Source of the DNA: Desulfuromonadales bacterium
Lineage (GTDB): Bacteria; Desulfobacterota; Desulfuromonadia; Geobacterales; Pseudopelobacteraceae
NCBI GenBank assembly: GCA_013349405.1
Contig: DUZS01000009.1
Coordinates: 1-64,000, forward strand
Direction: 5' to 3'
DNA: 64,000 nt
Part shown: positions 1 to 64,000 of the stretch, in pieces
How the letters are laid out: the number at the start of each line of letters is the position of its first letter
How positions within the stretch are numbered: position 1 is the stretch's first letter
Translations under genes and position numbers: made by a program
The notes under the pieces: generated by a model
Told to the model about the DNA's origin: nothing
The model's database searches: none
Seen by the model: the letters and a program-made list of their open reading frames with translations, nothing else

Positions 1-1125
1 GTCGGCTGATTTAAGCAGCATGCTCTGAGTCTGCAGGTCAAAATCAACATCCTCTACGGAAAACACATTGGTTTGTGCGTTGAAAACCGGTTTAGCGGTG
101 AGATACACAACCCCGTCCAGTGAACCCTGTGTCTCCAGTTTGACGACGAGCTTGTCACCGTTGCCCGACAAATCAAAGTCCTTAACGGTGACACTTTTGC
201 CATCAGAATCGAATTGCTTGTTCAGGAGAAGCGGTGCCGCAATGGCACGCAAATCCTTGTAGAAAATATCGGCGTTCAGAGCGATGCGGAAGGTTTTATC
301 AAAGGTGTTGACCAGCTTGAGGTTCGGCAGCGGCCGTTTGACGGGAGCCGCAGGCTCAGGCCCGACCACTACTTCGGCAAACGTATTAATACCGATACTC
401 AATTTCACTTTATTATTCTGGGCGCTCAGGGGAAAGAGCATGACGTCCCGTGGCGTCAGCTTCAGCCAGGTCTTGTATGTCTTGTCCAGTAGAATCGGTG
501 TCTGGGCGGTATCCCATACTTTGGCAACCTGTGTCTTCAACGGCAGCTGCTCATTAATCTTCTGTGCAACCATGTCGGATACCATTTTTTGCACAGGCTG
601 AGTAATGCCGTCAACAATACTGCGCGGCTTGAACGACAGCGGACCGATACCGACATCTTCGGCAAGCAGGTCGCTCACCCCCATATAAAAAATATCTGTC
701 TGGAGGCGCCAGTCGGGGGTAACGCTGGCAGTGGCTCTAAACTTAAGCTTCATCGAAAGCGGCTGTGTTTCAAACATACCGTAGCTTAATGACATGGTAA
801 CCGGGAGGGTTATATAGAGATAATTATCGGCGGCGCTGACACCAATCGGCCCGTTACGCACGACATCGGCTGACATCCCTTTTGTCTTGGTCGATCCCTT
901 GTAGAGTTCTTTGCGGACTGAACTATTCAGTATTTTAGCGAGATCCGCTGTTGACATCTCAATCGGTATGTTGAGTGTCGAGGTTTCTTTGTTAAGCGCT
1001 GCGCGAAAGGCTTCCACCTTCGGTTTCTCGGCGGTGAGCGGCGTGTCCTCTGCGTGGGCGGTTGTCAATGAAACTGCGAGTAACGATAGCGCAGCCAGCA
1101 TAATACTACTTTTTTTAACATCCAT
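1..1125 (-). CDS. DUF4403-like exported protein (3' part cut by window edge)
   Basis: An open frame of 375 codons reads from an ATG at 1125 (minus) off the left edge with no stop, so the C-terminus is missing. The first ~22 residues form a signal peptide ending in ALSLLAVSLTTAHA, so the protein should be exported to the periplasm or outer membrane. The body is rich in beta-strand patterns. A stretch with VWDTAQTPILL and YKTWLKLTPRDV followed by GINTFAEVVVGPEP resembles the W..L..P / G..P core of DUF4403 proteins. That family has no known function, and many members are lipoproteins; no lipobox is seen here. The MFS gene ends 18 bp upstream on the same strand, so the two may be co-transcribed. 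Family call is by pattern only. Confidence 0.65.
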   Translation of the reverse strand, partial: MDVKKSSIMLAALSLLAVSLTTAHAEDTPLTAEKPKVEAFRAALNKETSTLNIPIEMSTADLAKILNSSVRKELYKGSTKTKGMSADVVRNGPIGVSAADNYLYITLPVTMSLSYGMFETQPLSMKLKFRATASVTPDWRLQTDIFYMGVSDLLAEDVGIGPLSFKPRSIVDGITQPVQKMVSDMVAQKINEQLPLKTQVAKVWDTAQTPILLDKTYKTWLKLTPRDVMLFPLSAQNNKVKLSIGINTFAEVVVGPEPAAPVKRPLPNLKLVNTFDKTFRIALNADIFYKDLRAIAAPLLLNKQFDSDGKSVTVKDFDLSGNGDKLVVKLETQGSLDGVVYLTAKPVFNAQTNVFSVEDVDFDLQTQSMLLKSAD

Positions 1126-1143
1126 GATATGTCCCAATTCCTT

Positions 1144-2364
1144 TTATCGTTTTTTTTCCTGCATCATCCACAGAAACAGAACCATCGCCAGCACGGACGT
1201 GCTACCGGCAAGAGCAAAACCAAGCGGGTAGCCGATCTGCTTCAGAGTAATACCCATGACGGTTGAGCCGAACATCATACCGAGATAGATACAGCTGTTA
1301 TACATCCCCATGGCCAGACCTCTCTGCATGGCAGGAGTCAGTTCTGCAATCAAAGCTCCGATGGCGGTGAACGTCAGGGCCATGCCAACCCCCATAACGA
1401 CTGCACAGATTATCAGGTGGGAGAACAGAACGACCTGACCCAGCGCAATCAGTGCCGATGCCAGAAAAATCAGACCAACAGCGACAAGCCATCTCCGCTC
1501 TGAGCGATCGGCAAGACGACCGATCGGTACTCTGCCGACAACATTTGTGATCGCCTGGGCAGCAAAGAGGAGGCCGACCTGAGCTGAATCAAAGCCGTGC
1601 TGAGAGGCGTAGAGAGGGAGAAAGGTCAGGAACACGCCAAAACCGATGCAGCTTGCGAGCGTCGCGAGCAGGCAGGCGAGCAGACTGCGGATGCGCAGCA
1701 GGGAGAAACTGTTTGCCAGTGAGAGCGTCAGAACCGTTGTATGTCGCGGAGGCCCTTTCGGCAGTATCAGGAGCGCCAACAGGGTAACCGCAGTCAACAG
1801 CCCTCCGGAGACCAAAAATACCTGACGCAGCCCCAAAACCTTGGCAAGGTAGCCCCCCAATGCCGGCCCCAACGTCATGGCAATGTAAATGGCTGTCGTA
1901 TACCACCCGTACGCCTGACCAAGAAGGTTGGATGGTATGACATCAGCTACGAGCGAAAGCATGGCAGGAGCAAAAGCTGCCAGACCAACGCCGAAAATAA
2001 TATAGGCTGCAACCATCTGTTCCGGTTGAGTACAGAGAGTAACCAGAAGCGAGGAAACAGCGGTTGCGGCAACCCCCAATACAATCGGCACGTTACGTCC
2101 GGTTCGGTCGGCCAGGAGTCCGGCAGGCATGGACAGCAGAGCGACCGTCAGCATGAAAGCACCGTTGATTGTTCCCACCTGAACAGGTCCGGCGCCAAGC
2201 GTGGCGGCAAATAATGGCATAACCGGTATGCGCAGGTACGAACTGAAAAAGACAGTAAACGCAATCAGGCAGACCAGGAGAAAGGGGGTGATGTCACGAG
2301 CGGCATTAGTCATTTTTTTGAGTGTACTCAGGGTGACATACGTTCCACGATAAATTTCAGTCAT
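1144..2364 (-). CDS. MFS transporter, 12 TM type
   Basis: A 406-residue integral membrane protein with about twelve hydrophobic segments. It carries the major-facilitator loop 2-3 signature (GLLADRTGRN, about residues 96-105) and a second copy after TM8 (GRLADRSERR). This arrangement suits a proton-driven drug, sugar or metabolite exporter of the DHA type, but the substrate cannot be read from sequence. Start choice is uncertain: ATG 2364 has no clear Shine-Dalgarno, and an internal Met at 2313 (MTNAARDITP) is an alternative beginning just before TM1. It lies directly upstream of the DUF4403-like gene. The upstream intergenic is shared with the divergent PilZ gene. Confidence 0.85.
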   Translation of the reverse strand: MTEIYRGTYVTLSTLKKMTNAARDITPFLLVCLIAFTVFFSSYLRIPVMPLFAATLGAGPVQVGTINGAFMLTVALLSMPAGLLADRTGRNVPIVLGVAATAVSSLLVTLCTQPEQMVAAYIIFGVGLAAFAPAMLSLVADVIPSNLLGQAYGWYTTAIYIAMTLGPALGGYLAKVLGLRQVFLVSGGLLTAVTLLALLILPKGPPRHTTVLTLSLANSFSLLRIRSLLACLLATLASCIGFGVFLTFLPLYASQHGFDSAQVGLLFAAQAITNVVGRVPIGRLADRSERRWLVAVGLIFLASALIALGQVVLFSHLIICAVVMGVGMALTFTAIGALIAELTPAMQRGLAMGMYNSCIYLGMMFGSTVMGITLKQIGYPLGFALAGSTSVLAMVLFLWMMQEKKR

Positions 2365-2460
2365 TTTTATAAATCAGCTTCGGTGTTTTAACGTATATAA
2401 CGGCTAAATTATTTTTAACTATCTGTTTTTATACACTTTTTATATTGGTACGTTTTGTGC

Positions 2461-2487
2461 TTGAATTTTTACGTTGAATTTTAGAAT
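2461..2487 (+). promoter_or_regulatory. possible weak sigma-70 promoter for the PilZ gene
   Basis: TTGAAT at 2461-2466 and TAGAAT at 2482-2487 with a short 15-nt spacer, in the AT-rich gap between the divergent MFS and PilZ genes. A 13-nt palindrome (ATGCCGTCGGCAT) lies just downstream and could be an operator. The spacer is shorter than ideal, so this is tentative. Confidence 0.25.
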
Positions 2488-2520
2488 AAAAGCATGCCGT
2501 CGGCATTCCAACGAGGGTTT

Positions 2521-2829
2521 ATGAATTCCCTGTTAACAAAAAGTGTCAAAGCAGACTGTAAACGCATTGGCACCAGGTTCGACGCTGTTCACGAGTGCCA
2601 TTTAATTCATAACGGAACCATCTACCAGTGCCGCATGAAAAACATATCCATTTCCGGAGCGCTTGTGAGCGCGGAAAATTTTCCTCCTGCAACTATTCAG
2701 ATCGGAGATACCTGTCGCCTCTCGCTAAAAAATGACCTGTCATCGGATTACGGAGGGGGCTATACAAGTAAAATCACCCGTTTCGAGCCTTCACACATCG
2801 GGGTTCATTTCCTCAGCATCACTTTCTAA
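2521..2829 (+). CDS. PilZ domain protein (c-di-GMP receptor)
   Basis: A single-domain protein of 102 residues. Both c-di-GMP contact motifs are visible: RxxxR (RIGTR, near residues 15-19 of the chosen start) and [D/N]xSxxG (NISISG). It should therefore bind cyclic di-GMP and act as a small cytosolic effector. ATG 2521 is preferred over ATG 2494 because a GAGGG ribosome-binding site lies about 6 nt upstream of it. It is transcribed divergently from the MFS gene and converges on the flavoprotein gene, with a dispersed repeat immediately after its stop. The partner is unknown. The c-di-GMP-turnover gene in this window (61719-63821) is far away. Confidence 0.85.
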   Translation: MNSLLTKSVKADCKRIGTRFDAVHECHLIHNGTIYQCRMKNISISGALVSAENFPPATIQIGDTCRLSLKNDLSSDYGGGYTSKITRFEPSHIGVHFLSITF

Positions 2830-2953
2830 TTCCAATGCCGAATCAAGGCGCTCTCATCGTTGGCTCGTCTTCGGCTCCTCAACATACTGGTAGTATGCTT
2901 TCGTCGCCTCAATCCTCGCCGCCTTGATATCACTCTTGATCTAGCATTGGTAT
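2830..2953. repeat. dispersed palindromic repeat, copy A
   Basis: About 124 bp filling the gap between the convergent PilZ and flavoprotein genes. An inverted copy lies at 39917-40041, with about 8 differences over the length. The outer arms are inverted repeats (CCAATGC...ATCAAG at the left, CTTGAT...GCATTGG at the right). An inner pair ATCAAGGCG/CGCCTTGAT and a central hairpin CATACT-ggt-AGTATG are also present. There is no ORF and no transposase. It resembles a REP/MITE-like or structured-RNA element. Confidence 0.85.
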
Positions 2954-2964
2954 AACAGAACAGA

Positions 2965-3600
2965 TCAACGAATAAAATTCATGTAGATTTTATTTTCTTT
3001 CTCCGGTTCAGCAACGATTCCCTTGCCGTTATCCACCAGTTTCATCAGCCACGCCATGTTTTTGCCGAGTACCCGCATTATCTGCATTCCTTCTTCGTCC
3101 TGAGTCACTTCTCCCGGTCGAGCACCATGAATAACATTCCAATAATTTGACGTCGGAATCAACATTTCGGAATAGTTGATAAAATTATTCAACTGATCAA
3201 AAGTCGGTAGTCCGCCGGAACGCCGGACTGCAACGACCGCTGCCCCAACCTTGTGTCTCAGCATGCCGTTATTGACTCCGGCAACGTAAAATGCCCGATC
3301 CATAAAAGATTTCATGGTGCCGGCCATGGCAGCGTAATGGACGGGAGAACCGAATAGTATGCCGTCGGCGTGCTTCATCTTCTGGATCCAGTCATTGACC
3401 TCATCACCGGGCTGAACACACTGCTCGTTTCTGTTTTTCAGGCATTGGCCGCACGCGAGGCAACCGCGTATCGATTTATTGCCAACGTGAATAATTTCAG
3501 TGGCAATATTCTCTTTTTCCAGTTCTGCTGTCACCATAGCAATGGCATGCCAGGTATTGCCCTGCTTATTGGGACTTCCGTTAAATGCCACAACGTTCAT
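2965..3600 (-). CDS. iron-sulfur flavoprotein (NADPH-dependent FMN reductase family)
   Basis: A 211-residue flavodoxin-fold protein. The N-terminus (VVAFNGSPNKQGNT) is the FMN phosphate-binding loop, and GILFGSPVHYAAMAGTMK is the second FMN-binding loop of the NADPH-dependent FMN reductase family. Between them is CLACGQCLKNRNEQC, a C-x2-C-x2-C-x7-C pattern. It matches the compact 4Fe-4S motif of archaeal/bacterial iron-sulfur flavoproteins (Isf), which handle two-electron/one-electron transfer and O2/H2O2 reduction. The physiological donor and acceptor are unknown. It is the last gene of the minus-strand group with the DsbC-like and HExxH genes and may be co-transcribed with them. The start has a good GGAGG upstream. 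Confidence 0.85.
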   Translation of the reverse strand: MNVVAFNGSPNKQGNTWHAIAMVTAELEKENIATEIIHVGNKSIRGCLACGQCLKNRNEQCVQPGDEVNDWIQKMKHADGILFGSPVHYAAMAGTMKSFMDRAFYVAGVNNGMLRHKVGAAVVAVRRSGGLPTFDQLNNFINYSEMLIPTSNYWNVIHGARPGEVTQDEEGMQIMRVLGKNMAWLMKLVDNGKGIVAEPEKENKIYMNFIR

Positions 3601-3631
3601 GTAATCCTCCCGTTTGTCGATTATGTGCTGT

Positions 3632-4111
3632 CTATATGGAGCGTGACAGAGTTATGGCAATGAATGCGAGTGCTGACCAGAGTAACAAACTGAATGGGTG
3701 GGTCAATGCGACCCTGATATCCTGCCAGGACGGAGTGCATGCTGCAGAACACGCATAGACGATTGCCACGATCAGCCACTCCGGCAGCCAAACCGGCCTT
3801 GTCTCCCATAACACCATCGAGTAGTAGCCGATCACCAGCCATCCAAGCGGAGCCACTGCTGTTGGTGCGGCAGAAAGGAGTGTCGGAACGAATACCACAC
3901 TCCCGAGAACCCAGCCATTTTCGGACCTTCTCGGCCAGATGCTCAATGATGAAGGCCGCCCCCCGGTAAAGAGGGCGGCCATAAAATGAGACAACTCATG
4001 CATTAGTGTGAAGGGGAAACAGTAAATGATAGCAAAAAACGAACCGGTTGAAGACAAACGCCTGTGAATGGCCCCCATTACTACAGACACAATCATGAAA
4101 CCGATAATCAT
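3632..4111 (-). CDS. small membrane protein with HExxH zinc-protease motif (M50-like)
   Basis: A 159-residue protein with about four hydrophobic segments. Near residue 38, at the end of the second segment, is MHELSHFMAALFTGG, an HExxH metalloprotease motif embedded in a membrane helix as in site-2 proteases (M50 and relatives). A later PSWQDI could supply an acidic third zinc ligand, as in PSxxD motifs of some S2P-like families; that is inference. No PDZ domain is present. It begins 8 bp after the DsbC-like gene and precedes the flavoprotein gene, suggesting an operon. The substrate is unknown, and it could instead be a non-proteolytic membrane zinc protein. Confidence 0.6.
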   Translation of the reverse strand: MIIGFMIVSVVMGAIHRRLSSTGSFFAIIYCFPFTLMHELSHFMAALFTGGRPSSLSIWPRRSENGWVLGSVVFVPTLLSAAPTAVAPLGWLVIGYYSMVLWETRPVWLPEWLIVAIVYACSAACTPSWQDIRVALTHPFSLLLWSALAFIAITLSRSI

Positions 4112-4119
4112 AGCCCTTT

Positions 4120-4905
4120 TTATTTACCTTCGAGCATCTTCTTCATTGTTTCAGCGTCTCGCATACCGACCTGTATTGTGCCATCCGGCATTACCATGGT
4201 TGGAGTTCCCGAGATACCGTTGGCATTGGCGAATGTTACGATCTCATCAATTGCTTTTTTACTGGCATCACTGGTCGGCTTCGCTATGTCCTTGCCTTCA
4301 AAAGCTTTGTCAAGCAGGTCATGGTCTTTCGTTTCAATGACGGTTCTCGATTTGTCGTAGGCTGCCGGATGCATGGGAAGCGGATACAGCATAATGTGAA
4401 TTGCCACATCAGGGGCGATCTTGGCAAGTTTTTTCAGCTCAACATGACCTTTCCGACAATACGGGCAGTCCGGATCGGTAAATACATACAGCTTTTTTGA
4501 GCCCTTTGGATTGCCCATTATCACGGCATTTTTTACCGGAATTGTAGTAACATCAACAGAAGTAGGCTCTTTCGGCTGCGTAACATTCTGCTGATGAGCC
4601 GAAGCGGGCTGCAGTGTTTCGATGTCAACGACCATTCCTTGAATCAGGTGTTTTTTGCCGTAATCCAGCAAGAGAATACCTTTTTGACCATCTTTTTCCA
4701 CGAGTAGTTCAAAAAGACCTTTGGATGGCGATTGTTTCACTGAAGTAACGGTGCCGCCAATTTTTTTAATAACTTCGTTCGCCTCTTTTTCAGTAAGCGA
4801 GTGGCAGGCGGTACAGACTCCGCCGCACCCTTCTTTGGCCATAGCGTACGATGATGTGGCAAGAATAATGATGACAGCGGTTGCGATGCACAATTCTTTA
4901 AACAT
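4120..4905 (-). CDS. DsbC/DsbG-like periplasmic disulfide isomerase with N-terminal CxxCH
   Basis: A 261-residue exported protein. The signal peptide ends near SSYA (residue ~21). The N-terminal part (30-115) resembles the DsbC dimerisation domain. The C-terminal part (130-261) is a thioredoxin fold with active site DPDCPYC and cis-Pro loop GTPT, as in DsbC/DsbG protein-disulfide isomerases. Immediately after the signal peptide is CGGVCTACH, which contains a CxxCH c-type heme-attachment motif. This is not part of E. coli DsbC. It may bind heme, or the cysteines may serve as an extra redox pair. AAAGGA precedes ATG 4905. It lies 28 bp after the NtrC-type regulator and is followed by the HExxH membrane protein. 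Confidence 0.8.
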   Translation of the reverse strand: MFKELCIATAVIIILATSSYAMAKEGCGGVCTACHSLTEKEANEVIKKIGGTVTSVKQSPSKGLFELLVEKDGQKGILLLDYGKKHLIQGMVVDIETLQPASAHQQNVTQPKEPTSVDVTTIPVKNAVIMGNPKGSKKLYVFTDPDCPYCRKGHVELKKLAKIAPDVAIHIMLYPLPMHPAAYDKSRTVIETKDHDLLDKAFEGKDIAKPTSDASKKAIDEIVTFANANGISGTPTMVMPDGTIQVGMRDAETMKKMLEGK

Positions 4906-4932
4906 GATAATTCCTTTCCGGTTTTTTATTTG

Positions 4933-6303
4933 TCACTCTATGCCATATTCCTTAAGTTTGTAAAGCAGTGAACGATGACTTATTTCAAGTATTTTTGCCG
5001 CCTGGGTTCGATTCCCTCCTGTTTTGATGAGTGCTTTCCCGATCAGTTCACGCTCTATGGTGTTTTCAGCCTTTTTGATGGAAAAATTTTCTTCACCAGT
5101 TGACGCAATTGTTGACGGTTCATCCGCCAGGCGAATTGATGACGGGAGACACGATGGCGTGATGAGTCCGCTGTCGCAGAGAATGCAGGCACGCTCGATG
5201 GCATTTTCAAGTTCCCGTATATTGCCGGGCCAGCGATGTGCCATCAGACTGCGCATCGCTTCCGGCTCGATGTGTAACGGCTGATTATCCGTGCCTCTCC
5301 CATAGCGGTTCAAAAAATGCTCTGCAAGCAGCGGGATATCCTCCACCCGTTCGCGCAGTGACGGCAGCTGCAGGCAAAAAACATTCAAACGGAAATAGAG
5401 ATCTTCTCGAAAGCGGCCACTGCCGACATCTGCAGACAAATCCCGTGACGTGGCAGATATTACCCTGACATCAACTTTTTTTGAGGTGACACCCCCTACC
5501 CGCTTGATTTCACCCTCCTGCAAAACCCGTAACAATTTAACCTGTAACGGCAGTGGCATCTCCCCGATCTCGTCGAGAAACAGCGTACCCCCGTCTGCCT
5601 GCTCAAAAAGTCCGGCTTTATCGCTGGATGCATCAGTAAATGCCCCCCTGATATGTCCGAACAGTTCACTTTCAAGAAGATTCTCAGGGATAGCGCCACA
5701 ATTAACGGCCACAAAAGGTTGGCTGGACCGCCTGCCGTTCTGGTGAAGAGCACGGGCAACCAGCTCTTTTCCGGTTCCGGACTCACCCAGTATCAGAATC
5801 GTCGTTTTTAAATCGGCAACCCGTTTAATTTGACCAAAGAGCTCCTGCATTGCGGCGTTGCGACTGAGAATACCACTATAGGAAAACTGGCCGGCGGCAA
5901 CTTCGCGCAGATGGCTGTTTTCTGCTTTCAGGCGTTCACGTTCTTCGGCTTTTTTCAGCACCATTATGATCTCATCTTTTTTAAACGGCTTTGAGATAAA
6001 GTCGTATGCTCCCAACTTCATACACTCTATTGCCGTTTCCACGGAGCCATAGGCCGACATCATTATAATCGGAGCGAAAACATGCTGTTCAAGAGCACCA
6101 GTCAAAAAAGTTTTGCCGTCCATTTCAGGCATGCGGATGTCACAGAGGATGAAATCATAGACGTTCGTTGCAAGACGGGCCAGTCCGTCTGCACCGTTTT
6201 CGGCTTGATCAACGCGGTATCCCTGACGGGTCAGCATCACAGATAACATATGGCGCATATTTTCTTCATCGTCAATTATCAGAATATACTGACTGCTGCT
6301 CAC
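4933..6303 (-). CDS. NtrC-family sigma-54-dependent response regulator
   Basis: 456 residues with three domains. The receiver (5-120) carries phospho-acceptor Asp in [15 protein letters not shown] and Lys in ISKPFK. The AAA+ sigma-54 interaction domain (~145-370) carries Walker A (GESGTGKE) and a Walker B ending LFLDEIGEM. The C-terminal Fis-type HTH is [19 protein letters not shown]. The sigma-54 contact loop reads GAFTDA rather than the common GAFTGA. The start overlaps the stop of the sensor kinase, so the two form a two-component pair. Co-location with rpoN (13463) and PilD is suggestive of pilus or secretion control but not proof. Targets are unknown. Confidence 0.93.
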
Positions 6304-7799
6304 GTATTCTTTCCCCCCATTTTCCCCGCCAGCAACGGTAACAGGACAGTGAGACAGCTTCCTTCACCAACGGCGCTTGATGCCGTAATACGCCCACCGA
6401 AGCCCTCAATAATCCGTGCTGAAATGGCCAATCCCAGGCCTGTCCCCTGCCCGGGCGGTTTCGTCGAATAAAATGGATCAAAAATGTGATTCATAGATTC
6501 AATGGGGATACCTGAACCACTGTCTATGACTTCCAGGCATATATGAGTCTTCTGTTGACAGGCTCTGACCGTTATGGTTCCACCTGCCGGAGTGGCATCA
6601 CGACTGTTAAGGAGCAGATTAATAAGTACCTGCTGCAACTGGTGTTTATCACAGTGGGCAGGCGCAAGTCCCTCATTGACTTCAACTCCAAGATGCAAAT
6701 AATTAAAAACACCTTGTTGGCTCAACAGTTCTACCGTTGAGAGCACAACTTCGCGTATATCGGCAAACTCTCCACAGGCAGTTCGCGGTCGGGCAAAGTC
6801 CAGCAAGCCGCGCACAATCCGGTCTATGCGCGAACAATCGTCACTGATACGCCGGGCATAATCCTGAATAGCCGGATTATCCGGCTGTTCACAGGCAGAG
6901 AGATCAGCATAACCCATGATTGACGCAAGTGGCGTACCAATTTCGTGAGCCATTCCTGCTGCCAGCAGCCCGATAGAAGCCATTTTTTCAGTGCGGAGAG
7001 ATTCCTCCCGGGCCTGGCGCAATTCACTGTTAGCTTTTTCAAGAGCAGTCAACTGTTCGGTAACCTGTTGATTCTTATTATCGAGCGCAGCGGCCATTTC
7101 ATTAAAAGCGTGGGCAAGCCGGGCGAGCTCAACACTTCCGGACACTTTCAATCTCTGTTGATACTGACCGCCGGTTATTTTTTCAGTCGCTGACAGCAGA
7201 CGGTTTATCGGGTTTACCACAATCCGCGACAGTGCAAAAGAGCCGAGCCCGAGCAATAATATAAAGTCGAGTACGAAATAGAGCATCAGAATCTGACGCG
7301 ATCTGTATAAACGCGCCTTTTCAGGAGCAAGCGAGAGCAGCAATCCGGCCTTGCCGGCAACCTCGCCATCTCGCGTTATCGAGATAAGATACGCCAGACC
7401 GCTGCCGTCCGGCAGGATATAACTCCCATCAGCTGATTTTGACAGATCCTGAAACGGGGCATACGGATCACTTCCTTCACGACCGGCACTTAAAATTATT
7501 TTTCCGCCTTTATCCAGCAGCGTCAAACGACTGAAGGCAGACTCTTCAGAAAGTTTTTGAATATAGCGTGACGCCTGGGAATCCGGGGTGATAAAACCTT
7601 CCGGGTAGGTCGGGATAGAATCAGGGAGAAGGCTGACAAAAGCATTGAGCAGCGTGCGGGCATGTTCTCCTTTTTGAAAATACAGGTCGCTGGCGGCAGT
7701 TTTAAATGCCAGAAGACTGAAGAGGAGCCAGGTCAATACAAGCAATGCTCCCAGAAAGGCCAGAATTGAAACAGTCAGACTGGGGCGGTAGCCGGTCAT
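6300..7799 (-). CDS. sensor histidine kinase, partner of the NtrC-type regulator
   Basis: 499 residues. TM1 is at the N-terminus (~9-30) and TM2 near 170-190, with a ~140-residue extracytoplasmic sensor between them. A HAMP-like region and coiled coil follow. The HisKA H-box is GMAHEIGTPLASIMGY. The HATPase has N-box NLLLNSRDATPAGG and G boxes DSGSGIP and GQGTGLGLAIS. It is therefore a complete, orthodox kinase that autophosphorylates His and passes phosphate to the regulator encoded next. It starts 3 bp after pilD and overlaps the regulator by 4 bp. The signal is unknown. Confidence 0.93.
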   Translation of the reverse strand: MTGYRPSLTVSILAFLGALLVLTWLLFSLLAFKTAASDLYFQKGEHARTLLNAFVSLLPDSIPTYPEGFITPDSQASRYIQKLSEESAFSRLTLLDKGGKIILSAGREGSDPYAPFQDLSKSADGSYILPDGSGLAYLISITRDGEVAGKAGLLLSLAPEKARLYRSRQILMLYFVLDFILLLGLGSFALSRIVVNPINRLLSATEKITGGQYQQRLKVSGSVELARLAHAFNEMAAALDNKNQQVTEQLTALEKANSELRQAREESLRTEKMASIGLLAAGMAHEIGTPLASIMGYADLSACEQPDNPAIQDYARRISDDCSRIDRIVRGLLDFARPRTACGEFADIREVVLSTVELLSQQGVFNYLHLGVEVNEGLAPAHCDKHQLQQVLINLLLNSRDATPAGGTITVRACQQKTHICLEVIDSGSGIPIESMNHIFDPFYSTKPPGQGTGLGLAISARIIEGFGGRITASSAVGEGSCLTVLLPLLAGKMGGKNT

Positions 7800-7802
7800 G
7801 GA

Positions 7803-8591
7803 CTAGCCCTGGCCAAAACCGCTCAAACCGAGATACCACCGGATAAGAGGTTTTCCGTAGAAGATATACAATACCGCACCAAAAGCGAGGTACGGGCCGA
7901 ACGGTATTGCCAGTTTGCCGTCTTTTTTCTGAAACAGCATAAGCGAAATTCCGATCAACGAACCGACCAATGAACTGGCAAAAATGATAAACGGCACCGC
8001 TTTCCATCCGAGAAAAGCGCCCATCATAGCAAGCAGCTTGATATCTCCCCCTCCCATGCCGTCTTTACCGGTCAATCGTTGATAGGTATATGCTACCAGC
8101 AGCAGAGTCCCGCCGCCAAGGAGAATACCAAACAGTGAATTAAGCCAGGAGTGACCTTTCAGAAAGAAAGAGAGCACAAAACCGATGACAATGCCGGACA
8201 ACGAAATTTCATCAGGAATAATCTGGTGCTCAATATCAATAAAGGTGATAACAACCAGAGCCGAGCAGAACAGGAAGAGCGCAGCAAAAGCGAGTGTCGG
8301 GCCGAAACGGAGGAAAAGTAAAAGTGTCAGGGTGCCGTTGAGCAGCTCGACCAACGGGTACTGAGGTGAAATACGAGCACCGCACCCCCGGCATTTTCCC
8401 CGTAACAAGAGATAGCTTGCAACCGGGATATTGTCATACCAGCAGATTTTGCTGGAACAGCGCGGGCAGTGCGAAGGGGGAGAAACGATTGACTCGTCTT
8501 TCGGTATACGACAGATACAGACATTGAGAAATGATCCGACAACCATTCCGAAAATAAAGGCAACTACTGAAAAGAGAAGAAACGGGGACAT
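7803..8591 (-). CDS. pilD: prepilin leader peptidase / N-methyltransferase
   Basis: 262 residues with about eight membrane segments. The N-terminal cytoplasmic loop has the two CxxC pairs of the zinc-binding methyltransferase domain (CPRCSSKIC and CRGCG). The two catalytic aspartates of this aspartic protease are in FIDIEHQIIPDE and GMGGGDIKLL. It cleaves the short leader of type IV prepilins and pseudopilins and methylates the new N-terminus. The prepilin-like proteins at 28524-30309 are likely substrates. The ATG overlaps the ptsI stop (TGATG), indicating translational coupling to the PTS genes. Confidence 0.95.
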   Translation of the reverse strand: MSPFLLFSVVAFIFGMVVGSFLNVCICRIPKDESIVSPPSHCPRCSSKICWYDNIPVASYLLLRGKCRGCGARISPQYPLVELLNGTLTLLLFLRFGPTLAFAALFLFCSALVVITFIDIEHQIIPDEISLSGIVIGFVLSFFLKGHSWLNSLFGILLGGGTLLLVAYTYQRLTGKDGMGGGDIKLLAMMGAFLGWKAVPFIIFASSLVGSLIGISLMLFQKKDGKLAIPFGPYLAFGAVLYIFYGKPLIRWYLGLSGFGQG

Positions 8592-10333
8592 CAGTCGATA
8601 CTTTCGGCAACATCGAGGGTTATTTGGGACTTGAGATACAATTCGACTTCAGCAGCAGTTGAAAAGGCAAAACAGCCTTCGGCGATTCTGGCAGCTCGCT
8701 CAAGAGTGCAGCGGCGGAGCATCTGCTTGACCCGAAGAAGTGAACCGGCCCCCATGGATAGTTCATCAAAACCAAGCCCTAACAGCACCGGCAGGTAGAG
8801 AGGTTCACCGGCCATCTCACCGCAGAGACACGCAGGAATCCCGGCGCCGTGGGCCGCCTGAACAATCCGGCGCAGCGACCGCAGTACTGCAGGATGAAGC
8901 GGCTGATACATATGCGCCAGCTGCTCGTTGCTTCGATCTATGGCCAGTGTGTATTGAATCAGATCGTTCGTACCGACACTGAAAAAATCAACTTCTCGTG
9001 CAAGCAGGTCGGCAAGGATAACCGCAGCCGGAATTTCAATCATGACTCCGACCTGGATCTTGCAATCAAATGGCATACCGGCTGCGGTCAACTCTCGCTT
9101 TGCTTCTTCAAGCAGAGCTTTTGCCGTGCGGACCTCTTCAATTCCCGAAATCATCGGAAACATGATTCTGATGGGGCCGGCAATGCTGACCCGCAAAATA
9201 GCCCGCAACTGCTTTTTAAATTCTTCCGGCATATTCAAGGAGAGGCGGATGGCTCGAACCCCAAGCGCCGGATTAGTTTCCGCGGAGTGGTCAATCCCTT
9301 CCAGAAGTTTGTCACCACCGGCATCCAACGTTCGAATGGTGAGCGAATGTGGCGAAACAGCCACCAGCATTGAGCGATATATCAGGACCTGTTCCTCTTC
9401 ATCCGGCATAAAAGGACGATTCATAAAAAGCATTTCAGTACGGTACAGGCCGACGCCGCTCCCTCCGTGGCCCAGCACTGAAGCGCCTTCCTCGGGAATT
9501 TCAACGTTACCGCGCAGATACATCCGGTGACCATCGCGAGTAACGGCAGGAAGAGGAGCAAATTTCAGCAGTTCGTATTCTACATATTCATAATGCTGCT
9601 TGCGTCTTAATGCTGCTTTGAACGTCTCCTGATCAGGTTCAACCGTTACGGTGCCGGATAACCCGTCTACAATGACGACCACACCATCCGGCAATACATC
9701 CGTTATCCCCTCAACACCCATAACTGCGGGTATATCGAGGGCCCGCGCCAATATTGCCGTATGGGAAGTCCGGCCGCCAATTTCTGTTACGATGGCAAGA
9801 ACATGTGAACGATTAATCTGAAGCATATCGGCGGGGGTAAAATCATGGGCGGCAATAATTATCAGGTCATCATTTTGAGGAAGCGGTTCGGCAATCTCGC
9901 CGTTCATACAGCGTAATACCCGCTCGATCACTGTCTCAACATCGCTGATACGTTCACGTAAATACGGATCATCAATACGTGCAAACGTTTCACGGTAGCG
10001 ATGAAGAGTTCGGCGCAAGGCACCTTCGGCATTTATCGATCCGGCTCTGATGATCTCGGAGGCTTCGGAGACGAGGCGTTCATCAGCCAGAATCATCAGG
10101 TGGGTTTCAATAAAAAAGAGGTGATCTTCACCGTTTGTTTCGGCGAGGCGGGATTTCAGGATTTCAAGTTCAAGGCGGGTATCTTCGATCGCTTTCGCAA
10201 GCCGGGCTATTTCGTGGCACACGGCTTCAGAAGGAATCGGGTATTCAGTGACTATCGTTCGCTGGCGATCAATAATGCACAACCTTCCCATTGCAATCCC
10301 GGGCGAAGCCGCGATTCCCGAGAAAATCTGCAT
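8591..10333 (-). CDS. ptsI: PTS enzyme I (PEP-protein phosphotransferase)
   Basis: 580 residues from ATG 10333, chosen over an upstream TTG because it is preceded by GGAGAAG and overlaps nothing. The phosphorylated His lies in GGRTSHTAILARAL. The PEP-binding barrel shows CGEMAGEPLYLPVLLGLG. Enzyme I takes phosphate from PEP and passes it to HPr, encoded immediately upstream. The length is that of the classic enzyme I, without the GAF domain of PtsP-type nitrogen PTS enzymes. No sugar-specific EIIB or EIIC lies nearby, so its role here is probably regulatory. Confidence 0.96.
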   Translation of the reverse strand: MQIFSGIAASPGIAMGRLCIIDRQRTIVTEYPIPSEAVCHEIARLAKAIEDTRLELEILKSRLAETNGEDHLFFIETHLMILADERLVSEASEIIRAGSINAEGALRRTLHRYRETFARIDDPYLRERISDVETVIERVLRCMNGEIAEPLPQNDDLIIIAAHDFTPADMLQINRSHVLAIVTEIGGRTSHTAILARALDIPAVMGVEGITDVLPDGVVVIVDGLSGTVTVEPDQETFKAALRRKQHYEYVEYELLKFAPLPAVTRDGHRMYLRGNVEIPEEGASVLGHGGSGVGLYRTEMLFMNRPFMPDEEEQVLIYRSMLVAVSPHSLTIRTLDAGGDKLLEGIDHSAETNPALGVRAIRLSLNMPEEFKKQLRAILRVSIAGPIRIMFPMISGIEEVRTAKALLEEAKRELTAAGMPFDCKIQVGVMIEIPAAVILADLLAREVDFFSVGTNDLIQYTLAIDRSNEQLAHMYQPLHPAVLRSLRRIVQAAHGAGIPACLCGEMAGEPLYLPVLLGLGFDELSMGAGSLLRVKQMLRRCTLERAARIAEGCFAFSTAAEVELYLKSQITLDVAESID

Positions 10334-10334
10334 C

Positions 10335-10601
10335 TTATTCTTCTCCAAAACCGTTATCTATAAGGGCGCCGATGGCCTGAAAAGCATCAACTTCATCTAC
10401 ACCGGTAACAGTCAGGCAGACTGAAGAACCTTTTGCGGCAGCGAGCATCATAATACCCATTATGCTTTTCCCGTTAACTTCAACATCTTCTCGGGAAAGC
10501 TTGACGTCAGAACTGAAGCGGCTGGCCGTTTTCACAAAAAGTGCCGAGGCGCGTGCATGTAAGCCAAGTTTGTTTATTATCATAAAGTCTTTTTGGAGCA
10601 T
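10335..10601 (-). CDS. ptsH: HPr phosphocarrier protein
   Basis: 88 residues, the standard HPr length. His15 is in KLGLHARAS and Ser46 in GKSIMGIMML, both at canonical numbering when ATG 10601 is used. His15 accepts phosphate from enzyme I. Ser46 with its surrounding pattern is the site modified by HPr kinase/phosphorylase, whose gene lies in the same operon (11885-12844). The stop is 1 bp before the ptsI start. The presence of both sites implies that the relay can be gated by metabolite-sensing HprK. Confidence 0.96.
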   Translation of the reverse strand: MLQKDFMIINKLGLHARASALFVKTASRFSSDVKLSREDVEVNGKSIMGIMMLAAAKGSSVCLTVTGVDEVDAFQAIGALIDNGFGEE

Positions 10602-10629
10602 AGGTGTGCTGGTCCCTCGGGATATATTT

Positions 10630-11022
10630 TTATTTCAGAAATTCTCCGGCGACTATAATTCCATCTCGCCCGCTTCGCTGTAAATCCGCCGCAAGTTCGG
10701 CAACAGACATCTGCTCTCGGCGCGAACAGAATTGAATCAACATTGGCAAATTTGCCCCGGTTACAACTTCAACACTCCCCTCTTTCAGAAACGAGAGCGC
10801 CATATTTGATGGCGTACCGCCAAAAAGATCGGTCATGATAATCGCACCGTCCGCTTGAACTGTTTCAACGGCGGTAACAACACGGGCCATAATATCGTCC
10901 GCCTGTTCATCGGGTGCAACTTCCACAGCCGCACAAACCTCAATGGTGCCGACAATCATCTCTGCCGACGCTTTCAGTGCTGACGCCAGTCCGGCGTGGG
11001 TTACAAGTACTAAGCCAATCAT
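10630..11022 (-). CDS. PTS EIIA, mannose family
   Basis: 130 residues. The active-site His is in LVLVTHAGLA at residue ~9, typical of the EIIA(Man)/ManX fold. TDLFGGTPSNMAL is also characteristic. It would receive phosphate from HPr, but no EIIB, EIIC or EIID genes are present in this window, so sugar import is not indicated. The ATG overlaps the rapZ stop by 4 bp. Such stand-alone EIIA(Man) proteins next to HprK occur in several proteobacterial regulatory PTS clusters. Confidence 0.93.
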   Translation of the reverse strand: MIGLVLVTHAGLASALKASAEMIVGTIEVCAAVEVAPDEQADDIMARVVTAVETVQADGAIIMTDLFGGTPSNMALSFLKEGSVEVVTGANLPMLIQFCSRREQMSVAELAADLQRSGRDGIIVAGEFLK

Positions 11023-11882
11023 GTATGCCCCTTTTCAATATCCCTGTGAGTAATTCGTACCAATGGCCACAATTCCTGAAGATGCATGCCGGTGGCCTCA
11101 GCTATGGCTACCGAGCGGTGACGGCCGCCGGTACAACCGATGGAAATAGTTAAATACGCTTTCCCTTCTTGACGATGTGCCGGCAGCAGCATGTCGAGAA
11201 GCGGAAAAAAGTAGTCCATAAACTGAGCCGCAACAACCGTATCAAGAACATAATCACGCACTGCGTCATCAAGACCGGAACCGTTTTTCAATTCCGGAAC
11301 AAAAAACGGATTTGGCAGAAACCGGACATCCATGACGATACTTGATTCAAGAGGTACTCCATATTTAAAACCAAAAGACTGGACTTCAACTATCAGCTGA
11401 TTTTCTTTTTCTTCGCCTCGAACAATCCTCAGGATGAATTCCTTAAGTTGATGCACGGTAAACTCAGAGGTATCAATTATTCTGGTCGCAATCTGACGCA
11501 GTCCACTCAGACGGTCTCTTTCAGTACGAATGCCTTCAGCAACAGTACAGTGCTCATCAACGGGATGACGCCGACGCGTTTCAGAGAAGCGCCGCACCAG
11601 AATTTCATCAAGAGAATCAAAGAAAAATATTTCTACCGTGTGCCCGATACCGGTAATTTTGTGAAAAGCACTTTCATAGCCCTTGAAGAATTCCCGGCCC
11701 CTGATATCAGCGCCCAGTACGATACCTTTAAAGCTCTCTCCCGATTTGCCGATCAAATCGACAAAGCTTTTAAACAGACGTACCGGGAGATTATCAATAC
11801 AGTAATAGCCTTCGTCTTCAAGGGCTCTGACCGCTGTAGATTTTCCGGAACCGGACATTCCGGTGATAACAATAATGCGCAT
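11019..11882 (-). CDS. rapZ: RapZ-type RNase adapter / nucleotide-binding protein
   Basis: 287 residues. The N-terminal P-loop is GMSGSGKSTA, followed by DEGYYCIDNLP, which is diagnostic of the RapZ/YvcJ family. The C-terminal half has CTGGRHRSVAIAE, the conserved ligand-binding loop. In E. coli RapZ senses glucosamine-6-phosphate and delivers GlmZ sRNA to RNase E; in Gram-positives YvcJ binds nucleotides. The target RNA here is unknown. It sits 2 bp downstream of hprK and overlaps the EIIA gene, paralleling the E. coli rpoN-hpf-ptsN-rapZ-npr order. Confidence 0.95.
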   Translation of the reverse strand: MRIIVITGMSGSGKSTAVRALEDEGYYCIDNLPVRLFKSFVDLIGKSGESFKGIVLGADIRGREFFKGYESAFHKITGIGHTVEIFFFDSLDEILVRRFSETRRRHPVDEHCTVAEGIRTERDRLSGLRQIATRIIDTSEFTVHQLKEFILRIVRGEEKENQLIVEVQSFGFKYGVPLESSIVMDVRFLPNPFFVPELKNGSGLDDAVRDYVLDTVVAAQFMDYFFPLLDMLLPAHRQEGKAYLTISIGCTGGRHRSVAIAEATGMHLQELWPLVRITHRDIEKGHT

Positions 11883-11884
11883 CG

Positions 11885-12844
11885 CTATTCTACCTCATCC
11901 CCTAACGGTCGGGCTTCTATACGCGCCAGAAGGCGCTCCTGGAAGTCGCGAGCCGAATGATACCCCATTCCTTTGAGGAGATGATTTCGTGCGGCAACTT
12001 CGATTATTGAGCCGAGATTTCTGCCGGGACGGACCGGAATAACGATATGAGGTATCTCAATACCAAGAATAGTCATTGTATGATCATCGACTCCCAAGCG
12101 ATCATATTCATGTGACTCATCCCATTCCACCAGCTCCAGTTGCATATCAATTATTTTTTTGTCCCGGATCGCTGACACCCCGTACAGATCCTTGATGTTA
12201 ATTATGCCAAGTCCCCGGATCTCCATCAGATATTGTAACGATTCCTCTGCTTGACCTATCAGCACCGCAGGCATCTTTTTCTTTATGAACACCATATCAT
12301 CGGCAACCAGGCGATGCCCACGGATAATGAGATCAAGGGCACATTCACTTTTTCCGATGCCGCTTTTGCCGGAAAGAAGGACGCCAACACCTAAAACATC
12401 TATGAGCACTCCGTGAAGATGGGTAGTTGGCAGCAGTCGTTCTTCAAGAAATTTAGTTATCAGTGAAATAAACGTTGATGATTGATGGGGTGTGGCAAGC
12501 ACGGGAATAGAGCGTGCCTCTGCCAGTTCAAGCAGGAGTCGCGGTGGTCGCAACCCCTTGGTGACAATGAAACAGGAGATTGGAAACGAGCACAATACGG
12601 CAAGATTATCCGCTGCAACCCAGTTGTCACTCTGCTGGAGATATGAAATTTCCGTGTTACCGAGCACCTGTATCCGATCCGGATGCAGGTGCTCGGTGTA
12701 GCCGGCCAGAGCCAACCCGGGTTTTTGAATACGCGAACTGGCGACACGATGAGCAAGCCCCTGTTTGCCAGCCAGAAGAGACAAACCGAGACCATACTCA
12801 TTATCTATCAGCAGGTCATGTATTGAAAGTGAAATACCGTCCAT
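11885..12844 (-). CDS. hprK: HPr kinase/phosphorylase
   Basis: 319 residues. The Walker A motif GKSGIGKSECAL and the HprK signature IRGLGIINIKDLYGVSAI are both intact, with a D-D pair in VADDMVF. It phosphorylates and dephosphorylates Ser46 of HPr in response to metabolites. HPr in this operon has a Ser46. In Firmicutes it drives CcpA catabolite repression; in proteobacteria lacking CcpA it is thought to tune the regulatory PTS. The Shine-Dalgarno is weak, which fits translation coupled to upstream genes. Confidence 0.95.
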   Translation of the reverse strand: MDGISLSIHDLLIDNEYGLGLSLLAGKQGLAHRVASSRIQKPGLALAGYTEHLHPDRIQVLGNTEISYLQQSDNWVAADNLAVLCSFPISCFIVTKGLRPPRLLLELAEARSIPVLATPHQSSTFISLITKFLEERLLPTTHLHGVLIDVLGVGVLLSGKSGIGKSECALDLIIRGHRLVADDMVFIKKKMPAVLIGQAEESLQYLMEIRGLGIINIKDLYGVSAIRDKKIIDMQLELVEWDESHEYDRLGVDDHTMTILGIEIPHIVIPVRPGRNLGSIIEVAARNHLLKGMGYHSARDFQERLLARIEARPLGDEVE

Positions 12845-12857
12845 TTTGTATCTGCAA

Positions 12858-13406
12858 TCAGGCGCGTTGCGGCTCGATCAGACCAAAATTTCCGTCTTTA
12901 CGACGATACAGCACGTTGATTTCACTGCTGTCGGCATCAGTAAACACGATAAAATCTTTGTGGAGCAGATCCATCTGCATGACGGCCTCTTCTACGGACA
13001 TAGGCTTGGCGGTTTCGGTCGTCGTTTTAATCACGACTGATTCGGTATTCGCTTCTATGCTCTCAGCTTCAAAAATCCGTTTCGAGAGTTGACGCCCATG
13101 TTCATCACCGTTTGGCTTGTGGGCTTTAATTTTTTCCTTGTAACGAACGAGTTGACGTTCAATTTTATCAATCACCGCATCAATTGAAGCATACATGTCA
13201 TGTGTTGCTTCTGATGCTTTTGTGCTGACACCTTTTGAATTAATTACTATTTCGACGATATGACGAATCTTTTTTTCAACAGAAAAATAAACCTGCACAT
13301 TAATCGGGCTATCAATATACTTAATAATCCGCTCAAGTTTTTCTTCAGCATATGCTTTGAGGGCATCGCTTTGTTCCATGTGCCTGAATGTCATAGTTAC
13401 CTGCAT
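12858..13406 (-). CDS. hpf: ribosome hibernation promoting factor, long form
   Basis: 182 residues from ATG 13406, chosen because AGGAGG lies four bases upstream; a longer upstream reading starting at 13466 lacks this. The N-terminal ~100 residues are the HPF/RaiA domain (MQVTMTFRHM..., EIVINSKG), which sits in the 30S decoding region. The C-terminal ~60 residues (LIEPQRA end, MSVEEAVMQM) are the dimerisation domain of long-form HPF, which forms 100S ribosomes alone. It follows rpoN by 56 bp, a linkage conserved in many proteobacteria. Confidence 0.93.
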   Translation of the reverse strand: MQVTMTFRHMEQSDALKAYAEEKLERIIKYIDSPINVQVYFSVEKKIRHIVEIVINSKGVSTKASEATHDMYASIDAVIDKIERQLVRYKEKIKAHKPNGDEHGRQLSKRIFEAESIEANTESVVIKTTTETAKPMSVEEAVMQMDLLHKDFIVFTDADSSEINVLYRRKDGNFGLIEPQRA

Positions 13407-13462
13407 GAAACCTCCTGTGTGATTGGTGCTTTGAAATGGACGACCGCCGCAACGGCAGTACG

Positions 13463-14905
13463 TCAAAAAAATTTTTTCCGCTCAGAAGATGACCCCATGT
13501 TAAGCATCTCACGATATTTTGTCACCGTTCGCCTGGCAATGTTGACGGTCTGCCCTCCAAGCAACTCAGTTATCTTTTGATCGGAATACGGCTTTTTGGG
13601 ATTTTCTTTTTCGATGATCTCTTTGATTCTATTCTTCACACTCTCAGACGCGACGAAATCTCCCTCGCTGGTCGAGAGACCGCTGTTAAAGAAGTATTTC
13701 AGCTCCAGTAATCCCTGCGGCGTCTGCATATATTTATTTGTAGTGACCCGGCTTATCGTTGATTCATGCATGCCGATATCCTCGGCAATATCGCGCAGCA
13801 CCAGGGGGCGGAGATATTCAATGCCGCGATCAAAATATTCCCGTTGAAAACGGATGATACTTTTGGCAACTTTATAAATAGTTCTCTGGCGCTGCTGAAT
13901 GCTTTTAATAAGCCAGGCGGCGGCACGCGCCTTGTCATTAATATAATTTTCCGCCTGTGAGTCAATTGCACCATTCCCGCGAGCATCGGCATACTGGGTG
14001 CTGACTTTCAGATTTGGCAATCCCTCCTCATTGAGCATGACGATATAATCGTCACCAACTTTATGCACAAAAATATCCGGGGAAATATAATGGACATCAT
14101 CGGTACTGAAAGATGATCCGGGCCGCGGGTCAAAACCGGAAATAATTTTTGAAGCCATCAGAACCTGATTTATATCGATCTTTAGTGCGCGGACAATCTG
14201 TTTGTAATTCCGTTTTTCCAGATCACCAAGGTGATTGAGCAGAATATTTTCAACAACGCTCCCCTTCATGCCCAGATTCCTGGCCTGAATAAGGAGGCAT
14301 TCCCGCAGGTCACGGGCGGCCACACCGGGAGGATCAAATTCCTGGATACAATCGAGGACATCCTGAACATCTTCTTCAGTTGCAGAACTCGCCGCAGCTA
14401 TTTCCTGAAGGGACGCCCGGAGATAGCCATAATCATCAACGTTACCGATGATGACCTCACCGACGCGAACATCCATTTCGGAATACTGTCCCATGTGAAG
14501 CTGCCACAAAAGATGGTCGATCAAAGTCCCTTTTTTTGTCAGGAGGTTTTCAAACGACGGGCGCTCATCCTCTCCGCCATATTGCTGTTCTCCGGAACTG
14601 TAGTTATAGCCGTCAAGATAACTATCCCAGTCTCTAAGGGTTTCCTCACCAGCCGCCACCTCTCGGAAATCAGCGTCGTCCTGTTGCGGTTCAAGTTCCA
14701 GCTCCGCCACTTCAAGGGTGTCCAGTTCGCGGATTTCTTCCATATCAGTGGATTCTTCAAGTAACGGGTTTTCCTCAAGTTCTTGAACTACCAAATCCTG
14801 AAGTTCAAGACGAGTCAACTGAAGCAACTTGATAGCCTGCTGCAGCTGGGGGGTCATCACCAGTTGCTGCGACATTTTCAGTTGTTGGCGCATCTCCATT
14901 GCCAT
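13463..14905 (-). CDS. rpoN: RNA polymerase sigma-54 factor
   Basis: 480 residues. The Gln/Leu-rich activator-interaction region I is at the N-terminus (QQLKMSQQLVMTPQLQQAIK) followed by an acidic region II. The core-binding domain, an HTH (DIAEDIGMHESTISR) and the RpoN box (ARRTVTKYRE) near the C-terminus are present. It directs transcription from -24/-12 promoters and needs AAA+ activators such as the regulator at 4933-6303. It starts 12 bp after lptB. ATG 14905 and a Met two codons later are both possible starts. Confidence 0.97.
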   Translation of the reverse strand: MAMEMRQQLKMSQQLVMTPQLQQAIKLLQLTRLELQDLVVQELEENPLLEESTDMEEIRELDTLEVAELELEPQQDDADFREVAAGEETLRDWDSYLDGYNYSSGEQQYGGEDERPSFENLLTKKGTLIDHLLWQLHMGQYSEMDVRVGEVIIGNVDDYGYLRASLQEIAAASSATEEDVQDVLDCIQEFDPPGVAARDLRECLLIQARNLGMKGSVVENILLNHLGDLEKRNYKQIVRALKIDINQVLMASKIISGFDPRPGSSFSTDDVHYISPDIFVHKVGDDYIVMLNEEGLPNLKVSTQYADARGNGAIDSQAENYINDKARAAAWLIKSIQQRQRTIYKVAKSIIRFQREYFDRGIEYLRPLVLRDIAEDIGMHESTISRVTTNKYMQTPQGLLELKYFFNSGLSTSEGDFVASESVKNRIKEIIEKENPKKPYSDQKITELLGGQTVNIARRTVTKYREMLNMGSSSERKKFF

Positions 14906-14917
14906 AAAACGCTTACC

Positions 14918-15658
14918 TCAAAGACGAAAATCTTTACCCAGATAAATTTCCCGGGCTTTTTTGCTCGTTGCAATCTCATCAGGTGTACCGTACTCAAGTA
15001 CCACACCGCTACTCATAATATATGCAGTATCACACACGCTCAGAGTTTCCCGGACATTATGATCGGAAATCAAAACGCCAATATTCTTATTTTTCAGTGA
15101 CACGATCAACCCCTGGATATCAGCGACCGCAATCGGATCAATCCCGGCAAAGGGCTCATCGAGTAGAATGAATAAGGGGTTGGTGATCAGAGCCCGGGCA
15201 ATCTCAACCCGGCGACGTTCGCCACCTGAAAGCGCATAGCCCATGGATGAGGCAATGTGTGTTATGGAAAATTCTTCAAGAAGCTGTTCCATCTTCTGGC
15301 GTCGTGCGATCTTATCCGGCTCAACGGTTTCAATGATTGCCAACAGATTGTCAGCAACAGTCAATTTACGAAAAACAGATGCTTCCTGTGGAAGATAACT
15401 TATACCACGCCGTGCGCGCTGATACATCGGGAGGGCGGTAATTTCTTCATCCCCCAGAAAAACGTTGCCACTATCAGGCTGCGCCAGGCCGACAACCATA
15501 TAAAATGTTGTTGTTTTCCCTGCCCCGTTCGGGCCAAGCAGGCCGATTACAGAACCTGCTGTAATTGAAATATCAACACCGTCAACCACGCTGCGGTTGT
15601 CATAGCGTTTCCTGAGAGCTTTTGTCCAGAGCTTCGAAGCGTTACGGTTTTCCGGCAT
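14918..15658 (-). CDS. lptB: LPS export ABC transporter ATPase
   Basis: 246 residues with Walker A GPNGAGKTTT, ABC signature LSGGERRRVEIARAL and Walker B LFILLDEPFAGIDP followed by the H-loop (ISDHNVRET). This is the usual length and pattern of LptB, the cytosolic ATPase that powers LPS extraction from the inner membrane with LptF/LptG (not in this window). The start, preceded by AAGGAAG, lies inside the 3' end of lptA, an overlap of 17 bp. Confidence 0.95.
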   Translation of the reverse strand: MPENRNASKLWTKALRKRYDNRSVVDGVDISITAGSVIGLLGPNGAGKTTTFYMVVGLAQPDSGNVFLGDEEITALPMYQRARRGISYLPQEASVFRKLTVADNLLAIIETVEPDKIARRQKMEQLLEEFSITHIASSMGYALSGGERRRVEIARALITNPLFILLDEPFAGIDPIAVADIQGLIVSLKNKNIGVLISDHNVRETLSVCDTAYIMSSGVVLEYGTPDEIATSKKAREIYLGKDFRL

Positions 15659-16160
15659 CTTTCTTCCTTGCAGCAGGATTTATGATCGCCTCGACTCGTG
15701 CTTTCGGATCACCATCACTTGTGACATAACTTTTTTCATCATCAACATAATAGGTAATAATCTTTCCGCTGATACTGTCATCCCCCTGCACTACCCGGGG
15801 AGATCCGGTCATAATTATACGCCCGGATCTACTTTCAAACACCGCCTGATCGGAGAATCCGGTCCGGTTCAACTGGATGATTCTGACGTTTCCAGACGCC
15901 TCTATTTTCTCGACATCACCACCTTTGTCGGCGTAACTGACAACAAGTTTATCGGAGAAAATTGTGACATCACCCTGTTTCGCAACTACTTTACCGGTAA
16001 AAACCGCTCTGTTTGCAACATTATCAGCATTCATTTCATTTGATTTAACCGTTATCGGCAGAGTGGATCTGCTTTTCAAAGCAACAGCAGGGGGCGCTGC
16101 TGATACCGAAACAGGAAACCAAAGAGAGATGAGCATGATACAGAAATAAACGGGTTTCAT
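15642..16160 (-). CDS. lptA: LPS transport periplasmic bridge protein
   Basis: 172 residues. The signal peptide ends near SVSA (residue ~21). The body is an OstA/LptA-type beta-jellyroll with alternating patterns (ANRAVFTGKVVAKQGDVTI, IEASGNVRI, SGRIIMTGSPRV). LptA proteins polymerise into the periplasmic bridge carrying LPS from LptC to LptD. It lies between lptC (8 bp gap) and lptB (overlap), the canonical lptCAB order. Confidence 0.93.
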   Translation of the reverse strand: MKPVYFCIMLISLWFPVSVSAAPPAVALKSRSTLPITVKSNEMNADNVANRAVFTGKVVAKQGDVTIFSDKLVVSYADKGGDVEKIEASGNVRIIQLNRTGFSDQAVFESRSGRIIMTGSPRVVQGDDSISGKIITYYVDDEKSYVTSDGDPKARVEAIINPAARKKDAGKP

Positions 16161-16168
16161 CAGTATAC

Positions 16169-16738
16169 CTATTTCATGACAATTGAAGCGACAACTAATG
16201 ATTTAAAATTCGCTTTCTGACTTTTCACACCAAAATCCATACCGGTTGCACTCAACTGAATTCGTTGCTGACGAAACAGCACAGGGGCTTTTGTGGTAAA
16301 CTGGTCAAGTGCACCTATATAGGCAATCTGTTCAGTATCAAAACGAGCATCTTTGTCAGTGACAACAAGAACATTTCCTTTGAGGAGAATGTCTTTTTTT
16401 GCAAAAAAATACTCTCCGCTGTCTGCAGTGACTGTAATAGCACCCTGGGACGGAGTTTTCTGGAACTCCATGCGAATATCTTTCAGATACGCCATATCAC
16501 CGGTCTTATCATATTCAGCGCGTTCTGCAACCAGTTCCCAGACCAGAAGACTCTCTTGAATCTCGGAAAAACGGGCTTTATTCAGGGCAATATCAATATT
16601 TTGGGGTAGCTGTTGAACGATCGACGGAACCGGTTTTGATTCCGGAGAACCATTACGGATAACGACGGCCGCGATAGCGATAATCGCCGCCAGCGCAAGT
16701 AGTGCCAGTAAAGGCCTCATATAAACGGGCGATACCAT
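16169..16738 (-). CDS. lptC: LPS export system protein, inner-membrane anchored
   Basis: 189 residues with one N-terminal membrane anchor (LLALLALAAIIAIAAVVI) and a periplasmic OstA-like domain (GEYFFAKKDILLKGNV, LSATGMDFGVKSQKANF). LptC receives LPS from LptB2FG and hands it to LptA. Two starts are possible: ATG 16738 and ATG 16720. The predicted promoter at 16750-16778 would place the transcription start only a few bases before 16738, so the mRNA would be nearly leaderless unless 16720 is used. Confidence 0.88.
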   Translation of the reverse strand: MVSPVYMRPLLALLALAAIIAIAAVVIRNGSPESKPVPSIVQQLPQNIDIALNKARFSEIQESLLVWELVAERAEYDKTGDMAYLKDIRMEFQKTPSQGAITVTADSGEYFFAKKDILLKGNVLVVTDKDARFDTEQIAYIGALDQFTTKAPVLFRQQRIQLSATGMDFGVKSQKANFKSLVVASIVMK

Positions 16739-16749
16739 AATTGGGAGGG

Positions 16750-16778
16750 ACTATACCATTGAGGTGCTGGACTGTCCA
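16750..16778 (-). promoter_or_regulatory. sigma-70-like promoter for the lptC-rpoN-PTS operon
   Basis: On the minus strand TGGACA (16778-16773), a 17-nt spacer and TATAGT (16755-16750) match the -35/-10 consensus at five of six positions each. The -35 box lies inside a perfect 17-nt palindrome (16765-16781). It is in the only sizeable gap between kdsC and lptC. No experimental support is available. Confidence 0.5.
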
Positions 16779-16781
16779 GCA
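16765..16781. promoter_or_regulatory. 17-nt palindrome overlapping the lptC promoter -35
   Basis: TGCTGGAC-T-GTCCAGCA is a perfect inverted repeat with 8-bp arms around one base. Its position over the -35 box is what a repressor operator would look like. The cognate regulator is unknown. Confidence 0.45.
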
Positions 16782-16820
16782 TAACGTGAACATTTTTACG
16801 CTTTTGGCACACTGTTTGTA

Positions 16821-17336
16821 TTACAGTTCGTATCGGGCCGCAATGTTATCCCACAAACCGCGCCCTTTGAGGATCAGGTCGCATACTTCACGCACAGCGC
16901 CCCGCCCGCCGGCAGAGCTTGTTACATAGTGGGCAACATTCCGTGCTTCGAGGAGGCCGTCGGCAGGAGCTGCAGCAAATATCACCCGGCGCATGACCGG
17001 AACATCAATAACGTCATCACCCATATAGGCGATCTGACTATCTGTAAATCCGGTCCTCAGTTTAACGTTAATATAGCTCTCAAGCTTTTGTAACGCCCCC
17101 TGGTAGACCAGTTCAATCCCGAGTTCCCGCGCTCTGATATCGACAACCAACGAAGTTCGACCTGTTATGATGCCGACCTCAATGCCGTGACGCTGCAGCA
17201 TTTTTATGCCGTGGCCATCTTTAACATTAAATTTTTTTGTTTCAAGGCCATTACCATCATAGATAATACTGCCATCAGTCATAACACCATCTACGTCAAG
17301 CAGCAGGAGGCGGATATCTGATAATCTATCCAACAT
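16821..17336 (-). CDS. kdsC: 3-deoxy-D-manno-octulosonate 8-phosphate phosphatase
   Basis: 171 residues, HAD superfamily without a cap domain. The nucleophile motif is LLLDVDGVMTDG, and YMGDDVIDVPVM carries the Mg2+-binding aspartates. It removes phosphate from Kdo-8-P to give Kdo for LPS inner core. The start overlaps the kdsD stop (TGATG). The length matches the tetrameric KdsC family. Confidence 0.94.
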   Translation of the reverse strand: MLDRLSDIRLLLLDVDGVMTDGSIIYDGNGLETKKFNVKDGHGIKMLQRHGIEVGIITGRTSLVVDIRARELGIELVYQGALQKLESYINVKLRTGFTDSQIAYMGDDVIDVPVMRRVIFAAAPADGLLEARNVAHYVTSSAGGRGAVREVCDLILKGRGLWDNIAARYEL

Positions 17337-18304
17337 CAGGCGATACCTGACTTGAGAATATCATGCAGATGGATAATACCGCACGGAGACGATATCTGGT
17401 CGTTTTCAAAAACGAATAATGACGTGATAGCCCGCTGCTCCATAATCTGCAAGGCAGCGGCAGCAAGTTCAGACCTCTTGATGCGCAGCGGTCCGCACTT
17501 CATGATTTCCGAGGCACGCCGGTTGAGAATATCGAACCCTTTTTCCAGCGCCCGACGCAGGTCGCCATCGGTGATAACGCCTTTGAGCGCTCCGCTTGAA
17601 TCACAGACACCGGTAACGCCGAGACCCTTTGCAGTGATTACGAACAGGGCATCCTTCATCAGATCATCTTCCTGAACCAACGGAATATCTTCGCCGGAAT
17701 GCATCAAATCTTCAACTCTCAGAATCAGCTTTTTCCCAAGTGATCCACCGGGGTGGAATATGGCAAAATCTTCCGCCTTAAAGCCGCGCTTTACCAGCAG
17801 TGCAACTGCCAGAGCGTCACCCATGGCCAGAGTTGCCGTTGTCGACGCCGTGGGAGCAAGGCCAAGCGGGCAGGCCTCCTCTGCGACAGAGACATCGAGA
17901 AATACATCACTTGATCGTGCCAGATTAGACGTCGGGTTGCCGCTCATCGCAATTAAATGGGCTCCCAGTCGCTTGATTGAGGGAAGAATTCTGAGAATTT
18001 CTTCAGTTTCACCGCTGTTGGAAATGCCGATAACGACATCACCCTTCATGATCATGCCGAGATCACCATGGATACCTTCAGCCGGGTGAAGAAAAAAAGC
18101 GGGCGTACCGGTTGAAGCCATAGTGGAGGCTATTTTTTGGCCAACGAGTCCGGATTTGCCCATGCCGCTGACAATCACTCTGCCGGAACTCCCTGCTATC
18201 ACATCAATTGCTCGCTCAAACGATTCGTCAATTCGATCAGCCATAGCTGCAAGAGCGTCCGCTTCAACGCGGATTACCCGGCGCGCCTCTTCGATAGCGG
18301 TCAT
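17336..18304 (-). CDS. kdsD: D-arabinose 5-phosphate isomerase
   Basis: 322 residues. The N-terminal SIS sugar-isomerase domain ([28 protein letters not shown]) is followed by two CBS domains ([24 protein letters not shown]). It converts ribulose-5-phosphate to arabinose-5-phosphate, the first step of Kdo synthesis. It overlaps both kdsA (4 bp) and kdsC, so translation is probably coupled. Confidence 0.95.
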
Positions 18305-19134
18305 TGTGCTGTCCTTTGTTTGACAACAGAGTCAAGTGCCTTGAGGGTTTTCAGCAACTGCGGAAGATCACTCAGTGGAATCGAATTCGGCCCGTCACAG
18401 AGCGCCTTGTCAGGGTCTTCATGCACCTCCATAAAGATGCCGTCAATGCCGGTAGCAACGGCTGCCCGCGACAGGTATTCGACAAATTCGCGCTGACCGC
18501 CCGAGCTGTCACCCTGGCCACCGGGGAGCTGCACGCTGTGGGTTGCATCAAAAACGACCGGATAGCCTGTAGCGCGCATAACCGGAAAACTACGCATATC
18601 GACTACCAGATTGTTATAACCGAATGAAGCACCACGCTCCGTCAGGATGATATTTTCATTACCGCTGGCGGCAATTTTGCCGGCAACATTTTTCATATCC
18701 CAGGGAGCCAGAAACTGCCCTTTTTTTACATTAATAATCCGGCCGCTCTGAGCAGCCGCAATCAACAGGTCGGTCTGACGGCAGAGAAACGCTGGAATCT
18801 GGAGAATATCAAGCACTTCTGCGGCCGGAGCAATCTGCTCGATTGAATGTATGTCTGAAATCACCTGAACACCGAGTGATTCCTTGACTTTGCGAAGAAT
18901 CGCAAGCCCCGCCTTTATCCCCGGCCCTCGATAGGCGTTGATGGAAGTACGGTTGGCCTTGTCGTACGAGGCCTTAAAGATCAGCGGTATGGAGAGGCCG
19001 TTACAAATCGTCATCAGCCGCTCGGCATGGCGCATGGTTGCCGATTCATCCTCAATCACACAGGGCCCGGCGATCAACACCAGCGGGCGATTGTTACCAA
19101 AAGTTACATTTCCAGAAATAATTTCACGAGTCAT
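18301..19134 (-). CDS. kdsA: 3-deoxy-8-phosphooctulonate synthase (Kdo-8-P synthase)
   Basis: 277 residues, a DAHP-synthetase-I-family barrel. [11 protein letters not shown] at the N-terminus, [12 protein letters not shown], and [13 protein letters not shown] are conserved KdsA motifs. It condenses PEP with arabinose-5-phosphate. In the metal position, the residue just before VIED is Cys (GPCV), as in metal-dependent KdsA enzymes; the E. coli type has Asn there. So this is probably a class II (metal-dependent) enzyme. It is 3 bp after pyrG. Confidence 0.95.
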
Positions 19135-19137
19135 GAT

Positions 19138-20808
<1,671 letters not shown>

Positions 20809-21573
20809 TTATTTTCGAGATTTACGATACTGCTCCTGCGCTTTCACCAAATCATCCGGCGTGTCGACGCCTATTGACTCAAATTCAGTTTCAACAACCC
20901 TGATTTTAATGCCATTTTCAAGGGCACGCAGTTGCTCAAGTTTTTCGGAAATTTCCAGAAACGTCGCCGGCATGGCAGCAAATTTCAATAAGAAATCACG
21001 ACGATAGACGTACATACCAACGTGTTTATAACAGAGCAGCTTGCCGCAACAAAAGGATTCGTCCTTCAGATCTTTCCATTTGTCGCGAAAAAAGGGGAGA
21101 GGTGAACGGGAAAAATAGAGAGCATCACCGGAATTATTAGTTACCACCTTGACCACATTGGGTGAAAGAAAATCATGCAGACATTTAATGCGCGTTTTGA
21201 CGGTTCCCATCAGGAGCCCAGGTTCTTCCAAAAACGGCTGCAGTGCCTGATCAATCATAACCGGATTAATGAGCGGCTCGTCACCCTGTACATTAACAAT
21301 TATGTCGGAATCCAAGCCGGCAGCTACTTCAGCAAGGCGGTCGGTGCCGGTTTCATGGCCCGTTGACGTCATAACTGCTTCACCGCCAAAGACAGTGATC
21401 ACATCAGCGATGCGCGGATCATCAGTTGCAACAATAACCCGATTCACCAATGTTGCTTGAGAAGTTCGCTCATAGACATGCTGGATCATCGGACGTCCGT
21501 CTATTTCCGCAAGAGCTTTGCCAGGAAAACGCACCGAAGCATAACGGGCAGGGATAACCGCTGTAATTTTCAT
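20809..21573 (-). CDS. kdsB: CMP-Kdo synthetase
   Basis: 254 residues. [18 protein letters not shown] at the N-terminus is the nucleotide-binding loop of Kds[11 protein letters not shown] and [14 protein letters not shown] are also diagnostic. It activates Kdo with CTP for transfer to lipid A by WaaA. It is probably the first gene of the kdsB-pyrG-kdsA-kdsD-kdsC transcript, with a 63-bp gap before pyrG. Confidence 0.96.
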
Positions 21574-21615
21574 GCCGGAATGACCTTTTTTACGTACGGG
21601 AATAATGACGAAGAC

Positions 21616-21642
21616 GTCAGGTGTCCTATGGTAGGACGTGAC
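21616..21642. other. hairpin between kdsB and the ParA-like gene
   Basis: GTCCTA-tgg-TAGGAC is a perfect 6-bp stem, extended by GTCA/TGAC with an internal loop. A second perfect palindrome (GTGTCAAGACAC) lies at 21665-21676. Both are in the divergent regulatory region and could be operators. Confidence 0.4.
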
Positions 21643-21703
21643 AAGTTACCGCAAAAGACCGGGGGTGTCAAGACACGAACAAGGCCTCGCAGGTGAATCA
21701 AGG

Positions 21704-21732
21704 TTGACCCGTCGCTGTAAATTGTCTAGTAT
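21704..21732 (+). promoter_or_regulatory. sigma-70-like promoter for the ParA-like gene
   Basis: TTGACC (21704-21709), 17-nt spacer, TAGTAT (21727-21732). The predicted transcription start is about 50 nt before ATG 21790. Sequence match only. Confidence 0.45.
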
Positions 21733-21789
21733 CAGCACCGGCTCAAATCACTCGAGCGCAGCAAATCTCTTTATGGCGGTTATTCCATC

Positions 21790-23190
21790 ATGCATTCCTA
21801 TCCCTATACCATAACAATTTCTTCTGAAAAAGGTGGCGTCGGCAAGACTACGCTCGCTACCAATCTTGCCATATATCTGAAAGCCATGCGTGAAGATCTG
21901 CCGGTAACCCTCTTCTCTTTTGACAACCATTTCACCATTGATAAAATGTTTGAACTGCAAAAGCGTGAAGAAAATGTTCCTGATGTTCATGAACTTCTGA
22001 TGGGAGCAAAGGCCAGTGAAGTCGTACAAACAGGCCAGTATGGAGTCGGGTTTATCCGATCTTCCACGGAACTCGGTGATATCCATGAGCGTTTCAAAGG
22101 GCCGATGACCCTGACACGAATGTTGGCTGAATCCGGTATTTCAGGCATCATTATTATAGACACCCGGCCGGATCTTAATATTTTGACGCAAAATGCCCTG
22201 TATGCCGCCGACCGGGTACTGATTCCGGTAAAAGACCTCCCCAGTCTCGAAAACTGTAAAAACATTTTTGCACTGTTCGACCAGCGCGGCATTGACAAAA
22301 AATCACTTGCCCTGATCCCGTGCCTGGTTGACTCGCGCATCAAGTTTGAAGGTATTTTCAAGGATCAGAAGACACTCCTCCGTGCTATAGCCGTCAACCG
22401 CGGCTACCGGTGTCTCGATACCTATATTTCAAAAAGTCCGAAAGTCGAAAGCCTGAATACCAACCCTGACGGCAAAATATATCCTATCCTGACCCACGCC
22501 CGTGGCACTGAAGTTTACAGTCAATTCTTGGAAATATCCCGCGATATCCTCAGAGGTTTCGATGCAACCAGCGAGACAAGAGCGTGTCTGTACCACACAT
22601 GGCTCCTTGAAAAAGAAGCCCATAAGAAGGAGTCATATCTTGCACGGCTTGAGGGGCTGGCGGAGCGCTGTCTCATCTGCGGTGCACTTCTGGCAGAACA
22701 TTCCGATGATCGAAGCTTCTATTTTGAAACTTCAGATCGTGCCGCACGAGGCTTTCTGCATGGATATTGTGTCAATAAAATGCTCTGTTCAACACTTTAC
22801 GGGCTCCAGGAAAATGACCCGACTTTTAACGCTGCGACAGCACTTGTTGCCGAGAAAATCACACGATCCGTCTCGCTGCTGCTGCCGCGAATTAATTCGG
22901 AAGAGAGTCGGCTTGATTATCGGCAGTTCAGCATGAGCGGTGAGCAACTGCTCCAGAAGAATATCGGCATGTCAGGCTTTGAGGCCGGCGAATTCAATGG
23001 AGTCAACGACCGGTTATATCTATTGCTGAATGAGGCTCTGGCAGGGTTTGAAGGTGCCTTGCGGCAGGAGAGCTGGCTGTCTGTCTATCCTGTGGATCCG
23101 GCAAATCCCGAGGCGGTATTGCACGAAGATTCATATAAATCTGTCCACCGGTTGCAGAAACAGTTGTCAGATGCGATCCGGAATTTTTAG
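21790..23190 (+). CDS. ParA/MinD-like ATPase with cysteine-rich C-terminal half
   Basis: 466 residues. Residues 1-~255 are a deviant-Walker ParA/MinD domain (SSEKGGVGKTTLATNLA; IIIIDTRPDLNILTQNAL), expected to dimerise and hydrolyse ATP. The remaining ~210 residues are not a recognised partition domain. They contain CLICGALL, then H and C in HGYCVNKMLC, a possible zinc site, followed by a helical tail. No ParB or parS site is next to it, so plasmid-type partitioning is unlikely. The gene is a lone plus-strand unit between two minus-strand operons with its own predicted promoter. Function unknown: it could position a protein, or act as a MinD/MipZ/FlhG-like spatial regulator. Confidence 0.75.
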   Translation: MHSYPYTITISSEKGGVGKTTLATNLAIYLKAMREDLPVTLFSFDNHFTIDKMFELQKREENVPDVHELLMGAKASEVVQTGQYGVGFIRSSTELGDIHERFKGPMTLTRMLAESGISGIIIIDTRPDLNILTQNALYAADRVLIPVKDLPSLENCKNIFALFDQRGIDKKSLALIPCLVDSRIKFEGIFKDQKTLLRAIAVNRGYRCLDTYISKSPKVESLNTNPDGKIYPILTHARGTEVYSQFLEISRDILRGFDATSETRACLYHTWLLEKEAHKKESYLARLEGLAERCLICGALLAEHSDDRSFYFETSDRAARGFLHGYCVNKMLCSTLYGLQENDPTFNAATALVAEKITRSVSLLLPRINSEESRLDYRQFSMSGEQLLQKNIGMSGFEAGEFNGVNDRLYLLLNEALAGFEGALRQESWLSVYPVDPANPEAVLHEDSYKSVHRLQKQLSDAIRNF

Positions 23191-23197
23191 TCGTACC

Positions 23198-24166
23198 TTA
23201 TTTTACCAGCTGAGAAGCGGGAACCAGGCTGACACCCTGACCGGCAAGCTCAGGCAATGCCGCAGCGAGTGCTGCAATCGTTGCCGGGTGCGGGTGACAG
23301 ATAGCAATTGCTGAACCGTTTTTTTTTGCCACCCTGACGGCCTGATGAAGCTGGCCTACGATGTAGCTGCGATTCTGTTCATTATCAAGAAACACGTTCC
23401 GCCGCGCCGACCTGACCCCCGACCGTTGTGCAGCCTTGCCTCCGACGCTCCCTGCTGACGTGACACTGTCAATAAAAAACAGGTTATGCTGCTTCAGCAC
23501 TTGCATCACAGCAGTCATTTTTTCTTCATGTTCAGTAAATGCCGAGCCCATATGATTATTAACACCGACCGCACCGGGAAACTGCTGCACAAAACCTGAC
23601 ATCCGCTCTTGCACCTCGCCTTCGTCCATTGTCACCAGCAGACCATTTTCTTCCAGACGCTGCGCAGGCCATCCTTTTGACTGCATCGGGACATGGATCA
23701 TTGTTTCAATGGCATGAGCGGCAGCAAATGCGGCAACTTCGCTATCAACGCGCAGACCGGGAATTATCGAAAACGTCAGCGGAACCTTGATTGCAGCCAG
23801 CGCGCGAGCTTCAGACATACTGCTCCCCATATCGTCGATAATAATAGCCAACCGTGCGGGGGGACCACTCCCGGTACCTCCTGGTTTATCATCATCGGGA
23901 AGCTGAGTAGACGGCGGATACTCGTTCTGTTTTTGGTATGATTGCGGTAGTACTTCCGGTGGCAGTGGTGCAACTTTCTGCGGAACGACAGGACGGGGCG
24001 CTTCCGGTCTGTCGAGAGCCGTTTCTGTTTTTTGCGGAGTTACTGCAGTGCCCCTGAACAAAAAATAACCGGCAATTATTGAGATGATTACTACCAGAAT
24101 CATCAGGGCGGCTATGCGGGAACCCGACGATTTTTTAGAAAGCGTATTTTTACGTGGAACTGCCAT
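23198..24166 (-). CDS. YibQ-like divergent polysaccharide deacetylase
   Basis: 322 residues with an N-terminal membrane anchor (ALMILVVIISIIAGYFLF), a Pro-rich linker, then a DUF610/YibQ catalytic-like domain (~105-322). Conserved features are LAIIIDDMGSS, HVPMQ, NNHMGS and ICHPHP, which are metal-binding-type residues of the NodB-related fold. In E. coli yibQ is next to envC. Here it ends the ftsE-ftsX-envC-ctp run, pointing to a cell-wall role. The enzymatic activity of this family is not firmly established. Confidence 0.9.
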   Translation of the reverse strand: MAVPRKNTLSKKSSGSRIAALMILVVIISIIAGYFLFRGTAVTPQKTETALDRPEAPRPVVPQKVAPLPPEVLPQSYQKQNEYPPSTQLPDDDKPGGTGSGPPARLAIIIDDMGSSMSEARALAAIKVPLTFSIIPGLRVDSEVAAFAAAHAIETMIHVPMQSKGWPAQRLEENGLLVTMDEGEVQERMSGFVQQFPGAVGVNNHMGSAFTEHEEKMTAVMQVLKQHNLFFIDSVTSAGSVGGKAAQRSGVRSARRNVFLDNEQNRSYIVGQLHQAVRVAKKNGSAIAICHPHPATIAALAAALPELAGQGVSLVPASQLVK

Positions 24167-24180
24167 TATTTGCTGGAAGC

Positions 24181-24223
24181 GGTTGGTTGCCGTCTCTCAA
24201 CATTATGAGACAGCAACCAATCC
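24181..24223. other. strong hairpin between ctp and the yibQ-like gene
   Basis: GGTTGGTTGC...GTCTC pairs with GAGAC...GCAACCAATCC around a 10-nt loop. The stem is about 15 bp with one mismatch and one bulge. No U-tract follows on the minus strand, so it is not a standard intrinsic terminator. It could be an RNA processing or attenuation structure just ahead of the yibQ-like gene. Confidence 0.5.
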
Positions 24224-24286
24224 AGACAGCATATGTGAATCAAAAAACTTTGACCGCGCATAATACAATACCATGTTTCCACAAAC

Positions 24287-25672
24287 CTACTTATCGCTCC
24301 CCATCGATTTGATCAATTCCCACCCTTTAAGCAGATCAAGAGCTCTCAATACCTGATAATCGTTTTTCAGATTATCTTCCAATCTGGTAGGGACCTTGTC
24401 AGTCTTGTCATCTTTCTTGTCATCTTTCTTGTCACTTTTTTTCTCATCCTTTTTAGCTTCACCGGCACCTGATTTATCCTCAGTTTCGAAATGGTTCTCA
24501 AGATCCTTTTCGCGTAAATGCAGGGAATCTTTTTTAGCGGTGACTTTCGGAAGTTCTACCGCTTCAACAACAATATCAGGCGTTATACCTTTAGCTTGAA
24601 TGGAACGGCCTTTTGGCGTGTAGTAGCGGGCCGTTGTCAAGCGGAGCCCGGAATCATCTGCCATCGGAATAATAGTCTGAACTGAACCCTTGCCAAAGCT
24701 CTGGGTTCCCAGAATAATGGCCCGTTTGTGGTCTTGTAAAGCTCCGGCGACAATTTCTGATGCACTGGCGCTGCCGCCATTAATTAATACGACAACAGGG
24801 TAATTTGCCTCTTTACCACCCTTTTTAGCTGTAAACTGCATTTTAGAATCTTTTTCACGCCCTTCGGTATAGACAATCATCTGCCCTTCGGGAACAAAAT
24901 GGTCGGATACTCTCACTGCCTGATCAAGCAAACCACCTGGATCATTACGCATATCAAGCACCAGTCCCTTAAGCTCACTTTTGTACTCTTCCCTCATTGT
25001 TTTAAGTGCTTTTACTAAATCTTCATCAGTTTTTTCCTGGAACTGGGCAATACGCACATACCCATAGCCCCCTTCTGCCAGATGGAACCTGACACTCTTG
25101 ACCTGTATAATATCTCGGATAAGTGGGAATTCTTTCGGCTTATCAAAGCCATCCCGCATAATAGTCAGAACAACCTTTGTACCCTTTATGCCACGCATAC
25201 GTTTGACCGCATCATTAATATTTAAATCCTTGGTGAATTTATCGTCAATTTTAAGAATCATGTCACCGGCCTTGATTCCTGCTTTAAATGCGGGAGTATC
25301 CTCAATTGGTGATATGACCGTTAACACACCCTCTTTAATGGAAATTTCAATGCCGAGTCCGCCAAAAGCACCTTTGGTATCAATTTTCATCTCTTTGTAT
25401 GAATCGGGCGGCATAAACGAACTGTGCGGGTCAAGTGAAGAGAGCATACCGTTGATTGCTCCATAGACCAGTTTTTTGGTGTCAACCTCTTCGACATAGC
25501 TCTTTTTTATAATTGACATGACATCGGTAAACAGTTCTATCGATTCATAATCACTCCCTTTTCCTTCCGCCGCACTGTGGCGTTGTGAACTGATTATAAA
25601 AACAGTTAAAAATGCAGCAATTACAGCAAAACCTGCAACGATTCGTGTTTTTTTACTTCCTGGTACACTCAT
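24287..25672 (-). CDS. ctp: C-terminal processing peptidase (S41 family)
   Basis: 461 residues from ATG 25672, chosen for its GGAGG at 7-nt spacing; an upstream reading to 25729 lacks this. The N-terminal anchor (TRIVAGFAVIAAFLTVFII) is followed by a PDZ domain (GGLGIEISIKEG...DMILKIDD) and the S41 protease domain. The catalytic Ser/Lys are in GGSASASEIVAGAL and QSFGKGSVQ. The C-terminus carries a Lys/Asp repeat (KKDDKKDDK). It cleaves C-termini of periplasmic proteins. Its position after EnvC suggests work on cell-wall enzymes. Confidence 0.95.
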   Translation of the reverse strand: MSVPGSKKTRIVAGFAVIAAFLTVFIISSQRHSAAEGKGSDYESIELFTDVMSIIKKSYVEEVDTKKLVYGAINGMLSSLDPHSSFMPPDSYKEMKIDTKGAFGGLGIEISIKEGVLTVISPIEDTPAFKAGIKAGDMILKIDDKFTKDLNINDAVKRMRGIKGTKVVLTIMRDGFDKPKEFPLIRDIIQVKSVRFHLAEGGYGYVRIAQFQEKTDEDLVKALKTMREEYKSELKGLVLDMRNDPGGLLDQAVRVSDHFVPEGQMIVYTEGREKDSKMQFTAKKGGKEANYPVVVLINGGSASASEIVAGALQDHKRAIILGTQSFGKGSVQTIIPMADDSGLRLTTARYYTPKGRSIQAKGITPDIVVEAVELPKVTAKKDSLHLREKDLENHFETEDKSGAGEAKKDEKKSDKKDDKKDDKTDKVPTRLEDNLKNDYQVLRALDLLKGWELIKSMGSDK

Positions 25673-25716
25673 TTTCTTCCTCCGGATATATTTGATGCTT
25701 CTCTTATTTCCACTGA

Positions 25717-26901
25717 CTAACGTACCCACTCGGCGGGGTCAACCGGTTTACCCTGATGCCGAATTTCAAAATAGAGCATGCTCCCCTTGTTTGAATCCAC
25801 ATCACCGACCACCCCTATTGTTTCATGACGTGCCACCTCGGTGCCGACTTTCTTTGCCAATCGCGATGCGTGGGCATAGAGGCTGAAATAACCACCGCCA
25901 TGATCAACAACCATCATATTACCAAAACCTTTAAAATAATCGGAAAAAATAACCGTACCTTCATATACGGCCTTTATTTCAGTACCGGGCGGGGCAGAAA
26001 TCGACAATCCCTTACTGAATGTATATGAATTGAACTCCGAATGCTTATGTTTCCCGAATGATTCCAGTATCGCACCTCGAACCGGAATATTCATCCGGCC
26101 TTTTTGCGATGAAAAACCACGATCAGGCACCGGTGGCAACTCAACCAGTGGTTTCAACTTTGATCCCTGTTTTTCGTGGCGAGAGGAAAGTTTACGCCTG
26201 CTGAGGGCCTCAAGACGGGTAAGCATCTCCTGAAGCCGTGAAGCATTTGCCTGCAATTCTTTCAGAGAACTTTCGTAGTTTTTTCGGTCCCGGCGAACTT
26301 TGTCAAGATACTCAGCTTTCCTGCTTTTTTCAGACTCAATCTCGCGTTTCTTTTGTTCAATACCCGTCATAATGCGCTCTTTTTTTAACGCATCACGTTC
26401 CAGATCAGATTTAAGGCTTTTAAGCTGAGTAATTTTTAGATTATATTCAACAAAAATCCGTTTGTCATTTTCAAGTATGGATTTCATGTAGCGAATGTTT
26501 TCCGTAAGCTGCGGGAATGACTCTGCTGAAAAAAACATTCGCAAAGCACCTAATTCTCCCGCTTTATATAAGGACGACAAGCGGCGCTCAATTTCCATTC
26601 GCTTGCGATTTGCTTCTTCCGTCACCTTTTGAATGTCGCGTCCGGTGCGATTGAGGCTCAATTCTACACCACGTAAGTCGCGACCGAGATTGCTGAGGTC
26701 AGACTGTTTCTTGTCAAGGGCCTGCAGAATCTCTTTGAGTTCGGTTGAAATAGCCGTTTCAACTTTACGAGTCTTGCTGATAAGCTGTTTTTGCGCCTTA
26801 ATTTCCCGTTTGACGCCGCTTAATTCATCTTTTGTATTTTGCGCATAGGCGGCGGATACAACGATGGATAGCAGCGCACCTATACAATACAACCGTTTCA
26901 T
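25717..26901 (-). CDS. envC: EnvC-like murein hydrolase activator (degenerate LytM)
   Basis: 394 residues. The signal peptide ends at SAAYA (~20), followed by ~230 residues of coiled coil and a C-terminal M23/LytM domain (~270-394). The first zinc-binding motif HxGxD of active M23 peptidases is replaced (FSKGLSISAPPG), while YAH is kept. It is therefore probably non-catalytic like E. coli EnvC, which activates amidases under FtsEX control. It is directly downstream of ftsX (3 bp gap), matching that partnership. Confidence 0.88.
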   Translation of the reverse strand: MKRLYCIGALLSIVVSAAYAQNTKDELSGVKREIKAQKQLISKTRKVETAISTELKEILQALDKKQSDLSNLGRDLRGVELSLNRTGRDIQKVTEEANRKRMEIERRLSSLYKAGELGALRMFFSAESFPQLTENIRYMKSILENDKRIFVEYNLKITQLKSLKSDLERDALKKERIMTGIEQKKREIESEKSRKAEYLDKVRRDRKNYESSLKELQANASRLQEMLTRLEALSRRKLSSRHEKQGSKLKPLVELPPVPDRGFSSQKGRMNIPVRGAILESFGKHKHSEFNSYTFSKGLSISAPPGTEIKAVYEGTVIFSDYFKGFGNMMVVDHGGGYFSLYAHASRLAKKVGTEVARHETIGVVGDVDSNKGSMLYFEIRHQGKPVDPAEWVR

Positions 26902-26904
26902 CAG

Positions 26905-27873
26905 TTACACATTGATAAAACGCTTGAGAGAGGTAAGACTTCCGATAAAGCCGAGTAATGCCCCCCCCAGCAGCAGTCCGGAAAGATACTCTAACGGAAG
27001 AAAACTCAATCCGGAAGCGGCAGGATTAAAAGTAATAAAACTGCCGGCATTGTGCAGAAATCCTTCATAAACACCATACAACAGCGCAAGAGAAAGTAAC
27101 GATCCGGCTAAACCCTGAATAAGCCCTTCGAGCAGAAACGGAGCCGTAATAAATAAACGGGTCGCTCCGACAAGAGACATGACCTCCAACTCATCCCGAC
27201 GGGAATAAATTGTAAGCTTGATCGTATTTGAGACGATGAAGATCACGGCAATCACCAGAAAGCCACCCAACAGTGCCCCAAGGAGACGCATGAAATTTAA
27301 AAAAGAATTAAAACGACGCACCCACTCTTCGCCATACTGCACTTCAGAAATTCCGGGAATCTGTTTAAGCTTCGTGACAAAACTTTCAACAGATGCTGTT
27401 TCACGATACGCACTTTTCAAGGCTATTTCAAAGGACGTTGGCATTATCTCGGATCGAACACCCTCAAGGAGCGTTTCCTGACCGCGCAAACGGCCTTTAA
27501 AACGCTTGAAAGCTTCGTCGCGTGATACATAGGCGATGCGTGATACTCCAGATAGAGCCGTTATTTTTTCTCGAAAAGCAGTCTGCTCTTGAGGCAGTAA
27601 CTCTTTGTCAAAATAGACGGTAACCTGTACCCGCTCACTCCAGTTTTCCACAGCACTTTCCAGATTCACAAAAACAAGCAGAAACAGGGCAACGATCAGC
27701 AGAGCCAGAGTGATTGTTCCAACCGTCACGACATTAACAAAAACATTCTGGCGAATATTCGTTAACGCCCTGGCCAGGAAGAACCCCGCTCTACCGCCGA
27801 AACCATCACCGGAAAGCGTGGGGCGCCTGGATGTTCTGTTCACATCAGGCGGTTTCTTTTTCCACTTGTTCAA
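26905..27873 (-). CDS. ftsX: cell division protein FtsX
   Basis: 322 residues with four membrane segments: one after a ~45-residue cytoplasmic N-terminus, then a ~130-residue periplasmic loop that would contact EnvC, then three near the C-terminus. The pattern (EVMSLVGATRLFITAPFLLEGLIQGL) is typical of the FtsX/MacB permease fold. A TTG start at 27873, preceded by AAGGGG, overlaps ftsE by 29 bp. A GTG at 27843 is an alternative start. Mechanical coupling of FtsE ATP hydrolysis to EnvC is the family role. Confidence 0.92.
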   Translation of the reverse strand: MNKWKKKPPDVNRTSRRPTLSGDGFGGRAGFFLARALTNIRQNVFVNVVTVGTITLALLIVALFLLVFVNLESAVENWSERVQVTVYFDKELLPQEQTAFREKITALSGVSRIAYVSRDEAFKRFKGRLRGQETLLEGVRSEIMPTSFEIALKSAYRETASVESFVTKLKQIPGISEVQYGEEWVRRFNSFLNFMRLLGALLGGFLVIAVIFIVSNTIKLTIYSRRDELEVMSLVGATRLFITAPFLLEGLIQGLAGSLLSLALLYGVYEGFLHNAGSFITFNPAASGLSFLPLEYLSGLLLGGALLGFIGSLTSLKRFINV

Positions 27874-28519
27874 CGATTTCCCCTTTGCTCAATGTAACGA
27901 GTCGCTTATGGCCCTGATCGATCAGACGACGGTCGTGCGTTGCAACAACCACTGTTGTACCGCGAATATTTGCCTCTTTGAAAATGGTAAGAATCTGGTT
28001 TTTGTTGGCATCATCAAGATTTCCGGTCGGTTCGTCTGCCAAAAGTATTTTCGGGTCGTTAACCAACGCCCGTGCCAGCGCAACACGCTGTTGCTCACCG
28101 CCGGAAAGACGCTGAGTAATCAGGTTGTATTTAGAGTCAATTCCCATCTGTTTGAGCATGTGCATGGTCTTTTTACCGATATCCGCCCTGCCCCACCCCA
28201 GCACTTCCAGTGTTATAGCAACATTTTCAAAGACGGTACGATTATGCAACAGCTTGAAGTCCTGAAAGACAACCCCTATTGAGCGCCGCAACAACGGTAT
28301 TTGCGCTGGTGTCATACGGGTAATGTTCTGTCCGTCAACCAGAACCTGTCCGCGATTGGGAGTAAGCGCCCCGTACAGCAGACGGAGAAGAGTTGTTTTT
28401 CCGGCGCCGGAAGGCCCTGTCAGAAAGACAAATTCTCCTTTGCCGATTTTGAGATTGATATTGTGCAGCGCTGATGCATCCTGCTGGTAGGCAAGAAAAA
28501 CGTTATGCAGCTGGATCAT
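27845..28519 (-). CDS. ftsE: cell division ATP-binding protein FtsE
   Basis: 224 residues from ATG 28519 (MIQLHNVFLAY). Walker A is GPSGAGKTTLLRLL, the signature LSGGEQQRVALARAL, and Walker B ILLADEPTGNLDD, all typical of the FtsE/LolD-type ABC ATPases. With FtsX it controls septal amidase activation. It is encoded just after the prepilin gene. The Shine-Dalgarno is weak, so it may be read through from the secretion operon. Confidence 0.94.
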   Translation of the reverse strand: MIQLHNVFLAYQQDASALHNINLKIGKGEFVFLTGPSGAGKTTLLRLLYGALTPNRGQVLVDGQNITRMTPAQIPLLRRSIGVVFQDFKLLHNRTVFENVAITLEVLGWGRADIGKKTMHMLKQMGIDSKYNLITQRLSGGEQQRVALARALVNDPKILLADEPTGNLDDANKNQILTIFKEANIRGTTVVVATHDRRLIDQGHKRLVTLSKGEIVEQVEKETA

Positions 28520-28523
28520 GGAA

Positions 28524-28964
28524 CTACCACTCTTTATAAGGCGTGCCGGTCGAAGGGCTGATCTTGTCTGAACCACTCTTCACATCATAAACCTTACCAA
28601 TATCAAAAGCACCAGCAGTTGGACTTGAAGAGGCGCCGCCTGAACCACTTGATGAACTCTGGGCTGGCGGTTCAACGGGTTCCCAGGTATCATTTTTGCC
28701 AGTAAATGGATCTTTAGGTATTTCACGCATATATTGCTTCTGTTTCAGCTCATCGATTGAATCGGGGTATTTGGCTTGATCAGCATAAAACTGATCAATA
28801 ATATTCCTGAAATTATAGAGCGTTTCCCGCAATACCGCTTCTTTCGCCTTGATGATTCCCCACTGGTAATTAGGCACAGCAATAGCGGCCAGAATACCGA
28901 TAATTGATACAACGATCAGCAGTTCAATCAAGGTAAAGCCGCGGCAATCGGGGGTGCGACGCAT
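28524..28964 (-). CDS. type II secretion major pseudopilin-like protein (GspG/OxpG-like)
   Basis: About 146 residues if ATG 28964 is the start; longer readings to 29024 or 29150 are possible but place the leader implausibly far in. The prepilin site is CRG|FTLIELLIVVSIIGILA with the essential Glu5. A GspG-like body follows (PNYQWGIIKAKEAVLRETL, RYP-like YPDSIDEL, DPFTGKNDTWEP), and then a Ser/Gly-rich tail. PilD would cleave it. In Geobacter sulfurreducens the comparable pseudopilin OxpG is needed for secretion of the multicopper protein OmpB; equating the two is inference. Confidence 0.85.
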   Translation of the reverse strand: MRRTPDCRGFTLIELLIVVSIIGILAAIAVPNYQWGIIKAKEAVLRETLYNFRNIIDQFYADQAKYPDSIDELKQKQYMREIPKDPFTGKNDTWEPVEPPAQSSSSGSGGASSSPTAGAFDIGKVYDVKSGSDKISPSTGTPYKEW

Positions 28965-29013
28965 TTTTACGCCATAAGAATATTTTTTTTGTATATCAGG
29001 AAAATTCACGTTT

Positions 29014-29505
29014 TTACCATTCATTATACTTAGTGCCATCCATTGCTGTTTCTGTTTGTGGTGCATAGACATCATAGACATCATCACGACACCACGATGA
29101 CGAGTCCTTATCATCCTTATAGCATCGTAAATTCCAACCCCATTCATCACTTGCGTTTGAACTGTTTTTATCCACCGGCAGGGGGTTTAGTACCGGTCTC
29201 CTCAAAAATTTAACCTTACCAACCTGCACATCGCCGAAATCATGCCCGTCGACCAACTCCTGCAGCTCTTTCGGATAGCCGCTGCCGGTCTTTAAAGGGC
29301 CCGCAGGGATCTTATCAAACGACTTCCGGTAATCGTCAAGGGCAATACGGATGATGCGCAGATTCCTCTTGAGTTCAATCTCCTTTGATCTGACTGCGGT
29401 ATTGCGGATCAGCGGCATGACGCCGGCAGCAAGGATTCCAAGAATAGTCATTGTCACTATCAATTCCAGAAGGGAAATGCCTTTGCGTGTCCGCATCAGT
29501 TCCAC
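29014..29505 (-). CDS. prepilin-like protein (pseudopilin)
   Basis: 163 residues. The leader is MELMRTRKG with cleavage before ISLLELIVTMTILGILAAGVMPL, having Glu5 of the mature protein. After the helix comes a short globular domain with Lys/Asp-rich stretches and two Cys residues (LRCYKDD, SWCRDD). It lies between the larger prepilin gene and the GspG-like gene. It is probably a minor pseudopilin of the same secretion system. The exact Gsp letter cannot be assigned. Confidence 0.82.
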   Translation of the reverse strand: MELMRTRKGISLLELIVTMTILGILAAGVMPLIRNTAVRSKEIELKRNLRIIRIALDDYRKSFDKIPAGPLKTGSGYPKELQELVDGHDFGDVQVGKVKFLRRPVLNPLPVDKNSSNASDEWGWNLRCYKDDKDSSSWCRDDVYDVYAPQTETAMDGTKYNEW

Positions 29506-29559
29506 GTCAGCACCAACCTTAAAGACCCCGCGCAGCCATATGCTTCGAGCAATCCTTCA

Positions 29560-30309
29560 TTACCAGCCTTCATGATACGCCCGATAAATCTTTGTATGAT
29601 CATTTTTCTGCGCTGATTCAGCAATAAACTGCCATTGACTGTATTTGGTCATTTTACCGCCCGAACCAGGCGTCAACGGAGCTGTTGTCCCCGCTGCAGT
29701 AACCGCCGGGACAACAACCTGGGGTACGGTGCCGACACCAGCCGGTGCAGCAGCAATAGCTATTGTACCCATATTTTCAAGTGCAGTATTTTTGAAGTCT
29801 GTCCGAAATGGAGTTTCATCACTCTTGCTTGCGACGCCGATTATACCTCCGGATTGACTACCCGGTGGTGCAGGAACAGCACCATTTTGCACCGTATAAC
29901 TTCCCCTGATAACGGTCCATTCCTTACCTGTCATAGGGTCTTGATAAATTTTAAGTTTTGCGCAATCAGGTGCGCACTTCGGGTTTTTGTCATCAACTTC
30001 GAACTCATAAAATTGCGGTATAAATCGAAAAGCCTGCGGCATTTTTTCATCTTTTAGTAATTCTTTCAAATCCATAAGCGGTCGTGGAGTACGATTGTGC
30101 GGCATTTGGACCGGTTTAAACTGTGGATTGTACCAGTTTTCTATCGCCTCTTTAATCTGGCTTCCCCGAAAGAGCAATTCTTTCTCCTGTTCACGCTGTT
30201 TGATGGTTTGCCACGACTGCCCTATCATACCAAGCATGATCCCCATGATCACCACAACAGTCAGAGCCAAAATGTAGGTAAAACCATTTTGATTCGTAAG
30301 GTTTTTCAT
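29560..30309 (-). CDS. prepilin-like type II secretion protein
   Basis: 249 residues. Short leader NQNG followed by FTYILALTVVVIMGIMLGMIG, a type IV pilin-like helix in which the usual Glu5 is replaced by Ile (FTYIL), as in some GspK-like tip pseudopilins. The downstream region has PRPLMDLKELLKDE and WTVIRGSY, then an Ala/Val/Pro-rich stretch. The start codon overlaps the secretin stop by one base. Probably a minor pseudopilin or assembly factor; its role is unproven. Confidence 0.75.
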   Translation of the reverse strand: MKNLTNQNGFTYILALTVVVIMGIMLGMIGQSWQTIKQREQEKELLFRGSQIKEAIENWYNPQFKPVQMPHNRTPRPLMDLKELLKDEKMPQAFRFIPQFYEFEVDDKNPKCAPDCAKLKIYQDPMTGKEWTVIRGSYTVQNGAVPAPPGSQSGGIIGVASKSDETPFRTDFKNTALENMGTIAIAAAPAGVGTVPQVVVPAVTAAGTTAPLTPGSGGKMTKYSQWQFIAESAQKNDHTKIYRAYHEGW

Positions 30310-32777
30310 CAGCGAATATCCACCGCCGTGCTGAAGGGAAGAATACTCAAAGGGGCTCCCGTTGAAGAGGTGAACATACTGTTTTTGAAGGCAAAACTTG
30401 CCGGGCCCTTATTTTTACCTTTGAATACTACTGTGGCAAGCGTACCGCCTCCGTTGACGCCGCTGCTTCCTGCCGGCCGAAACAGAGTAACATTCACCGT
30501 TCCGGCAACAGCATCGGCTTTGCTGCTGAAAGTGGCAGGCTTACCATCACTTTTCAGTAACACTCCTTCACTTATCGATACAAATTCGACAAAAATCGGG
30601 TCGTAGGTTAGCACGAATGGAGCGTTAGCAAGATCTTTCGTCTCACTTATTTTTATATCAAGACTAAACTGCTGTCCCACGGTTACTGACGAAGGAGCTG
30701 CAATCTGCAGGAGGCTTCGCTGAGTTGTAGCAGGAGCAGGAGCAGGTAAAGGAACTGCACCCGGTGCTGAAGTTGATGGAACTGATGGTCTCTCCACCGG
30801 TTGGCCAGGTGCGGTCGTCGCCGCTTGAGCTGGAGCTGGAACAGCCGGCTTCTTGATAGCGGGTACAGAAACAGGCGTTTTCTTTTCACCCGCTTTTGTT
30901 TGAGCGTCCTCAAAATCAGGCTCCTGATCAAAGGATGAAAGCGGTTTAACAAGTGACGGATGATCCTCTTTCCCTGAAACAAACGAGGCGAGACCGGGAA
31001 GTGGCACCGGTATTCCTCTCACCAGTCGTGGTGTAATTGCCAGCATCAGTTCGGTTTTGTCTTTTGATGAATTCGTATTGGTAAAAAACGGCCCGAGCAG
31101 AGGCAGGTCACTTAACAGAAATGTCTTGTTTTTATCTGTGCTTGACGAGCGTTGAATGAGTCCGCCTATGACGCTTGTTTCATTATCTTTCAGACTGAGT
31201 ACCGTATCAATATTGCGTGTGCCGATTGTGACAACCGTTGTTGCGCTGTCTTTACCGCCAACCGTCTCTTTCGTAATAATTGAACTTACCTCAAGAGAGA
31301 GTTTGATTGATATTTCGTTATTGAGCTGAATATTCGGTTCGGCATTAACTTTCACACCGACATCCACATACTGGACGTTAACCTGTGACTGAGTGCCGTT
31401 CAAGGTTGTTGTCGTTATCGGCACCCTGGTCCCAACGTTAAATTTGGCTTTTTCCTTGTTTTTTACCCTGATTTTAGGGTTTGACAGTACCTCACCCTTG
31501 GCCAGCGTTTTGCCAAAATTAAAGGTCATGTTCGGCACCGTCACATAGCCGCCATAGCCGTTTGTAGAGAATGCTTTTACTAGATTGGTGATACTCGCTT
31601 CCGTTGTCGTTGTTGTTTGCGTTGTTGTTCCCGCTGAAGCGGTAACACCGGTAAGACTCGTAGCCATCAATTTATTATCTTTTGAAAACATGCCGAGCTG
31701 CACATTGTAATTGCTCAGCAGCAACCCGATATTCTCCGCATTTTTATCGCTGATTTCAACAATCTCTACATCAAGAATTACCTCTGCTTCAGGCATGTCA
31801 TTCGCATCGAGGATTTTTTCTACAACCGCAACAACATCTTCCGTATCCCTCACCACTATTGAATTTGAATCTTCGTTCACATACGCCTTACGCACCTGAA
31901 TCATGGTACGAAGGAGATTGATCGCTTTTTTTGCATCCATGTAGTTCAGGTGGAACGTCCGCAGCACCATATCTTCATACTGTTTACTCTTATCCGGTGA
32001 GTTCACATATATCAGTACAGTAGATTCATTGAGATTTTTTGTGCTCAATTTATTCATGTCGGTAAGCAGGTCAAGTGCCTGCTGGAATGTGGCGTTTTCA
32101 AGCAGAATCGTAATGGGTGAGTCTTTAATCCCTTCGTCGAAAATAAAGTTAATACCTGAAAGCTGCGACAGAATTTTAAAAACATCCTTCATTTTGGCAT
32201 CTTTAAACTTGAGGGTAATCGGCTTGTTCGATATTAGTCGTAATTCATAACCATCAAGCTTGCTCTTGCGTAATTTGGCAACCCGTTCAAGAGCAGCCTG
32301 AAACTCAGTGTTTTTCGGAAACAGTTCTGCGGCTCTGATATATTGCCGATGGGCATCCTTCAGTTTGTTGCCTTTTTCAAAATCACGCCCCTCTGTATAC
32401 GCCAGCTGCGCGTCCTTGTATCTGGTGTAAAGCTCTATCTGTTGTGCAAAACGACCTTGAGTCGGGTCTATGCCCTGCGCAGCCTGCAACTCAACCAGCG
32501 CATCAACATAATTCCCCTTTGCGACAAGATCCATCCCCTGGGCAAAACGCTGGTCAGCAGCTTTCACGCGGTTTTTAAAAAATCGAATCCGCGGCTCGGT
32601 TATTGAAGGATCGACTTTAAATGAGTCGGCATAGCTGTACATCGCCTCTTCAAACCGGCCTTCAGACTCCAGCTTTTCGGCCGCCTCAAAGGATCGTGTC
32701 GCTGGGGAGGCACACGCTGAAAGCATTCCGATAAAAATGATTACAAGACTATGTGAAGCAAGATTCAAGTAGCGCAT
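30309..32777 (-). CDS. secretin of atypical type II secretion system, with C-terminal cohesin domain
   Basis: 822 residues. A lipobox (LSAC, about residue 22) suggests a lipoprotein. TPR-like repeats (~25-190) precede secretin N-domains (FKILSQLSGINFIFDEGIK; VVRDTEDVVAVVEKIL). The secretin channel domain (~390-600) contains VPNMTFNFGKTLAKGEVLSN and VIGGLIQRS, and ends in PLLGPFFTN and MLAITPRLVR. A Pro/Ala-rich linker (~630-690) is followed by a cohesin-type beta domain (~690-822; VGQQFSLDIKISE, FVLTYDPIFVEFVSIS). It forms the outer-membrane gate. The cohesin tail is unusual and may bind a substrate or partner. Confidence 0.9.
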   Translation of the reverse strand: MRYLNLASHSLVIIFIGMLSACASPATRSFEAAEKLESEGRFEEAMYSYADSFKVDPSITEPRIRFFKNRVKAADQRFAQGMDLVAKGNYVDALVELQAAQGIDPTQGRFAQQIELYTRYKDAQLAYTEGRDFEKGNKLKDAHRQYIRAAELFPKNTEFQAALERVAKLRKSKLDGYELRLISNKPITLKFKDAKMKDVFKILSQLSGINFIFDEGIKDSPITILLENATFQQALDLLTDMNKLSTKNLNESTVLIYVNSPDKSKQYEDMVLRTFHLNYMDAKKAINLLRTMIQVRKAYVNEDSNSIVVRDTEDVVAVVEKILDANDMPEAEVILDVEIVEISDKNAENIGLLLSNYNVQLGMFSKDNKLMATSLTGVTASAGTTTQTTTTTEASITNLVKAFSTNGYGGYVTVPNMTFNFGKTLAKGEVLSNPKIRVKNKEKAKFNVGTRVPITTTTLNGTQSQVNVQYVDVGVKVNAEPNIQLNNEISIKLSLEVSSIITKETVGGKDSATTVVTIGTRNIDTVLSLKDNETSVIGGLIQRSSSTDKNKTFLLSDLPLLGPFFTNTNSSKDKTELMLAITPRLVRGIPVPLPGLASFVSGKEDHPSLVKPLSSFDQEPDFEDAQTKAGEKKTPVSVPAIKKPAVPAPAQAATTAPGQPVERPSVPSTSAPGAVPLPAPAPATTQRSLLQIAAPSSVTVGQQFSLDIKISETKDLANAPFVLTYDPIFVEFVSISEGVLLKSDGKPATFSSKADAVAGTVNVTLFRPAGSSGVNGGGTLATVVFKGKNKGPASFAFKNSMFTSSTGAPLSILPFSTAVDIR

Positions 32778-32804
32778 TGAGTGCGTCTCCTCGTAATTGG
32801 ATGA

Positions 32805-33422
32805 TTATTTCGCTGTGCCAAGCGGCCGATTTTCTATCAATGGGATGACAATTTCATCTCCGGTATCGGTGACCGTTAGTGTCAATGCCTGATCAGAAAT
32901 ATCAGTGGCTTGATAACGGCCAGCAACTTTATCCCCTTTTTTGACCAGGAGAATGTTGTTATCTTTTGAGAGAAAAATTGTTTTTACTGACCCTTTTTTC
33001 AAAAAACCTAAAAAAGTAAAGTGCGCTAACGGAACACTTTCCGGTTGGATAATAACCGGCTGTACCGGTGCCGGAACCGGAATCGGAGCCGGAATGATTT
33101 TAGGCGGCGGTGGTTTTAATGCAACCGCATTTTGTTTGTTCATTTTCAGCTCATCAACAAAAATCGGCTTAAAAATATTACGTCGATACCCTTTAAAAGC
33201 GGCAACTTCCTCATCAAGCAGGCCAATATTTAGTTTTGTGCCGTCGTCCGTGACGCGAACCGCTTTCTCTACAACGGCAACGGCCGTTGTTTTTGCCGAC
33301 TGCCCCGGCTTTCCTGATGACGTACCAACAGTTTTCAGCCGTGGCATAGTGCTGTAACTCCAGAGAACCGTTACCCCGAACAGCAGTACCAGGACGAACA
33401 GTATCAGACGCTGGCGATTCAT
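32805..33422 (-). CDS. PilP/GspC-like inner-membrane secretion protein
   Basis: 205 residues with one N-terminal membrane helix (LILFVLVLLFGVTVLWSY), a Pro-rich linker (PPPKIIPAPIPVPAPVQP), and a small C-terminal beta domain (FTFLGFLKKGSVKTIFLSKDNNILLVKKGDKV). This layout matches the homology-region domain of GspC/PilP that contacts secretin N-domains. It overlaps the PilO-like gene by 4 bp and is followed by the secretin. Confidence 0.8.
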   Translation of the reverse strand: MNRQRLILFVLVLLFGVTVLWSYSTMPRLKTVGTSSGKPGQSAKTTAVAVVEKAVRVTDDGTKLNIGLLDEEVAAFKGYRRNIFKPIFVDELKMNKQNAVALKPPPPKIIPAPIPVPAPVQPVIIQPESVPLAHFTFLGFLKKGSVKTIFLSKDNNILLVKKGDKVAGRYQATDISDQALTLTVTDTGDEIVIPLIENRPLGTAK

Positions 33423-33967
33423 GCGCCACCCCGAAGATACACTGTCAGACGCACATCCATGACCACACTTTCAACGTACAGGTCACTGTTTGAAAAAGTG
33501 ACCATATCAACCACAAGCAACTCCTGACTATTCTGCAGATCTGAAAGATAGCTTTTAACGCCGGCATAACTTCCGTTGACTGAGAGGGACAACTGATACG
33601 AGAGCAACGGTTCTTCCTTAAGCTGTTCCGGTTTATAGCTTATTGCGCCAACTTCAACATTGCTCGCAGCTGCAGCTTCTAATAAATCACTCAGAATTCT
33701 GGCAAATTCGCGCTTCTCCGGTATGGCTGCTGTCAATTTTGCCAGATCGGCAGTGCCCATCTGATAGAGGGTGGCAGCATCAACCTTCCCGGAACGGGCG
33801 GCTTTTTGGCGCAGGTCACTCCACTTTGTTTGCAGAGTAGCCACCAGAGGGAGCTGGTAGGCAGATATCACCACACTGAAAGTAACATTAAGCAGTATTA
33901 TGAAGGCAATGACGCCCAAAAGTCGCCATTTTTGCCGGACTATTTCAAAAACATACTGTTTCATCAA
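33419..33967 (-). CDS. PilO/GspM-like secretion protein
   Basis: 182 residues. One membrane helix (LLGVIAFIILLNVTFSVVI) is followed by a short coiled coil and a ferredoxin-like C-terminal domain (PLLSYQLSLSVNGSYAGVKSYLSDLQ) typical of PilO/GspM. It probably forms an inner-membrane platform heterodimer with the PilN-like protein. It overlaps both neighbours by 4 bp. Confidence 0.83.
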   Translation of the reverse strand: MMKQYVFEIVRQKWRLLGVIAFIILLNVTFSVVISAYQLPLVATLQTKWSDLRQKAARSGKVDAATLYQMGTADLAKLTAAIPEKREFARILSDLLEAAAASNVEVGAISYKPEQLKEEPLLSYQLSLSVNGSYAGVKSYLSDLQNSQELLVVDMVTFSNSDLYVESVVMDVRLTVYLRGGA

Positions 33968-34500
33968 TCAACTACCTTGCAGGAAATCGTAAATTGAACG
34001 CCATGCGTTTTTTCGCCTACAGCAATACTTTGATGGGAAAGCAGTAAAACATTCGAAAAGTTATGCGCAGCCTCAAGCTTTTCAACAAACAGTTGCACTT
34101 TCTTAAAGGAGTGAGCGCGACCTTCGAGTTTCCATGAATCTTTTTTTATATCCGGAATAAGTGATGACAGCGCAATCCCTTCAGGAGTAACACTTTCAAA
34201 CAGCTCCAGTTTCTTTAACCAGTTTGTGCTCTTGCGATCTATTATTGCATTATAAAAGCGAATTCTACTTTTTTGACGGCTGAATTCCGCTTCGGAAATA
34301 CCGCCAGGTTTCGTGCCGAGTCTACCTTCAATTGCCGCTATTTCAGTTTTCAGACGGCTCAACTCACCCATATTAGAAGATATGTCCAGAATATTCCATA
34401 CCGTGAGAACCAGAAGGAGCGCAATAGCACCGAACGCAATCCGATTGATTAAACGATTGTCAAGATAGGTGCGCGTTGCCAGATTTATTGTATAACGCAT
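33964..34500 (-). CDS. PilN/GspL C-terminal-like secretion protein
   Basis: 178 residues: short cytoplasmic N-terminus (INLATRTYLDNRL, the PilM-binding type motif INLL/INLA), one membrane helix, coiled coil and a ferredoxin-like domain. This is the PilN arrangement, with PilM encoded separately upstream. Start and stop overlap both neighbours. Confidence 0.83.
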   Translation of the reverse strand: MRYTINLATRTYLDNRLINRIAFGAIALLLVLTVWNILDISSNMGELSRLKTEIAAIEGRLGTKPGGISEAEFSRQKSRIRFYNAIIDRKSTNWLKKLELFESVTPEGIALSSLIPDIKKDSWKLEGRAHSFKKVQLFVEKLEAAHNFSNVLLLSHQSIAVGEKTHGVQFTISCKVVD

Positions 34501-35426
34501 CAGGAACTCCTCAGAGCAGCACCAATTGCAGCGGTACAGGAAAAAAGCCGTGCCTGGTCACCAGGAGCTGAATTGCCCGGTAGAACTGCGCCCTTGGTCT
34601 CCAGCAGGGTCGGCGTCAATCCGGTAGATTCTGAGACCAAAGCCAAAAAGCTTTGAGCCACATCAGGAGCCGCAACACAGAAAACAGACTGAACCGGTTG
34701 ATCGGGGTACCGCTCTTTATACACAAGCAACGAACTGTTGATTTCCATATATACCCTGCGGTCGGTTGCCGCGGTCCCGGCCAAATCCTTACTGCGGATA
34801 AATTCAGGTACCCCCTGGGCAAAGGCGACTATCGTAAGGGTCGTGCCGTAAAATGAAATCAGGATACAATCGTCATGAAGCGCCAGTCGACTATCAAAAA
34901 GACGACAGATACTGAATGAATTACAGGTAATTCCGGCAAGCGACAGTCCGGCTTTTGCAATCAGCTCTTCGTATTGGGACATAACTGTTCGTGAAGCTAT
35001 TGCCACCAAAAGGGCAAGGTCACCATTGTCGCGAACAGCCAACTGCTGATAATCGAGATGGGTATCAGCACTGTCGAGCGGTATATTTTTCTTAAGCTTC
35101 CAGCGAATCAGATCCACAGCTTCCTGGTGGCTTTTGAAGCGGCCTTCAAGATCCAGCAGTAATATTCTGCAGACTCCATCAGGCAGGGAAACTGCTACCC
35201 GACATGATTTACTGATCAGCAGATTGTGAGCTGACTTCAGACCCGACACGAATGCATCCGGATCAAGAATATTCTGCTCTCGAAGAGACACCTTTACCGT
35301 ATGCGGGGGAAAAGGGGCGCTCGACACCCGTTCAACCCGAGGAGAGGCTGCCGGGCCACCTGTCATGGCGCATACCACACCATGCTGGTTGATTTCAACA
35401 CCGATCAGATTATTGGCAAACAACAT
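34500..35426 (-). CDS. PilM/GspL-like actin-fold cytoplasmic protein
   Basis: 308 residues from ATG 35426. An actin-like ATPase fold of the PilM/GspL-N type is suggested by VGVEINQHGV-like phosphate loop 1 and the pattern AVSLPDGVCRILLLDLEG. The nucleotide motifs are weak, so ATP binding is uncertain. It would link the GspE motor to PilN/PilO in the inner membrane. The gene starts 17 bp after gspE. Confidence 0.78.
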   Translation of the reverse strand: MLFANNLIGVEINQHGVVCAMTGGPAASPRVERVSSAPFPPHTVKVSLREQNILDPDAFVSGLKSAHNLLISKSCRVAVSLPDGVCRILLLDLEGRFKSHQEAVDLIRWKLKKNIPLDSADTHLDYQQLAVRDNGDLALLVAIASRTVMSQYEELIAKAGLSLAGITCNSFSICRLFDSRLALHDDCILISFYGTTLTIVAFAQGVPEFIRSKDLAGTAATDRRVYMEINSSLLVYKERYPDQPVQSVFCVAAPDVAQSFLALVSESTGLTPTLLETKGAVLPGNSAPGDQARLFSCTAAIGAALRSS

Positions 35427-35443
35427 GATACACCCTGTTCCGG

Positions 35444-37162
35444 TCACTCAACAAACGTGACACGGTTTATCTCCTTTAGCGTTGTTATACCGGCCGCAAA
35501 TTTCTCCTCGGCTGAATCACGCAAGAACATGACTCCCGCTTCTCGCGCAGCTTTTTTCAATTGCGTAGCAGGAACTTTGGCAATAATCAGGTCTCGAATC
35601 TGGTCGTTAAGCTCCAGAAGCTCGACAATGGCAACACGCCCCTTATAACCGGTCCCATGGCACTTATCGCATCCGTGTGCTTCATAAAGAGTCATTCCCC
35701 GGAAACGTTCCGGGTCAACTCCGCCATCCATAAGCTCTTCATCACTGTACAGTATCTGCCGGCGACAAGCGGTGCAGACTTTTCGCACCAGCCTTTGAGC
35801 AAGAACACAATTCAGGCAGGAGACGAAATTATACGGGTCAATGCCCATATGAATGAAACGCCCGATAACATCAAAAACATTATTAGCATGCACCGTCGTG
35901 AAGACAAGGTGACCGGTCAGTGCAGACTGGACGGCAATCTGTGCAGTTTCAGAATCACGTATTTCGCCGACCATGATCTTGTCAGGGTCATGGCGCAGGA
36001 TTGAGCGCAAACCTTTCGCAAACGTCAGTCCTTTTTTTTCGTTAACCGGAATTTGCAAAACGCCCCGAAGCATATATTCAACCGGGTCTTCAATGGTAAT
36101 AATTTTATCTTCACCGGTATGAATTTCTGTTAAAGCGGCATACAGGGTCGTTGTTTTACCGGAGCCGGTTGGACCGGTAACCAGCACCATGCCGTAAGGT
36201 TCACGAATTTTTTTTCTAAGCCGTTTGATTTCCCGTTCGCTGACGCCGAGGTTTTCAAGTGTCAACCCCTTCAGGTCGCTGGCAATGCTCTCCTTGTCGA
36301 GAATACGGATAACAGCATCCTCACCGAGAGAGCTCGGCATAATCGAAACACGGAAGTCGATCGATTTATCTCCGAAACGGATTTTAAAACGGCCGTCCTG
36401 AGGGACGCGTCGTTCAGAAATATCCAGCTCACTCATAACTTTCAAACGAGAAATAATCGGAGCCTGAAAATGCTGGTCGATTGTATCGTTCGCCTTATAG
36501 AGCACTCCATCAATGCGGTATTTAATGTCAACACCGTCAAGACCGGTTTCAATATGAATATCACTTGCCCTGCGACTGAGTGCATCCAGAATGGTTGTAT
36601 TAATGAGCTTGATAATCGGGCTGGTATCCTCGGACAGAGTTTCAACCGATAAGACCTCTTCCCCCCGGTCGGTTTCCTTTACCAACTGGAGCATAAAATC
36701 TTCTGAAACCTCGCGTAAAACCCGACGTGTCCCCTCACCCGCCTTGGTAACGGCAAGAATAGCAGCATCAGAAGCAATACGGATCTGAACCTGCCGGTCA
36801 AGCATCAACTCAAGCTCATCAAGTTCGACAACGGCGGTCGGATCAGCCACCGCGACAACGATAACATGTGGCTGAATATCCAGCGGCACAAAATGAAAAC
36901 GGTAAATAGCGTCCGGGGGCAACTGGTTGAGCAGCTCTGAATCCATCTTGAAATTGCGTAAATCAATGTATTCAAGACCGAACTGTTCCGCCAACGCCCG
37001 CGCCAGATCTTCTTCCGAAACAAACCCTTCATGGACGGCAATTTCACCAAAACGTTGCCGGGTCGTCACCTGTCTATCAATAATAACAGGCATTTGCTCA
37101 GGCTTCAGGTTTCCCCGATCGAGCAGAATAGTACCGATATTTTTTCGTTTGAAAGATTCCAT
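35444..37162 (-). CDS. type II secretion / type IV pilus assembly ATPase GspE/PilB-like
   Basis: 572 residues from ATG 37162 (a GTG at 37171 is also possible). An N-terminal MshEN domain (~20-140; RQRFGEIAVHEGFVSEEDLA) can bind c-di-GMP in relatives. The hexameric ATPase follows, with Walker A GPTGSGKTTTLYAAL, an Asp box and a Walker B-like MVGEIRDSETA. The tetracysteine zinc site (CTACRRQ...CDKCHGTGYKG) is intact. It powers pseudopilus assembly. The stop of gspF overlaps its start region. Confidence 0.93.
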   Translation of the reverse strand: MESFKRKNIGTILLDRGNLKPEQMPVIIDRQVTTRQRFGEIAVHEGFVSEEDLARALAEQFGLEYIDLRNFKMDSELLNQLPPDAIYRFHFVPLDIQPHVIVVAVADPTAVVELDELELMLDRQVQIRIASDAAILAVTKAGEGTRRVLREVSEDFMLQLVKETDRGEEVLSVETLSEDTSPIIKLINTTILDALSRRASDIHIETGLDGVDIKYRIDGVLYKANDTIDQHFQAPIISRLKVMSELDISERRVPQDGRFKIRFGDKSIDFRVSIMPSSLGEDAVIRILDKESIASDLKGLTLENLGVSEREIKRLRKKIREPYGMVLVTGPTGSGKTTTLYAALTEIHTGEDKIITIEDPVEYMLRGVLQIPVNEKKGLTFAKGLRSILRHDPDKIMVGEIRDSETAQIAVQSALTGHLVFTTVHANNVFDVIGRFIHMGIDPYNFVSCLNCVLAQRLVRKVCTACRRQILYSDEELMDGGVDPERFRGMTLYEAHGCDKCHGTGYKGRVAIVELLELNDQIRDLIIAKVPATQLKKAAREAGVMFLRDSAEEKFAAGITTLKEINRVTFVE

Positions 37163-37170
37163 CGCTATCA

Positions 37171-38379
37171 CTATCCTACCGTACCGGCAATTTTAAAAAT
37201 AGGAAGATACATGGCTATGATTATTACCCCGATAATGACTCCCATTACCAGCATAATCGCTGGTTCTATAGCGGTTGTAAGCAGGTGCATCCGTTCCTCA
37301 AGTTCATCTTCCAGATAGTTTGAAATGTCTATAAGCATATCTTCAAGAGAGCCGGTGGTCTCTCCAACTCCCAGCATACGAAGTGCCAAAGGCGGCATTA
37401 TATGAATCCGCTCAAGAGCCACTGAGAGGCGCCCACCCTCTTCAATAAAACGGACCGCCTCATAGAGTCTTTTCTCCATGAAAACGTTATCTAAAGTACC
37501 AATTGACATCCGTAGAGATTCAATAATCGGAATACCGCTGCCGAGCACAGTTGCCAGGGTTCGCGTGAAACCGGCTACTGAATACTTGGAAAAGACATCT
37601 CCAGCGACCGGGACTGTCAGCTTAAAGCGATCAAAGGCATAACGGCCGGCCTCACTGCTTTTCCATGACCTGAAAGCGGCAAGCAGGCCGACACAAACAA
37701 TGATTCCAAGTACGAAGTAGCGTCTGAGCACCGAAGTAAATGTAATCAGTAACTGCGTCAGAGCGGGGAGTTGAGAGCCAGAATCAGTGTACACCTGACT
37801 GAATGTAGGGACAACATACACTAACAAAAGCGTTATTGCCAGAAAGGCAAAAACGACAAGAATAGCCGGATAAAATATGGCGGCAATGATTTTTTTACGC
37901 AGTACGCCGACCCTTTTCAAATACTCAATATACCGGCGAATAGTTTGCGGCAGATCGCCGGTACGCTCACCTGCCCTGATTGAGGCAACATAAAGATACG
38001 GAAAGGCACGGCCATGTTTCTCCATTGCAACCGATAAGGCAGCACCCGCCTTTACATCTTCACGAACTTGCACAAGGACGTCAAATAACGCGCCGGATTC
38101 ATGACGTTCCAGAATAGCATCGAGAACCTGCATGATCGGCATACCGGCCTTAAGCAGCACGAGCATTTCCTGATTAAACGTGAGTAAAGATTTATTATCA
38201 ACCTTTTTACGCTTAATGCCTTTATCAAACAAAAACTGGAGCGGCTTCTTTTTTACCGCAAACACAAAAAAACCCTGATCTTCAAGATTTTTGCGCAATA
38301 CGACATCGTCTGCAGCCTCAAAATCTCTGATAAGAATTTTACCGTCTGATGCACCAAGTTTGCATGAATAAAGCGCCAT
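37171..38379 (-). CDS. inner-membrane platform protein GspF/PilC-like
   Basis: 402 residues. Two GspF cytoplasmic domains (residues ~70-195 and ~270-385; each with the RxGExxG-type motif AGERTGDLPQTIRRY and GVGETTGSLEDMLIDIS) are separated by membrane helices. A third helix lies at the C-terminus (IEPAIMLVMGVIIGVIIIAMYLPIF). It is the platform that GspE rotates. It is the first gene of the secretion directon and is divergent from eno. Confidence 0.93.
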   Translation of the reverse strand: MALYSCKLGASDGKILIRDFEAADDVVLRKNLEDQGFFVFAVKKKPLQFLFDKGIKRKKVDNKSLLTFNQEMLVLLKAGMPIMQVLDAILERHESGALFDVLVQVREDVKAGAALSVAMEKHGRAFPYLYVASIRAGERTGDLPQTIRRYIEYLKRVGVLRKKIIAAIFYPAILVVFAFLAITLLLVYVVPTFSQVYTDSGSQLPALTQLLITFTSVLRRYFVLGIIVCVGLLAAFRSWKSSEAGRYAFDRFKLTVPVAGDVFSKYSVAGFTRTLATVLGSGIPIIESLRMSIGTLDNVFMEKRLYEAVRFIEEGGRLSVALERIHIMPPLALRMLGVGETTGSLEDMLIDISNYLEDELEERMHLLTTAIEPAIMLVMGVIIGVIIIAMYLPIFKIAGTVG

Positions 38380-38387
38380 AACCTTAG

Positions 38388-39860
<1,473 letters not shown>

Positions 39861-39881
39861 CAAACACCAATAAGATGAGCC

Positions 39882-39907
39882 AAAAAGCGGAGCGTGCTCC
39901 GCCTTTT
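39882..39907 (+). terminator. intrinsic terminator after eno
   Basis: GCGGAG-cgtg-CTCCGC stem, flanked by AAAA and TTTT that extend it after one mismatch, 22 bp after the eno stop. The U-run is short. Confidence 0.7.
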
Positions 39908-39916
39908 GAGTATCTA

Positions 39917-40041
39917 ATACCAATTCTCAATCAAGAGTGATATCAAGGCGGCGAGGATTGAGGCGACAAAAGCATACAACCAGTATGTTGAGGAGCCGAA
40001 GACGAGCCAACGAAGAGAGCGCCTTGATTCAGAATTGGAAT
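39917..40041. repeat. dispersed palindromic repeat, copy B (inverted relative to copy A)
   Basis: About 125 bp between the eno terminator and the pgi ribosome-binding site, reverse-oriented relative to 2830-2953 and ~93% identical. Outer arms are CCAATTCT...AATCAAG and their complement. Where copy A has G-C at the outer stem, copy B has T-A, so the base pair is kept. The central hairpin (CATAC...GTATG) is also kept. Confidence 0.85.
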
Positions 40042-40066
40042 AATGAATAATCACAGGAGGCCTCCA

Positions 40067-41656
40067 ATGGCAATAAATGCAACCCTTTGGAACCGTTATC
40101 AGAAACATCTCTGCCATTGTCCGGAGATTGGGCTATCACTCGATATCAGCCGCATGAAATTTACAGACAGTTTTTTTAAGCAGATGGAACCTGCCATACA
40201 GAGCGCCTTTGCTGAAATGGGAGCATTGGAGGGTGGAGCCATTGCGAACCGCGACGAAGGGCGCATGGTAGGGCACTACTGGCTGAGAAACCCGGCACTG
40301 GCACCTTCGGATGAGATGAAATGTGAGATTGATGCGGCTCTGGCACAGATTCAGCTCTTCAGTTCAAAAATCCATAGCGGGGCCATATCCACTCAAAATG
40401 GGAGACTTTTTACCAACATTCTTATTATAGGTATCGGTGGGTCTGCATTGGGCCCGCAGTTTGTGGCCGACGCATTGGTTTCTCCTTCGGACCGGGTGAA
40501 GGCCTATTTTCTCGACAACACTGACCCGGACGGTATTGACAAGGTATTTGCCGAACTTGGGACAACTGTTGCACAAACGCTGGCGATCGTCATATCTAAA
40601 AGCGGCTCAACAAAAGAGACCCGTAACGGCATGCTTGAAGCCAAAACGGCATACCAGCGGGCCGGACTTGATTTTTCGCGGCATGCTGTTGCGGTAACCG
40701 GCGCGGGGAGCGAGCTCGACCGTCTGGCACGCGCCGAAGGATGGCTGGAGTGTTTTCCGATGTGGGACTGGGTCGGCGGGAGAACATCTGTCACCTCCGC
40801 GGTCGGTCTCCTGCCTGCGGCTCTCCAGGGCATCAATATCATGGACCTGCTGCTCGGTGCACAAGCATGTGACAGCACTACCCGCACGCGCGATACGAAG
40901 CATAATCCGGCTGCAGTTATGGCCTTGATGTGGCACCATGCTACTGACGGTCGCGGCACGAAAGATCTGGTCATGCTTCCTTACAAGGATCGCCTCCTCC
41001 TCTTCTCCCGCTACCTGCAGCAGCTGATCATGGAATCTATCGGCAAAGAGCTTGACCGTGACGGAGTGAAGGTAAATCAGGGTTTAACGGTTTACGGTAA
41101 CAAAGGCTCGACCGATCAGCACGCCTATGTACAGCAGCTACGGGAAGGAGTGGCAAACTTTTTTGTTACGTTTATTGAAGTTCTGAAAGACCGCGATGGC
41201 GGCTCACAGCTCGTTGAGGAGGGGATTACCAGTGGAGATTTCCTGTTCGGTTTTTTTCAGGGAACGCGCTCGGCGCTCTATGAAAATGGCCGTGAATCAA
41301 TGACTCTCACCATCAATCAGCTTGATGCATACACGGTTGGCGTCCTGATTGCGTTGTTTGAACGGGCTGTCGGACTCTATGCCAGCCTGATCAATATCAA
41401 TGCCTACCACCAGCCGGGTGTTGAAGCGGGCAAAAAAGCGGCCGGTACGGTAATTGAACTTCAGAAATCTGTGATGGAGCTGCTGCAGAAAGAGCAGCGG
41501 AGCATGACAGCAGATACTATTGCCGGAGTGATGGGAATACAGGAGCAAACCGAGATGGTGTTTGCCATTCTGCGGCATCTTGCTGCAAACCCCGGGAGAG
41601 GAATTGTTCAGCATGACTCAGATCAGCTTTCTCAGACTACGTTCAGCATGGAATAA
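40067..41656 (+). CDS. pgi: glucose-6-phosphate isomerase
   Basis: 529 residues from ATG 40067, chosen because AGGAGG lies just upstream. The SIS-type sugar-phosphate-binding motifs ([27 protein letters not shown]) and the PGI signature region ([18 protein letters not shown]) are present, with catalytic Glu/His/Lys region [11 protein letters not shown]. It interconverts glucose-6-P and fructose-6-P. The repeat element immediately upstream could influence its mRNA leader. Confidence 0.96.
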
Positions 41657-41718
41657 TAACCAGCTTTTAAAAAAATCATGTCTCAAAACAGCTATCCATT
41701 AGTAAACACAAAATATGC

Positions 41719-41747
41719 TTGACAATATGATACGAAGGAGATATTTT
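41719..41747 (+). promoter_or_regulatory. sigma-70 promoter for the PSRP gene
   Basis: Perfect TTGACA (41719-41724), 17-nt spacer, TATTTT (41742-41747), in the 145-bp gap after pgi. It would give a leader of about 50 nt before ATG 41802. Confidence 0.55.
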
Positions 41748-41801
41748 CTCATTAGAACTATGGGTTTTATTTTCATTAAGTAGTCGGTGAAAGAATTTCA
41801 T

Positions 41802-42617
41802 ATGAAAACCATATATATTCTTTCCGATTCAACGGGAGAAACTGCTGAACGGGTTATTCGTGCGGCACTTTCTCAGTTTTATGACGGTGGTGTACGGGTT
41901 CACCGGCTTTTCAAGGTCAGCTCGCAATCAGATGTTCAGAATGCTTTGGCTGTTACGGTTTTAACCCCCGGTCTCGTTGTTTATACTCTTGTTGACCCTC
42001 ATCTGGCTGAAGTTGTTGAGCGTGTTGCTGAAGAGAACGGCCTCATCACCGTTGACTTGCTGAGCCCCCTTATATATAGCTTATCACGATATCTCGGGGC
42101 TCCTTCGAGAGAAAAACCGGGGTTGCTTCACCGGATTGACACTGAGTACTATCGGCGGGTTGAGGCAGTTAATTTCACCGTGAAACACGATGATGGCCAG
42201 GAAACGAGATATCTGCATAAAGCGGATCTTGTCCTTGTCGGCGTGTCCCGCTCTTCAAAAACGCCTCTTGCAATGTATCTTGCCCATAAGGGTTATAAAG
42301 TTGCAAACGTGCCGATTGTGTTTGGCATAGCGCTACCGGAGGAGTTGTTTGAAATAGACCAGACAAAGATAGTCGGCCTTTTGGTTGACCCGAAGCGTCT
42401 TGTAGAAATCCGCACTTCCCGATTGATAAATATGAGGCAAAGCCCTCGTGGCAGTTATAATGACTATCAGCATGTTGAAGAGGAAATATCAGCCTGCCGG
42501 CAGATTTACCGGAAAAATCCTCACTGGTTTATTCTCAATATTACCAACAAATCTGTTGAGGAAGCTGCGTCAGAAATTATGAGACGAATGGAAATGAGTA
42601 TTGGGGTAGAATATTAA
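41802..42617 (+). CDS. PEP synthase regulatory protein (bifunctional kinase/pyrophosphorylase, DUF299)
   Basis: 271 residues from ATG 41802 (GTG 41787 possible). IYILSDSTGETAERVIRAAL at the N-terminus and the P-loop VGVSRSSKTPLAMYLA are the signatures of the PSRP/PDRP family. Members use ADP to phosphorylate, and Pi to dephosphorylate, a regulatory Thr in PEP synthase or pyruvate phosphate dikinase. This switches PEP formation from pyruvate. The target gene is not in the window. Placement after eno and pgi fits control of gluconeogenic flow. Confidence 0.92.
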   Translation: MKTIYILSDSTGETAERVIRAALSQFYDGGVRVHRLFKVSSQSDVQNALAVTVLTPGLVVYTLVDPHLAEVVERVAEENGLITVDLLSPLIYSLSRYLGAPSREKPGLLHRIDTEYYRRVEAVNFTVKHDDGQETRYLHKADLVLVGVSRSSKTPLAMYLAHKGYKVANVPIVFGIALPEELFEIDQTKIVGLLVDPKRLVEIRTSRLINMRQSPRGSYNDYQHVEEEISACRQIYRKNPHWFILNITNKSVEEAASEIMRRMEMSIGVEY

Positions 42618-42654
42618 TAAAATTAGTACATTCCATGGGAAAGAGGAGGTTGTG

Positions 42655-43326
42655 ATGAAAATTCTTATCGTAGAAGATGAAAAAAAAGTGGCCAGTTTTA
42701 TTAAGCGGGGACTTGAAGATGACAGTTATCAGGTAACTCTCAGTCATGATGGAGTTGATGGTTTAAAGAGGGCCAGCAGCGGAGAGTTTGATCTGATCAT
42801 TCTCGATTGCATGCTGCCGAAAAAAGATGGCGTAACGGTGTTGCAGGAATTACGTGAAGCCGGCAGTCAGGTTCCTGTCCTTCTGTTGACTGCTAAAACT
42901 GAAACAAGGGATATTGTAACAGGCCTTGACGCCGGGGCGGATGATTATCTTACAAAACCATTCGCTTTTGCCGAGCTTCAAGCGCGGGTGCGCGCACTCA
43001 TCAGACGGTCTGAACAGGATCGTGGTGCTGATATCCGCTTTGCCGACTTGCGCCTTGACCCGGTCAATCATAAGGTCTGGCGAGGTCAAGTCGAGATCGT
43101 TCTCACCGCAAAAGAATATAACCTCCTTTCATATATGGTGAGGAACGCCGGAAATGTTCTGTCGCGTGCCAATATTGCCGACAACTGCTGGGAGTATCCG
43201 TTTGAAACGTTTACAAATATTATTGATGTGTATATCAACTACCTGCGCAAAAAGGTCGACGGCAAATTTCCCACTAAACTTATTCATACCGTTCGTGGCC
43301 AGGGGTATATTTTAAAAGAAGGGTAG
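42655..43326 (+). CDS. OmpR/PhoB-family response regulator (orphan)
   Basis: 223 residues. The receiver (1-115) has the acidic pair in VEDEKK, phospho-Asp in DLIILDCMLPKKDG and Lys in LTKPFAF. The C-terminal winged helix (125-223) shows LTAKEYNLLSYMVRNAGNVLSR and HTVRGQGYIL. The pattern is close to CusR/MprA-type regulators. AGGAGG supports ATG 42655. No histidine kinase gene follows; the next gene is a ferredoxin-type membrane protein, so the partner kinase is elsewhere. Confidence 0.94.
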   Translation: MKILIVEDEKKVASFIKRGLEDDSYQVTLSHDGVDGLKRASSGEFDLIILDCMLPKKDGVTVLQELREAGSQVPVLLLTAKTETRDIVTGLDAGADDYLTKPFAFAELQARVRALIRRSEQDRGADIRFADLRLDPVNHKVWRGQVEIVLTAKEYNLLSYMVRNAGNVLSRANIADNCWEYPFETFTNIIDVYINYLRKKVDGKFPTKLIHTVRGQGYILKEG

Positions 43327-43366
43327 CAAAGATTGTTTTTTTCGTAGTAAGTGTAAATTTATCTGT

Positions 43367-43403
43367 CAGGGGCGGTGTCGTGTCTTATGCGACCCCGCCC
43401 CTG
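43367..43403. other. strong GC-rich hairpin upstream of the NapH-like gene
   Basis: CAGGGGCGG and CCGCCCCTG are perfect complements, extended by GTCG/CGAC, around a 9-nt loop. It is 40 bp after the regulator stop and has no U-tract after it. It could be a Rho-independent-like or processing structure, or an operator for the following gene. Confidence 0.6.
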
Positions 43404-43489
43404 CCAGTTAAAAGCACTCTCTAAAAATGTCCACGCACATTTAAGGTATAAGGAGGGCTCGTAACCCGACTTGATTTTTGGAGTCCAGT

Positions 43490-44464
43490 ATGTCTTCCAG
43501 ATATATGCAGCCGCTTCGTATTCTGACGCAATTCACTTTTTTAGGGTTTATGGTCTGGCTTGTTCTCTGCTTTTACAACTTTGTTCAGATCGTCAGCTCT
43601 CCGATATCGGCGACTATTGGTGCTCGTCCGGACGGAGTTGATGGCTTTCTCCCGATATCCGGATTATTGGGTACCGCCTCATGGTTCAAGGGGGGGGGAA
43701 TTAATACCATCCACCCGGCGGCAGTCGTCGTTTTTCTTACCGTAATTGCAGTTTCTCTCCTGCTGAGACGTTCCTTCTGCTCCTGGATATGTCCGGTTGC
43801 AACCGTTTCTGAATGCGCCTGGAAAGCCGGTTTCAAGCTATTGCGTCGCAACTGGCGTATTCCGGCAATAGTGGATGTACCATTACGGATGCTGAAATAT
43901 GTACTTATGGCTTTTTTTATATATGGTATTGCTATCGCCATGAACAGCAACTCGCTAAAACAGTTCATCGATTCGGACTACCACAAGATTGCTGATGTAC
44001 GGCTGATGAACTTCTTTTTACACATGTCGCCTGTTGCATTCGCGTTTATTCTGACCATTACGTTATGTTCATTTGTTCTGCGCAACCCGTTCTGCCGGTA
44101 CCTTTGCCCGTATGGGGCGCTGCTCGGTCTGGTTGCCGTACTGTCACCGCTCAGGATATCGAGAAACTCTGAAAGCTGTATTTCGTGTGGGGCCTGTAGT
44201 CAGGTATGTCCGGCATACATTGATGTCATGCACCAAACCACTGTAATATCGCCGGAATGTATCGCCTGTTGGCGATGTGTCAGTCATTGCCGCTTCAATA
44301 ATGCACTGTCAATGAATGCCTTTCAACGTTTCGCAATTCCCGGTTTTATCTTCGCTATTCTGGTGGTAACGTTTTTTTATGGCGGGACAGTAATTGGCAC
44401 ATTAAGCGGACACTGGCACAGTCAAATCTCTCTGGAAGAATATGGCCGACTGTTGCATAAATAA
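43490..44464 (+). CDS. NapH/CcoG-like 4Fe-4S membrane protein
   Basis: 324 residues with about five membrane segments. Cys-rich turns CSWICP and CRYLCPYGALLGL follow transmembrane helices, as in NapH. Two 4Fe-4S clusters are predicted at CISCGACSQVCPAYID and CIACWRCVSHC. It probably passes electrons between the quinone pool and a periplasmic or cytosolic partner. A run of nine G lies in the coding sequence at 43690-43698. Start ATG 43490 with GGAG upstream. Specific acceptor unknown. Confidence 0.85.
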   Translation: MSSRYMQPLRILTQFTFLGFMVWLVLCFYNFVQIVSSPISATIGARPDGVDGFLPISGLLGTASWFKGGGINTIHPAAVVVFLTVIAVSLLLRRSFCSWICPVATVSECAWKAGFKLLRRNWRIPAIVDVPLRMLKYVLMAFFIYGIAIAMNSNSLKQFIDSDYHKIADVRLMNFFLHMSPVAFAFILTITLCSFVLRNPFCRYLCPYGALLGLVAVLSPLRISRNSESCISCGACSQVCPAYIDVMHQTTVISPECIACWRCVSHCRFNNALSMNAFQRFAIPGFIFAILVVTFFYGGTVIGTLSGHWHSQISLEEYGRLLHK

Positions 44465-44484
44465 CTGAAAAGGATTATCTGATT

Positions 44485-45654
44485 ATGGGAGTATATGCCA
44501 ACACCGTAAGTATTACCCAGTTTACCGTAACAGGTGAATTGCCTAAAACTGAGCTATTTGAGTGGTTTTCTAAAAAACTGTCAGATCGTAGTTTCCAGTC
44601 AATTGAAAATTCAACGGAAGAGTCTTCTGAAGGATGGACACTTGTTGATAAACCGGATGACGCATCATTTGAAGTACCTTCCGAGTTCTGGCGAGATAAT
44701 TACATTGTTTTTTCTCTCCGCAGAGATCAGCGAAAGATCCCCGCTGCAGTTCTCAAATCCCATGCGGCCCGTGAAGAAGGCCTTTTTCTGGCTCAGAATC
44801 CCAACGTGCGTCGAACCCCCAAAAACAAACGAGACGAGATTAAAGAGCAGGTCCAACTGCGTCTTATGACCAGATGCCTTCCGGTCCCCGCAACGGTTGA
44901 CGTAGTGTGGGATCTAAAAAGAGGCGTACTGACCCTTTTCAGCCTGGGTACTAAAGTTATTGACCGTTTTGAAGATATCTTCAGAAAAACTTTTGAAGGA
45001 TTCAGTCCTGTTATTATCCACCCGTTTGCCCGGGCACAGAAATTATTAGACGGGCAGATGCTTGATGCTTTGGGAGCAGCCAATCAGGCTGGCTCAGATG
45101 CTGTGGTAGCCCTGATTCGAGATAACCAGTGGCTCGGCTGGGAATTTTTGCTCTGGCTGCTGCAGCGTGGCGTAAACGGTGAAGGAGAGTTTTCCATTTG
45201 TTGCCCCGGACAGATTACAATTGGTGAACGTTTTACCGCCTGGATAGATGACCGAATCCAGTTTCAAGGTGGCGGCGAAGAGGGGGGCATCCAGAAAGTT
45301 ACGGTTTCAGGCTCACAGGATAGTTATCTGGAGGCAATTTCTGCTCTGAAAGGTGGCAAACGGATAACCAGCGCAACAATCTGCATTGAGAAAGACGAGA
45401 ACCCCTGGAAGCTGACTCTGAAAGGTGACACGTTTGGCTTTGCTTCGTTTAAATGTCCTCAGGTCCGTGTTGAAAAAGATGCTACGGTTGATCAAATGAG
45501 TGAGCGAGAAGCGGTTTTTTATGAGCGCATGTTCCTTATGGAACAAGGAATTCAGTTATTCGACAGTTTATTTACCATATTTTTAAAAGAGCGACTGACA
45601 GAAGCATGGAACGGCCGTTTACTGGCTATTCAAGCCTGGTTGGCCGGGGAGTAG
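44485..45654 (+). CDS. divergent RdgC-like recombination-associated protein
   Basis: 389 residues. The middle part matches the E. coli RdgC pattern by eye: [10 protein letters not shown], a strand [38 protein letters not shown], then a strand with [14 protein letters not shown] and a helix IFRKTFEGF. RdgC is a ring-shaped DNA-binding protein that restrains RecA. This protein is ~85 residues longer than E. coli RdgC and the C-terminal half is less similar. It is encoded 4 bp ahead of obg and is a recognisable family variant, though function is unproven. Confidence 0.6.
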
Positions 45655-45658
45655 TTTG

Positions 45659-46675
45659 ATGAAATTTATTGATGAAGTAACGTTATACGCAACGTCCGGG
45701 CATGGCGGCGCTGGATGCGTAGCCTTCCGGCACGAGAAATTTATCGAGTTCGGGGGACCAAGCGGCGGAGATGGCGGCAAAGGCGGAGATGTCATTTTTG
45801 AAGCCTCTTCGGGACTGTCAACATTGCTGGAGTTGCGACACCGGCCACACCAGAAAGCGGAAAACGGTCATAACGGTATGGGTAAGAACCGTCATGGCGC
45901 CGGTGGCAATGATTTACTGATAAAAGTGCCGGTTGGTACTGTTATCAAGGACGTTGAGACTGATGACATTTTGGCTGATCTCACCGAGAATGGACAAGTT
46001 GTCGTGCTGCTCAAAGGTGGCAGAGGTGGTCAGGGGAATGCCCGCTTTGCTTCCGCTACGAACAAAGCCCCTAAATTTGCCCAGCCGGGAGAAGAGAATG
46101 AAGAGCGTAAACTCAGACTCGAACTGAAATTAATGGCCGATGTCGGACTTCTCGGCTTGCCAAATGCCGGGAAATCTTCACTTATCAGCAAGGTATCGGC
46201 GGCACGCCCCAAGATTGCTGATTATCCCTTTACCACGATGGTTCCATCTCTTGGAGTAGTACCGTATAAAAATTATCGTTCTTTTGTAATGGCCGATATT
46301 CCAGGAATTATTGAAGGAGCAAATGAAGGTGCAGGTTTAGGTCATCGATTCCTTAAACATCTGGAACGTTCAGGTATCCTGCTGCATCTGATTGATATTT
46401 CCTGGATGCCGGAGAGGGATCCGAGAGCTGAATATGAATCTATAAATAACGAGCTTGCTCTTTTCAGCCCTGAACTCGCTCAAAAAGAACAGATAGTCAT
46501 CATTACCAAGACCGATCTTTCCCGGACAAAGGAAGAGCTGCCAGCGATAATATCATGGTTCAAAAGTAAAGGGGTTACCGTTTTTCCGATATCTTCAGCT
46601 ACCGGTGAAGGTATTGATTTATTGCTTGACGAGATTGCCCGACGTTTGTGGGGTCAGCAGGATGAGGTGTGGTAA
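45659..46675 (+). CDS. obg: Obg GTPase
   Basis: 338 residues. The glycine-rich N-terminal Obg fold ([34 protein letters not shown]) is followed by a G domain: G1 [11 protein letters not shown]3 [10 protein letters not shown]4 TKTD. It has the usual role in 50S maturation and stress control. It overlaps proB by one base (TAATG). Confidence 0.97.
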
Positions 46676-47796
46676 TGCGGAAGAACGTTCTTAAAACGGT
46701 CAAGAGGGTCGTCATTAAAATCGGCAGCAGAGTGCTTACGGACGGCGGTGGCGCTCTCGATATGGCAGTCATCGGCAGAATCTGTGATGAAATTGCTCTG
46801 TTACGCTCCCGGGGACTTCAGGTTATTGTTGTTTCCTCAGGGGCAATCGCTGCGGGGCGGAGTGAGCTCGGGCTGAGTGACAAGTCACGAACAATTCCGC
46901 ACAAACAGGCTGCTGCTGCCGTTGGCCAGACACGCTTAATGCAGGCGTATGAGACCTCTTTGGCGCCACATAAACTAAAAACGGCCCAGGTGCTGTTAAC
47001 CAGTGAAGATCTTGGCAGTCGTCAGCGCTTTCTCAATGCCCGGGCTACTCTGGATGCACTGCTTGGCTTCGGGATAATTCCGATCATTAACGAAAATGAT
47101 ACCGTTGTCGTTGATGAGATAAAATTCGGCGATAATGACAATCTTTCCGCACTTGTTACCAACGTGGCTGAAGCGCACCTGCTGTTGATCCTGACCGACA
47201 TTGAAGGTTTCTACAGTGCTGACCCCAATACAGATCCCGAGGCAGTTTTGATCCCTCTTATTTCAGGAGTAACTCGTGAAGTGGAACGGGCAGCCGGTGG
47301 CTCCGGCTCTAAAGTAGGTACCGGCGGTATGGCAACAAAAGTTGCCGCCGCTAAAAAAGCGGGTAAAAACGGTGTTGCAACCATTATTGTGTCCGGCAAA
47401 CGTCCAGGGGTAATTGCCGCTGCTTTAAACGGAGACGAAGTCGGGACACTGTTTCTTCCTTCCAATACGGGAATTAATCGCCGGAAACATTGGATTGCCT
47501 ATACACTGAAACCTTCAGGCCGGATAATTGTTGATGACGGGGCTCGAAATGCTTTACTGAAAAAAGGGAAAAGCCTGCTGCCGTCAGGACTTGTCAGGGT
47601 TGAGGGCCGGTTTGAACGGGGAGCGTGTATCAGATTGTGCGGCCTCGACGGAGTGGAATTTGCCCGTGGGCTTTCTGATTACTCGAGTGGCGAAGCGGAA
47701 CGCCTTGCCGGTAGAAAAAGTCTTGAAATTGAGGCAATCCTTGGCTATTACTACGGCGATGTGATTGTGCATCGGGACAACATGGTTCTGATTTAG
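46675..47796 (+). CDS. proB: glutamate 5-kinase
   Basis: 373 residues. The amino-acid kinase domain ([46 protein letters not shown]) is followed by a C-terminal PUA domain (~280-373). It catalyses the first step of proline synthesis. proA does not follow; a terminator does, so that step is encoded elsewhere. Confidence 0.96.
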
Positions 47797-47801
47797 ATAG
47801 T

Positions 47802-47842
47802 AAAAAAGGCCTCAAAGACTGATATCTTCGAGGCCTTTTTTA
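47802..47842. terminator. bidirectional terminator between proB and the coiled-coil gene
   Basis: AAAAAAGGCCTC and GAGGCCTTTTTT form a strong stem with A-run before and T-run after, so it can stop transcription from both the plus-strand proB and the minus-strand gene ending at 47852. Confidence 0.9.
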
Positions 47843-47851
47843 TTTCTGCGA

Positions 47852-49267
47852 TTATTTTGGCGCAATAACTACTGACGCGCTTGCAACAAAAACCTCTTTC
47901 TTCTGCAGTCCACCGCTTTCAACCTCAACCTGTCCACGCAGTTCCTGACCTATTGAGGTATTCTCCCGTACTTTCACATCAAGATTTATTTGTACCAGCT
48001 GTCCTATATCAACTTTATCGACCGTAAAAACAAGCGCTCCGTTTGACTCCTGCTTAAATGGAGTGTCAGAACCGCCTTGAAAATCTATCTGTGGCGGCAG
48101 TTGTAGGCGAACTGTCAAGTTCTGAGCGGACTGAGACCCTGCATTAAGAACTGCCACACGATAGCTAAGCTTTTCTCCCGGAGTAACTTTCGGCTTGACC
48201 AGCTTCGCAACGGCGCGAACAAGCGGAGCAGAGCATATGACAACGGTTTCTTGCTTGAAAGCGATATCACTGAATTTTGCTGAAACTGCATGAACCGACA
48301 GCAGAGATCGATGGCCATCAACCATCTCGAACGGCATCCTGACATGCAAAGAACCCTTGAATGTTTCACCGGAGGCAAGCTGAAGACGAGTCACGCTTTC
48401 GTCCGGTTTGCCAGGTTTTGTCAGTATGACTCCATACTCCCTGGCTGCAGAAATGTTCAGCAGCAGCTCTTCACTGCTGTTGCCCCTGTTAGTGATTTCA
48501 AGCGGAATAACACTGCTGCTGCCAATCGGAAATGACCCCGCGTCGTTGCGAAGAGAGATGGCAATTTTAATATTCTCCTTGGCAAGCTTCTCAGCGAGCA
48601 GACGCTCTTTTTCCCGGCGCTCTTCTTCAAGTTTGATTTTTGCCAGGCGCTCTTTTTCCAATCGTTCTTTTTCGAGGCGTTCTTCTTCAAGCTTGACTTT
48701 GGCCAGGCGCTCTTTTTCCAAACGTTCTTTTTCCAGACGTTCTTCTTCAAGTTTAATCTTAGCCAACCGCTCCTGCTCAGCTTTCGCTTTTGCAATGCGC
48801 TCCATCTCCAGTTTCATTTCAGCAGCACGCTGACGGGCAATTCTGTCATTGCTTACCTGACGCGCTACAGCCTGCAAGGTTTTATCAGCCGCAAGAACGT
48901 CGCCTTTCTGATAGCGATGTGCGAGAGTCATCAACTCATCTTCAACAGATGTCTTCAACCTGCTTTCGGGAAATTCTTTCGTAAACAGGGTAACAGATTT
49001 AGCTGCTCGCTCATTATTTCCAGATTTAAGACTGGCTCTGGCAATGAGAAGTAACGTTACATCCCTAAGAGGGGACTCAGGGAAAACCTGATTTAATTGA
49101 TCGCATTTTTCTATCGTCAGCAGGTAATCTTTCTGCTGATACGCATTAAAAGCCTCAACAAATACAGTTGAGTCATCAATTTCAGCTGACTGGCCGGGAA
49201 CAGAAAAGGCAATGACGACGAACAACGAGAAAACACCCACAACAACTGATCTTAGAAATGATTTCAT
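47852..49267 (-). CDS. exported protein with TPR-like, coiled-coil repeat and Ig-like regions
   Basis: 471 residues from ATG 49267 (GTG 49282 possible). A signal peptide (VGVFSLFVVIAFSVPGQSA) is followed by a TPR-like region (~30-130; FNAYQQKDYLLTIEKCDQLNQ). A highly charged coiled coil (~160-240) is built from tandem 20-residue units (RLEKERLEKERLAKIKLEEE), and two beta-rich domains follow (~240-471). The last domain (PLVRAVAKLVKPKVTPGEKLSYRV) looks like a DUF11/CARDB domain. It may span the periplasm. Family not recognised. It begins right after rpoD but ends at the terminator. Confidence 0.75.
   Translation of the reverse strand: MKSFLRSVVVGVFSLFVVIAFSVPGQSAEIDDSTVFVEAFNAYQQKDYLLTIEKCDQLNQVFPESPLRDVTLLLIARASLKSGNNERAAKSVTLFTKEFPESRLKTSVEDELMTLAHRYQKGDVLAADKTLQAVARQVSNDRIARQRAAEMKLEMERIAKAKAEQERLAKIKLEEERLEKERLEKERLAKVKLEEERLEKERLEKERLAKIKLEEERREKERLLAEKLAKENIKIAISLRNDAGSFPIGSSSVIPLEITNRGNSSEELLLNISAAREYGVILTKPGKPDESVTRLQLASGETFKGSLHVRMPFEMVDGHRSLLSVHAVSAKFSDIAFKQETVVICSAPLVRAVAKLVKPKVTPGEKLSYRVAVLNAGSQSAQNLTVRLQLPPQIDFQGGSDTPFKQESNGALVFTVDKVDIGQLVQINLDVKVRENTSIGQELRGQVEVESGGLQKKEVFVASASVVIAPK
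48601..48780 (-). repeat. 60-bp tandem coding repeat, three units
   Basis: Three consecutive 60-bp units in phase (48601, 48661, 48721) encode the repeating KERLEKERLAK(I/V)KLEEE coiled coil of the preceding protein. Units two and three differ at only a few positions, which suggests recent duplication. Confidence 0.85.
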
Positions 49268-49271
49268 ATAG

Positions 49272-51020
49272 TTAGTCCACAAAACTCTTTAATTTTTTAC
49301 TGCGGCTCGGGTGCCGCAGTTTACGCAGTGCTTTTGCTTCAATCTGCCTGATTCGCTCACGGGTAACTTCAAAATCATGACCAACTTCCTCAAGGGTATG
49401 GTCACTTTTTTCACCGATGCCAAATCTCATGCGAAGTACTTTTTCTTCCCGGGGAGTCAGTGTTGCAAGGACCTTGGCGGTACTCTCAGAGAGATTATTC
49501 TTTATGACCGCCTCAATAGGAGAAATGACCCCCTTGTCTTCAATGAAATCTCCAAGATGAGAATCCTCTTCCTCGCCAATTGGAGTTTCAAGCGAAATTG
49601 GTTCCTTGGCGATTTTAAGAACCTTGCGTACTTTGTCAAGCGGAAGTTGCATACGTTCAGCTATTTCTTCCGGTGATGGCTCCCGACCGTTTTCCTGCAC
49701 CAACTGGCGGCTGGTTCGTATTAATTTGTTGATTGTCTCAATCATATGGACTGGAATGCGGATCGTACGAGCCTGATCGGCTATTGCACGGGTAATAGCC
49801 TGGCGAATCCACCAGGTTGCGTAGGTTGAAAATTTATAGCCGCGCTGGTATTCAAATTTATCGACGGCTTTCATGAGCCCGATATTCCCTTCCTGAATAA
49901 GGTCAAGGAATTGGAGTCCACGATTGGTGTATTTTTTTGCAATTGAGACAACGAGGCGCAAGTTCGCCTCAATAAGTTCACTTTTTGCGATACGGGCCTT
50001 ACATTCACCTTCTTCAATCGCTTTCAGTGCCGCAGCAAGATCACGAGCCTTAAAGCCGGATTCCTGCTCTACTTTATGGATCTTGCGAGCCGCAATTCTC
50101 AGACGTTTTTCAATTCTCGCCGTCTCTTCTTCATCTAACTTGAGCTTGCCAAGTTCTACGGTGCATTTTTCATCTTCATTCTGCAGTTTATCAAGCAGAG
50201 TTTTTAATTTTTCGAAAGAAATGATTTTTTCAAGATCAGATAATTCTGCCTGTAACGTATCCACTTTTCCGGAAAGATCTTTCAGGCGTTCGGCAACTTT
50301 ATTGGTATGACGATCTTTCAGCCGCAATGATTTGAGAAGCTCCGCCTGACGATCTTTCCCTTCGCGTAACTTCTTTTCAAATTCTTTCTTTTTTGCCGGT
50401 GATTTTGCTGCCGCTACTGTTTCAGAAATTTCTATCAAAAGCTGATCCTGTGCAACAATCGCATCAATGATATCGAGTATTCTGGTCTTTTGGACATCTT
50501 CTTCATCGTCTTCCAGAACCTCTTCTTCAACCTCTTTACTGACCTCAGAAGGTGTCATCAGAAACTTGCGCAGCCGATCTCCCAGAGAGATAACTTCCTT
50601 AACGGTAATTGGCGTATTGAGTATAACGCCGGCAACATCACGTTCACCATCTTCAATCCGTTTGGCAATTTCAACCTCACCCTCGCGGGTAAGGAGAGAA
50701 ACAGAACCCATTTCACGCAGATACATACGGACAGGATCGCTTGTACGTCCAATTGAGCCGGGTTCGAATTCTACCTCTTCCGACTCTCCCTCTGCTTCTT
50801 CATCGTCGTCAAGATCACTTTTCATCTTCGGAATCTTGATCTTCTGAGCTGAATCGACTATTTCAATATCAAGGTCTCCGAACATACCCATGACATCTTC
50901 AATCTGATCGGTCGCTATGTCAGGCGGAAGTATGTCATTAACCTCGTCGTAGGTTAAGAACCCCTTCTCTTTTCCTATGTCAATCAGTTGTTTAACGTCG
51001 TCAATATTTTTCTTTGCCAT
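49272..51020 (-). CDS. rpoD: RNA polymerase primary sigma factor sigma-70
   Basis: 582 residues. Region 1.1 is at the N-terminus. Region 1.2 has [13 protein letters not shown], region 2 has [20 protein letters not shown] and [11 protein letters not shown], region 3 follows, and region 4 ends [18 protein letters not shown]. An acidic non-conserved spacer lies between regions 1.2 and 2. This is the last gene of the rpsU-dnaG-rpoD (macromolecular synthesis) operon. Confidence 0.98.
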
Positions 51021-51059
51021 ATGTATTCACCTCAGAGGGTCACCGTATACAATCAGTGT

Positions 51060-52811
51060 CTAGAGCCTCGATTTTCGTGTGCGCAAATTGTCTGCCTGCT
51101 GTAAAAGCTGAACATATTCATCACTGCCGGGCACCACTACGGCCAGACGGGCGGCAATATCCTTTATTGATGAAACCTGTTTTTTTTCGCTGCTGCGAGT
51201 ACATTGATCAAGAACGGAGCGCCATTCAATGTCTGCAATATAACCATCTGACACCATCATCCGTGAAAAAAGCATTTTTTGCTCAGGCTTTTCAATCAGA
51301 TCAGCCATCTGGCGTAATTTTGTGCTGCTTTCAGTATCAGCCAGACAACTCTGTAATAAAACGGCTAAGTCAAGATAGTCATTGGAGAAGATAGTTTCAA
51401 GGCCAACCCGTATTATTTCGGCACGTGCATCTGGGTAATTCAAAAAAAGGGCAAGCAGGGTATCCTGAATTGCGTCAACTGCCTGTATGGGTGTGAGCGG
51501 ACCTGACACCGTTTCCTGCTGCAACCGCTTCCCGCCCCCCAACCGCTTGCGAAATGCGTGGACCGTTATCCCCAGCAGTCGGCAGATCTCCTTCTCGTAC
51601 AGGTCACGTTCTATCGAATCGGAAATCTTGCGGAATCGTGGCACGATATCATCGATAATCCGCACCTTACTGTCAACGCTATCAGGCGGTGTTTCCAATA
51701 ACAGAGAGCGCACAAAATAGTCAAAAGCGGGCCGGGCCGTATCACGAAGAGCAATAAAGGCTTCCGCCGGATGTGTGGCCAGAAAACTGTCAGGATCATC
51801 ACCGACGGGCAATGAAATTACATACGCCGGTATGCGTTGTTCAAGAAAAAGTTCCATTGAACGAATGGTTGCTTTTTTTCCGGCAGCATCGCTGTCGAAC
51901 AGTGTGTAGACACGGTCGGCATGACGCTTGATCAACGCTGCATGGCTGCCGGTAAGTGCCGTTCCGCATGTTGCGACAACATTATGAACTCCGGCACGGT
52001 ACAGAGCAAGATGATCAAAATACCCCTCGACGATAATTACGGCACTGCCTGTTCTGATCGACGGCAGGGCCATATCAATACCGAAGAGCACCGAACTCTT
52101 GTGATAGAGCGGCGATTCGGGAGAGTTAATATATTTCGGAAGCGATGCATCCAGAACTCTGCCGGCAAAAGCGATCACCTGGCCGCGAGTATTACGGATT
52201 GGAAAGATCAGACGATTACGAAAAAGATCATACCAGCCGGCATCTGATTTGCGGATAATGCCGAGCTTAAGCGCGATATCCATATCAACGCCATTGTTTC
52301 TCAAATGTTTTACCAGACCATCACGGCGGTCTGGTGCAAATCCCAGTCTATAGGCGTCTGATATCCCGGATTGTACTGAACGATCTGCGAGGTACTGCCG
52401 GGCCGGTGCACCTTCCTGCCCATTAATCAGCACAGAGCGGTAGTAGGCTGTGGTCAGATCATTAATGCGCAGAAATTGGCTCTGTTCATCCTGTGACTTT
52501 TTTTCAGACGGAGTAAGCTGTCGCTCCTCAATTTCTATGCCGGCCTTCCGAGCGAGAAGTTTAACTGCTTCAGGAAAACTGACCCCTTCAATTTTCATGA
52601 CAAAAGAAAACGCAGTGCCGCCGGCACCACACCCAAAACAGTGAAAAATTTCACGAGCCGGATTTACATTGAAAGATGGTGTCTTCTCGGCATGAAACGG
52701 ACACAGGCCAAGAAAATTGCTGCCTGCCCGACGCAGCGACACATAGTCCGAAACAACTTCAACGATTGTCAGTCTCTCAGCAACTTCGCGAACTTTCTCC
52801 TCAGGGATCAT
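51060..52811 (-). CDS. dnaG: DNA primase
   Basis: 583 residues. The N-terminal zinc finger (CPFHAEKTPSF... HCFGCGAGG) is followed by the Toprim core (EGYFD; FDSDAAGKKA) and a C-terminal DnaB-binding helical domain. It makes RNA primers at replication forks. Its start overlaps the cvpA-like stop by 4 bp, and rpoD follows. Confidence 0.97.
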   Translation of the reverse strand: MIPEEKVREVAERLTIVEVVSDYVSLRRAGSNFLGLCPFHAEKTPSFNVNPAREIFHCFGCGAGGTAFSFVMKIEGVSFPEAVKLLARKAGIEIEERQLTPSEKKSQDEQSQFLRINDLTTAYYRSVLINGQEGAPARQYLADRSVQSGISDAYRLGFAPDRRDGLVKHLRNNGVDMDIALKLGIIRKSDAGWYDLFRNRLIFPIRNTRGQVIAFAGRVLDASLPKYINSPESPLYHKSSVLFGIDMALPSIRTGSAVIIVEGYFDHLALYRAGVHNVVATCGTALTGSHAALIKRHADRVYTLFDSDAAGKKATIRSMELFLEQRIPAYVISLPVGDDPDSFLATHPAEAFIALRDTARPAFDYFVRSLLLETPPDSVDSKVRIIDDIVPRFRKISDSIERDLYEKEICRLLGITVHAFRKRLGGGKRLQQETVSGPLTPIQAVDAIQDTLLALFLNYPDARAEIIRVGLETIFSNDYLDLAVLLQSCLADTESSTKLRQMADLIEKPEQKMLFSRMMVSDGYIADIEWRSVLDQCTRSSEKKQVSSIKDIAARLAVVVPGSDEYVQLLQQADNLRTRKSRL

Positions 52812-53299
52812 TTTTTCACCCCTTTAGTGTCACGCATTTCCTTAAGCAGATAATCTCCGCTTTGTGCCAGCATACGAGCTGATTCAGTCGCATTGATTCT
52901 ATGCCGGAGCTGTTCTGGCATGAAGCTCGAAGTTGCAATACTGAAAACCATGCTGAGCAGAAGCACTCCCTCAACAACTCCTATGAGCAGACCGCCAAGC
53001 CTGTTGAGTGTGCCCAGCATCACGAGTCGCAGTGCCGCTGTGACGATATTACCTATGATATGGGCACATATTCCGGCTATTAGCAGTATGATGACAAAAG
53101 CAAGAAACGAAGACAGATGCGTCGGCAGATGGAGCGCATTTTTTATTGGCACTGCAAGTAATGGATGGAATCTGTATGCCAGCCACCCCCCTGCAAGCAA
53201 GCCTGCCAGCGAAGACGCTTCATTTACAAACCCGCGAACGACTCCTTTGACGGCAAAAAAGCAAAGAATTGACAAAATTATGATGTCAAATAGATTCAT
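52808..53299 (-). CDS. CvpA-family membrane protein
   Basis: 163 residues with four membrane helices (FDIIILSILCFFAVKGVVRGFVNEAS is the typical CvpA start; GLLIGVVEGVLLLSMVFSI is the last helix). CvpA proteins affect colicin V production and envelope stress tolerance, and the molecular activity is unknown. The gene is translationally coupled to dnaG. Confidence 0.85.
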   Translation of the reverse strand: MNLFDIIILSILCFFAVKGVVRGFVNEASSLAGLLAGGWLAYRFHPLLAVPIKNALHLPTHLSSFLAFVIILLIAGICAHIIGNIVTAALRLVMLGTLNRLGGLLIGVVEGVLLLSMVFSIATSSFMPEQLRHRINATESARMLAQSGDYLLKEMRDTKGVKK

Positions 53300-53324
53300 T
53301 GAGTAAATTTGCCCTTTTACAAAG

Positions 53325-53351
53325 AAGGGGCCATCACAATGAAAGCCCCTT
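53325..53351 (-). terminator. possible hairpin terminator or attenuator after the YqeY gene
   Basis: AAGGGGC and GCCCCTT form a 7-bp stem with a 13-nt loop. Downstream on the minus strand it is only moderately T-rich, so it may be an attenuator rather than full stop for the dnaG-rpoD genes. Confidence 0.35.
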
Positions 53352-53387
53352 GCCGGTGTAATCCAAATTCCAGACCGGGGCTATGCA

Positions 53388-53831
53388 TCAAACAAGCAGC
53401 CTCCGGACAGCATCATTGACTAATTTACCATCGGCCTTACCGGCAGTAAGCGGGGAAACAGCCTTCATTACCCTGCCCATATCTTTCGCTCCGCTTGCTC
53501 CCAACTCCAGAATTTTCTGGCTGATCAGGGATTCAATTTCTTCCGGGCCTAGCTGTGCTGGCAGAAATTCAAGAAGAACCGCCATCTCCAGCTCTTCCTT
53601 TTCAGCCAGCTCCAGACGGTTACCTTCCCGATACATGCGAATGGACTCACGACGCTGCTTAACCAGAGATGACAGTACATCAATGACCGCCAGGTCGCCC
53701 AGTTCACTTCGGCTATCTATTTCGCGATTTTTAATTGCAGCACGCACCATGCGTACAGCCGAAAGGCGCAGGTTATCCCGCGCCCTCATGGCTGCTTTCA
53801 TAGCATCTTCAAGTTGTTCTTTCAAAGTCAT
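53388..53831 (-). CDS. GatB/YqeY domain protein
   Basis: 147 residues. MTLKEQLEDAMKAAMRARDNLRLSAVRM at the start and SPLTAGKADGKLVNDAVRRLL at the end are the YqeY-family pattern, a stand-alone tRNA-amidotransferase GatB-like tail domain. The role in the macromolecular synthesis operon is unclear. It follows rpsU by 30 bp. Confidence 0.92.
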   Translation of the reverse strand: MTLKEQLEDAMKAAMRARDNLRLSAVRMVRAAIKNREIDSRSELGDLAVIDVLSSLVKQRRESIRMYREGNRLELAEKEELEMAVLLEFLPAQLGPEEIESLISQKILELGASGAKDMGRVMKAVSPLTAGKADGKLVNDAVRRLLV

Positions 53832-53861
53832 ACAGCTTGTTCCTGTCCCCGTTGAGGGATA

Positions 53862-54059
53862 CTAGTCAATCATTTTACGCTGTTTTTTGAGGGCACGCTT
53901 GCGTGCGGCGATCGCCTTCTTCTTACGCTTGATGCTTGGTTTTTCAAAATGCTCGCGCTTACGGACTTCAGAGAGGATCCCCGCTTTTTCGCACTGTTTT
54001 TTAAACTTTTTCAGTGCCATTTCAAACGGCTCGCTGTCTTTAATTTTTACTCCCGGCAT
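53862..54059 (-). CDS. rpsU: 30S ribosomal protein S21
   Basis: 65 residues, all of the S21 pattern ([20 protein letters not shown], then Arg/Lys-rich tail [18 protein letters not shown]). A strong GGGGGG-rich Shine-Dalgarno precedes the ATG. It is the first gene of the rpsU-yqeY-cvpA-dnaG-rpoD operon. Confidence 0.97.
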
Positions 54060-54131
54060 GTAAAATCACCCCCCCGTCCATTACTAGTTAATAAAATATA
54101 TCGCGTACGTTATACAAAATGAGAGTTGAGC

Positions 54132-54159
54132 AAAATAGCATACTGTGAAACTTTGTCAA
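54132..54159 (-). promoter_or_regulatory. sigma-70 promoter for rpsU-dnaG-rpoD
   Basis: On the minus strand TTGACA (54159-54154), 16-nt spacer, TATTTT (54137-54132). It lies in the gap between hisE and rpsU, about 75 nt before the rpsU ATG. Confidence 0.5.
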
Positions 54160-54176
54160 CAAGCAAATGAAAATAG

Positions 54177-54515
54177 TTATAGCTGAGTCGGTTCACGGCG
54201 TGAGGCTTTTTCCTCCAGACCGGAAATGCCAAGGCGGCGGCGGAGTTCGTCGTAGACAGCTATCGGTGGAATGCCCTGATGCCCGAGCAGCACAAGAAGA
54301 TGAAAAACAAGGTCAGCTGCTTCATAGACAATTTCGTCCCGCACGCCCCCTTTTCCGGCAATAATAACCTCAGTCGCTTCCTCACCGACTTTTTTCAGAA
54401 TTTTGTCAATCCCGCCGCGCATGAGTGCAGCAGTATAGGAACTGTCGGTCGGATTGGTCTTGCGCTCAAGTATGATTTGATAGACTTCCTGGAGAATATC
54501 ATTACTGCATGTCAT
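54177..54515 (-). CDS. hisE: phosphoribosyl-ATP pyrophosphatase
   Basis: 112 residues of the MazG-like HisE family, with the metal-binding EExxE type pattern ([14 protein letters not shown]) and [11 protein letters not shown]. It is the second step of histidine synthesis. It overlaps hisF by 4 bp; HisI is not fused to it. Confidence 0.95.
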
Positions 54516-55273
54516 AACCGGACCTCTACTCCTCTGGCACGGAGATATTCTTTTGCCTGGCCGATGCTGTATTCGCGATAATGGAAAATTGAGGCGGCCA
54601 GACAGGCACTCGCGCCAGCCGTTGTAAAGCCGTCGTAGAGGTGTTCCAGATTACCGACGCCACCGGAAGCGATAACCGGAATTGATACCGCATCGACGAC
54701 TGCGCGGGTCAACTCAAGATCATACCCGTCTTTGGTGCCGTCGCAATCCATGCTGGTAAGGAGGATTTCCCCGGAGCCGTATGATTCCATCAAAGCCGCC
54801 CACTCGACAACATCGAGACCGGTCGGCTTGCGGCCGCCGTGGGTAAACACTTCCCACCTACTCTCGCCCGGAATGCGCCGGGCGTCTATGGCAACCACGG
54901 TACACTGAGAACCGAAACGTTCTGCCGCTTCTCGCACAAAATCAGGGCGATCAACCGCAGCGGTGTTGATCGAAGTCTTATCCGCACCGGCGTTAAGCAG
55001 ACGACGGATATCCTCAACAGTGCGGATACCGCCGCCGACTGTCAGCGGCATGAATACACGGTCTGCTGTCCGCTGCACTATATCAATGATAATATCTCTG
55101 GCGTCACTGGAAGCGGTAATGTCCAGAAAGGTAAGTTCGTCGGCACCCTGTTGATCATACATTTCGGCAATTTCGACCGGGTCACCGGCGTCACGCAGAC
55201 CCACAAACTGCACACCTTTGACGACGCGCCCCCCTTTTACATCGAGACAGGGAATAATTCGTTTTGTCAGCAT
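54512..55273 (-). CDS. hisF: imidazole glycerol phosphate synthase cyclase subunit
   Basis: 253 residues, half-barrel duplicated fold. Catalytic Asp residues are in [14 protein letters not shown] and [23 protein letters not shown] and [11 protein letters not shown] bind the two phosphates. It works with HisH, which is not in this window. Confidence 0.97.
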
Positions 55274-56007
55274 TACAGAAGCAGCCTTTTGGTAAGTGCA
55301 ATAGCTTCCTGCAGTTGTATCGCTCCGGTATACACCGCCTTGCCGGTAATAACGCCGGTCACTCCGCTCGCTTCAATAGCCATAAGGTTTTCAATATCTT
55401 TGAGCGAAGAGACGCCGCCGGAAGCAATAACCGGGATTGAAACTGCTTCGGCAAGTGCTTTGGTCGCTTCAAGATTCGGCCCCTGCAGCATACCGTCCCG
55501 GCTGATATCTGTGTAAATGATGGCAGAAACGCCAAACCCCTCGAACTTTCTGGCAAGATCTATGGCAGTGATATCGGTCAGTTCAGCCCACCCCTGCACC
55601 GCTACCATACCGTTTTTTGCATCAATGCCGACAACGATCTGCCCGGGAAAGCGGGTACACGCCTCACGAACCAGTTCCGGGTTGCGTTGCGCAGCAGTGC
55701 CGATAATTACGCGGGACAGCCCGAGTGACAGGTACGCCTCAATTGTGGCTATGTCACGAATCCCCCCCCCTAACTGGGCCGGAATGGTGATCGCTTTAAT
55801 AATGGCCTCAATGGCATCTCTGTTTTTTGGCTGACCGGCAAAGGCGCCATCAAGATCAACAATATGCAGCAGCTCTGCACCCTGATCCTGCCACGCGCGC
55901 GCCTGAGCGCCGGGGTTATCATTGAAGACCGTATCTTTATCCATCAGCCCCTGTTCAAGGCGGACGCATTTTCCTTCTTTTAAATCTATCGCAGGTATGA
56001 CTAACAT
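55273..56007 (-). CDS. hisA: phosphoribosylformimino-5-aminoimidazole carboxamide ribotide isomerase
   Basis: 244 residues. [33 protein letters not shown] and [11 protein letters not shown] are HisA motifs, and catalytic Asp residues are present in AIDLK and TDISRDG. The LGGGIR loop is encoded by a run of nine G. It begins the short hisA-hisF-hisE group. Confidence 0.97.
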
Positions 56008-56062
56008 ATGATCCTTTCAGAATCTTTCACTACGGAGACACGGTTAATATTCTGAGGTAAAC

Positions 56063-56093
56063 AAAAAAACACCCGCTAAACAGCAACAGGTGC
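56063..56093 (-). terminator. intrinsic terminator after the response-regulator gene
   Basis: Minus strand: CACC...GCT-gttt-AGC...GGGTG stem followed by seven T. It lies downstream of the phosphorelay cluster and upstream of hisA. Confidence 0.6.
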
Positions 56094-56219
56094 CTTCACC
56101 AATACCATAAGTATTGCGCTATCTCAACTTAAATGGAAAAAACCGGTACGGGAAATTAATCTGTTTTTTGACATGAAATCACAACCACAGGAAACCGCCG
56201 CCGCTACTCGTCAACATGT

Positions 56220-56597
56220 TCACACGGCATCTTTCAGCACCTCACGAACAGCACTTGTCAGTGTCTCAAAATCCAATGGCTTAGGGAGGACTTTGTTGGC
56301 ATGTAATATTTTGCACATATCAAAGAGCAGGTTTTGATCCATAGCAGCAGATCCTCCTGACATTACGATTATTTTTTGTCGGCTTTTCTGGTTTACCAGC
56401 CACATTAGCACGCCCACACCATCCTGCTCCGGCATGAATACGTCAGTGATTATAAGATCAAACCGCTGGTTTTCGAGCAGCCTGATCCCCTGTTTACCAT
56501 CTACGGCAGTTGAGACCTCGTGTTGTTCTCTTTCCAGAAAAGAGGTCATAACCTGTAACACCTGTTCATCATCATCAATAAGCAGAATTTTTGCCAT
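56220..56597 (-). CDS. single-domain response regulator (CheY-like)
   Basis: 125 residues, receiver only: acidic pair in LIDDDEQV, phospho-Asp in FDLIITDVFMPEQDG, Lys in VLPKPLDF. No output domain, so it probably passes phosphate on or binds a partner. Its ATG shares a base with the stop of the hybrid kinase ahead of it. Confidence 0.93.
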   Translation of the reverse strand: MAKILLIDDDEQVLQVMTSFLEREQHEVSTAVDGKQGIRLLENQRFDLIITDVFMPEQDGVGVLMWLVNQKSRQKIIVMSGGSAAMDQNLLFDMCKILHANKVLPKPLDFETLTSAVREVLKDAV

Positions 56598-58222
56598 TAT
56601 TGTTCCTCGCTTCCGTTGATTACCCGTTTTATGAAGCCACTCAGTTTTATCAGATCATACGGTTTCTGTATAAAATGTGCCTCTTTACTCAGCTGAACAT
56701 GCTCGGTAGAGTAGCCTGACGCATAAATACATGGCACCAGTGGTCTCAGTTTCAGTATTTGCTCCATCATAACTCTGCCGCTCATTCCCGGCATGACATA
56801 ATCAGTCAATACGAGATCAATCTGTATTGAAAGGTCTCTGGCCAGTTCCAAAGCTACTGTTGGATTTGCGGCGGCATGGACAGTGTAACCAATTTTCTTC
56901 AGAAACAGCGAAACAACAATCCTTACGGCATCATCATCCTCAACAAGCAATATGGCACAACTGCCGGTAGATATGGTGTCGGCTATCTTGGCGCTCTCTG
57001 TTATTGCTGCACTCATTCGTGGAATGTAAACCTTGAATTCAGTCCCCTGTCCGACGTTACTGGTAACATCAATGAAGCCGCAGTTCTGATGAATTATGCC
57101 GTAGATGGTGGCAAGCCCGAGTCCGGTTCCTTTGCCAACTTCCTTTGTGGTAAAAAATGGTTCAAAAATATGCGCCAACGTCTCCTTGTCCATGCCGGTT
57201 CCGGTGTCACTGAATGTTATCATGACGTAATCGCCCGGGATAGCATCAATGACGGCACAGCAACTGCCGGCGTCCAGGGTGATATTTCCGGTTTCAATGA
57301 CAAACGCTCCACCGTCCGGCATTGCATCCCGGGCGTTGATGGCCAGATTCATAACAATCTGATCAAGTTGCACCGGATCCATCCGAATGTTCCAGAGCTT
57401 GTCGCAAGGCTCAAATGATATAGAGATATGTTCGCCAATGAGACGGGCAAGAGATTTAAGTCCCTCAGCTATGACCTTGTTTGCCTCCAGCACTCTGGGG
57501 GTGACAACCTGTTGTCGTGAGAATGCCAGCAATCGGTAGGTAATATCTCTGGAATGTTCTGCGGCACGACGTATTTCGTCCAGATTACGTAAAACCTTGT
57601 CACTATCATGAATGTCCATTTTGGCCAGTTGGGCATTACCCAGAATCGCCATGAGTTTGTTATTGAAGTCGTGTGCTACCCCTCCAGCCAGTTGACCGAT
57701 CGCTTCCATTTTCTGGGACTGATGGAGCCGGAATTCGATATTCAGTTTCTCTTCTTCGGCATGCTTCGCTTCAGCAAGCATTTGAGCAAGCTCTTCTTTC
57801 TGGCGAGCCAGCTGAACCACCTGCTCTTTCATGAGATCATTGCGCGTTTTTTGTACAATATGGTTGCGGATGCGCAGTTTGAGCAGATCAAAATTGGTCG
57901 GCTTGGTAAGATAATCAATGCCGCCAAGCTCAAGACCCTGCAATTCTCCCTCATAGGAATCGAGCGACGTCAGGAAAATGACCGGAATTTCAACGAACCT
58001 TTTATCAGCCTTGATGATTCTGCAGACATCATAGCCGCTCACATCAGGCATCATCACGTCCAGAAGAATCAGATCGGGTAACTGCTCTTCAAGCAGCTCG
58101 ATAGCATCCTGGCCGCTTAGGGCAGTGAGGATTTCGTAGTCATCTTTGAGTGCCGCTATCATAAGCTGAATGTTTACCGGTTCATCATCAACGGCCAGAA
58201 TACAGAAACGCTGTTTATCCAT
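56597..58222 (-). CDS. REC-HisKA-HATPase-REC hybrid histidine kinase
   Basis: 541 residues from ATG 58222, supported by GGAGG six nt upstream. N-terminal receiver (1-125; DLILLDVMMPDVSGYD), coiled coil (~135-185), HisKA with AGGVAHDFNNKLMAILGNAQ, HATPase (DTGTGMDKETLAHIFEPF; GKGTGLGLATIYG) and a C-terminal receiver (DLVLTDYVMPGMSGR). There is no membrane segment or sensor, so input probably comes from phosphorylation of the first receiver by the kinase encoded just upstream. Its start lies within the end of that gene. Confidence 0.93.
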   Translation of the reverse strand: MDKQRFCILAVDDEPVNIQLMIAALKDDYEILTALSGQDAIELLEEQLPDLILLDVMMPDVSGYDVCRIIKADKRFVEIPVIFLTSLDSYEGELQGLELGGIDYLTKPTNFDLLKLRIRNHIVQKTRNDLMKEQVVQLARQKEELAQMLAEAKHAEEEKLNIEFRLHQSQKMEAIGQLAGGVAHDFNNKLMAILGNAQLAKMDIHDSDKVLRNLDEIRRAAEHSRDITYRLLAFSRQQVVTPRVLEANKVIAEGLKSLARLIGEHISISFEPCDKLWNIRMDPVQLDQIVMNLAINARDAMPDGGAFVIETGNITLDAGSCCAVIDAIPGDYVMITFSDTGTGMDKETLAHIFEPFFTTKEVGKGTGLGLATIYGIIHQNCGFIDVTSNVGQGTEFKVYIPRMSAAITESAKIADTISTGSCAILLVEDDDAVRIVVSLFLKKIGYTVHAAANPTVALELARDLSIQIDLVLTDYVMPGMSGRVMMEQILKLRPLVPCIYASGYSTEHVQLSKEAHFIQKPYDLIKLSGFIKRVINGSEEQ

Positions 58223-60626
58223 GATTTTCCTCCACTGCTTCAACTGAACTATTCGGAACATTTTGGCCCCAGAGGGTCCGTTTAATCTCATCCACAAGTT
58301 TGCTGGTTATAAGAGGTTTCGATACATAGCCATCAAAACCTTGTGTCAGAAAACTTTCCTTTTCTTCGCGCATCGCGTGGGCGGTCATCGCAATGACCGG
58401 CAGATGGGCCGTCGTCCCCTGTTCATATCTGCGGATTTCACGCAGGGCTTCTTCGCCGGTCATGACCGGCATCCGAATGTCCATCAATACCAGATCGAAG
58501 CTGCCGCTCTCCAGTACGGCGAGGCATTCCCTGCCATTCTCTGCAACAATGCAGTCAAAGCCGAGCTTTTTAAGAAGCGCCGACCCGAACGTGATGCTGA
58601 CCTTGTCATCCTCCACGAACAGTATCCGGAGCTGCGGGCCGTCCCAGACGACGGCTGTTTTTGGGGTGATGCTTTCGAAAGAGGCGGCATCCCTGCCAAT
58701 GGTGAACGGCAGTGTCACGGTGAAACAGCTGCCGTTGTTCTGCGAGCTTTCAACCATAATTTCACCACCCATAATTTCCGCCAATCGACGACTGATAGTC
58801 AGCCCGAGACCGGTCCCTCCGAATTTTCTGCTGATGGAGCCGTCCCCTTGTGTAAACGGCAGGAAAACAGTCTCAAGACAGTCGGACGAGATACCAATTC
58901 CGGTGTCTCGTACCGCTATCTGAATAAGCACGTTTTTATCGTGTTGCTCCAAAAGCTCCGTTGATAGTGTCACACTCCCCTGCTGCGTGAACTTGATCGC
59001 ATTCCCCAGCAGATTGAGCAGTATCTGTTTGACCCGCAGTTGGTCACCCACCAAGAGATACGGGATCTCTGTGGCTAAAGACAGTTTCAGGTCAAGCTTC
59101 TTGTCAAATGCGGCGGTTTTTTGCATCAGGATGACATCGTTGATACAGCGATGCAGACTGAATTCTGCACATTCGACGCTGATTTTTCCCGCCTCGATCT
59201 TTGAAAGGTCAAGGATATCGCTTATCAGGGAGAGCAGGTTTGTACCGGACAGTTTGAGAGCAGCCACATACTCGCGCTGTTCCTTGTTCAGATCGGTCAT
59301 CTCCAAAAGCTGGGTCATGCCGAGCACGCCGTTCATCGGGGTGCGGATTTCATGGCTCATGTTGGCCAGGAACTGGCTCTTGGCGGTGTTGGCGGATTCG
59401 GCGCGTTCTTTTGTTTCCTCAAGTCGCGTCTGAATGACCTCGTATTCCTCAATCTGAATCCGCAGCATCTCTTCAGTCGCTTTCAGTTCATCATTTCGTT
59501 TGTGGAGTTCTTTTTCCCTGATATTCAGCGCATCGTCCTGCTGCCCCAGGGTTTCCAAAAGGTGATTAAAGCCACCGATCAGTTGCCCGATTTCGTTGTG
59601 GCTGGTAATTGGTAACGGTTGCCGGGGAAAGCCTGTAACCGGCATGGATGCCAGCAAGTCAATGGTGGTGAAAACCGGTGATAGCTGGCGGCGTAACATC
59701 AACCAGGTAGCACCACCCACCAGCAGGGAAAATATGCATGTGAAAAGCAGAATGCGTATCTGTATATTGTGGATTGGGGCAAAGGCTTCTTTAGCGGGTA
59801 GCGAGGTCGACACATACCAACCGGCTATGGGTACGCGTTTGACCGATGCTAACACTTCTACGCCGACGGGATTAACCAGAATACCAGATCCTTCGTATCC
59901 TTGAATAAATCTGTCAATCAACGGGTTTGCGCCAAGGGGAGAGACCGGAGTCATAATGCGACTCTTATCAGTTGCAGTAATAATCAGACGATGTTGTGGT
60001 GCAACAAGTAGAAATCCGCCGGTTTTGCCGTATCTGTTTTCAGAAACCTTGCCCAGAAAGCTGGGCTTGCTCAGGTCGGTTGCACCGACCAGGGCACCGA
60101 TAACCGTGCCCTGTTTGTCATGAATCGGCACCGTCATCGCGAAACTCGGAGCGACGACCCTCTTGCCGATGACAGGCTTGCCTAACGTCGCTTTACCTTC
60201 TTTCAGCGCGGCGGCTATATGGTCTTTGTCCATGTAATTGAGGCCGACCCTGCCGATGCACGGATTTTCGGCAATCGCAGTGCCGTCAAGGCGGGTGACG
60301 AAGATGCCGGCATTGAATAGAACCTGAAGAAGCGGGCGCAGTTCAATATGCTTCTGCAGTGCCGCCGGGTTATCGAGCAAGGGTGCGTCAATCTCACCGG
60401 CGATCGTTTTTAGCGCATTCATCCGTTCAGTCACATCTTCATTGACCGCAGCGGCAACAAATGAAGCCGTCGAGAACTGCTGTTCGCTCAAAAGGCGCAG
60501 ATTATTCCTGCGCAGCATCTGGCTGGCTATGAACGCCAGCGCCCAGATGCTGATCAAGAACATAGTCAGCGTAAAGATTGTCACTTTCCTCTTTATCGAC
60601 TGCTGCCTAAAGGTGCTAAAGTTCAT
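58215..60626 (-). CDS. membrane hybrid histidine kinase with dCache-like sensor and receiver
   Basis: 803 residues. TM1 (~16-36), a periplasmic dCache-like sensor (~40-290; SFAMTVPIHDKQGTVIGALVG), TM2 (~290-310), HAMP-like linker, coiled coil, HisKA (ANMSHEIRTPMNGVLGMTQ), HATPase (DTGIGISSDCLETVFLPF; GGTGLGLTISRRL) and a C-terminal receiver (FDLVLMDIRMPVMTG). This is the likely top of a phosphorelay to the two genes that follow. The (CTGT)10 repeat lies about 145 bp upstream of its start. Confidence 0.93.
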   Translation of the reverse strand: MNFSTFRQQSIKRKVTIFTLTMFLISIWALAFIASQMLRRNNLRLLSEQQFSTASFVAAAVNEDVTERMNALKTIAGEIDAPLLDNPAALQKHIELRPLLQVLFNAGIFVTRLDGTAIAENPCIGRVGLNYMDKDHIAAALKEGKATLGKPVIGKRVVAPSFAMTVPIHDKQGTVIGALVGATDLSKPSFLGKVSENRYGKTGGFLLVAPQHRLIITATDKSRIMTPVSPLGANPLIDRFIQGYEGSGILVNPVGVEVLASVKRVPIAGWYVSTSLPAKEAFAPIHNIQIRILLFTCIFSLLVGGATWLMLRRQLSPVFTTIDLLASMPVTGFPRQPLPITSHNEIGQLIGGFNHLLETLGQQDDALNIREKELHKRNDELKATEEMLRIQIEEYEVIQTRLEETKERAESANTAKSQFLANMSHEIRTPMNGVLGMTQLLEMTDLNKEQREYVAALKLSGTNLLSLISDILDLSKIEAGKISVECAEFSLHRCINDVILMQKTAAFDKKLDLKLSLATEIPYLLVGDQLRVKQILLNLLGNAIKFTQQGSVTLSTELLEQHDKNVLIQIAVRDTGIGISSDCLETVFLPFTQGDGSISRKFGGTGLGLTISRRLAEIMGGEIMVESSQNNGSCFTVTLPFTIGRDAASFESITPKTAVVWDGPQLRILFVEDDKVSITFGSALLKKLGFDCIVAENGRECLAVLESGSFDLVLMDIRMPVMTGEEALREIRRYEQGTTAHLPVIAMTAHAMREEKESFLTQGFDGYVSKPLITSKLVDEIKRTLWGQNVPNSSVEAVEENHG

Positions 60627-61078
<452 letters not shown>

Positions 61079-61303
61079 ATGTCACAAACAATTGCGGCTG
61101 TTTACAAAAGCGGCCATTTTATACCGCTTATGCCAGTGTATGATTTTAAGGATAATCAACCTGTTGAACTTCGAATTAAATTGTCTCAAAAGAAAGAACA
61201 TCCTTTAATGCGGTTTGTCGGCATAATAAATGATGAAGAAGCAACTGAACTAACTAATATTATTGAGGAAGAATTTGAAAAGGTAAATTTTGATGAGTGG
61301 TAG
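61079..61303 (+). CDS. antitoxin, DUF104/AF2212-like
   Basis: 74 residues. The start IAAVYKSGHFIPLMPV with DFKDNQPVELRI is the DUF104/AF2212-like pattern of VapB-type antitoxins. The acidic C-terminus (IIEEEFEKVNFDEW) would wrap the toxin. CGGAG precedes the ATG. It overlaps the PIN-domain toxin by 11 bp. Confidence 0.8.
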   Translation: MSQTIAAVYKSGHFIPLMPVYDFKDNQPVELRIKLSQKKEHPLMRFVGIINDEEATELTNIIEEEFEKVNFDEW

Positions 61304-61682
61304 AATATGTCTTGATACCAGTGCGGTGATCAAAATTTTTCGTAATGACCCACTATCAAAACATTTGTTGGCAAAATACTCTCGATACTCTCTTGCTGTA
61401 CCGGTGGTTGCCGAACTACTCTTTGCTGCGAAAAACTCTGCGAAGTCCATTGAAAACATTGAGATATATTCACAGTTTATCGATGCCTGCACGATAATTG
61501 GCACAACCAGAAAAACGGCGGAAATCTATTCTGATATTCGTTTACAACTTAAACGCAATGGCAAACCGATTCCAGAGAATGACATCTGGATTGCGGCAAT
61601 CTGCAAGGAACATAATTTGATGATTGCCACGGCAGACATTCATTTCTCATATATTGATGAACTTCAGCTATATTCCTGGTAA
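61293..61682 (+). CDS. PIN-domain toxin, VapC-like
   Basis: 129 residues from ATG 61293. Acidic catalytic residues are in ICLDTSAVIKIF, PVVAELLFAA, PENDIWIAAI and ATADIHF, the standard four of VapC RNases, which cleave tRNA or rRNA. It is translated with the antitoxin through an overlap. A standard type II toxin-antitoxin pair; its RNA target is unknown. Confidence 0.88.
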   Translation: MSGRICLDTSAVIKIFRNDPLSKHLLAKYSRYSLAVPVVAELLFAAKNSAKSIENIEIYSQFIDACTIIGTTRKTAEIYSDIRLQLKRNGKPIPENDIWIAAICKEHNLMIATADIHFSYIDELQLYSW

Positions 61683-61718
61683 CCAACTTACCGCCTCAAG
61701 CTCTATAAATCCAGCAAC

Positions 61719-63821
61719 CTAAATCCAGACCGAAGAACCAAACAAATTCGGGACCTGTTCCGCCGGAACAGGGCGACTGAATAAATATCCCTGCCCAACC
61801 AGGCAGCCGTGGGCAGAAAGAAAATCTCTTTGAACCTCATTCTCAATTCCTTCAGCGATAATGTTAAGTTCCAGACTTTCAGCCAGGGCAATGATTGCAG
61901 AAATCAGAGGAACTCTCTCGCTGACATCTGTAATGGCCGACACAAATGACTGATCAATCTTGAGAGTATCAACCGGCATGCTCTGCAAATACTGTAATGA
62001 TGAGTATCCAGTGCCAAAATCATCAATGGCAAGCGAAATTCCTGATTTCTTCAGCTCATTAAGCGTTATTGAAGCTGCCTCTGAGTCAAGCATCATCACA
62101 CCCTCGGTGATCTCTATCTGGAGTAACTGCGGCGCTATGCCGAAATGTTCGATTTCTTGACGAACAAAAGGCACCAGATCATTGTGAACAAGGCTCCTGC
62201 CGGATAGATTTACGGCAACCGGCACACCGCTTACTCCGGTGGCTTGCCATACGCTGATCTGTCGGCATACGTCACTGATTACCCAGCGGTCGATTTCACA
62301 GATCAGATTATTTTTTTCCGCAATCGGGATGAATACTCCCGGCGCTACAGACCCCAACATTGGATTATTCCAGCGGATTAACGCCTCAAGCCCCAGAATG
62401 CGTTGCGTAAGCAAATCAACTTGCGGCTGATAATGCATGGTGAACTCAGCTTTCGTAATAGCCATTCTCAGCTCTTTTTCCAGGTCGAGCTTGAATATGG
62501 CCGTTTCATGCATTTTCTGGTCAAAGTAGTAAAAGGTATTTTTCCCATTTTCCTTGGCTGAATACATCGCAATATCGGCGTGTTTGACCAACGTATCCGG
62601 ATCCGGTCCGTCATCAGGGAATATACTGATACCGATACTGGCGGTAACCACGACTTCTGATCCCACCAACTGCACGGGTCGGCGAATATTTTTTATAATG
62701 CGCTGCGCTATAATGGCAACATCGTCGCTATGTTTAAGGTGTTCAATAACAACCACGAATTCATCACCCCCGAGGCGCGCTACCATTCCTGCTGAAACAA
62801 AATCTATGCTGCGAACGCTCTCTTTCAGGCGCAGTGCCAGTTGCTGCAGCAGGCAATCACCGGCAGGATGGCCAAGGGTGTCATTGACCGCCTTAAATCC
62901 GTCGATGTCGATAAAAAGTATCGCATATCGGTTACTAATATTTTGCGGATCGGCATGAATCCGTTTGAGATGATCCTGAAAGAGCAGGCGGTTGGGCAGA
63001 CCGGTCAATGTGTCAATAAAAGCCAGGGTATGGATTTGGTTCTCCGCTGCTTTACGTTCTGATATATCCTGAATTGTTCCCTCCAGCCTTACTGGCGTAC
63101 CACGCAGATCAGTGATGACCGACGCCTCTGTATGGACAAAATAGGACTTATCGTTACCGAGTAGTAACTGATGATCGATGCTGTATGGTGCGTGGGAAGT
63201 AACCGCCAGATTGGTACTGTCCATTACCAGTTTTCTATCATCAGGATGGACCAATCTGATAAAGGCCTGGAACGAAGAATCAAAACCGGCTGGCTCAAAG
63301 TGAAAAACCTTCTGAATCTCTTCAGAAAACCACATTATGTCAGATTGTATTTCCCACTCCCATGAGCCCATGCCGGCGAGACTCTGGGCATGAGAAAGCC
63401 GTGTTGCATTTTTTTTCTGGTTTGAAAAAGCCCTGGCTGCCCGCATGAGAAAACTGATCCGGTAGCCGATCAATGACCAAGGTATCGGCTTGGCAATGAA
63501 ATCGGTGACTCCCAGGTCAAACGCACGCTGGATTGAAATAGCATCGTCGCATCCCGTCAGCATCATTATAGGGATTTCTGAAATGCCCGGTGTTTCCTTT
63601 AAACGAGCACAGACCTCGAAACCGTCCATACCGGGCATCAAGACATCAAGCAACAACAGGTCCGGCAGTACGTTTTCAAGGAGCATCAATGCCTGCTCAC
63701 CGCCTTCTGCCTCATCGAAGCTCATGCCGAGCGAATCAAGTACAGACCCCATCATCAAACGTACTGACGGATCATCATCAATAATCAAAACGTGATTGGT
63801 GGTATCGGATATCTGGTTCAT
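61719..63821 (-). CDS. REC-PAS-GGDEF-EAL c-di-GMP turnover regulator
   Basis: 700 residues. Receiver (1-130; DLLLLDVLMPGMDG), PAS/PAC (~145-265; VHPDDRKLV), GGDEF (~270-440) with intact LGGDEF, and EAL (~450-690) with LGLEALIRW and IDDFGTGYSSLQYL. Both catalytic centres look active. The I-site RxxD (RSID) is separated from GGDEF by five extra residues (SAGMV), which may weaken product inhibition. It may be controlled by the nearby kinases through its receiver. Confidence 0.93.
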   Translation of the reverse strand: MNQISDTTNHVLIIDDDPSVRLMMGSVLDSLGMSFDEAEGGEQALMLLENVLPDLLLLDVLMPGMDGFEVCARLKETPGISEIPIMMLTGCDDAISIQRAFDLGVTDFIAKPIPWSLIGYRISFLMRAARAFSNQKKNATRLSHAQSLAGMGSWEWEIQSDIMWFSEEIQKVFHFEPAGFDSSFQAFIRLVHPDDRKLVMDSTNLAVTSHAPYSIDHQLLLGNDKSYFVHTEASVITDLRGTPVRLEGTIQDISERKAAENQIHTLAFIDTLTGLPNRLLFQDHLKRIHADPQNISNRYAILFIDIDGFKAVNDTLGHPAGDCLLQQLALRLKESVRSIDFVSAGMVARLGGDEFVVVIEHLKHSDDVAIIAQRIIKNIRRPVQLVGSEVVVTASIGISIFPDDGPDPDTLVKHADIAMYSAKENGKNTFYYFDQKMHETAIFKLDLEKELRMAITKAEFTMHYQPQVDLLTQRILGLEALIRWNNPMLGSVAPGVFIPIAEKNNLICEIDRWVISDVCRQISVWQATGVSGVPVAVNLSGRSLVHNDLVPFVRQEIEHFGIAPQLLQIEITEGVMMLDSEAASITLNELKKSGISLAIDDFGTGYSSLQYLQSMPVDTLKIDQSFVSAITDVSERVPLISAIIALAESLELNIIAEGIENEVQRDFLSAHGCLVGQGYLFSRPVPAEQVPNLFGSSVWI

Positions 63822-63852
63822 GATGAGATACCTCCTTCATTGAAAATGTTAA

Positions 63853-64000
63853 TCAGGCAACACCCTCTTCGCAATACAACTGAAGCTGTTCCCTGGCGGT
63901 AAAATAGCCTTCCTCAATACTGGCAATCATTGACATGTCGGCAGGCAACTCCCCCTCCCGGCAGATACCCTCCAGTTCCTTGCAAACCTCTGCCACCCAG
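63853..64000 (-). CDS. C-terminus of probable Hpt-domain protein (partial)
   Basis: The minus strand is open from the right edge to a stop at 63853, 48 residues. It ends IASIEEGYFTARE and LYCEEGVA, and KELEGICREGELPADM fits the last helices of a histidine phosphotransfer domain. The His is off the window. It would fit as the missing phosphotransfer link between the hybrid kinases here and the REC-output protein. Assignment is tentative because only the tail is seen. Confidence 0.5.
   Translation of the reverse strand, partial: WVAEVCKELEGICREGELPADMSMIASIEEGYFTAREQLQLYCEEGVA

Follow-up and report, generated by a model that had tools for sequence, protein, structure and literature searches.

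A dispersed palindrome of Geobacterales is probably a non-autonomous, MITE-like element marked by a folded strand with two G·A modules

Two copies of a palindrome lie within the 64,000 nucleotides (nt) of Desulfuromonadales DNA analysed here (the whole stretch is called the window), raising the question of whether they represent a REP- or MITE-like element moved in trans, a structured RNA or a binding site, as an earlier note on this DNA had proposed. We use the name GA strand for the purine-rich strand of the element. The two copies and their parts are as follows (TSD, target-site duplication; columns are those of the model described below).

2830-2952, GA strand minus: element copy A, a 123-bp imperfect palindrome
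39918-40040, GA strand plus: element copy B, a 123-bp imperfect palindrome
2827-2829: TSD TAA left of copy A, which also ends the PilZ-domain ORF 2494-2829 as its stop codon
2953-2955: second TSD TAA of copy A
39915-39917: TSD TAA left of copy B, 3' of the enolase gene and a terminator-like hairpin
40041-40043: second TSD TAA of copy B, 5' of the phosphoglucose isomerase gene
39965-39994, plus: apical module of copy B (columns 51-80), GA-C-GNA / hairpin / GA-G-GA
2876-2905, minus: apical module of copy A (columns 51-80)
39944-39949, plus: left strand of the basal module of copy B (columns 30-35, C-A-AGGC)
40009-40015, plus: right strand of the basal module of copy B (columns 95-101, AACGNNG)
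2921-2926, minus: left strand of the basal module of copy A
2855-2861, minus: right strand of the basal module of copy A

Copy A follows directly on the PilZ-domain gene, beginning at its stop codon, and faces an FMN-reductase gene, and copy B sits between the genes for enolase (eno) and phosphoglucose isomerase (pgi). The two are mutually inverted and differ at 8 of the 123 element positions (94% over 125 nt by BLAST), as the earlier note had described, and they were the sole matches at E below 1e-30 when the window was scanned with the model, a third row being a weak reverse match of copy B. The bounds given previously (2830-2953 and 39917-40041) located the copies correctly and missed their extent, the unit measuring 123 bp and being flanked at either end by the duplicated TAA. 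The reported outer-stem change from G-C to T-A is real (columns 11/119), and the central hairpin is indeed kept in both copies. As a general description of the two copies, however, compensatory change applies to columns 11/119 alone, the sole clean compensatory pair among the eight differences: the changes at columns 14, 15 and 117 are one-sided, and in copy B an A replaces G at column 54, within a G·A module. Elsewhere in the window, an imperfect repeat array with a 15-base period (48603-48782) lies in the minus-strand ORF 47852-49282, which has YfiO/DUF11-type matches.

BLAST searches of the 3.43-Mb draft genome to which the window belongs (the own genome) returned 29 element matches, and the 22 full-length copies among them, which begin TWCC, were aligned (alignment A1) as the source of model R1. 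Target sites were read from 139 full-length copies, i.e., these 22, 56 from relatives and 61 fetched later. TWA stood on both sides of 73 of the 139 copies, and the two triplets were identical in 72 of these 73; overall, flanking triplets were identical in 79/139 copies (32.7 expected by re-pairing) and reverse complements in 2 of 139, and the next outer triplets were identical in 1/139. Consistently, the 61 later-fetched copies taken separately gave agreement in 28/28 TWA pairs, and a separate set of 16 copies from the named-genome scan gave 7/8. Because the TWA flanks are identical and the next outer triplets are not, we conclude that transposition of the element duplicates a 3-bp target, TNA. 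A survey of the eno-pgi spacer, in which 30 loci were examined from 39 genomes searched (the locus of genome G046 was not parsed), found it occupied in the own genome and in sister genome G013 and element-free, at 39-52 nt, in 27 further loci, none of them close enough to the own site for a single TNA to be read. The element also has terminal inverted repeats, with 90.9% of the cells of helix 1 paired. It carries features by which bacterial MITEs are recognised, being short (<500 bp), noncoding, dispersed in many copies, and bounded by inverted repeats and target duplications. The absence of an ORF or transposase noted earlier stands, in that no ORF within the 123 bp is of transposase length; this, the TNA duplications and the element-free spacers of relatives bear out the suggestion of a MITE-like element moved in trans.

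The element is structured on its GA strand. With RNA parameters, the GA strand folds 5.9 (copy A) and 6.4 (copy B) standard deviations below shuffles, versus 1.6 and 2.1 for the opposite strand; this and the 29 genome matches show that the palindrome is no product of chance. In alignment A6 (81 copies, 80 of them distinct; 40 model pairs), 91.1% of cells were paired and both-side changes occurred in 36/40 pairs, compared with 17.2 in shuffles. Double-change cells numbered 309, versus 68.6 when shuffled and at most 77 with slid partners, and the covariation score was 0.329, versus 0.126 and at most 0.076, respectively; fitting A6 to the model tilts these figures towards pairing, a bias that the slid and shuffled controls address only in part. 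Column pairs 23/136 and 31/128 were mostly unpaired in A6. In the 22 own copies alone, the inner helices are nearly invariant and two of five pair measures were no better than shuffles, so that strong covariation becomes visible only once copies from other genomes are added. The outer helix held 164 G·U versus 71 A·C cells (90 versus 21 without pairs 23/136 and 24/135), and counted by pair, 17 were richer in G·U and 14 in A·C. DNA parameters fold both strands about alike (-19.2/-18.0 and -18.7/-17.6), and the strand bias therefore rests on the RNA energies and the G·U versus A·C counts. Taken together, the GA strand is under selection to fold into a long hairpin with two conserved G·A modules. 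The paired structure that the earlier note saw maintained by compensatory change is thus upheld, and what was to count against it, i.e., few further copies or substitutions that break stem pairs, is not what we found in the genome matches and the alignment.

The two modules, apical (GA-C-GNA / GA-G-GA) and basal (RAGGC / AAC-RNAG), lie mostly 14-15 nt apart. Some of the highest conservation in A6 falls on their non-Watson-Crick columns, namely, 51·80 (G·A, 74/81), 52·79 (A·G, 71/81), 54·77 (G·A, 75/81) and 56·76 (A·G, 74/81), and C53, A77, G78, A96 and C97 are invariant (81/81). Column conservation is 95-96% in the apical module, 90-94% in the basal module, 74-80% in the outer helix and 50-57% in the loop. 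Judged by their letters, the apical and basal modules appear alike when read from opposite strands.

The reading that we favour, at a probability of roughly 60%, is that these copies belong to a non-autonomous, MITE-like transposon family that is defined by a recognition structure on the folded strand and predicted to be moved in trans. The G·A modules would be putative binding sites of a protein, perhaps a dimer, since the module at one end is similar to that at the other end when the latter is read on the opposite strand. The enzyme acting in trans would be a transposase or integrase that takes up the element via its folded strand, as RNA or single-stranded DNA, and joins the TWCC...GGWA ends into TNA. 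The outer stems could then be rewritten freely between lineages, because pairing and modules matter rather than stem sequence. Several observations count against this explanation. No autonomous partner was found, in that the single DDE_Tnp_1 gene of the own genome (L386) showed no long terminal repeats resembling those of the element and the genes beside copies (257 places) included no recurring family except ordinary ones; DNA parameters, as noted, fold both strands about alike, and two model pairs are mostly unpaired. In addition, the GC skew of the flanks is negative for 87 and positive for 50 of the 139 copies (uncorrected for shared ancestry), so that the GA strand is more often the C-rich one, the reverse of what a simple lagging-template model of single-strand uptake would give. 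A replication-strand bias or selection is a possible source of this skew.

The foremost alternative, which we consider unlikely, is an ordinary MITE: its DDE transposase would see nothing but the terminal inverted repeat, and what lies inside would be a passenger, retained by chance or for host reasons. In its size, its inverted repeat and its TNA duplication, the element conforms to what the accessible text of PMC10969869 and PMC2229807 gives as typical of MITEs; a passenger interior should decay, yet the interior is the best conserved part of the element and the terminal stem the most rewritten. We also searched the enzyme profiles Y1_Tnp, DDE_Tnp_1 and RVT_1 (E 0.001). IS5-group elements make TNA duplications, and membership in that group would call for DDE_Tnp_1 in genomes with copies; this profile, the sole DDE family searched, was present in 8/14 copy-rich genomes and absent from 6/14. 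Genome G357 (a single contig, 99% completeness) carries at least 8 copies that are 94.5-99.2% alike, and had no match to any of the three profiles at E 0.001. Enzyme loss after movement, or another transposase family, is a possible account of this absence. The search for an autonomous form led to G046, whose eno site has a gap of 5.9 kb; this stretch contains a sensor-kinase gene and lacks the element (in a BLAST and ORF view only), and the candidate was rejected.

Improbable, in our view, is a bacterial SINE-like element, in which the folded strand is an RNA that a reverse transcriptase converts back into DNA. RNA-like covariation and the G·A modules fit this idea, as do the five truncated own copies, all of which retain the same end; RVT_1, however, was found in 6/14 copy-rich genomes and was absent from 8/14, and six sister genomes hold single-ended partial copies without either one end or the other (e.g., L287 versus L288). 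The truncation bias was accordingly rejected as a sign of reverse transcription. Several apparent half copies were really full copies split by an insert.

We give a similarly low probability to a cis-acting mRNA device for stability or termination, comparable to ERIC or NEMIS and selected as such. Copies are often intergenic, and the target duplication coincides with a stop codon in 12/69 upstream same-strand genes and 32/63 downstream opposite-strand genes, leaving the gene intact. Against this, copies between co-directional genes showed no preferred orientation (29 sense, 24 antisense, p = 0.58); an orientation bias in a first pass with another gene caller (12:2 in the own genome, 17:10 in relatives) was given up on this larger set.

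Slightly less probable still is an element of REP/REPIN type, its hairpin recognised by a Y1 (RAYT) single-strand transposase. REP/REPIN elements are likewise short mobile hairpins, with a GTAG/GTGG foot, and the present element is palindromic, dispersed and has a folded strand; moreover, the own genome has a single Y1_Tnp match, on the contig of the window beyond the window's end (L031, G000:C9:99599-99922). A target duplication, which is not expected of HUH Y1 enzymes, is nevertheless present, and Y1_Tnp is not associated with the element: it occurs in 288/395 genomes of the phylum, by hand tally in 47/61 element-positive and 241/334 element-negative genomes, and G357 has none. The REP possibility of the earlier note, in the strict sense of a RAYT-moved element, therefore finds no support. 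Finally, replication template switching that corrects quasi-palindromes, with the structure unselected, would account for complementary changes between the arms and is hardly credible, as it would erase the G·A mismatches that are kept in most copies (51·80 and 54·77, counts above) and both modules persist across rewritten stems.

R1 found matches at E 0.001 in 69/76 genomes searched in the family and in 61/395 in the phylum, per-genome copy numbers being lower bounds (candidates were at most 45 and 8 per genome, under stricter filters). The apical pattern was found in at least 118 stretches of named genomes from at least 49 assemblies (hand count by accession prefix). Among the matches listed, these 49 included, going by their titles, 26 Delta/Desulfo/Geobacter-type, 4 Nitrospirae, 4 Acidimicrobiia, 3 Acidobacteria/Holophagae, 3 Firmicutes-type and 2 Omnitrophota assemblies and 1 each of Eisenbacteria, Elusimicrobia, Stutzerimonas kirkiae and 'Proteobacteria'; most are MAGs, in which single contigs may be misbinned. 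The basal motif stood on both sides at a constrained distance in 28 of 79 unique apical matches listed in the named-genome scan (0.10 in shuffles). In the minimum-energy fold, the apical C-G pair formed in 22 of 27 chosen far loci (absent from L145, L118, L122, L132 and L146) and in 101 of the 118 loci listed, many of which are copies from one MAG. Copies from other phyla have lower stems of different sequence that are yet paired, and R1 reaches them weakly: about 40 of the 55 scanned among the 118 listed loci matched at E 0.01, some away from the motif. Searched with Rfam covariance models, the window and 17 of the 118 listed loci gave no match to the element (only a tRNA). One plasmid matched (Trichlorobacter lovleyi pGLOV01), and phages gave no R1 match at E 0.01. 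A viral link was rejected: four viral contigs matched an 18-base pattern, none of these matched R1 at E 0.001, and the longer motif gave 0 matches. On this distribution we tentatively raise a broader possibility, to which we give less than even odds, that the element belongs to an unnamed superfamily spanning several bacterial phyla, the hallmark of which would be two opposed G·A modules on a folded strand rather than sequence ends; its enzyme would be other than Y1, DDE_Tnp_1 or RVT_1, perhaps a structure-reading protein, either of the host or uncharacterised, that is widely shared.

Variants extend the family in several directions. One deltaproteobacterial MAG (G465) gave 247 end matches, amounting to about 120 copies of a variant that is 186 nt long and flanked by CTAG; 40/40 scored copies were identical over 186 nt, and these copies are a very recent burst of movement. 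Single-ended matches in G465, considered as a candidate autonomous form, proved to be complete copies with a mutated end. The CTAG-flanked variants of G465 and Acidimicrobiia cannot reveal a duplication, because CTAG is palindromic. In G013, the elements of a subfamily (L278-L284) are near 200 nt in length owing to an additional hairpin of about 77 nt, placed at model column 83/84. In L285, L286, L291 and L292, the apical loop contains another repeat, of well-known appearance (CCCTCACCC...CCCTCTCCC), i.e., palindromes are nested in palindromes, and two copies from different genomes (L163:1659-1810 and L097:3282-3433) have their right arm interrupted by a CCTGTCCTGAGC...GTCGAAGGG palindrome.

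MITEs are usually seen as insertion-sequence ends around a meaningless middle. This element shows the reverse, a conserved middle between rewritten ends, and this pattern points to recognition via the folded strand. Integron attC sites, of which one folded strand is recognised by structure more than sequence, offer an analogy as a possible work-alike in idea only. If the favoured reading is true, a structure-reading transposition system is still to be found, and the copy-rich genomes are where to look; the family also provides a sensitive marker for unannotated repeats in Desulfobacterota-type genomes and MAGs.

In the accessible literature (PMC2700814, PMC12306157, PMC10969869, PMC2864571 and PMC2229807 included), subscription papers and supplements aside, we found no account of the cross-genus structure. 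Correia/NEMIS, ERIC and RUP, as outlined in the text available to us, are bacterial MITEs of 100-200 bp with stem-loop transcripts and share with the element an inverted repeat, a target duplication and a noncoding, dispersed character (PMC2229807); unlike them, for which few taxa and TA termini are listed there, the element has TNA, G·A modules and copies in many genera. Geobacter metallireducens has 24 'short RNA elements' with the central palindrome GRCGTAGCGCTGCTACGCC, also reported from G. sulfurreducens, G. uraniireducens and Desulfotalea (PMC2700814); going by the legend, they are likewise an intergenic family with a similar hairpin heart, and no mobility, fold or wide distribution is claimed there. 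Chunjie, a MITE of Geobacter uraniireducens (178-235 bp; 38 copies with repeats, 57 partial; PMC10969869), is likewise from Geobacterales, its size recalling the expanded 200-nt forms of G013, and by its description may be a member of the element family. Set beside the element by description, Chunjie and the 24 G. metallireducens RNA elements are the nearest published leads.
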